Origin: a virus
Virus record (IMG/VR): IMGVR_UViG_3300025769_000935
Location: 1 to 22,290 of that record
Reading direction: 5' to 3' (one strand)
Length of the DNA stretch: 22,290 bases
The notes below the pieces were generated by a model. It was not told the origin of the DNA. It saw only the letters and a list, made by a program, of their open reading frames with translations, and did no database searches. Below, one piece after another: positions 1-22,290 of the stretch. How positions within the stretch are numbered: the first letter of the stretch is position 1; every line of letters begins with the position of its first letter. A program made the position numbers and the translations under genes.

Positions 1-1071
1 CCTACTGTTTCTGGTAACTTTAGCGGTCGAGCTTCAAGCGTAGATCCTTTAACTGGCCAGCCGTTATTTAGCCAAGCGGCACAAGGTGTTGATAAATTCT
101 CTGGCGCCGGGTTGGCGGCACAACAACAGCAAGCAGCTTTGTCTGGTGCTTTGGGTGCTGATGCTCAGCGTGAAGCTATGGCGGGCTTTATGGAGTCGCC
201 AGCACAGCAATTTTTACGTGAGCAAGGTGAACTAGGTATTATCAATCAGGCTTCCGCTTTAGGTGGCCTTGGTGGTGGTAATGTGCAACGTGAATTAGCT
301 AGGTTTGGCACAGGGTTAGCAGCACAAGACTTTCAAAACCAGTTTAATAGATTGGGTGATTTATCTAGCCAAGGACTTGCAGCAGCAGGGCAGGCGGGGC
401 AATTCTTATCGCAAGCTGGCCAGCAACAAGGTAACTTGGCAGCCCAAAATGCGCAGTTATCAACACAAGCAAGCCTAGCTAACGCGGCTAATAGATTGAC
501 AGCAGCAAGAGACACAGCACAGTTGGCAACTCAAGCAGGTCTGCAGGGGCAGGCGAATAGGCTAGCTCAAGCGCGCGATATTGCTAACCTGCAAAACCAG
601 CAAGGCATTAATATTGCTAACCTATTTCAAGGAACTGGTAGAGATATTGCTCAAGGCAGAATGCAAGCTGGTAGAGACATTGCTAGCCAGATAGGGCAGT
701 CAACCTCAGCTCTTGCTAATTTAGCGAGCCAACAAGGTGGCGGTATTGCTGATCTTATCGGATCGGGTAGTTCTAACATTGCAAACTTATTGAGTGGCGC
801 TGGTCAGTTTGGTGCTCAGCAAAAACAGCAGTTAGCACAAATGCTTGGGAATGTTACAATAGGTGAGGGAACTAACCTTGCTGATATATCACTACAGCAA
901 GGAGTTAATCAGGCTAATATTGACTTGTTAAGGGGTCAAAATATGCAAAATACTATAGGCATGTTGGGCGGCCTTGGTGGAACGTACTTATCAAATAGAC
1001 CAGCAACAGCGGTAAGTGGTCCTCAGACTGCTACAGTTGGCGATATTAATTCAGCTTTAACGGGGCTTTAA
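1..1071 (+). CDS. Phage DNA-ejection (internal virion) type protein, 5' end cut
   Basis: The reading frame is open from base 1 to a TAA at 1069-1071, giving at least 356 residues; the true start lies upstream of the window. The protein is rich in Gln, Ala, Gly and Asn, with long helical low-complexity stretches (many AGQ, ANL and QQG units) and a Gly-rich tail near its end (LGGLGG). An early segment around visible residues 65-120 (SPAQQFLREQGELGI, then GGLGGGNVQRELARFG and a QFNRLGDL stretch) resembles a recurrent pattern in podovirus ejection or DNA-transfer proteins. It is the first of three adjacent genes that match in position the P22 ejection genes 7, 20 and 16. Assignment to gene 7 is positional inference; no catalytic motif is visible. 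Confidence 0.65.
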   Translation, partial: PTVSGNFSGRASSVDPLTGQPLFSQAAQGVDKFSGAGLAAQQQQAALSGALGADAQREAMAGFMESPAQQFLREQGELGIINQASALGGLGGGNVQRELARFGTGLAAQDFQNQFNRLGDLSSQGLAAAGQAGQFLSQAGQQQGNLAAQNAQLSTQASLANAANRLTAARDTAQLATQAGLQGQANRLAQARDIANLQNQQGINIANLFQGTGRDIAQGRMQAGRDIASQIGQSTSALANLASQQGGGIADLIGSGSSNIANLLSGAGQFGAQQKQQLAQMLGNVTIGEGTNLADISLQQGVNQANIDLLRGQNMQNTIGMLGGLGGTYLSNRPATAVSGPQTATVGDINSALTGL

Positions 1072-1072
1072 T

Positions 1073-2224
1073 ATGTTAGATGTAACTAGAGGTTTACAGG
1101 CGGGCATGCTTGCTGGTCAACAGATTAACGAAGCACAAAGACAGAGCGAAGAATATCAACGCCAGCAGTTAGAATTAAGAAAGAAAGCTGGTTTTGATGA
1201 TGCAAGAAAGGTTCGTATTATGATGGAGGCTGGTGACATCCCTAGCGCCTTGTCTGTGATGAAGAGCAGGGCGGAGAATGTAACGCGCCTAGGCGGTGAT
1301 AACTCCGACACGCTTGGCATTATTGACATGGTTGAGAGTGGCGATGTTGCTGGCGCTTTATCAAAATTAAGGGTTGGAGAGCAAGTAGGCGTTAGTCTTG
1401 GGTATTTGCAATCAACCGAGCCTGATGAGTTGCAGCAACTAAAAATCGCACAGGCCAGACAGGCTTTGGAAAAAGGAGAGCTTGATTTAGGCCGCTTAAG
1501 AAGCGGGGAGTCGGTACAGCAAAAGACAGCTAATATTAGAGATTATGAGAAGTTTCAAGCTTTGCTTGAGTCAGACCCTGAGAAAGCCATGCAATTTGGT
1601 AGAAAAGCTGGATTTATTGGCGAGACAGAACAAGAAAAAGCTGACATAAGCGTGGATGAAGCAACTAGAAAAGCAGTTGCAAAAGCGAATACAGCTAGGC
1701 GACAAGGGTTTATTAATTCAGGTATAGAGGCTGCTGACGGCGCTGCAAACATGAATAGAGCTTTAAGCTTGCTTGACAGTATTGATACTGGCGGATTTGA
1801 TAATGTTGCTTTAAAAGCTAAGCAGATTTTCGGTGTAGAGGGTGCTGACGAGGGCGAGCTATCAAGTCTAATGGGTAAGGCTGTACTAGCTCAATTAAAG
1901 CCAATATTCGGCGCTGCGTTTACCGCTGCTGAAGGTGAAAGGCTAGAGGCTTTAGAGGCTAGATTTGGAAGAAGTCCAGAAACAAACAAAAGACTAATTG
2001 AAAACGCCCTTAAGATTATTGACAGGGCAGCTAGGCGAGGGGTTGCCGCGGCAGAAGATCAAGGCGACTACTTTACCGCTGACGAAATAAAGAACTCTCT
2101 GGCGCTTAACTTAGAAGATAAGCTCGAAGGCAATCTGGATAAACCAGTGAACACTAGCGTCCAAAGACAGTCAGCGCAAGGGCAATTATCTGATGAATTT
2201 GCTGGATTTAGGGTGGTGAGATAA
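1073..2224 (+). CDS. Phage DNA-ejection type protein, second of three
   Basis: 383 residues starting at an ATG one base after the previous stop; the GGGG at 1062-1065 ends 7 nt before it and serves as ribosome binding site. The N-terminal 40 residues are strongly helical and Gln/Arg/Glu-rich (MLDVTRGLQAGMLAGQQ). The C-terminal part (about residues 250-345) contains a segment ending IFGAAFTAAEGERLEALEA, followed by RFGRSPETNKRLIENA, a pattern I associate with C-terminal domains of podovirus ejection or DNA-transfer proteins. No membrane segment or enzyme motif is visible. By gene order it would correspond to P22 gp20, which helps DNA cross the host envelope; this rests on context, not on convincing sequence identity. 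It overlaps the next gene by one base (TAATG). Confidence 0.6.
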   Translation: MLDVTRGLQAGMLAGQQINEAQRQSEEYQRQQLELRKKAGFDDARKVRIMMEAGDIPSALSVMKSRAENVTRLGGDNSDTLGIIDMVESGDVAGALSKLRVGEQVGVSLGYLQSTEPDELQQLKIAQARQALEKGELDLGRLRSGESVQQKTANIRDYEKFQALLESDPEKAMQFGRKAGFIGETEQEKADISVDEATRKAVAKANTARRQGFINSGIEAADGAANMNRALSLLDSIDTGGFDNVALKAKQIFGVEGADEGELSSLMGKAVLAQLKPIFGAAFTAAEGERLEALEARFGRSPETNKRLIENALKIIDRAARRGVAAAEDQGDYFTADEIKNSLALNLEDKLEGNLDKPVNTSVQRQSAQGQLSDEFAGFRVVR

Positions 2225-3999
2225 TGCCTATTGTTACAATACAAACACCAACAGGTGAAGCTGTACAAATAGAAGCCCCCGAGGGCGCTACCGATGAGCA
2301 AATACTTAGATTCGCCAAGTCTCAAGGGCTTTTTGATTCGCAGTCACAGCAGGCGCTAGGGCAAGCTCAGGCAGCACAACAATTGCCTAGCGTAAATCCT
2401 GATGTTCCTATGGGAGGCGCGGGCGATCCTTTCCCGCAAAATCAATTACAGCCACAAGCATCACCACAGCAGCAAGCAGGCTTTGGTGAACAAGTGCTAG
2501 GCGGCTTAGAAGCTGCCGCAGCAATGGGTAGCTCTATAATCGCAGAACCCGTAGCTGGACTAGCTGGTATTGCGGCATCTTTAAACCCTTTTGGCGAGGA
2601 AGGGGCAGGAGCTGGTAGAGTTAAGCAAGTTAGGGAGGCGCTAACCTATAAACCCTCATTACCGGGAGCGCAAGCGGCATTAGAAAGCACAGGCGATGTG
2701 TTAAGGCCAGTGGGTGAGTTCCTGCAAGAACGAGAGAAAAATATAGGTGGGTTTACATTGGAGGCAACAGGTAGCCCTGCACTGGCGACTATTGCTCATT
2801 CACTACCTACGGCGGCTTTGGAGCTTTTGGGGGTAAAGGGGGCGAGAAAGGTAACGAGTGCAAGCGAGCCTAGCAACAAGTTGATTAAAAAAACGCTAAT
2901 AGAATCAGCGCCGGAAGTTGAAAAAGTAAAAGCAGCATCACGTATATTGTTTAACGAGGTTGATGAGTCGGGCGCAGTAGTAAAAAGATCTTCATTGGGT
3001 AAGCTTAGCGATTCCCTTGATGGCCTAGCTCAAAAGGAAGGAATTAGAGAGGGTGTATCAGAGCCGGTATTTAATGCTATAAAGGCTATTAAAAAAGACG
3101 TTAGCCGTGATATTCCTATCCCAATAAACGAGATAACCGATCTCAGGAAAATAGCGCAAAACGCAACTAGCGCCACAGACCCAAACGTCACAAGACAAGC
3201 TTTACTTGTTCTTGATGAGGTCGATTCTTTTATTGATAGCATAAAGATGGATGATTTAACAAGAACAGGCAATATAAGTCCTGCTGATATATCTAAAAAA
3301 CTAGGTAATGCGCGGAAGTTATACGGTAGAGCAAAAAGAGCGGAAATGCTACAAAATGCTATCACTATGGGCGCAAGCCGAAAGGCAGGAATAGAAAAAG
3401 GCATAAGAAACGAGCTAAACAACCTTATAAACAGGAAGAAGAGCAGGAAGTTTTTAAATAAAGATGATATTGCAGCTATTAGAAAGGTAACTGACGGAGA
3501 TTTCAAGCAAAACTTTTCTTCTTTGGTTGGAGGTATGGGGTTAAAGTTGGAAAATAGCCCTAGCATGTTCAATGCCCTTATTAGTGGCGGTGGCGCTGGT
3601 GGCTTAGCTGCCTCTATGGGTATGAGTGGCGCAGCGTTGCCTGCTGCTATAACCGCCGTTACCGTTGGTACAGCATCAAAGCAAATAGCAAATAAATTAG
3701 CTAGAAACAGTGCTGACTTTTTGAAGACTATGCAGCTTGCAGGTAATGACGCAGAAAGGGTAACTAGAGCTTATTTAAAGGCAGTACCAAAAAGCAAGCG
3801 TAAAATTTCTGATTTATCAGATCTACTTTTAGATCCAAGTATAGATTTATCTGTACTTGATAGTATAGCCAATGAAACTGTACAGGATGCGGTTAAAGCT
3901 GCTAAGTTTAAGCGTGAAATACTGCAAGCTACCGCTGCAGCTTCTGTAGGTGGTGCTTTAGGGGCCAAAGAGAGCGTAGGCAATGAAGAACGCCAGTAA
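2224..3999 (+). CDS. Phage DNA-ejection type protein, third of three (P22 gp16-like position)
   Basis: 591 residues, close to the roughly 609 of P22 gp16. It starts at the ATG of a TAATG overlap, with AGGGTGG upstream. The N terminus (MPIVTIQTPTGEAVQIEAP, then EGATDEQILRFAKSQG) is a short beta/helix module that recurs at the start of many podovirus ejection proteins. Residues about 50-85 are Gln/Pro-rich linker. Residues about 95-120 and 450-490 are Gly/Ala-rich and hydrophobic (GGGAGGLAASMG and nearby), which suits a protein that inserts into or crosses the host membrane during ejection. The middle, residues about 210-400, is a charged, predicted helical region. No lytic transglycosylase motif is seen. 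The role is inferred from the N-terminal module, size, composition and order. Confidence 0.62.
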   Translation: MPIVTIQTPTGEAVQIEAPEGATDEQILRFAKSQGLFDSQSQQALGQAQAAQQLPSVNPDVPMGGAGDPFPQNQLQPQASPQQQAGFGEQVLGGLEAAAAMGSSIIAEPVAGLAGIAASLNPFGEEGAGAGRVKQVREALTYKPSLPGAQAALESTGDVLRPVGEFLQEREKNIGGFTLEATGSPALATIAHSLPTAALELLGVKGARKVTSASEPSNKLIKKTLIESAPEVEKVKAASRILFNEVDESGAVVKRSSLGKLSDSLDGLAQKEGIREGVSEPVFNAIKAIKKDVSRDIPIPINEITDLRKIAQNATSATDPNVTRQALLVLDEVDSFIDSIKMDDLTRTGNISPADISKKLGNARKLYGRAKRAEMLQNAITMGASRKAGIEKGIRNELNNLINRKKSRKFLNKDDIAAIRKVTDGDFKQNFSSLVGGMGLKLENSPSMFNALISGGGAGGLAASMGMSGAALPAAITAVTVGTASKQIANKLARNSADFLKTMQLAGNDAERVTRAYLKAVPKSKRKISDLSDLLLDPSIDLSVLDSIANETVQDAVKAAKFKREILQATAAASVGGALGAKESVGNEERQ

Positions 4000-4036
4000 A
4001 AATACCAGGAAATTTGTAAGCGGGTTTTTTTCGTCT

Positions 4037-4064
4037 TTGTCGTTATTGTCGCGCATGATAAAAT
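4037..4064 (+). promoter_or_regulatory. Candidate sigma70 promoter for the tailspike-like gene cluster
   Basis: A -35-like TTGTCG (4037-4042) is followed after 16 bp by TAAAAT (4059-4064), and TGA just before it makes an extended -10 (TGATAAAAT). It lies in the only sizeable gap of the late gene block (4000-4110), 47 nt upstream of the next start codon. This suggests separate transcription of the tailspike-like genes. Sequence match only. Confidence 0.45.
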
Positions 4065-4110
4065 ACCTTTTAAATAAACAAAGTTTAGCACAACTTAAGG
4101 ATTATAAATA

Positions 4111-5001
4111 ATGGCTAGATTCATAAACCCAGCACCACAGTATAGGCCATACAGCAAGTTGTATTTTTTTAAATCCGGCACTAACTCACAGTTAGTTACC
4201 TATAAAGATCAGTTTGAGGAAATAGCAAATACTCACCCGGTGTTGACTGACTCAGCAGGTCGAGTCCCTAATATATTTTTTAGTGGCACTGCTAAATTAA
4301 TAGTTGAAGATCAAAACGATGTGCAATATATCGAGCGCGACCCGGTAGGCGGCGAAAAAGAGCTTGGTGATTTTACGCTGTGGGATAGTGTTGTTACATA
4401 CGATGTTAACGATATTGTAGAGGGTTCAGATGGTGAGTTTTATCGCTCTCTGGCTAATGGCAACATTGGTAACGATCCAACGCTTACGCCTACTTTGTGG
4501 GAGAATATTCGCTTTGTCGGTGTATGGAATGAAAATATAATCTACGAAATAGGTTATGTTGTACAAACGTCTGATGGCTCTTTGTGGAAAGCTGTTACAG
4601 CTACTTCTGGCAATAATCCAGTCGGCGATGATGGTACTAATTGGTTGCCTGCTATTGACGGATCGAAAGTACCAGAGATTCAAGACTTAGAGACATTGAA
4701 CTCATGGGGTGCGCCAGAATCGGCTGATTTTACTGGTGCGACAAATGAAGCAAGACAGGTTGATGCTTCTGCAAATACGGTTGATATAACCTTACCGACT
4801 ATCGTTGCGGGAAATGTTTTTACATATCACAATATGATTACATCAACTTTTAAGGTCCAGTTATTGAATACAGGTGTAACAATTAAAGGATCAAAAGGCG
4901 ATATTGGCGCAGGTGTTAACATGGAGATAGAGCCGGGACAATCAGTTCAGCTAGTCGCTGTATCGCCAACAGTATTATCTATAGTAGGAGCGCAAGCGTA
5001 A
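4111..5001 (+). CDS. Short tailspike/tail adaptor protein with head-binding-like N terminus
   Basis: 296 residues; AAGGA lies 7 nt before the ATG. Residues 1-80 resemble the head-binding domain of P22-type tailspikes: a SKLYFFKSGT strand, then NTHPVLTDSAGRVPNIFFSG, then KLIVEDQNDV. Residues about 91-131 and 139-180 are two copies of a carbohydrate-binding-like repeat (CBM5/12-like: Trp, then tYdvnDIV or IYEIGYVV, sDGefYrS or SDGSLWKA, Gly-x-x-P, closing Trp). The last 100 residues are beta-rich and end without a beta-helix or enzyme domain. The protein is therefore far shorter than P22 tailspike (about 666 residues). It may be an adaptor that anchors a receptor-binding protein, or a minimal fibre. 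It follows the ejection genes, where P22 carries gene 9. Confidence 0.65.
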   Translation: MARFINPAPQYRPYSKLYFFKSGTNSQLVTYKDQFEEIANTHPVLTDSAGRVPNIFFSGTAKLIVEDQNDVQYIERDPVGGEKELGDFTLWDSVVTYDVNDIVEGSDGEFYRSLANGNIGNDPTLTPTLWENIRFVGVWNENIIYEIGYVVQTSDGSLWKAVTATSGNNPVGDDGTNWLPAIDGSKVPEIQDLETLNSWGAPESADFTGATNEARQVDASANTVDITLPTIVAGNVFTYHNMITSTFKVQLLNTGVTIKGSKGDIGAGVNMEIEPGQSVQLVAVSPTVLSIVGAQA

Positions 5002-5414
5002 TGAGTGAGTTATTAAGTTCGGTTGTTGGTGGTGGTGGTGCTTTTGTGCCAACATTTTTTAGTGGCCAAATAAACCTTTTGTCTGGTCTTTCTGGTGAGT
5101 TTATAACACTTACGCCGCCAGCGGGACAAAGAGTTGTCTTGACTGGTTTATCAGCTATATCAAACGGTCGCGAGACTGGTATTACCGTAAAGATTGCTGG
5201 CGTCAATGTAATTACATCTAAGGAATTGGGCGGCTTAAATTCTAATGTGGACAATGCTTTTGTTGTTAACTTATATCAAAGCAACCAAACAAAAACGGGC
5301 GCATACTGCCCTGCAATAGTTGGCGGTGTGGATGAGGTCATATCAGTAACTAAAGATGCAGGCTCAACATCACAAGATATTTGTTATGGCTATCAATTCG
5401 GGGTGTTTAAATAA
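5001..5414 (+). CDS. Unknown protein downstream of the tailspike-like gene
   Basis: 137 residues; the start ATG overlaps the previous stop by one base (TAATG), so translation is probably coupled. The N terminus is Ser/Gly-rich (SVVGGGGAFVPTFFSGQ). The rest alternates hydrophobic and polar residues in a way that suggests a small beta-sandwich (EFITLTPPAGQRVVLTGLSA, TGITVKIAGVNVI). No signal peptide, membrane segment or catalytic motif is seen. Its place between the tailspike-like gene and the end of the late operon suggests a virion decoration or receptor-binding accessory protein. That is inference from position only; I do not recognise the family. Confidence 0.6.
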   Translation: MSELLSSVVGGGGAFVPTFFSGQINLLSGLSGEFITLTPPAGQRVVLTGLSAISNGRETGITVKIAGVNVITSKELGGLNSNVDNAFVVNLYQSNQTKTGAYCPAIVGGVDEVISVTKDAGSTSQDICYGYQFGVFK

Positions 5415-5833
5415 TGCAAAATCAAATAAAGGTAAATGGCGCTTGGGTTTACGGGGATCCAACGGAGGACGGGCAAAAGTACAGGGTAAAAATACCTGTT
5501 GGCAACTCTTTTGGTTATGAAGGCCGTGTTTTTATGATTACACCGACGCAGCCTCAGCCTATAAGAATTATTACGGTTAGTGCTATGCAGGGGCGTTTTG
5601 ATATTGATGAAGAGGTAGCCATTTTGGATGGCAACGACACCAAATCAAAGGCGTTCATGTCAAGAATGCTGAACGCTAAGAATATCGACTTAGACTCATC
5701 AAAATTGAGCAAAGGGTTGGATCATGTGCTTAATTTTCTTAACAACCAAGGCGCAATATATGAGAATGTCACACCAGAAGAAAGAAAGACCAAGCTAACA
5801 GAGGACGGCAAAGAAGAGGAGCGCTGGCCGTAA
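5414..5833 (+). CDS. Unknown protein, last gene of the late operon
   Basis: 139 residues; its ATG overlaps the upstream stop by one base (TAATG). The first 65 residues look beta-rich (IKVNGAWVYGDP, QKYRVKIPVG, GYEGRVFMITP); residues about 70-115 are polar and helical (SKAFMSRMLNAKNIDLDSSK); the tail is highly charged (TEDGKEEERWP). No recognised family. It is translationally coupled to the preceding gene and ends just before a hairpin at 5845-5868, so it closes the rightward late transcript. A tail-associated or assembly role is possible from context only. Confidence 0.58.
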   Translation: MQNQIKVNGAWVYGDPTEDGQKYRVKIPVGNSFGYEGRVFMITPTQPQPIRIITVSAMQGRFDIDEEVAILDGNDTKSKAFMSRMLNAKNIDLDSSKLSKGLDHVLNFLNNQGAIYENVTPEERKTKLTEDGKEEERWP

Positions 5834-5836
5834 AGC

Positions 5837-5868
5837 AAAAAAAAGCCCTGCAAGGGTGGTTGCAGGGC
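5837..5868 (-). terminator. Rho-independent terminator of the leftward operon
   Basis: GCCCTGCAA (5845-5853) pairs perfectly with TTGCAGGGC (5860-5868), a 9-bp stem with a 6-nt loop. Read on the minus strand it is followed by eight T residues (plus-strand A tract 5837-5844), so it is a textbook terminator for the operon ending at 5907. On the plus strand the stem is followed by AAATAAACG, so it would stop the late transcript only weakly. Confidence 0.85.
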
Positions 5869-5906
5869 AAATAAACGTCAAAACACATGAAACAACTTTA
5901 TTATAG

Positions 5907-6446
5907 CTATTGGTTTTGTTTTTTCAACTCTTTTAACTTTGCTTTGTATTTCAACTCAATCTCTTTTAACTCATGGCACTCATACCGCTTAACTTTATTT
6001 AAAGATAGTGCAATAAACCTTTCCTGTCCTATTTTTTCAATTATAGACGGTCTGTACTCGCCTATATTGCCACTTAAAAAGTTATTACATACGCTACACT
6101 GTTTGTGGCAGTTATCATCGTTAAATCGAATATCGGGGCGTGCTTTTGTAGTGTAAAAATGCCCGGCATGCCACTGCCCATTCCAGTTCTTATCTTTGTC
6201 ACAACTAATACAGCCGCTTTCTTTATCTCGCTCCCTAATGTAAGCGTTAAATGCTGCTTGGGCCTCTTTGGTTCTTAGCCTTTTATCGTTATTTTTTAGT
6301 TGCCTTTTTTCTTTCGCGTGACGTTTTTTTATCTCTTTTCCTCGCTCATCTCTAACCCAAGCTGCCAAGCAAGCAGGGTTTTCGCAGGCTTTTTGTAAAA
6401 AACACCTTGGCTCGAATTTTTCTTTGCAAACTTTGCATTTAGCCAT
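5907..6446 (-). CDS. ninG: NinG/Rap-type recombination nuclease
   Basis: 179 residues from the ATG at 6446; a GTG at 6455 in the same frame coincides with the AGGTG ribosome binding site and is unlikely to be the start. The layout is that of lambda NinG: N-terminal zinc-binding cysteines (MAKCKVCKEKF, Cys4/Cys7 with Cys15 and Cys21), a Lys/Arg-rich helix (residues 35-65), FNAYIRERD, CISC (79-82), HAGH (93-96), then RFNDDNCHKQCSVCNNFLSG (107-126), an HNH-like metal site. Lambda NinG (Rap) acts on recombination intermediates and promotes RecBCD-associated exchange. It is the last gene of the leftward operon, and its start overlaps a 34-residue ORF. The motif order and spacing make this one of the safest calls. 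Confidence 0.92.
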   Translation of the reverse strand: MAKCKVCKEKFEPRCFLQKACENPACLAAWVRDERGKEIKKRHAKEKRQLKNNDKRLRTKEAQAAFNAYIRERDKESGCISCDKDKNWNGQWHAGHFYTTKARPDIRFNDDNCHKQCSVCNNFLSGNIGEYRPSIIEKIGQERFIALSLNKVKRYECHELKEIELKYKAKLKELKKQNQ

Positions 6447-6543
6447 ACAAGGCACCTATATAGTAATTAGTAATCAATATGCAAACAGAAATAAACAGCA
6501 TCGCTACAAATAAGGAAAGCAACTGCTTATATAAGTTCTTCAT
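6439..6543 (-). CDS. 34-residue single-pass membrane peptide
   Basis: An ATG at 6543 opens a 34-codon frame (start MKNLYKQLLSLFVAMLF, then ISVCILITNYYIG) ending at 6439. AAGGA sits about 9 nt upstream. Residues 8-27 form one clear hydrophobic helix after a short Lys-containing N terminus, so an inner-membrane peptide is likely. It begins 5 nt after the ninB-like stop and overlaps the ninG start by 8 nt, so it fills the gap exactly. Function unknown. The positioned ribosome site and lack of wasted space support it as a real gene, but its small size leaves some doubt. Confidence 0.55.
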   Translation of the reverse strand: MKNLYKQLLSLFVAMLFISVCILITNYYIGALYG

Positions 6544-6548
6544 GTTAT

Positions 6549-6983
6549 TTATTCCTTGAATTTAATCGGTATGCCTACCTGATTGTAGTATACGATCATT
6601 TGATCCATGTACTCTTTGGATTCAGCAGTATTAAATAAACTGGTTACTTCAAGGCAGCTAACCAGTTTCAACCTGCTTTCATGGCTGTACCTATAGTAAC
6701 TAAGTTTATCTAATAGGAATGTTATTTTATCCCTATGTTTATCGCTGTTAGATAAAATAGCCAAACCAAAAGCATCTTTGCAAAAGTTTTTAACATCTAA
6801 TGCAGATGTATCGCCCAAGTATTTTGCTATTTGACTATACCACAAATGCTGCTGAGCGTTGGCACTCAGTGATCTGTTTTCTTTCCACTCTGAAACAGTG
6901 ATCCGCTTTGGCTCGCTCAAGTCTAACTTTGACAGCTCCTGCGTAACATACTGTAAATTATCACTAGTAAGTTTTAATTGCAT
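6549..6983 (-). CDS. NinB/Orf-like recombination mediator
   Basis: 144 residues, near the 146 of lambda NinB (Orf). The recognisable part is residues about 27-55: ITVSEWKENRSLSANAQQHL, followed by WYSQIAKYLG, matching the NinB pattern of a beta strand, then R-S-L-x-x-N-x-x-x-x-x-W and a helix. The remainder is helical and diverged (KNFCKDAFGL, then FLLDKLSYYRYSHESRLKLV). Lambda Orf binds SSB and single-stranded DNA and replaces host RecFOR in phage recombination. Its start overlaps the end of the upstream coiled-coil gene by 10 nt, and ninG follows two genes later, which strengthens the call. It is diverged enough that only family-level resemblance is claimed. Confidence 0.6.
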   Translation of the reverse strand: MQLKLTSDNLQYVTQELSKLDLSEPKRITVSEWKENRSLSANAQQHLWYSQIAKYLGDTSALDVKNFCKDAFGLAILSNSDKHRDKITFLLDKLSYYRYSHESRLKLVSCLEVTSLFNTAESKEYMDQMIVYYNQVGIPIKFKE

Positions 6984-7396
6984 AGTTGCTTTTTAACCTC
7001 TCTAATTTCATTGTATATAGCAGTGGTGCTAACGCAGCAAATATCAGCCAAGTCCGTCACCTTAATGCTTTCATCACCGTTGATGTGGCGCAGCAATAAA
7101 GTTTTTATAAAAGAAGCTTTTGAGCGTTTGTTTTTATTTTTTATAGCAGATATTTCATCCTTGTGTTTTTTCTTTAGGTCAACAGATATAGCCTTGGCTT
7201 TCTTGAGCTTGTCCTTTAATTTGTTAGATTCAGTTAAATGGTTTTCTTTTAACTCTCTGATCAACTTTGAGTTGCCACTTTTTAATGATGATATGCTCTT
7301 ATCTCTATCTGTTAGCATGTTTTTAAGCTTGGTAACTTCTTTTTGTAGTTGCTCAATTTGATCTTTTTGGCTTAAGTATTTTGATAAGTCGCTCAT
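6974..7396 (-). CDS. Coiled-coil protein with C-terminal helix-turn-helix
   Basis: 140 residues. Residues about 8-95 form a long Lys/Glu-rich coiled coil (QIEQLQKEVTKLKNML, KLIRELKENHLTESNKLKDK) with heptad-like spacing of Leu and Ile. Residues about 108-138 (IKVTDLADICCVSTTAIYNE, then IREVKKQL) look like a helix-turn-helix of the kind that tests for short DNA sites. This suggests a dimeric or oligomeric DNA-binding protein. Start and end overlap both neighbours (4 nt with the methyltransferase, 10 nt with the ninB-like gene), so it is translated with them. No named family is recognised. A regulator or DNA organiser is inference. Confidence 0.62.
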   Translation of the reverse strand: MSDLSKYLSQKDQIEQLQKEVTKLKNMLTDRDKSISSLKSGNSKLIRELKENHLTESNKLKDKLKKAKAISVDLKKKHKDEISAIKNKNKRSKASFIKTLLLRHINGDESIKVTDLADICCVSTTAIYNEIREVKKQLCN

Positions 7397-8445
7397 AAGT
7401 TAGCCTCCTTAAAAATGTGAGTTATAACATCATGCGTCCACCCGTTCCCGCACATTTTGTATAATTGCGTATTACTAATACCAGCGCTTAGAAGTGTATC
7501 TATGTGATGCTCTGGCACTGTTTGAAGCCTAAAGCATTCACGTGGTGTTAGTTTTCTATATCTTGCTGCTGTCATTGGCTTACATCTTATAACTAAATTA
7601 TCTTTTTGAACTGTAGTTATAGTGCCTGTTTTGTTGTCGGCCCTTATTTCAATTCGTTGAACTGCTTTTAAGTCAGAATTGTAATCATCACGCTTACCAG
7701 TTTCAGGGTTTATTTTTCTACCAACCATTGAGCCGCATTTAATAAAATTACCGTTCCAATTAGCATGCTGGCGAGCGGTCATACAAATAGCTTTTTCTGT
7801 AGAGCCATCATTGCAGATTGCAGAGTATTTTTTTCTTATTTGAAATTCCTTTTTGACATTAAACCATTTATGCCACCCGTCAGAATTAACGTCCTTGCAA
7901 TCAACCTCAATAATATCCTTTAACAAAATCCCCTTATCTTCTGGCTGCTCAACCTTAAAACTAGTCCAGTAATACCTATTTCTATTCTGCGCTGATACCA
8001 AGGCGCTATTGATTAAAATTTTATGCACACAACCTAAAGCGTTTTCTGTGTGTGTTGTAATATATTCCTCAAATTCCTTTTTCATCTTTACGTTTTCAAT
8101 CATAAAATTAACTTTAGGATTATGATGTTTAACATGTTTCATAACGTCTAACATCGTCCAAAACAGCATGCCCCTTTCATCTTTATCGCCTAACCGCTTG
8201 CCGACCATTGACCATGCCTGACAAGGAAAGCCGCCAGTAACTAGATCAATACTAGCCCAATCAATATCCCATTCACGCCAGTTTAAAATATCACCTAACT
8301 GGATAGTGTCAGGAAACAAAGCTTGTGCCGCCTGGTTGGCGTACTTGTCTATCTCGCTACTGTAGTAATTATCAACTTGAACGCCTAGACTATCTAAAGC
8401 CATACGCCCAAAACTCATTCCATTAAATAAACTTAATACATTCAT
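7393..8445 (-). CDS. C5-cytosine DNA methyltransferase
   Basis: 350 residues from the ATG at 8445; the GTG just before it belongs to the same frame, but AAGGTG ending 5 nt upstream fits the ATG. C5-methyltransferase motifs are in canonical order: motif I FNGMSFGRMAL (7-17), S-adenosylmethionine acidic region SSEIDKYA (29-36), motif IV GGFPCQAWS with catalytic Cys75 (71-79), motif VI MIENVK (115-120), motif VIII QNRNRYYW (153-160), motif IX-like RKLTPRECFRLQTVP (297-311), motif X CGNGWTHDVI (332-341). The protein is intact. No cognate restriction endonuclease is in the window, so it is most likely an orphan phage enzyme that modifies phage DNA against host restriction. The target sequence cannot be read from the gene. 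Confidence 0.93.
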   Translation of the reverse strand: MNVLSLFNGMSFGRMALDSLGVQVDNYYSSEIDKYANQAAQALFPDTIQLGDILNWREWDIDWASIDLVTGGFPCQAWSMVGKRLGDKDERGMLFWTMLDVMKHVKHHNPKVNFMIENVKMKKEFEEYITTHTENALGCVHKILINSALVSAQNRNRYYWTSFKVEQPEDKGILLKDIIEVDCKDVNSDGWHKWFNVKKEFQIRKKYSAICNDGSTEKAICMTARQHANWNGNFIKCGSMVGRKINPETGKRDDYNSDLKAVQRIEIRADNKTGTITTVQKDNLVIRCKPMTAARYRKLTPRECFRLQTVPEHHIDTLLSAGISNTQLYKMCGNGWTHDVITHIFKEANL

Positions 8446-8447
8446 CA

Positions 8448-8762
8448 CTACACCTTTAACCTTATATATGTTTCCAATCTGCCAGAATCACCTCTTTTCT
8501 TAGTTCTCACTATAACGCCGTTACTCTCTAGCACCCTAAGAACCCTATAAATAAATGTCTGGCAAAACCTTGTCTTAACTTCTATTTCAGCAACAGTCAT
8601 ATCATCATGCGTTAAAATACCCTGCAACTTATCAATGCTTTTTTGTGCTGGCGGATATACCTTGCGATCAACTTTTGCTTTTTTAAAGTTTCTTGGCGCG
8701 TACTCTTCTTTTTTTTCTGATCTGTAAATGTGATTAATATCTATTGTTGTCATGTTAAGCAT
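8448..8762 (-). CDS. Small winged-helix DNA-binding protein
   Basis: 104 residues. The N-terminal 40 residues are polar and basic (YAPRNFKKAKVDRKVYPP). Residues about 45-104 form a winged helix: helices LQGILTHDDMTVAEIEVKTR and FCQTFIYRVLRVLESNG, then a wing with IVRTKKR and ETYIRLKV. An alternative ATG lies three codons in (8753); I keep the first because a G-rich site sits close upstream. It overlaps the preceding winged-helix gene by 8 nt and ends 2 nt before the methyltransferase start. Likely a regulator or replication accessory of the leftward operon. Family not identified. Confidence 0.62.
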   Translation of the reverse strand: MLNMTTIDINHIYRSEKKEEYAPRNFKKAKVDRKVYPPAQKSIDKLQGILTHDDMTVAEIEVKTRFCQTFIYRVLRVLESNGVIVRTKKRGDSGRLETYIRLKV

Positions 8763-9048
8763 TATTCGCCCCCGCTAATGAGTAAACAGTAACCCGCTTG
8801 TTTTCCTCAAGCTTTTGTGAAACTACATCGCCAGCGTTAATCAACACCTTAATAGCCATACTCACTGTGCCTTGTGAATACCCTGTTTTCTTGGCTATCT
8901 CAGTTGATGTGGCAGGATTGCCCGACATAAAATTTAAAACCGCCTCAATTGATGCCTCAGAGGCCACAGTTTTATATTTTGTTTTGCTAACCTGTTCGTT
9001 TTCTTTTTTTGCTAGCGCTTGCTGTATTCGTAAAAATTTAATCATCAT
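8755..9048 (-). CDS. Small winged-helix/MarR-like DNA-binding protein
   Basis: 97 residues, or 96 if the second of two adjacent ATG codons is used. After a basic N terminus, residues about 33-95 form a winged helix-turn-helix: VLNFMSGNPATSTEIAKKTG, then YSQGTVSMAIKVLINAGDV and a wing KRVTVYSLAG. This is the arrangement of MarR/IclR-type or phage regulatory domains. The next gene downstream is another winged-helix protein of about the same length, and the pair may be diverged duplicates. Its role is probably transcriptional control, but no operator can be tied to it. Confidence 0.62.
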   Translation of the reverse strand: MMIKFLRIQQALAKKENEQVSKTKYKTVASEASIEAVLNFMSGNPATSTEIAKKTGYSQGTVSMAIKVLINAGDVVSQKLEENKRVTVYSLAGANNA

Positions 9049-9075
9049 TTATCACCATCATCTATCGCTATCTTG

Positions 9076-9390
9076 TTAAGCATCGTCTAACTCCCCAATA
9101 AAGAATTTTTTATTTTGCCTTAGAATAGATAGGGAAACATCGTTGTAATACCATTTATTATTAGTCTCAGAATACCAACTTCTGTTTTCTTCGGTCTCTC
9201 TTATTTTTTTATAATGTTCGGGGTTTGCATCCCTACACATTATTTTTAAAGTACTCCCTCCAACACTGTAGCCGTATATCGTCAAAGCCTTGGTTGTTGA
9301 ACCCCCATTAAGAACAAAAACCGCGGCGTTATACTTACTGACAGCTCTGCTTATTTCCACCATCATTTTTTCTTTTAATTTATTTATCAT
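9076..9390 (-). CDS. Unknown 104-residue protein
   Basis: Starts at an ATG with GAGAGG 8 nt upstream and ends 27 nt before the next gene. It begins with a basic helix (MINKLKEKMMVEISRAVSKY), then a probable beta-rich section (AAVFVLNGGSTTKALTIYGY, STLKIMCRD), a Tyr/Trp-rich polar segment (SWYSETNNKWYYND) and a C-terminal helix. No signal peptide, membrane segment or metal motif is seen. It is the second gene of the leftward early operon. Family not recognised; the coding call rests on ribosome site, compact packing and normal composition. Confidence 0.58.
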   Translation of the reverse strand: MINKLKEKMMVEISRAVSKYNAAVFVLNGGSTTKALTIYGYSVGGSTLKIMCRDANPEHYKKIRETEENRSWYSETNNKWYYNDVSLSILRQNKKFFIGELDDA

Positions 9391-9408
9391 TGTTTTTGCC
9401 TCTCTCCG

Positions 9409-10038
9409 TTATTTGCTACTGCCGACTATAAACTCAACAGAACTTACAATATCAACTAATTTAGCGTTGATTTGTTTCCTAATACTATCCCTAGCAGCGG
9501 CAGCATAAGCAGCAGCAGCAGCAGCAGCATAAGCAGCATCAGCAGTATCAGCAGTATAAGCAGCAGCATCAGCAGCATCAGCAGCATCAGCAGCATCAGC
9601 AGCAGCAGCATAAGTAGCATAAGCAGCAACAGCAGCAGCATTATAAGCAGCAGCATAAGCAGCATCAGCAGCATTATAAGCAGCATTATAAGCAGCAGCA
9701 TAAGCAGCACTCAACTCACACTTAGTTACCGAAGATGCATCGTCTAACCATTTTTTAACTAGTTCAATCGCCTCCCCAGGTGCTTTGTTGTCACTCGTAT
9801 TTTCATAAATAGGTAAAACTAACTCAGCACAAAAGACAGCGAACTCAACAAGTACACGTTTATTTTTTGCCTCACCTAATAACCAAGTAATATCGTTTAT
9901 TGTATTTTCACCGCCCACAAGACTAGACACTTCAAATTCCTTGTCTTTGTCGAAACCACTGCCAAGTTGATTCAGTAGCCTTTGATACCCTGTATTACAA
10001 GGATTTAATTCTCTTATTTTATTTATTGTGATTTTCAT
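9409..10038 (-). CDS. Ala-rich repeat protein (Imm5-like), first gene of the leftward operon
   Basis: 209 residues from the ATG at 10038, preceded by AAAGG at 7 nt; a 21-codon upstream extension in frame (to 10101) lacks a ribosome site. Residues 1-110 are ordinary globular sequence: MKITINKIRELNPCNTGYQR, TWLLGEAKN, a hydrophobic helix VLVEFAVFCAELVLPIYE, APGEAIELVKKWLDDAS. Residues about 112-185 are an extreme Ala-rich tract punctuated by Tyr, Asn and Asp (AAYNAAYNAADAAYAAAYNA, AADAADAADAADAAAY), encoded by a near-perfect simple-sequence repeat. A short normal C terminus follows. The order (MKIT start, xxFAVxCA helix, acidic helix, then AA-x-AA repeats) resembles proteins often labelled Imm5-type putative immunity proteins in phages and bacteria. 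Function in phages is unknown to me. Confidence 0.72.
   Translation of the reverse strand: MKITINKIRELNPCNTGYQRLLNQLGSGFDKDKEFEVSSLVGGENTINDITWLLGEAKNKRVLVEFAVFCAELVLPIYENTSDNKAPGEAIELVKKWLDDASSVTKCELSAAYAAAYNAAYNAADAAYAAAYNAAAVAAYATYAAAADAADAADAADAAAYTADTADAAYAAAAAAAYAAAARDSIRKQINAKLVDIVSSVEFIVGSSK
9498..9710. repeat. Simple-sequence (AGC/ATA-type) trinucleotide repeat tract
   Basis: About 210 bp built almost entirely from the plus-strand units AGC, ATC, ATA and ATT in triplet register (runs such as AGCAGCATCAGCAGCATC). It lies wholly inside the Ala-rich gene and every unit is a multiple of three, so gain or loss of units would change the length of the Ala helix without breaking the frame. 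It could recombine or slip during replication. Confidence 0.9.
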
Positions 10039-10072
10039 TTTAAAACCTTTGTTGTTTGCTTCGATGGAGTTA

Positions 10073-10101
10073 ACTTTAATATAGACAATCGAGGGAGTCA
10101 A
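10073..10101 (-). promoter_or_regulatory. Leftward early promoter candidate
   Basis: On the minus strand TTGACT (plus 10096-10101) is separated by 17 bp from TAAAGT (plus 10073-10078), a 5/6 match to -35 and a 4/6 match to -10. Predicted transcription starts near 10066, about 28 nt before the ATG at 10038. A perfect inverted repeat (10100-10114) overlaps the outer edge of the -35, so repression there is plausible. Confidence 0.55.
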
Positions 10102-10131
10102 CCTTAAAAAGGTTAAAAATTTAATTAAATT
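10100..10131. promoter_or_regulatory. Two adjacent palindromes, operator candidates, in the divergent control region
   Basis: AACCTTAAAAAGGTT (10100-10114) is a perfect 6-bp inverted repeat with a 3-nt centre and overlaps the -35 of the leftward promoter. Three bases further on, AATTTAATTAAATT (10118-10131) is a perfect 14-bp palindrome. Both lie between the divergent starts at 10038 and 10196. The ribbon-helix-helix protein encoded at 10196-10345 is an obvious candidate binder, but this is not shown by sequence. Confidence 0.5.
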
Positions 10132-10195
10132 AGTGGTTGATTTTGTGGTTAGTGTGTAATAAGCTTACAACAACTCAACTAACCAAGGAAAAAAA

Positions 10196-10345
10196 ATGGG
10201 TATCAATGTAAAGACAAGCGAGCGCACATCAAAACTATTAACAGAGCTATCAAATAAACGAAAGGAGGAGCATTCATTAAATAAGACTAAGCAGGATATT
10301 ATTGCCGAGCTGGTAGAAACTGCACATAAAAAAGAATGCAAATAG
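10196..10345 (+). CDS. Ribbon-helix-helix (Arc/MetJ-like) small DNA-binding protein
   Basis: 49 residues from an ATG with AAGGA 7-8 nt upstream. The sequence has the Arc/MetJ-type shape: a short N-terminal strand with alternating residues (MGINVKTSERT), helix one SKLLTELSNKRKEEHSL, a turn, and helix two NKTKQDIIAELVETAHKK. Such proteins dimerise through the strand, which sits in the major groove and represses promoters. It is the first gene rightward of the divergent control region, next to two palindromes, so autoregulation and control of the leftward operon are reasonable inferences. At 49 residues it is near the usual minimum for this fold (Arc has 53). Confidence 0.7.
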   Translation: MGINVKTSERTSKLLTELSNKRKEEHSLNKTKQDIIAELVETAHKKECK

Positions 10346-10351
10346 CGAGCA

Positions 10352-10378
10352 TAAAAAAACCGCTTGGCAGAGCGGCTT
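10352..10378 (-). terminator. Hairpin with T tract on the minus strand
   Basis: CCGCT (10360-10364) pairs with AGCGG (10371-10375) across a 6-nt loop; on the minus strand a G-U pair and two A-U pairs extend it to about 8 bp and seven T residues follow (plus A tract 10353-10359). It reads as a terminator for leftward transcription, in the gap after the ribbon-helix-helix gene. In the rightward direction the stem has a mismatch and no T run, so rightward transcripts could pass. Confidence 0.5.
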
Positions 10379-10416
10379 GATTAATAGACGTAAAACAATA
10401 ACAAAGGAACTATAAC

Positions 10417-10587
10417 ATGAAACAAGCTTATATTGAAATATTTGAAAATTCTGGAGGAAATATTACGGTTAGATATGCGCTACCTAGTGACGAGTCGGCG
10501 CTTGATGTTCAGATGATGGAATTCAAAAAGGACGATCTAGAAGAAATAGCGCACCATTTTTTATATTTATCTGAATTGGGTGAATAA
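10417..10587 (+). CDS. Unknown 56-residue protein upstream of the replication gene
   Basis: ATG at 10417 with AAAGGA upstream (10403-10408), 56 codons, TAA two bases before the replication initiator start. The protein begins MKQAYIEIFENSGGNITVRY and continues with acidic and helical sequence (KKDDLEEIAHHFLYLSELGE), giving a likely two- or three-stranded sheet followed by a helix. No cysteine or membrane segment. The ribosome binding site of the next gene (GGGTGA) lies inside its last codons, which suggests coupled translation with the initiator. Family not recognised. Confidence 0.62.
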   Translation: MKQAYIEIFENSGGNITVRYALPSDESALDVQMMEFKKDDLEEIAHHFLYLSELGE

Positions 10588-10589
10588 TT

Positions 10590-11339
10590 ATGTCAAACGG
10601 TTGGATAAAACTACATAGGCAGTTTTTAGATTGGGAATGGTACGACGACATGAATACTAAATGTTTATTTTTGCATTTAATGCTTAAGGCCAATCATAAA
10701 GACAAAAAATACAGAGGCACATTAATAAAAAGAGGACAGCTATTAACTGGTAGGGAAGTACTATCTAACGAAACTGGTCTATCACAACAACAAATAAGAA
10801 CGTGCTTAACTAAGCTAAAATCAACCAACGACATAACCATCAAATCAACCAGCAAAGGAACGCTTGTAACCGTTGATAACTATGACGTTTATCAAGGCGA
10901 TGATAGCGAATCAACCAGCAAATCAACCAACACTTTAACCAACAATCAACCAACAAGTAACCAACAATCAACCACTAACAAGAATGTAAAGAATGATAAT
11001 AATGATAAGAAAGTAAATAAAGATATAGTCGCTAGCGCTCCAAAATTTAACTTCAAAAAAGAGTTACTAGCCTTAGGCGTTGATCCTCAAGTTCTTGATG
11101 ACTGGCTAACGGTTCGCAAGAAAAAACGAGCTAGTAACACTAAGACAGCGTTTAACCTACTTATGACTGAGATTAAAAAATCAGGATTGATGGTTAACGA
11201 TGCTATCGAGTACGCAGCTAGCAAAAGCTGGTCTGGCTTTAAGGCTGAGTGGTGGTTTAATGAAAACAAGGTTTCTCAGATAAAGCAGTATTCTGATGTT
11301 ACAGCTCAAAACATTAAAAATTTAGAAGGTGGTTGGTAA
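10590..11339 (+). CDS. Phage replication initiator/organiser with N-terminal winged helix
   Basis: 249 residues. Residues 1-100 match the phage replication-protein N-terminal domain: MSNGWIKLHRQFLDWEWYDD, LFLHLMLKANHKDKKY, IKRGQLLTGREVLSNETGLS, then QQQIRTCLTKLKSTNDI and TVDNYDVYQ. Residues about 104-145 are a Ser/Thr/Asn/Gln linker. Residues about 150-245 form a C-terminal domain (KELLALGVDPQVLDDWLTVR, AIEYAASKSWSGFKAEWW) of the kind that contacts the helicase-loading machinery. The linker is encoded by tandem 11-12 bp DNA repeats, as in lambda gene O, where origin iterons lie within the initiator gene. The stop overlaps the start of the next gene (TAATG). Role: binds the origin and recruits the loader and host helicase. 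Confidence 0.82.
   Translation: MSNGWIKLHRQFLDWEWYDDMNTKCLFLHLMLKANHKDKKYRGTLIKRGQLLTGREVLSNETGLSQQQIRTCLTKLKSTNDITIKSTSKGTLVTVDNYDVYQGDDSESTSKSTNTLTNNQPTSNQQSTTNKNVKNDNNDKKVNKDIVASAPKFNFKKELLALGVDPQVLDDWLTVRKKKRASNTKTAFNLLMTEIKKSGLMVNDAIEYAASKSWSGFKAEWWFNENKVSQIKQYSDVTAQNIKNLEGGW
10819..10976 (+). repeat. Iteron array inside the replication gene: candidate replication origin
   Basis: Two clusters of 11-12 bp direct repeats with consensus AATCAACCAAC. Cluster 1 is three units at 10819, 10831 (degenerate) and 10843. Cluster 2 is six head-to-tail units at 10909, 10921, 10933, 10944, 10955 and 10966, of which those at 10933 and 10955 are degenerate but keep TAACCAAC. Unit spacing is 12 or 11 bp, near one helical turn. 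An A-rich, poorly paired stretch (10977-11030) follows directly, as next to the lambda origin iterons. One inverted copy, AGTGGTTGATT, lies at 10132-10142 in the control region. Confidence 0.72.
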
Positions 11340-11929
11340 TGGATGATTCAAACAAAAGAGAATTTCAAGAGATTGTCTTGGCAACTGCTGAGCTTTACAG
11401 CACAGTTAAAAAGATTGAAGTAACACCAATCATGCTAAAACTGTTTTTCTCATCGCTTAGAGATTACACGGTTGAGCAGGTTAGTTATGGATTCGAGCAG
11501 CACTTGAGCGACCCTGTTGATGGAAAGTTTTTCCCAAAGCCGGCAAATATTATTAAACACTTAACGGTTGATGAATTGTCTGCTGATGAAAAAGCTGAGC
11601 TAGCTTGGGCGCAAATACAACATCAAATAAGAGCTACTGGCGCTTATGGGAACCTAGATATTGACGACAAGCAAGGGGTGGCAGCATTAAAAGCGTTTAC
11701 AACGTGGAAAGAGCTTTGTGCGATGCCTGTAGACAAGCTTACGTGGGCTAAAAAGGAATTTATAAGCATGTATGCCACTTACCAAAATACACCGCTAGAA
11801 ATGCTTCCTAGCTCGTTGCCTGGTCTAGTGGAATTGCAGGAGCACAAAAAACAAAAAGCGCAATCCATGAAAAACTTACTACAAGGCATGGATGAATTCA
11901 AAAACAAGCAGTTAAACAACAAACAATAA
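11339..11929 (+). CDS. Probable replication accessory protein (helicase-loader-like position)
   Basis: 196 residues from the ATG at 11339, which overlaps the initiator stop (TAATG) with AGAAGGTGG upstream; an in-frame TTG two codons earlier is unlikely. The N-terminal 75 residues carry a pattern common in phage replication accessory proteins of the DUF6475/G39P-like type: helices FQEIVLATAELYSTVKKIEV and LFFSSLRDYTVEQVSYGFEQ, then HLSDPVDGKFFPKPANIIKH. The middle is helical with Trp (AELAWAQIQHQIR) and the C terminus is Lys/Gln-rich. There is no Walker motif, so it is not a DnaC-type ATPase. Immediate coupling to the initiator gene argues for a helicase-loading role like lambda P. Identity of the family is moderate, function is inference. 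Confidence 0.62.
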   Translation: MDDSNKREFQEIVLATAELYSTVKKIEVTPIMLKLFFSSLRDYTVEQVSYGFEQHLSDPVDGKFFPKPANIIKHLTVDELSADEKAELAWAQIQHQIRATGAYGNLDIDDKQGVAALKAFTTWKELCAMPVDKLTWAKKEFISMYATYQNTPLEMLPSSLPGLVELQEHKKQKAQSMKNLLQGMDEFKNKQLNNKQ

Positions 11930-11947
11930 GGGGTTTGAAATGAGTAA
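11916..11947 (+). repeat. 32-bp direct repeat, copy 1, spanning a translation start
   Basis: Matches 12155-12186 at 31 of 32 positions. Each copy holds an ACAACAAACAATAA leader, a G-rich ribosome binding site with GGGTTTGAA, the ATG and the codons ATGAGTAA. Copy 1 covers the end of the preceding gene and the start of the gene at 11940. Confidence 0.85.
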
Positions 11948-12152
11948 ATTAAAAATAGCTATGAGTCCAGTAACAGGAAAAATATACGCAGGAAATGTAA
12001 TTAAGGGTAACTTATGGGGCAAAAATAAAACTGATGTAACAATGGATGCTATATGTGCTGTTGCTGAACATGGGTTAAAGTTCGGTGAGCCTATCGTAGT
12101 TAGTGATGAAAGCGGCAATGTGATTTACAGAATCACTGTTGATAAATCTTGA
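11940..12152 (+). CDS. Small conserved phage protein (DUF7446-like)
   Basis: 70 residues, ATG at 11940 with GGGG 7 nt upstream inside a 32-bp duplicated leader. The sequence (MSKLKIAMSPVTGKIYAGNV, KNKTDVTMDAICAVAEHGL, then IVVSDESGNVIYRITV) matches a small phage family I recall as DUF7446-like, whose members share the pattern SPxTGrIYAG, KtDVT, and a terminal beta hairpin. It probably folds as a small alpha/beta protein. Function is not known. It sits in the early cluster between the replication and small-protein genes. Confidence 0.68.
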   Translation: MSKLKIAMSPVTGKIYAGNVIKGNLWGKNKTDVTMDAICAVAEHGLKFGEPIVVSDESGNVIYRITVDKS

Positions 12153-12154
12153 CA

Positions 12155-12186
12155 ACAACAAACAATAAAGGGTTTGAAATGAGTAA
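12155..12186 (+). repeat. 32-bp direct repeat, copy 2, spanning a translation start
   Basis: Second copy of the leader at 11916-11947, differing at one base (AAAG instead of AAGG before GGTTTG). It provides the ribosome binding site and start of the gene at 12179, with no similarity in the coding sequence beyond the first codons. Confidence 0.85.
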
Positions 12187-12340
12187 TGCTGTAATTTATT
12201 GCCCTGTGTGTGGTCGCAACATAGAAGCAAACAATATCGATGAGGTTGAGAGTGGTGAGCATGTCGGGTATATATTTGTTCATGATGATATTGATCATGA
12301 AGAAAGTGATATTGACGCACTTTTTAACGGCATTAACTAA
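12179..12340 (+). CDS. Small phage protein with CPxCG motif
   Basis: 53 residues from the ATG at 12179; an in-frame upstream start at 12149 has no ribosome site, while AAAGGG lies 7 nt before 12179 within the duplicated leader. The sequence MSNAVIYCPVCGRNIEANNI followed by EVESGEHVGYIFVHDDIDHE and an acidic tail ending ALFNGIN matches a small family common in phage early regions. CPVCG is half of a zinc ribbon; the two His-Asp pairs (VHDD, DHEE) could complete a metal site. Function unknown. Confidence 0.7.
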   Translation: MSNAVIYCPVCGRNIEANNIDEVESGEHVGYIFVHDDIDHEESDIDALFNGIN

Positions 12341-12356
12341 AATAAGAGGGGTAACA

Positions 12357-12533
12357 ATGAATAAGGCTATTGTAATTTTTATAGTAAGCGCGGTTGTGTT
12401 TTTTGTTTCAATGCTTGCTACTGGTTATGCTGACAGTATAGGTCATTGGTCAATTGTTGCTTTTATTGGAATGGCCGCCTTTAGTGGTATGACTTCTTTT
12501 ATGAGTTTTTTTAGGGTAATGATGGAGATTTAA
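12357..12533 (+). CDS. Small two-helix membrane protein
   Basis: 58 residues from the ATG at 12357, preceded by GAGGGG at 5-6 nt; the longer in-frame version starting at 12240 overlaps the previous gene and lacks a ribosome site. Two hydrophobic segments, residues about 3-22 (AIVIFIVSAVVFFVSMLATG) and 30-52 (WSIVAFIGMAAFSGMTSFMS), are joined by a short polar turn. Likely an inner-membrane protein with both ends in the cytoplasm or both outside. Possible roles (superinfection exclusion or lysis timing) are speculation. Confidence 0.58.
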   Translation: MNKAIVIFIVSAVVFFVSMLATGYADSIGHWSIVAFIGMAAFSGMTSFMSFFRVMMEI

Positions 12534-12535
12534 AA

Positions 12536-12709
12536 ATGAAATCATGGTATGAAGAAAAAAGAGATTTTCACCATAAGCAATGGACAGCAGCTATGGAGGC
12601 AGGCAAAGAAAAAGCAGCAGCTTTTCATATGCAGGAGTATTTAAACTACCAGGCTATGAGTGAGCGAGCAACCTCGGGCGGTGGTGATGGTGGTAACGGT
12701 GGTAAATAA
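12536..12709 (+). CDS. Unknown 57-residue protein with Gly-rich tail
   Basis: ATG at 12536 two bases after the preceding stop, with GGAG upstream inside that gene. The protein starts with a charged aromatic helix (MKSWYEEKRDFHHKQW), followed by a helical middle (AAMEAGKEKAAAFHMQEYLN) and a Gly-rich end (SGGGDGGNGGK). No membrane segment or metal motif. The Gly tail may be a flexible linker. Supported by tight spacing and a ribosome site; no family recognised. Confidence 0.58.
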   Translation: MKSWYEEKRDFHHKQWTAAMEAGKEKAAAFHMQEYLNYQAMSERATSGGGDGGNGGK

Positions 12710-12802
12710 CCTTTGATTGTAGTCATGATCCTACTCCTGGTGGATTTATTGGGCTATTTTAGTATAACAAACAAGCAGAGCAAGATAAAGAGGCATATAT
12801 AC

Positions 12803-12985
12803 ATGATTAAGTCAACATTATTTTTATTGGTGGGTTTGAGTTTTACAGCTAACGCAGGAACCGCTTATTTAAAGCATCAATACGTTAGCGGCATGAATAG
12901 AGTTTGCGTTTATAATAATCTTGGTAGTGATTACACGATAACTATAAGATTAACGGAGATATGCCCGTTAAATATAAATGTGTAG
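12803..12985 (+). CDS. Small secreted protein with Sec signal peptide
   Basis: 60 residues from the ATG at 12803, with GAGG about 9 nt upstream. In-frame upstream starts (TTG 12713, ATG 12725) would bury the signal peptide inside the protein and are rejected. Residues 1-18 are a typical signal: Met-Ile-Lys, a hydrophobic core (STLFLLVGLSF), then TANA before GTAYL, a type I signal peptidase site. The mature part, about 42 residues, is beta-rich with two cysteines (RVCVYNN and EICPLNI) that could form a disulfide in the periplasm. I have a recollection of similar phage-borne exported peptides with a YVSGMN.CVYN core. It is the last gene before a terminator. Confidence 0.68.
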   Translation: MIKSTLFLLVGLSFTANAGTAYLKHQYVSGMNRVCVYNNLGSDYTITIRLTEICPLNINV

Positions 12986-12992
12986 AAAATAA

Positions 12993-13018
12993 AAAAGCCA
13001 CTGTAAAAAGTGGCTTTT
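12993..13018. terminator. Bidirectional rho-independent terminator
   Basis: AAAAGCCACT (12993-13002) pairs perfectly with AGTGGCTTTT (13009-13018) across GTAAAA. The A and T flanks give a T tract in both directions, so it separates the rightward early block (ending 12985) from the leftward repressor operon (ending 13021 or 13076). Confidence 0.88.
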
Positions 13019-13020
13019 GT

Positions 13021-13074
13021 TTATTCGTCAAGGCATGGCAGCCAAGAAAGTATCGCATCAATTATTCTTTCCAT
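13021..13074 (-). CDS. Possible 17-residue peptide
   Basis: An ATG at 13074 opens 17 codons (MERIIDAILSWLPCLDE), overlapping the previous stop region (GTGGTGATATG) and ending just before the terminator. A G-rich sequence lies upstream and the peptide is amphipathic. It is short enough to arise by chance; listed because it fills the space exactly between gene and terminator. Confidence 0.3.
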   Translation of the reverse strand: MERIIDAILSWLPCLDE

Positions 13075-13075
13075 A

Positions 13076-13291
13076 TCACCACTCTAGTAAATAGTTAAAA
13101 TAATCAGTTTGTGTTTGGTTCTCTAGTTTTTCGAGTTCTAGTGCGTCCTCAGCATCGCGTATTTTTTTAGCTGTACTTGTTTGGCCTGAGCCACTACCGG
13201 CAACAACTAGATCGCCGGATTGGTTTTTAATATCTGAAAGTATTTTGTTTCTTCCAGCTATTACTGGGTTTTTAAAATTAAAGTTATCCAT
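13076..13291 (-). CDS. Unknown 71-residue protein in the repressor operon
   Basis: Start placed at the ATG at 13291, which has AAGGTG 6 nt upstream; the GTG at 13300 is part of that ribosome site. The protein begins MDNFNFKNPVIAGRNKI, has a Gly/Ser segment (VVAGSGSGQTSTAKK), then an acidic helical stretch (IRDAEDALELEKLENQTQTD) and ends YFNYLLEW. No known motif. It follows the helix-turn-helix gene and the membrane peptide in a leftward unit that ends at the bidirectional terminator. Confidence 0.55.
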   Translation of the reverse strand: MDNFNFKNPVIAGRNKILSDIKNQSGDLVVAGSGSGQTSTAKKIRDAEDALELEKLENQTQTDYFNYLLEW

Positions 13292-13301
13292 TTTAATCAC
13301 C

Positions 13302-13385
13302 TTAAAAAATAATTACGTTGATGATAATCACAACAAAAAAACCTATTACCACTATCTGGCCTAATTGATTAATTAATTTTCTCAT
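13302..13385 (-). CDS. 27-residue single-pass membrane peptide
   Basis: ATG at 13385 with AGGGGA 6-7 nt upstream; 27 codons ending in TAA at 13302, ten bases before the next start. After a basic start (MRKLINQLGQ) residues 11-27 are almost wholly hydrophobic (IVVIGFFVVIIINVIIF). It overlaps the 3' end of the helix-turn-helix gene by 17 nt. The strong ribosome site and packing support it as a real membrane peptide. Function unknown. Confidence 0.5.
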   Translation of the reverse strand: MRKLINQLGQIVVIGFFVVIIINVIIF

Positions 13386-13590
13386 TATTTTCCCCTGCTT
13401 TAGTTGTATTAAATACGTTTGAATTGAGGTAGTTATCAACTATCACTAAGTCACCTAGTCGGCAGCTACAGTCATCCCGTAGCAGCCTATTGATAATGTA
13501 ATAACTAACGCCGCATTGCTCGCTAAGCTCTTTATTGCTACTTATATTCTTGTCTATCATTGCTTTTTTTAATTTGTCTGCAAATTTCAT
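13369..13590 (-). CDS. Cro/C1-type helix-turn-helix repressor-like protein
   Basis: 73 residues; AAAGGG lies 6-7 nt before the ATG. Residues about 3-43 form a Cro/C1-type domain: FADKLKKAMIDKNISSNKEL, then SEQCGVSYYIINRLLRDD, with the recognition helix around VSYYIINRLL. The rest (LGDLVIVDNYLNSNVFN) may be a short dimerisation strand. There is no C-terminal self-cleavage (LexA/peptidase S24) domain, so it is Cro-sized rather than lambda CI-like. It is transcribed leftward from a promoter whose -35 lies inside a cluster of TTGCA operators, divergently from the recombination genes, so it probably controls both directions. Confidence 0.72.
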   Translation of the reverse strand: MKFADKLKKAMIDKNISSNKELSEQCGVSYYIINRLLRDDCSCRLGDLVIVDNYLNSNVFNTTKAGENNEKIN

Positions 13591-13632
13591 ATCTTGCCCT
13601 TTAGTTATAGTTAATTGTTATTGATTGAAATA

Positions 13633-13661
13633 ATAATACAATTATTTTGCATAGATTGCAA
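13633..13661 (-). promoter_or_regulatory. Leftward promoter of the helix-turn-helix operon
   Basis: On the minus strand TTGCAA (plus 13656-13661) is followed after exactly 17 bp by TATTAT (plus 13633-13638), a 4/6 match to -35 and 5/6 to -10. Predicted start near 13626, about 36 nt before the ATG at 13590. Its -35 is half of the operator palindrome at 13646-13662. Confidence 0.6.
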
Positions 13662-13676
13662 ATAAAAGCTTGCAAT
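13646..13676. promoter_or_regulatory. Operator cluster with TTGCA/TGCAA half-sites
   Basis: TTTGCATAGATTGCAAA (13646-13662) is a 17-bp dyad with 6-bp arms, the size typical of C1/Cro operators. Its right arm also pairs with TTGCAAT at 13670-13676 (ATTGCAA at 13655-13661, 8-nt spacer). Three half-sites therefore lie between the divergent genes at 13590 and 13728 and overlap both promoter candidates. The helix-turn-helix protein at 13369-13590 is the likely ligand (inference). Confidence 0.6.
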
Positions 13677-13697
13677 AATATTTCATGGTGCTAAGGT
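13670..13697 (+). promoter_or_regulatory. Rightward promoter candidate for the recombination genes
   Basis: TTGCAA (13670-13675), 16-bp spacer, TAAGGT (13692-13697) with TGC directly before it (extended -10). The -10 match is modest. The -35 lies in the rightmost operator half-site, giving a divergent pair with the leftward promoter. Confidence 0.4.
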
Positions 13698-13727
13698 TAC
13701 ATCATTGAAGTGAAGCGGAGAAATGAA

Positions 13728-13895
13728 ATGAATGATTACTGTCACGTATCAAGACAAATAGCAGAATACTGCGACGAGCCAGAGCCGGATTATTGTGAGT
13801 ATTGCAACATGGAAATGGTAGAAGAAGATGGCGAGTTGGTTTGTAGTATTGAAGAGTGTAGGGAGCTGACAAGATTGTATGAGGATGGTGAGTAA
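13728..13895 (+). CDS. Small Cys-rich, probably zinc-binding protein
   Basis: 55 residues from the ATG at 13728, which has GGAG 7 nt upstream; the in-frame GTG at 13710 is not preceded by a ribosome site. After MNDYCHVSRQIAEYCDEPEP come DYCEYCNMEM and, 15 residues later, LVCSIEECRELTR, giving a C-x2-C / C-x4-C arrangement that could hold one zinc, as in small ribbon proteins. The protein is very acidic. It is the first gene rightward of the switch region and overlaps the next start by one base. No family recognised. Confidence 0.6.
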   Translation: MNDYCHVSRQIAEYCDEPEPDYCEYCNMEMVEEDGELVCSIEECRELTRLYEDGE

Positions 13896-14077
13896 TGGAT
13901 ATACACAGAATACCAAGTGATAAAAAAGGCGCTGAAATAGCGTTAAAATCTGAAAAGGCCGCTTTATTAGAGTTACATCAGATGATAATAGAAAATGATT
14001 TAACCAAGGCGTACCAGGTTACGGGCTTGATTAATAATTTAGTAGAAGAAATTGACGAGGTTTTAGGTGATGAGTGA
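13895..14077 (+). CDS. Unknown 60-residue helical protein
   Basis: Starts at the ATG of a TAATG overlap. It is predicted almost all helical: a polar start (MDIHRIPSDKKGAEIALKSE) then two amphipathic helices (AALLELHQMIIENDLTKAYQ, TGLINNLVEEIDEVLGDE). The stop overlaps the start of the annealing-protein gene by 8 nt, so it is part of the recombination operon. No recognised motif; it could be a small regulator or partner of the recombinase. Confidence 0.58.
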   Translation: MDIHRIPSDKKGAEIALKSEKAALLELHQMIIENDLTKAYQVTGLINNLVEEIDEVLGDE

Positions 14078-14645
14078 AGTATTTAAGGTTTTAAACAATG
14101 TTGATATATCATCGTTGGTACAAATGAAAGGCAAGCTGCCTTATCTTTCATGGTCTAACGCGGTTCGTGAGGCTAGTAAGCTTTTCCCTGAAATAACTTG
14201 GGAAATGACAAAGTGGGATAGCTTACCATTTCTAAAAACAGAGGTTGGTTATTTTGTTGAGTGTACAGTAACTATCAACGGCCTTTCAAAAACTCAAATG
14301 ATGCCAGTGTTAGATTTTAAAAATCAAACGGCAACAGCTCCAAAAGCTAATGATATAAATAAAGCTCAGATGAGGGCTTTAACTAAAGCTATAGCCTTGC
14401 ATGGTCTTGGTTTGGATTTGTGGGCAGGCGAGGACATAAATGGCGAGTACGAGGGGGACGGCAGTAAAAAAATAGATTTGACCATTGACACAGACCAGGT
14501 TGAGCAGTTGTTAGCATTACTATGTGATGAAAATGGCATGTATACAGAGAAAGGTCTTAAAGTGTGTCAAGCGTTTAAGTTTAAAAACTTAAATGAGGTG
14601 AAAACAAAAGATTTCGATAAAATTTTAAAGGTGGCTAAGTCATGA
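14070..14645 (+). CDS. Sak3/DUF1071-like single-strand annealing protein
   Basis: 191 residues from the ATG at 14070, with GAGG 9 nt upstream; the GTG one codon earlier belongs to the ribosome site. Diagnostic features of the DUF1071 (Sak3) family are in order: LPYLSWSNAVREASKLFPE (23-41), a strand with VGYFVECTVTINGL (59-72), MMPVLDFKNQTA (77-88), then NDINKAQMRALTKAIALHGL followed by GLDLWAGED (94-122). The helical C-terminal extension (residues 140-190) is typical. These proteins are Rad52-like recombinases that anneal complementary single strands in phage recombination. The next genes, overlapping by 4 nt, encode the matching exonuclease and SSB, giving a complete recombination set. Confidence 0.8.
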   Translation: MSEVFKVLNNVDISSLVQMKGKLPYLSWSNAVREASKLFPEITWEMTKWDSLPFLKTEVGYFVECTVTINGLSKTQMMPVLDFKNQTATAPKANDINKAQMRALTKAIALHGLGLDLWAGEDINGEYEGDGSKKIDLTIDTDQVEQLLALLCDENGMYTEKGLKVCQAFKFKNLNEVKTKDFDKILKVAKS

Positions 14646-15268
14646 ACATAATTGAAACATGCGAACAGGGTAGCTCAGAATGGCATAAGTTGCGTCTTGG
14701 CAGGATAACAGCATCAAAAATGAAAGATGTACTATCAAAAGGACGTGGTACAGCTCCAAGCAAAACGGCAGAAAGTTACATGATGGAATTGCTAGCAGAA
14801 AGATTAACAGGCGAGCCAAAGCCATTCTTTGAAAACGATGCTATGCGTTGGGGAACTGAGACAGAGCCGCAAGCTCGGGCTATGTATGAGCTTAAAAGCG
14901 GTAATACTGTAAAGGAGGTAGCTTTTATAGCGGAGGGTGATCATCTAGGTGTTAGCCCTGACGGTTTAATTGGTGATGATGGTATGTTAGAGATAAAATG
15001 CCCGACTACCATAACTCAAATTCGCAGGGCCTTAACTGACAACTACAGCAACGACTATTACGAGCAGATACAGATGCAACTTTGGATTGCTCAGCGCCAA
15101 TGGTGTGACTTTTTAAGCTTTGATCCTAGGCTTGATGTTGATGCTGGTTATTTATTACAGCGTGTAGAGCGTGATGAGGAATTCATAAAAAATATGGAAG
15201 AAAAAACAGGGTTATTTATTACTAAAATGAACGACCTTTACGAGCAGTTAACTAAAGAGGAAAAATAA
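14642..15268 (+). CDS. YqaJ/lambda Exo-type recombination exonuclease
   Basis: 208 residues; start overlaps the preceding stop (ATGA) with AAGGTGG upstream. The PD-(D/E)XK exonuclease motifs of the YqaJ family are complete: QGSSEWHKLRLGRITASK (9-26), MRWGTETEPQARAMYE (68-83), GVSPDGLIG with the catalytic Asp107 (103-111), MLEIKCP with Glu117 and Lys119 (115-121), and YYEQIQMQLWIA (139-150). The enzyme resects double-stranded ends 5' to 3' to give the single strands used by the annealing protein. Length is normal for the family and no key residue is missing. Confidence 0.92.
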   Translation: MNIIETCEQGSSEWHKLRLGRITASKMKDVLSKGRGTAPSKTAESYMMELLAERLTGEPKPFFENDAMRWGTETEPQARAMYELKSGNTVKEVAFIAEGDHLGVSPDGLIGDDGMLEIKCPTTITQIRRALTDNYSNDYYEQIQMQLWIAQRQWCDFLSFDPRLDVDAGYLLQRVERDEEFIKNMEEKTGLFITKMNDLYEQLTKEEK

Positions 15269-15270
15269 AA

Positions 15271-15705
15271 ATGCACAGTATTACAGCAAAATTAAACAAT
15301 CCAGCAAGAGAATTCGCAAACGCTAACGGAGTGACATTCTTTGTTAGCCTGGGCGAGAAGAACTACGACTTTAAACAGAAAACAAATGTGTGGACTAACT
15401 ACGATGCGGCATTGTTTGCCAAGGATGCTCAGATTGATTTTTACCGCAGTGCTTTAGTTGAGGGTGCTATAGTTCAGGTTGCAGGAACGGGAATTATTGT
15501 AGATGCTAGCGATCCTAATTATAAGCCCAAGCTGATTTTACAAGATGCTAAGTTGGGTTTTATTAATTCACCGCAAGTGGTGCAACCACAGCAACAACAA
15601 CAATCACCACAACAGCAGCAGCCACAATATCAACAGGCCGCACCTCAGCAGCAGCCACAGCAGCAATGGCCGCCGCTAAATGATGATGGTAAAGCGCCGT
15701 TTTAA
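15271..15705 (+). CDS. ssb: Single-stranded DNA-binding protein (SSB-like)
   Basis: 144 residues; AGAGG upstream of ATG 15271. Residues 1-100 are compatible with an OB fold: SITAKLNNPAREFANANGVT, FFVSLGEKN, then VWTNYDAALFAKDAQIDFY, LVEGAIVQVAGTGIIVD, KPKLILQDAKLGFI. Residues about 104-133 are a Gln/Pro-rich linker (QPQQQQQSPQQQQPQYQ). The end, DDGKAPF, matches the acidic-Phe tip by which SSBs recruit partner proteins. It follows the annealing protein and exonuclease in one operon. A NinB-like protein, whose lambda relative binds SSB, is encoded in the leftward operon. Confidence 0.82.
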   Translation: MHSITAKLNNPAREFANANGVTFFVSLGEKNYDFKQKTNVWTNYDAALFAKDAQIDFYRSALVEGAIVQVAGTGIIVDASDPNYKPKLILQDAKLGFINSPQVVQPQQQQQSPQQQQPQYQQAAPQQQPQQQWPPLNDDGKAPF

Positions 15706-15716
15706 TAAAAGATAGT

Positions 15717-15751
15717 CTTTCTATGCATGTTGTTGTTGCGTGTATAGAAAG
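15717..15751 (+). other. Long hairpin between ssb and the DUF5675-like gene
   Basis: CTTTCTATGCATG (15717-15729) pairs with CGTGTATAGAAAG (15739-15751): 13 continuous pairs, two of them G-U, closing a 9-nt TTGTTGTTG loop. No T run follows, so it is not a simple terminator. It may be an RNA processing or stabilising site between the recombination and lysis-like genes. Confidence 0.55.
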
Positions 15752-15780
15752 CACTAATTGATCAAGTATTAGGTGTAAAA

Positions 15781-16164
15781 ATGGATTTAATAATAACCAG
15801 GTGGTATCAAGAAGACTGCACTGTAGGTCGTTTAGTGTACGGTGACTTTCAGTGCTTTACGCTTGAGCTACCCTATAAAGATAACAAGCAAAATGAGAGT
15901 TGTATACCGCCAACCACATATATTGGGCGAAAGCATCTTAGCCAAAAAAACGGCAATGTGATAGCTATTAATAATGTAATTGGACGAACGGGTATACAAA
16001 TTCATGTTGGTAATTACACGAGGCAGATTGAGGGTTGTATCTTGGTCGGAGACTCGGTTAAGTTTCTTGATGGTGATTGCGTCCCTGATGTTACTAACAG
16101 CAGTAAAACACTAAAAGAGCTTTTAACTAAGTTACCAAGCGAGTTCACAATAAAAATATATTAA
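15781..16164 (+). CDS. DUF5675-like phage protein, possible cell-wall enzyme
   Basis: 127 residues, ATG with AGGTG 5 nt upstream. The pattern is that of DUF5675: an N-terminal strand MDLIITRWYQEDCTVGRLVY, a CFTLELPYKDN stretch, SCIPPTTY (40-47), VIGRTGIQIHVGN (66-78) and EGCILVGD (84-91). The His75, Gly77, Asn78 and Gly85, Cys86 arrangement recalls the catalytic His and Cys of L,D-transpeptidase-like folds, but I cannot confirm activity. Members occur in phage lysis regions. Here it starts the block leading to the holin-like gene, so a peptidoglycan-related role is inferred. Confidence 0.65.
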   Translation: MDLIITRWYQEDCTVGRLVYGDFQCFTLELPYKDNKQNESCIPPTTYIGRKHLSQKNGNVIAINNVIGRTGIQIHVGNYTRQIEGCILVGDSVKFLDGDCVPDVTNSSKTLKELLTKLPSEFTIKIY

Positions 16165-16172
16165 GGTTTATC

Positions 16173-16592
16173 ATGTTGGATAAGAAAGAATTTAACGGCG
16201 AAGATTACATAATAGTAAACACTAAAACAGAAAGTATTTGGGATTACGTACGAAAGATTAAAGCTGATGACGGGAAGGTGTTAGGGTACAGAGTTTTCCT
16301 TAATATATGCTATTACAGTCCTAGGTACAGAAAATGGATTGGTGTTGAGTCCGGCGACAGGTCTGATGGGGCCACAATGGCAAAGGATGTTGATAGCTTT
16401 GCGTGGATATTCCATGACGAGCTTTGTAATGATGGTTTGTTTGAGTGCGGCGCGGTTTGTGATAATTTACAGGCAAGCGCGGTGTGTGGTGATTTATTAA
16501 AAGATTCTGGTCACTGGTTTAGAGCAAGAAGCTGGTTTATGGCGACTTGGCTTTTTGGTGGTGGTGCAGCTAGAGATAACGGCATGTTTTAA
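16173..16592 (+). CDS. DUF1353-like phage protein
   Basis: 139 residues; TAAGG 6 nt before the ATG. The core resembles the DUF1353 pattern: a beta-rich N terminus (YIIVNTKTESIWDYV, GYRVFLNICYY), then SDGATMAKDVDSFAWIFHDE (64-83), a Cys/Asp-rich helix (CGAVCDNLQASAVCGD) and a Trp-rich end with GGGAARDNGMF. The SDGAT and HDEL motifs are the conserved part. Function is unknown; members are frequent next to lysis or virion genes. It is in the same direction as, and 8 nt after, the DUF5675-like gene. Confidence 0.62.
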   Translation: MLDKKEFNGEDYIIVNTKTESIWDYVRKIKADDGKVLGYRVFLNICYYSPRYRKWIGVESGDRSDGATMAKDVDSFAWIFHDELCNDGLFECGAVCDNLQASAVCGDLLKDSGHWFRARSWFMATWLFGGGAARDNGMF

Positions 16593-16606
16593 AAAAGCAG
16601 TAAATA

Positions 16607-16615
16607 TGGTATGAT
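16607..16615 (+). promoter_or_regulatory. Extended -10 promoter candidate
   Basis: TGG directly precedes TATGAT (16610-16615), a 5/6 match to the -10 consensus with the extended TGn element; the -35 position (16587-16592, TTTTAA) is weak. It lies between the DUF1353-like gene and the Lys-rich gene and would start a transcript for the membrane and holin-like genes. Confidence 0.4.
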
Positions 16616-16645
16616 TTATGCCAATTAACTTAGAGGAGTCATGTT

Positions 16646-16855
16646 ATGGCAGCAGGAACTAGAGATAAAAAACCAATGAAAAAGAAATCTAAAAAGTTGG
16701 CGGCAGCAGGTACTAGAGATAAAAAGCCGGCTAAAACTGACGCGCTAGCATCCTATTCGAGCGCATCAGATTCTTATCTTGATGATAACAACAAACCGAA
16801 AAGAAAAAAGAAAGCATCTAAATCACGACCAAGCGACAGGGCCACATATAGCTAA
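16646..16855 (+). CDS. Lys-rich protein with internal AAGTRDKKP repeat
   Basis: 69 residues, ATG at 16646 with GAGGAG 8 nt upstream; an earlier out-of-frame ATG at 16641 gives only a short peptide. The sequence AAGTRDKKP occurs twice (residues 2-10 and 20-28), each followed by a basic stretch, then a Ser/Asp segment (ASYSSASDSYLDD) and a basic tail (KPKRKKKASKSRPSDR). It is strongly basic and probably disordered, so nucleic-acid or membrane contact is possible. No family recognised. The stop overlaps the start of the membrane-protein gene by one base. Confidence 0.6.
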   Translation: MAAGTRDKKPMKKKSKKLAAAGTRDKKPAKTDALASYSSASDSYLDDNNKPKRKKKASKSRPSDRATYS

Positions 16856-17382
16856 TGGATAGTTTAGACTTTACCGGAATAATTGCGGTATATTTTATTT
16901 TTATATTGGTGTTTGGCGGTAGTAGTTACAGAGTTCATTCTTTTATCATTGTGCTATCTAGTGTGCTTAATTTAACATTTCAATTGCCAGCATCTACAGA
17001 TACAGAGAGTTATGTTTTTAACCGAAATGTGTTTGTGTTGTGGGATGGTGTTACAGCTGTAATCTTGACTATGTTCTTGATTTTTGATAGAATTGCTTGG
17101 AAACAGGCGCTACTTTTGAGCTTTGCTTGTTTTTGCCATATTATGATTGTGTATGATTTAACGGTTGAATCAACATGGTTCAGCTTGTTTTTTTACAGTT
17201 ACTACAATGAGCTAATAGTTCTAACGGGAGTAGCTCAGATGGTAGTATCGCACAATGGAATTTATACAGCACTTCGAGCTATACGGAAGTTTATACGCGG
17301 GCGTAACCTCGATTCTTGGGGTTGTAATTCGTGTAACGCTTTACTTGTCGGGCAGGAGGGTGAGAAATGCGGCACGAGATAA
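16855..17382 (+). CDS. Multi-spanning membrane protein of the lysis-like region
   Basis: 175 residues starting at a TAATG overlap. Hydrophobic segments lie at about residues 7-22 (TGIIAVYFIFILVFGG), 28-44 (SFIIVLSSVLNLTFQLP), 60-80 (VLWDGVTAVILTMFLIFD), 84-101 (ALLLSFACFCHIMIVYD) and 110-130 (FSLFFYSYYNELIVLTGVAQ), so four or five helices are likely. The C-terminal 35 residues are basic and Cys-containing (LRAIRKFIRGRNL, WGCNSCNALL). It overlaps the holin-like gene by 16 nt. Co-location suggests a part in lysis or membrane control, but no family is recognised. Confidence 0.6.
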   Translation: MDSLDFTGIIAVYFIFILVFGGSSYRVHSFIIVLSSVLNLTFQLPASTDTESYVFNRNVFVLWDGVTAVILTMFLIFDRIAWKQALLLSFACFCHIMIVYDLTVESTWFSLFFYSYYNELIVLTGVAQMVVSHNGIYTALRAIRKFIRGRNLDSWGCNSCNALLVGQEGEKCGTR

Positions 17383-17636
17383 CGAAACAGATAGGTGATA
17401 CTGCCACAGGTTTGGCTGTTTCTGGTGGTGTAGCTGTCGAGCTTGGCTGGTTTGAGTTTATCAACGCCAACGCTACGGGTCTTGGTTTTATATCATCAGT
17501 CATATTTGGTGTTATCGGCACAATATTCTATTGGTTGTCATACAGAAAGAAAGATAGGAATACTGAACGAATAGTAGAGTTAGAGGGAATAATCGCTAAG
17601 ATTGAAGATAGGAAAGCTAGAGGCGATAATCGCTAA
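17367..17636 (+). CDS. Holin-like small membrane protein (class II-like)
   Basis: 89 residues. The ribosome site is nearly perfect: AGGAGG ends 7 nt before the ATG. Residues about 12-34 (ATGLAVSGGVAVELGWFEFI) and 38-58 (TGLGFISSVIFGVIGTIFYW) form two membrane segments; the tail (SYRKKDRNTERIVELEGIIA, KIEDRKARGDNR) is highly charged and probably cytoplasmic. Two helices plus a charged C terminus in under 100 residues is the class II holin plan. It is the last gene before a strong terminator. No lambda S-type dual start is obvious. Other small membrane proteins cannot be excluded. Confidence 0.62.
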   Translation: MRHEITKQIGDTATGLAVSGGVAVELGWFEFINANATGLGFISSVIFGVIGTIFYWLSYRKKDRNTERIVELEGIIAKIEDRKARGDNR

Positions 17637-17690
17637 ATGAGCTTTTTGTTTAAAAACAATAGCTTAGTTAACCTCTCTCAGTACAGATAT

Positions 17691-17718
17691 AAGGCACCTA
17701 AACAGTGCCTTTTTTTTG
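17691..17718 (+). terminator. Rho-independent terminator after the holin-like gene
   Basis: AAGGCAC (17691-17697) pairs with GTGCCTT (17705-17711) across CTAAACA, followed by a T run to 17717. It ends the lysis-like transcript before the packaging genes. Confidence 0.85.
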
Positions 17719-17727
17719 TGGTACTAT
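17719..17727 (+). promoter_or_regulatory. Weak extended -10 promoter candidate before terS
   Basis: TGG plus TACTAT (17722-17727) right after the terminator T run, 33 nt before the terS start. No clear -35. Two copies of ACGGGTT (17737-17743 and 17748-17754) lie 11 nt apart in the leader and could be a regulator site. Low confidence. Confidence 0.28.
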
Positions 17728-17759
17728 TAAGGAAATACGGGTTTTTTACGGGTTAGGTT

Positions 17760-18176
17760 ATGGCAAAGAGTTCAACATCTTTTACATCAGAAGGGCAACC
17801 AAAAAAGCGAAGGGGTAAAAGCGAGCGCACAAAGATATTAGAGGCTTTGGAGCGGTTAGGTAAAACAGAAACAGATTTTTATGATGAGCTAATGTCTAGG
17901 GCTGTTAATACAGACGATACATTTATGTTCAAAGAGGTTTTGTCTCGCATATCACCAGTGCCAAAAGCCGTAGCCCCGATATTTAAGTTTGACTTGCCGC
18001 AAGAGGCTAAACCGCACGTAAAGGCTGACTATGTTCTTACAGCTATGGCTAATGGAGATATACCTAGCGATATAGGTAATATTTGCATACAAGCTATCAA
18101 GGCCATGATTGACATAGAAGAATACACAGACTTAAAAGAGCGTATTATTAAACTGGAAGAGGCTTTATCTGGTTGA
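17760..18176 (+). CDS. terS: Small terminase subunit (DNA packaging)
   Basis: 138 residues from ATG 17760; the leader AGG is close to the ATG. The N terminus is basic (SEGQPKKRRGKSERTKILEA), the middle helical (LERLGKTETDFYDELMSRAV, FKEVLSRISPVPKAVAPIF), and the C terminus contains IPSDIGNICIQAIKAMIDIE and YTDLKERIIKLEEAL. This matches a family of phage small terminase proteins with the RGKSERT start and a closing coiled coil (TDLKERIxxLEEAL). The subunit recognises the packaging site and presents DNA to the large subunit. Position before terL and portal supports the call. Confidence 0.76.
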   Translation: MAKSSTSFTSEGQPKKRRGKSERTKILEALERLGKTETDFYDELMSRAVNTDDTFMFKEVLSRISPVPKAVAPIFKFDLPQEAKPHVKADYVLTAMANGDIPSDIGNICIQAIKAMIDIEEYTDLKERIIKLEEALSG

Positions 18177-18183
18177 TATAGTT

Positions 18184-18240
18184 AAAGCTGGGCTAGGTTC
18201 ATTACCGAATAAGAGCTGTCACCTCTGTGCCCCGCTTTTT
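18184..18240 (+). other. Predicted three-way-junction RNA after terS
   Basis: AAAGCTGGGC (18184-18193) pairs with GCCCCGCTTT (18229-18238) at 9 of 10 positions, followed by extra T residues. Inside are two small stems, GGT/ACC (18196-18206) and AGAG/CTCT (18212-18226). Together they give an outer stem enclosing two hairpins. It lies between terS and the homing endonuclease; it may be a terminator-like element or a relic of the insertion. It is not a tRNA. Confidence 0.4.
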
Positions 18241-18269
18241 AATGTGACTAACTGATGACAAGGTTAATT

Positions 18270-18755
18270 ATGAATAAAGAAATAGAGAATAAAATAAGAG
18301 ATAGGTTTTATTATTCATCGGAGGATGGTTTGCTTTATAGGGATGGCATTTTGGTTGGCACAAAATGTTACCGCGGTTATTTGAAGTTGACGTTCCTAAA
18401 AAAAGAGTATTTGGTTCATAGGTTGTGCTGGTTTTTATATCACGGCGTTTGGCCTAATGTGATAGATCACATAAACCATGACAAGACAGATAATAGAATT
18501 TCAAATATTAGAAATGTTACTCATAGAGCTAATAACATGAACCAGTCGCTGAGAAAATCAAATGAGTTGGGTTTGTCTGGTGTTTATTGGTGTAATACTA
18601 AGAAAAACTTTCGCGCTCAAATAAGAGTTGACGGCAAGAAGACTAACCTTGGATCTTTCGGGGTGCTTTTAGATGCTGCCGCCGTAATAATAAAAGCTAG
18701 AAGTAAGTACGGCTACCATGAAAATCATGGAGCCGCTAATGCGTTCTCTAACTAA
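18270..18755 (+). CDS. HNH homing endonuclease with AP2-type DNA-binding domain
   Basis: 161 residues from the ATG at 18270 (AAGG 6 nt upstream); an earlier in-frame ATG at 18255 has no ribosome site. Residues about 12-92 form the HNH nuclease: FYYSSEDGLLYRDG, EYLVHRLCWFLYHGVWP, then IDHINHDKTDNRISNIRNVT with metal-binding His and Asn. Residues about 101-150 form an AP2-like domain: GLSGVYWCNTKKNFRAQIRV, DGKKTNLGSF, AAAVIIKARSKYG, and the usual YHENHG end. It is free-standing, inserted between terS and terL, and its last 38 nt overlap the terL reading frame. Such selfish nucleases cut phages lacking the insert and spread by repair. Confidence 0.9.
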   Translation: MNKEIENKIRDRFYYSSEDGLLYRDGILVGTKCYRGYLKLTFLKKEYLVHRLCWFLYHGVWPNVIDHINHDKTDNRISNIRNVTHRANNMNQSLRKSNELGLSGVYWCNTKKNFRAQIRVDGKKTNLGSFGVLLDAAAVIIKARSKYGYHENHGAANAFSN

Positions 18756-20409
18756 GATTTTAGATGCTATAGAGCCAAGAATACTCGCCCAAGCTGGTAA
18801 ACTAGAAGAGTCAGTGTACGGCATAGTAAAAGAGGTTGATAAGGTTAATGGTAAGTTGGTGCCTACATTTTGTCGTAAATGGAAAGGTACCATAGGAAAC
18901 ATGAGGCCCACTGATGATAAGCCAACTATTTGGTTAATAGAGAAGCTGGAGCCTCTTATTTTGAAACATAAGAAAGTAAAGGGTGCTTTTGGTGGTAGAG
19001 CAGGAACCAAGTCAATAATGGCTATGGATGCCATGATCGGTGAGGTTAATTCGTCGGGGGCTGGTGTATTCTGTTTGCGTGAAAGAATGAAATCAATATC
19101 CCAATCAATATATCGTGGTATGAATGGGCGTATAGGTGAGCTAGATTTTGCTGGCTTTAATCCTGTTGAATCTAAGTGGAAGATAGACCACAGGAACGGC
19201 GGCATAATATCCTTTGGCGGACTAATGAATGTTGAGGATATGAAATCACTGTTTAAATATAAGTATTTCTTTTTAGAGGAAGCAGCAAAAACAAGTCAAC
19301 ACGCACTTGATACTTTAGGCCCTACGTTGCGTGGTGTTGATGGGGCTGAAATGTGGCTGATCTGGAATGCGTTATCGAGTAACGACCCTATGAGCCAGGA
19401 GTTTATAGTGCCTTACCAGGCGCATTATGATCGAAAAGGCTACTACGAGGATGAATACCACCTGTTGATTAAGGTTGGCTTTGAAGATAATCCTTTTTTT
19501 AAGCACGATAAGTCTTTGGTGGAAGAATACGAAAAAGACACCGAAAAAGTAAATGATGGTCGAATGAGCAAGACTAGGTATGAGCATATTTGGCATGGAG
19601 CCTTTAATGATGATGTGGAGAACTCCTTGATTGTTTCAGATTGGTTTGATGCTTGTATTGATGCTCACAAGAAATTAGGGTTTGAGTCAACAGGTGGCAA
19701 GGTTGTCGGTTTTGATCCAAGCGACGTGGGCGGTGATGCCGCAGGTTATGCAGAAAGGCATGGCGTAGTATTTATGGGGCTTGATGAAATAGAGGGTGAG
19801 AATGGCAATAGAAAATTTGATATTGCTTGTAGAAATGCTCTTAATTTTGGCGCTGATTCTTTTGGTTGGGATGGGGATGGCTTGGGCGCTATTTTACGTG
19901 ACCAGGCAACAAGTAATTTTAGTGGCACTAGAGTTCATACTTTCATGTATAAAGGAAGCTCTGAGGTTCACTACCCTAACGCTGTGTTTAGCTCTGATAA
20001 TTCTAGCATTGACATTGCTGCTGGCAGATTAAACAAAGATGTATTCGCTAACAAGAAGTCACAAAATATAACAAATTTTGCTGACCGAGTGTATAAAACG
20101 TATGAAGCAGTTGTTCATGGTAAATATCACAAACCTGAGGAATTGATAAGCTTTTGTAGTGAGTCTATAAAGCCAGAGATGCTTCAAAAGTTACGAGCAG
20201 AGGCTTGTAAGCTACCGTTAAAGCCCAGCGACAAGATAAGGTTTTACACTAAAGAAGAATTGAGAAAGGGTATTTTACTTGGTGATGGCAGTCGCTTAAA
20301 AATACCTAGCCCCAACATATTTGATGCCGCTGTACTATCTTTCGACAATTCGAGTATAATAAACAAGAAAAAGAAAGTTAATCTTAAATTCAAAACAGTT
20401 TGCAGGTAA
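18718..20409 (+). CDS. terL: Large terminase subunit (packaging ATPase-nuclease)
   Basis: Up to 563 residues. Walker A is GGRAGTKS (92-99), Walker B YKYFFLEEA (181-189) with Glu188 as catalytic candidate, and coupling motif III WLIWNALSSNDP (213-224). The C-terminal RNase H-like nuclease has GFDPSDVGGDA (331-341, first Asp at 333), GWDGDG (383-388) and FDAAVLSFD (535-543), giving the usual acidic triad. The start is uncertain: ATG codons at 18718, 18727 and 18739 all lack a good ribosome site, and the first two lie within the end of the homing endonuclease gene. The enzyme cuts concatemeric DNA and drives it into the procapsid through the portal. The family resembles PBSX/P22-type large terminases. 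Confidence 0.94.
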   Translation: MKIMEPLMRSLTKILDAIEPRILAQAGKLEESVYGIVKEVDKVNGKLVPTFCRKWKGTIGNMRPTDDKPTIWLIEKLEPLILKHKKVKGAFGGRAGTKSIMAMDAMIGEVNSSGAGVFCLRERMKSISQSIYRGMNGRIGELDFAGFNPVESKWKIDHRNGGIISFGGLMNVEDMKSLFKYKYFFLEEAAKTSQHALDTLGPTLRGVDGAEMWLIWNALSSNDPMSQEFIVPYQAHYDRKGYYEDEYHLLIKVGFEDNPFFKHDKSLVEEYEKDTEKVNDGRMSKTRYEHIWHGAFNDDVENSLIVSDWFDACIDAHKKLGFESTGGKVVGFDPSDVGGDAAGYAERHGVVFMGLDEIEGENGNRKFDIACRNALNFGADSFGWDGDGLGAILRDQATSNFSGTRVHTFMYKGSSEVHYPNAVFSSDNSSIDIAAGRLNKDVFANKKSQNITNFADRVYKTYEAVVHGKYHKPEELISFCSESIKPEMLQKLRAEACKLPLKPSDKIRFYTKEELRKGILLGDGSRLKIPSPNIFDAAVLSFDNSSIINKKKKVNLKFKTVCR

Positions 20410-20414
20410 TAAGC

Positions 20415-22290
20415 ATGCCATTAAAGCAGAATTATTCAAACATCAGCGATGTGTTGATAATGATACAGAAAGCGCAGGACGCAGAGCAATACCAGCGCGA
20501 CGAAGTTAGGGAAGCACGCCGATTCATAACAGAAAAGGATGGTATGTGGGACGAGTACGCAAGAACGGCAATGGATGGGAGATTCCGTGGCACTTTTGAT
20601 ATGTGTACACCTATCATCGATGGTATATCTGGCGAGATAGAACAAAGCGATTTTACTGTTAGAGTTGCCCCGTCTGGTGGTGAAGCCTCAAAAGATACAG
20701 CGAAGTTACTGGATGGTGTTATTCGCAACATCAGAAATATATCTAACGCTGAGGACGTATTTAATAAGATGGGTCGCACTAACGTAATAGGCGGATTTGA
20801 TGCGTTAGAGATAACCCAAGAGTGGGTTGATGGTGACTCATTCGACCAAGACTTGTTTATACGTCATGTGCCTAACGCTGTTGATTCTGTGTGGTTTGAT
20901 TTATCCTCTGTACAGCAAGATAGAAGTGATGCTAACTGGGCTGTTAAGCTTGTTGCGTTGCCGATAGCTGAGTATAACGCTAGATGGCCTGATGGCGGCG
21001 GTATGTCTGTTGGTGATAATGCCAGAAGCGATTACGGAAACAGAAGTAACTACAATCAAAAAGAAGTTGTTACGGTTGGTAAGCTTTATTACAGGAAACC
21101 GCGCAAAATAGAATTGGTGCGAATGACTGACGGATCTGTTTATCGTGATAATGATGATTTTCAAGCGGTAAAAGATGAGCTGGCGCAGTCTGGTATATTT
21201 GTGGAAACTGACGAAAACGGAAACGAGAAGCGTAGAACTAGGGAAAGCTGGCGCGTTTATTCTCGAATGTTTGATGGAAGCGACTGGTTAGACGAAGAAG
21301 AAGAAACGGTTTTTGATTACGTTCCATTAGTACCGATTTACGGTAACTATGACATCGTTAGCAACGACACTATCTATTTTGGCAAGCTAAAGAACCTATA
21401 CGATCAACAGCGTTCGCTTAACTACGCTATGAGCCGTGATATTGAGGATGGCGCTTTATCGCCATCGCCTACCGTCTGGATGACTGACGAAATGGCCGAG
21501 GGCAATGATTATTCAGAAATGAATACAGATCGCGCCCCGGTTAGAATATTCAATCTCGATAGAGAAAACCCTAACTTACTTCCTACTTTCACTGGTGGCC
21601 CGCAAGCAAGTCAAGGATTGCAAACAACAATACAAAACATGCAACAGATGATTGGCACATCATCGAACACTTTTGTTGCTCAACAAGGTAATGCTAACGC
21701 ACAGCAAAGCGGCGTGGCTGGTTTGCAACAAATAGAGCAGGGTAATGTTGGTAATATCAAGTGGTTCAGGGCGTTAGAAGTTACCATATGCCAAACTGGT
21801 AAAGTATTAATTAATGCTATCCCAAGAGTTTATGATGCTACCAGGCAGGTGCGCGTGCTTGAAGAAGATGGCACGTCAGATATAGTTACTTTAAATCAAA
21901 CTGTATTCGACGAGCAAACTCAAAAGAACATCACCCTTAATGATTTATCGATAGGTGAATATGATGTGGTTTGTGAGGTAGGCCCAGCATTTAATAGTGC
22001 ACAAAAAGAAGCAGCCCGAAGCTTTGAGGCCATGGCGAGCATTAGTCCTGAATTCGCACAGTCTGGCATGGATATTTGGCTTAAGAATAAGAAAGAGCCG
22101 GGTATGGATCAGATGGCTGAGCGTTTCAGAGAGCAGTTATTTAACGCTGGTTTAATACCTGAAAGCCAATGGACAGATGAAGAGCGGCAAAAAGTTATGG
22201 AGCAGCAACAGGCAGCAGCTAACCAGCCGCCGCAAGAAGATCCAAACATGCTTATCGCTCAAGCAGAAATAGAAAGATCACAAGCGGAGC
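20415..22290 (+). CDS. Portal protein, P22 type, 3' end cut
   Basis: The frame runs from ATG 20415 (AGGT about 7 nt upstream, 6 nt after terL stop) without a stop to the window end, 625 codons; P22 portal has about 725 residues, so about 100 are probably missing. It starts MPLKQNYSNISDVLIMIQKA and shows features of P22-like portals: an early helical region with RREARRF-like sequence, an FDMCTPIIDGISGEIEQSDF segment, an interior VPLVPIYGNYD stretch (about residues 304-314), then KNLYDQQRSLNYAMSRDIE and a Gln-rich helical region (QANAQQSGVAGLQQIEQG). Portal forms the twelve-fold ring at one capsid vertex and gates DNA entry and exit. Frame uninterrupted. Confidence 0.88.
   Translation, partial: MPLKQNYSNISDVLIMIQKAQDAEQYQRDEVREARRFITEKDGMWDEYARTAMDGRFRGTFDMCTPIIDGISGEIEQSDFTVRVAPSGGEASKDTAKLLDGVIRNIRNISNAEDVFNKMGRTNVIGGFDALEITQEWVDGDSFDQDLFIRHVPNAVDSVWFDLSSVQQDRSDANWAVKLVALPIAEYNARWPDGGGMSVGDNARSDYGNRSNYNQKEVVTVGKLYYRKPRKIELVRMTDGSVYRDNDDFQAVKDELAQSGIFVETDENGNEKRRTRESWRVYSRMFDGSDWLDEEEETVFDYVPLVPIYGNYDIVSNDTIYFGKLKNLYDQQRSLNYAMSRDIEDGALSPSPTVWMTDEMAEGNDYSEMNTDRAPVRIFNLDRENPNLLPTFTGGPQASQGLQTTIQNMQQMIGTSSNTFVAQQGNANAQQSGVAGLQQIEQGNVGNIKWFRALEVTICQTGKVLINAIPRVYDATRQVRVLEEDGTSDIVTLNQTVFDEQTQKNITLNDLSIGEYDVVCEVGPAFNSAQKEAARSFEAMASISPEFAQSGMDIWLKNKKEPGMDQMAERFREQLFNAGLIPESQWTDEERQKVMEQQQAAANQPPQEDPNMLIAQAEIERSQAE

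What the first reader, a model, noticed from the sequence alone, without database searches (positions are those of the whole stretch)
10819..11030. Lambda-style replication origin embedded in the initiator gene, with nine phased iterons
Seen: a three-unit and a six-unit tandem array of an 11-12 bp repeat (consensus AATCAACCAAC) in the linker-coding part of the initiator gene, followed by an A-rich stretch (10977-11030). Units sit 11 or 12 bp apart, about one helical turn, so bound proteins would line up on one face. Known: lambda O and related initiators carry iterons plus an AT-rich unwinding region in the same position of the gene. Inference: this is the phage origin, with an unusually short, direct-tandem repeat unit compared with the longer lambda units.
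Basis: partly seen in the sequence, partly recalled or inferred. Interest (0 to 1): 0.75.

Follow-up and report, generated by a model that had tools for sequence, protein, structure and literature searches.

The report
Phage origin inside its initiator's codons
A phage gene for the protein that starts DNA replication also contains the DNA repeats that this protein appears to bind; some repeats sit inside the codons for its own DNA-binding domain, and comparing hundreds of related phages suggests which amino acids read which bases.

Summary
The nine repeats are real: three at 10819-10856 and six at 10909-10976, spaced 11-12 bp and followed by an 80% AT, A-rich tract. The gene (10590-11339) encodes a DnaD-like phage replisome organiser: N-terminal winged-helix domain, disordered linker, C-terminal helical domain. 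It is not a lambda-O family member. The first array is not in the linker; it lies in codons for the end of the recognition helix and the wing. In 99 divergent lineages an 11-bp array generally occupies the same two places, but its sequence changes from phage to phage. Wing codons match the phage's own linker repeats (permutation z 21.7; control segments 0.1-1.7). Recognition-domain residues covary with repeat bases like a DNA-recognition code: Gln67->A1, Arg67->G1, Lys67->GG, Arg55->C4, Pro56->G5. The position-1 rule was right for 35 of 37 held-out lineages; the position-4 rule barely beat baseline there. Synonymous wing codons obey the code: Thr83 is ACC in 63/64 phages with Arg55 and ACA in 58/61 without. 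Best explanation: an origin bound by the initiator's own N-terminal domain. Binding and origin activity are untested. Origins inside initiator genes are known; the wing overlap and readable code appear new (only open-access literature searched).

The parts
10590..11339 (+). Initiator / replisome-organiser gene, 249 aa: N-terminal winged-helix domain (1-102), disordered linker (about 103-150), C-terminal helical domain (155-245)
   Evidence: PHROG 2514 DnaD-like helicase loader 6.6e-34, PHROG 678 replication initiation O-like 3.8e-23; AlphaFold2 model; CAP-type winged-helix matches
10749..10757 (+). Codons for Gly54-Arg55-Glu56 at the start of helix 2; inferred to read unit positions 4-5
   Evidence: Arg55->C4 60/71, most other residues->A4; 15:0 independent pairs
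10788..10790 (+). Codon for Gln67 in the recognition helix; inferred to read unit position 1
   Evidence: Q->A 92/92, R->G 35/41, K->G 10/11; 24:0 independent pairs; 35/37 in held-out lineages
10819..10856 (+). Iteron array 1: three units (9-mers at 10823, 10835, 10847), 12-bp in-frame spacing, overlapping codons for the end of the recognition helix and the wing
   Evidence: own-linker match z 21.7 against controls 0.1-1.7; synonymous codons follow the code
10909..10976 (+). Iteron array 2: six units (9-mers at 10913, 10925, 10937, 10948, 10959, 10970) at 12, 12, 11, 11, 11 bp in linker codons, read in all three frames
   Evidence: lag-11 excess over the codon-preserving null t = 20.2 across 99 lineages
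10977..11030 (.). A-rich tract, candidate DNA-unwinding element
   Evidence: 79.6% AT, 57% A; an AT peak at the same place on average over relatives
11055..11336 (+). Region encoding the C-terminal helical domain (helices between residues 155 and 245), related to Acinetobacter phage 'replication protein O' C-termini; inferred helicase-recruiting part
   Evidence: 43% identity over residues 147-246, next to DnaB-like helicase genes; C-termini differ in close N-terminal relatives

Best explanation
10819-11030 is most likely the phage's replication origin, embedded in its initiator gene. The initiator's N-terminal winged-helix domain binds nine direct 11-12 bp iterons (scaffold RRC-NNN-C-NA): six in the linker codons and three in the codons for its own wing. 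Bound molecules would line up on one DNA face, open the A-rich tract just downstream, and load replicative helicase through the exchangeable C-terminal domain. Residues 55, 56 and 67 set which iteron sequence is read. Shown by computation: the repeats, their conservation of place and period, the wing/linker match, the residue-base covariation and the synonymous-codon bias. Inferred: binding, strand opening, helicase loading and the start site.
For: Exact repeats 7 observed against 0.32 expected. In 99 lineages the linker array peaks at lag 11 and the wing segment at lag 12, above a codon-preserving null (t 20.2 and 10.8). Wing DNA matches its own phage's linker, 14.07 against 9.13 for other phages' linkers (z 21.7; controls 0.1-1.7), and synonymous resampling lowers the match from 14.10 to 9.60. 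Residue 67 with base 1: MI z 24.5; Q->A 92/92, R->G 35/41, K->G 10/11. Independent pairs 24:0, 15:0, 8:0 and 8:0, with 36 control tests mostly balanced, the lowest p being 0.039. Held-out lineages: base 1 right in 35/37, against a baseline of 19/37. Synonymous codons: Ser78 TCA 67/67 with Gln67 and TCG 18/18 with Arg67; Thr83 ACC 63/64 with Arg55 and ACA 58/61 without, while Thr codons 5-75 show no such difference. AT-rich tract. Winged-helix fold like CAP, some entries DNA-bound. Known parallels: the SPP1 initiator gp38 binds oriL repeats inside gene 38 (PMC6316719); pSK41 Rep NTD binds Rep boxes inside rep (PMC5703833).
Against: No binding or replication experiment. On well-supported branches only, the tree tests are underpowered (3:0, 2:0, 3:0); the larger counts use all branches of a tree from 81 columns. 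The base-4 rule is weak on held-out data (33/39 against a baseline of 30/39). 41 of 208 distinct relatives gave no clean unit by my caller. The residue-base pairs were picked as the best among many and then tested on the same sequences; only the held-out set is free of that. Some third-base control codons also show an association with residue 67, though far weaker (lowest p 3.7e-5 of 38), as expected from base composition or kinship.
Confidence: 0.87

Rival explanations
1. The repeats reflect the protein only: a low-complexity Thr/Asn/Gln/Ser linker and a repetitive wing, with no DNA function.
For: The linker is disordered and rich in T, N, Q and S.
Against: The same DNA unit is read in three frames; lag 11 is not a codon multiple and exceeds the codon-preserving null; synonymous wing codons track residues 55 and 67; N-terminal residues outside the repeats covary with repeat bases.
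Confidence: 0.02
2. The repeats are initiator-binding sites, but used for autoregulation or copy-number control (handcuffing) rather than as the start point, which lies elsewhere.
For: An extra reverse-strand unit lies upstream at 10134-10142, in the intergenic region; iteron control of this kind is known in plasmids (own knowledge).
Against: An AT-rich tract sits at the same place beside the arrays in relatives on average; SPP1 and lambda carry origins at this gene position. Upstream copies are not consistent in relatives.
Confidence: 0.08
3. Wing and linker units look alike because of mutation (slippage or gene conversion between nearby repeats), not selection for binding in the wing. The linker array would still be the origin.
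For: Tandem repeats do homogenise (own knowledge); wing and linker units share phage-specific bases.
Against: The layout of 12-bp wing steps, a gap near 67 bp, then 12 and 11 bp recurs across lineages with different units; the wing keeps its fold; third bases of single wing codons follow the recognition residues in independent changes.
Confidence: 0.05

Closest known systems
SPP1 gp38 and oriL
   Same: Phage replisome organiser whose origin repeats lie inside its own gene beside an AT-rich unwinding region (PMC6316719)
   Different: SPP1 record was not held under the accession tried; wing overlap and sequence kinship there not tested
Lambda O and ori-lambda
   Same: Iterons plus AT-rich tract in the middle of the initiator gene (PMC7466680; lambda annotation)
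   Different: Four iterons annotated as 18 bp, 20-24 bp apart, from about codon 117, which from general knowledge is after the DNA-binding domain; here nine 11-12 bp units, three inside wing codons; no Pfam O-family match
RepA_N initiators (pSK41 Rep)
   Same: N-terminal winged helix binds sites centrally inside rep; central linker encoded by the origin; exchangeable modules (PMC5703833); NTD structures 4pt7/4pql among fold matches
   Different: Four Rep boxes in the linker segment; no Pfam RepA_N match here
DnaD-like phage replisome organisers (PHROG 2514; Listeria A118 gp49)
   Same: Homologous N-terminal domain (6.6e-34); A118 gp49 carries ACAACG repeats after the same domain
   Different: The wing overlap and the residue-base code are not described in the papers found

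Membership tests
DnaD-like phage replisome organisers (PHROG 2514) | Significant profile match over the N-terminal domain | tested here: met
   6.6e-34, residues 2-144
DnaD-like phage replisome organisers (PHROG 2514) | Repeats in the linker after the winged-helix domain | tested here: met
   present in the window and in most of the 99 representative lineages
DnaD-like phage replisome organisers (PHROG 2514) | Loads replicative helicase | not testable with these tools
   needs biochemistry
Lambda O family | Pfam lambda O (Phage_rep_O) profile match | tested here: not met
   no such family at E <= 1
Lambda O family | Origin iterons and AT-rich tract inside the initiator gene | tested here: met
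   (repeats and tract; origin activity not tested)
Lambda O family | About 18-bp iterons after the DNA-binding domain | tested here: not met
   11-12 bp units, three inside wing codons
RepA_N initiators | Pfam RepA_N profile match | tested here: not met
   no such family at E <= 1
RepA_N initiators | RepA_N-like N-terminal fold | tested here: inconclusive
   4pql Z 8.6 (rmsd 7.1, 101 aligned), below CAP-type rows at Z about 10

The most novel reading that the evidence does not exclude
In this phage family the origin extends into the codons of the initiator's own DNA-binding domain, so the domain's wing sequence, the iteron sequence and the recognition residues evolve as one linked unit. Each gene then records both a DNA-binding protein and its site, and a residue-to-base recognition code can be read directly from metagenomes.
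Probability: 0.8. Interest if true: 0.85.

Novelty: new variant of a known kind. Interest (0 to 1): 0.78.

Why it matters
Protein-DNA recognition codes are normally worked out from laboratory screens. Here every sequenced relative carries protein and site together, giving hundreds of natural matched pairs and rules that can be tested by single substitutions. It also points to synonymous codons inside a folded DNA-binding domain being constrained by the DNA that the same domain appears to read, and suggests how phages can keep swapping C-terminal loaders while initiator and origin stay matched.

Tried and rejected
The upstream reverse-strand copy (10134) as a conserved operator: no consistent counterpart in relatives. 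TP901-1 Rep as a direct homologue: its N-terminus and repeats look different by eye. SPP1 record: not held under the accession tried. Solved structures by sequence: only weak winged-helix hits. Relatives in genome contigs: two weak loci; a search of 296 genomes of the order of a Vibrio genome gave 11 remote matches, two of which entered the held-out set and were its two position-1 misses. The TP901-1 origin paper was not held.

Full report
The observation. The window is a 22,290-bp virus record and may be a fragment. The gene at 10590-11339 encodes 249 residues. The repeat core AATCAACCA occurs exactly seven times against 0.32 expected, six of them in this gene. Nine units can be placed, three at 10819-10856 and six at 10909-10976, at 12, 12, 66, 12, 12, 11, 11, 11 bp.

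What the protein is. PHROGs places the N-terminus with DnaD-like helicase loaders (6.6e-34) and residues 56-228 with O-like initiators (3.8e-23). No Pfam family reaches its curated cut-off. AlphaFold2 models residues 21-100 confidently (pLDDT about 95) as a winged helix, with helix 2 at 55-62, the recognition helix at 66-78 and wing strands at 82-87 and 90-95; the linker is of low confidence over 103-150 and helices return after 155. The best fold matches are CAP/CRP-type winged helices, Z about 10, with RepA_N initiator NTDs lower. The C-terminal domain resembles those of Acinetobacter phage O proteins next to DnaB-like helicase genes. The two nearest relatives share residues 1-147 and 1-129 only and have different C-termini, so the N-terminal domain and its repeats travel together.

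Where the repeats sit. Codons 76-91 hold the first array. These are end-of-recognition-helix and wing codons, not linker. In the wing the spacing is 12 bp, which keeps the reading frame; in the linker it is mostly 11 bp, and the same DNA unit is read in all three frames.

Relatives. I collected 331 homologous N-terminal loci, some of them overlapping fetches of one contig, and reduced them to 99 lineages at 70% identity. In most the linker carries an 11-bp array (best lag 11 in 70 lineages and 22 in 10 more), but the unit differs: AACCAACAA, AACAAACGA, GGCAAGCAA, GACAGGCAA and others on a scaffold RRC-NNN-C-NA. A layout that recurs is wing units about +5 and +17 (sometimes +29) and linker units from about +83 or +95, relative to codon 76. 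An AT peak follows the linker array on average.

Wing and linker carry the same phage-specific unit. Wing DNA scores 14.07 against its own linker and 9.13 against other phages' linkers (z 21.7), while four other N-terminal segments give z 0.1-1.7. Synonymous resampling of the wing drops the score from 14.10 to 9.60; 68 of 99 lineages are individually significant at 0.05.

A recognition code. Among N-terminal columns, residue 67 with unit base 1 is the strongest association (z 24.5), followed outside the repeat-encoded codons by residue 67 with base 2 and residues 54-56 with bases 4-5. In 167 relatives: Gln67 with A 92/92, Arg67 with G 35/41, Lys67 with G at bases 1 and 2, 10/11 each; Arg55 with C4 60/71, and Leu/Tyr/Ile/Val/Thr/Phe with A4 89/91; Pro56 with G5 15/15. 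On a tree built without those columns, independent pairs go 24:0, 15:0, 8:0 and 8:0, with control residues mostly balanced. On well-supported branches alone the counts are small. Held-out lineages under 80% identical to any training sequence: base 1 35/37 (baseline 19/37), base 4 33/39 (baseline 30/39). By sequence motif residue 67 lines up with CAP Glu181, a base-contacting residue; that alignment and the role of Glu181 are from my own reading and memory.

Synonymous codons obey the code. Ser78 is TCA in 67/67 phages with Gln67 and TCG in 18/18 with Arg67; Thr83 is ACC in 63/64 with Arg55 and ACA in 58/61 without; Thr codons 5-75 show no such split (ACC 20% against 23%). Independent pairs are 12:0 for both. 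Third bases of 38 control codons give at best p 3.7e-5, against 1e-19 to 1e-32 here. This is the clearest sign that wing DNA is read as binding sites.

Mechanism and limits. The best-supported reading is an origin whose iterons are bound by the N-terminal domain, with the A-rich tract as the opening site and the C-terminal domain recruiting helicase. Binding, opening and loading are inferred. Closest known systems are SPP1 oriL in gene 38 (PMC6316719), lambda ori in O (PMC7466680) and pSK41 rep (PMC5703833). The literature search covered open-access papers only, so an earlier description behind a subscription cannot be excluded.

Noticed in passing
10134-10142, minus strand: One further exact AATCAACCA, in the intergenic region upstream of the early genes, with a second imperfect unit (TAACCAC) about 11 bp away; could be an operator. 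No consistent counterpart in relatives.
   Followed up: partly
9409-10038, minus strand: Gene for an Ala/Tyr/Asp-rich protein with a long AGCAGC-type tandem repeat (9493-9709); matches PHROGs of unknown function.
   Followed up: no
7396-8448, minus strand: C-5 cytosine DNA methyltransferase (Pfam 7e-40).
   Followed up: no
14070-15265: Sak-type single-strand annealing protein followed by a YqaJ-type exonuclease: a recombination pair.
   Followed up: no
11339-11929: Gene directly downstream of the initiator, PHROG 10105 and DUF6475, function unknown; position suggests a helicase-loader partner, not tested.
   Followed up: partly
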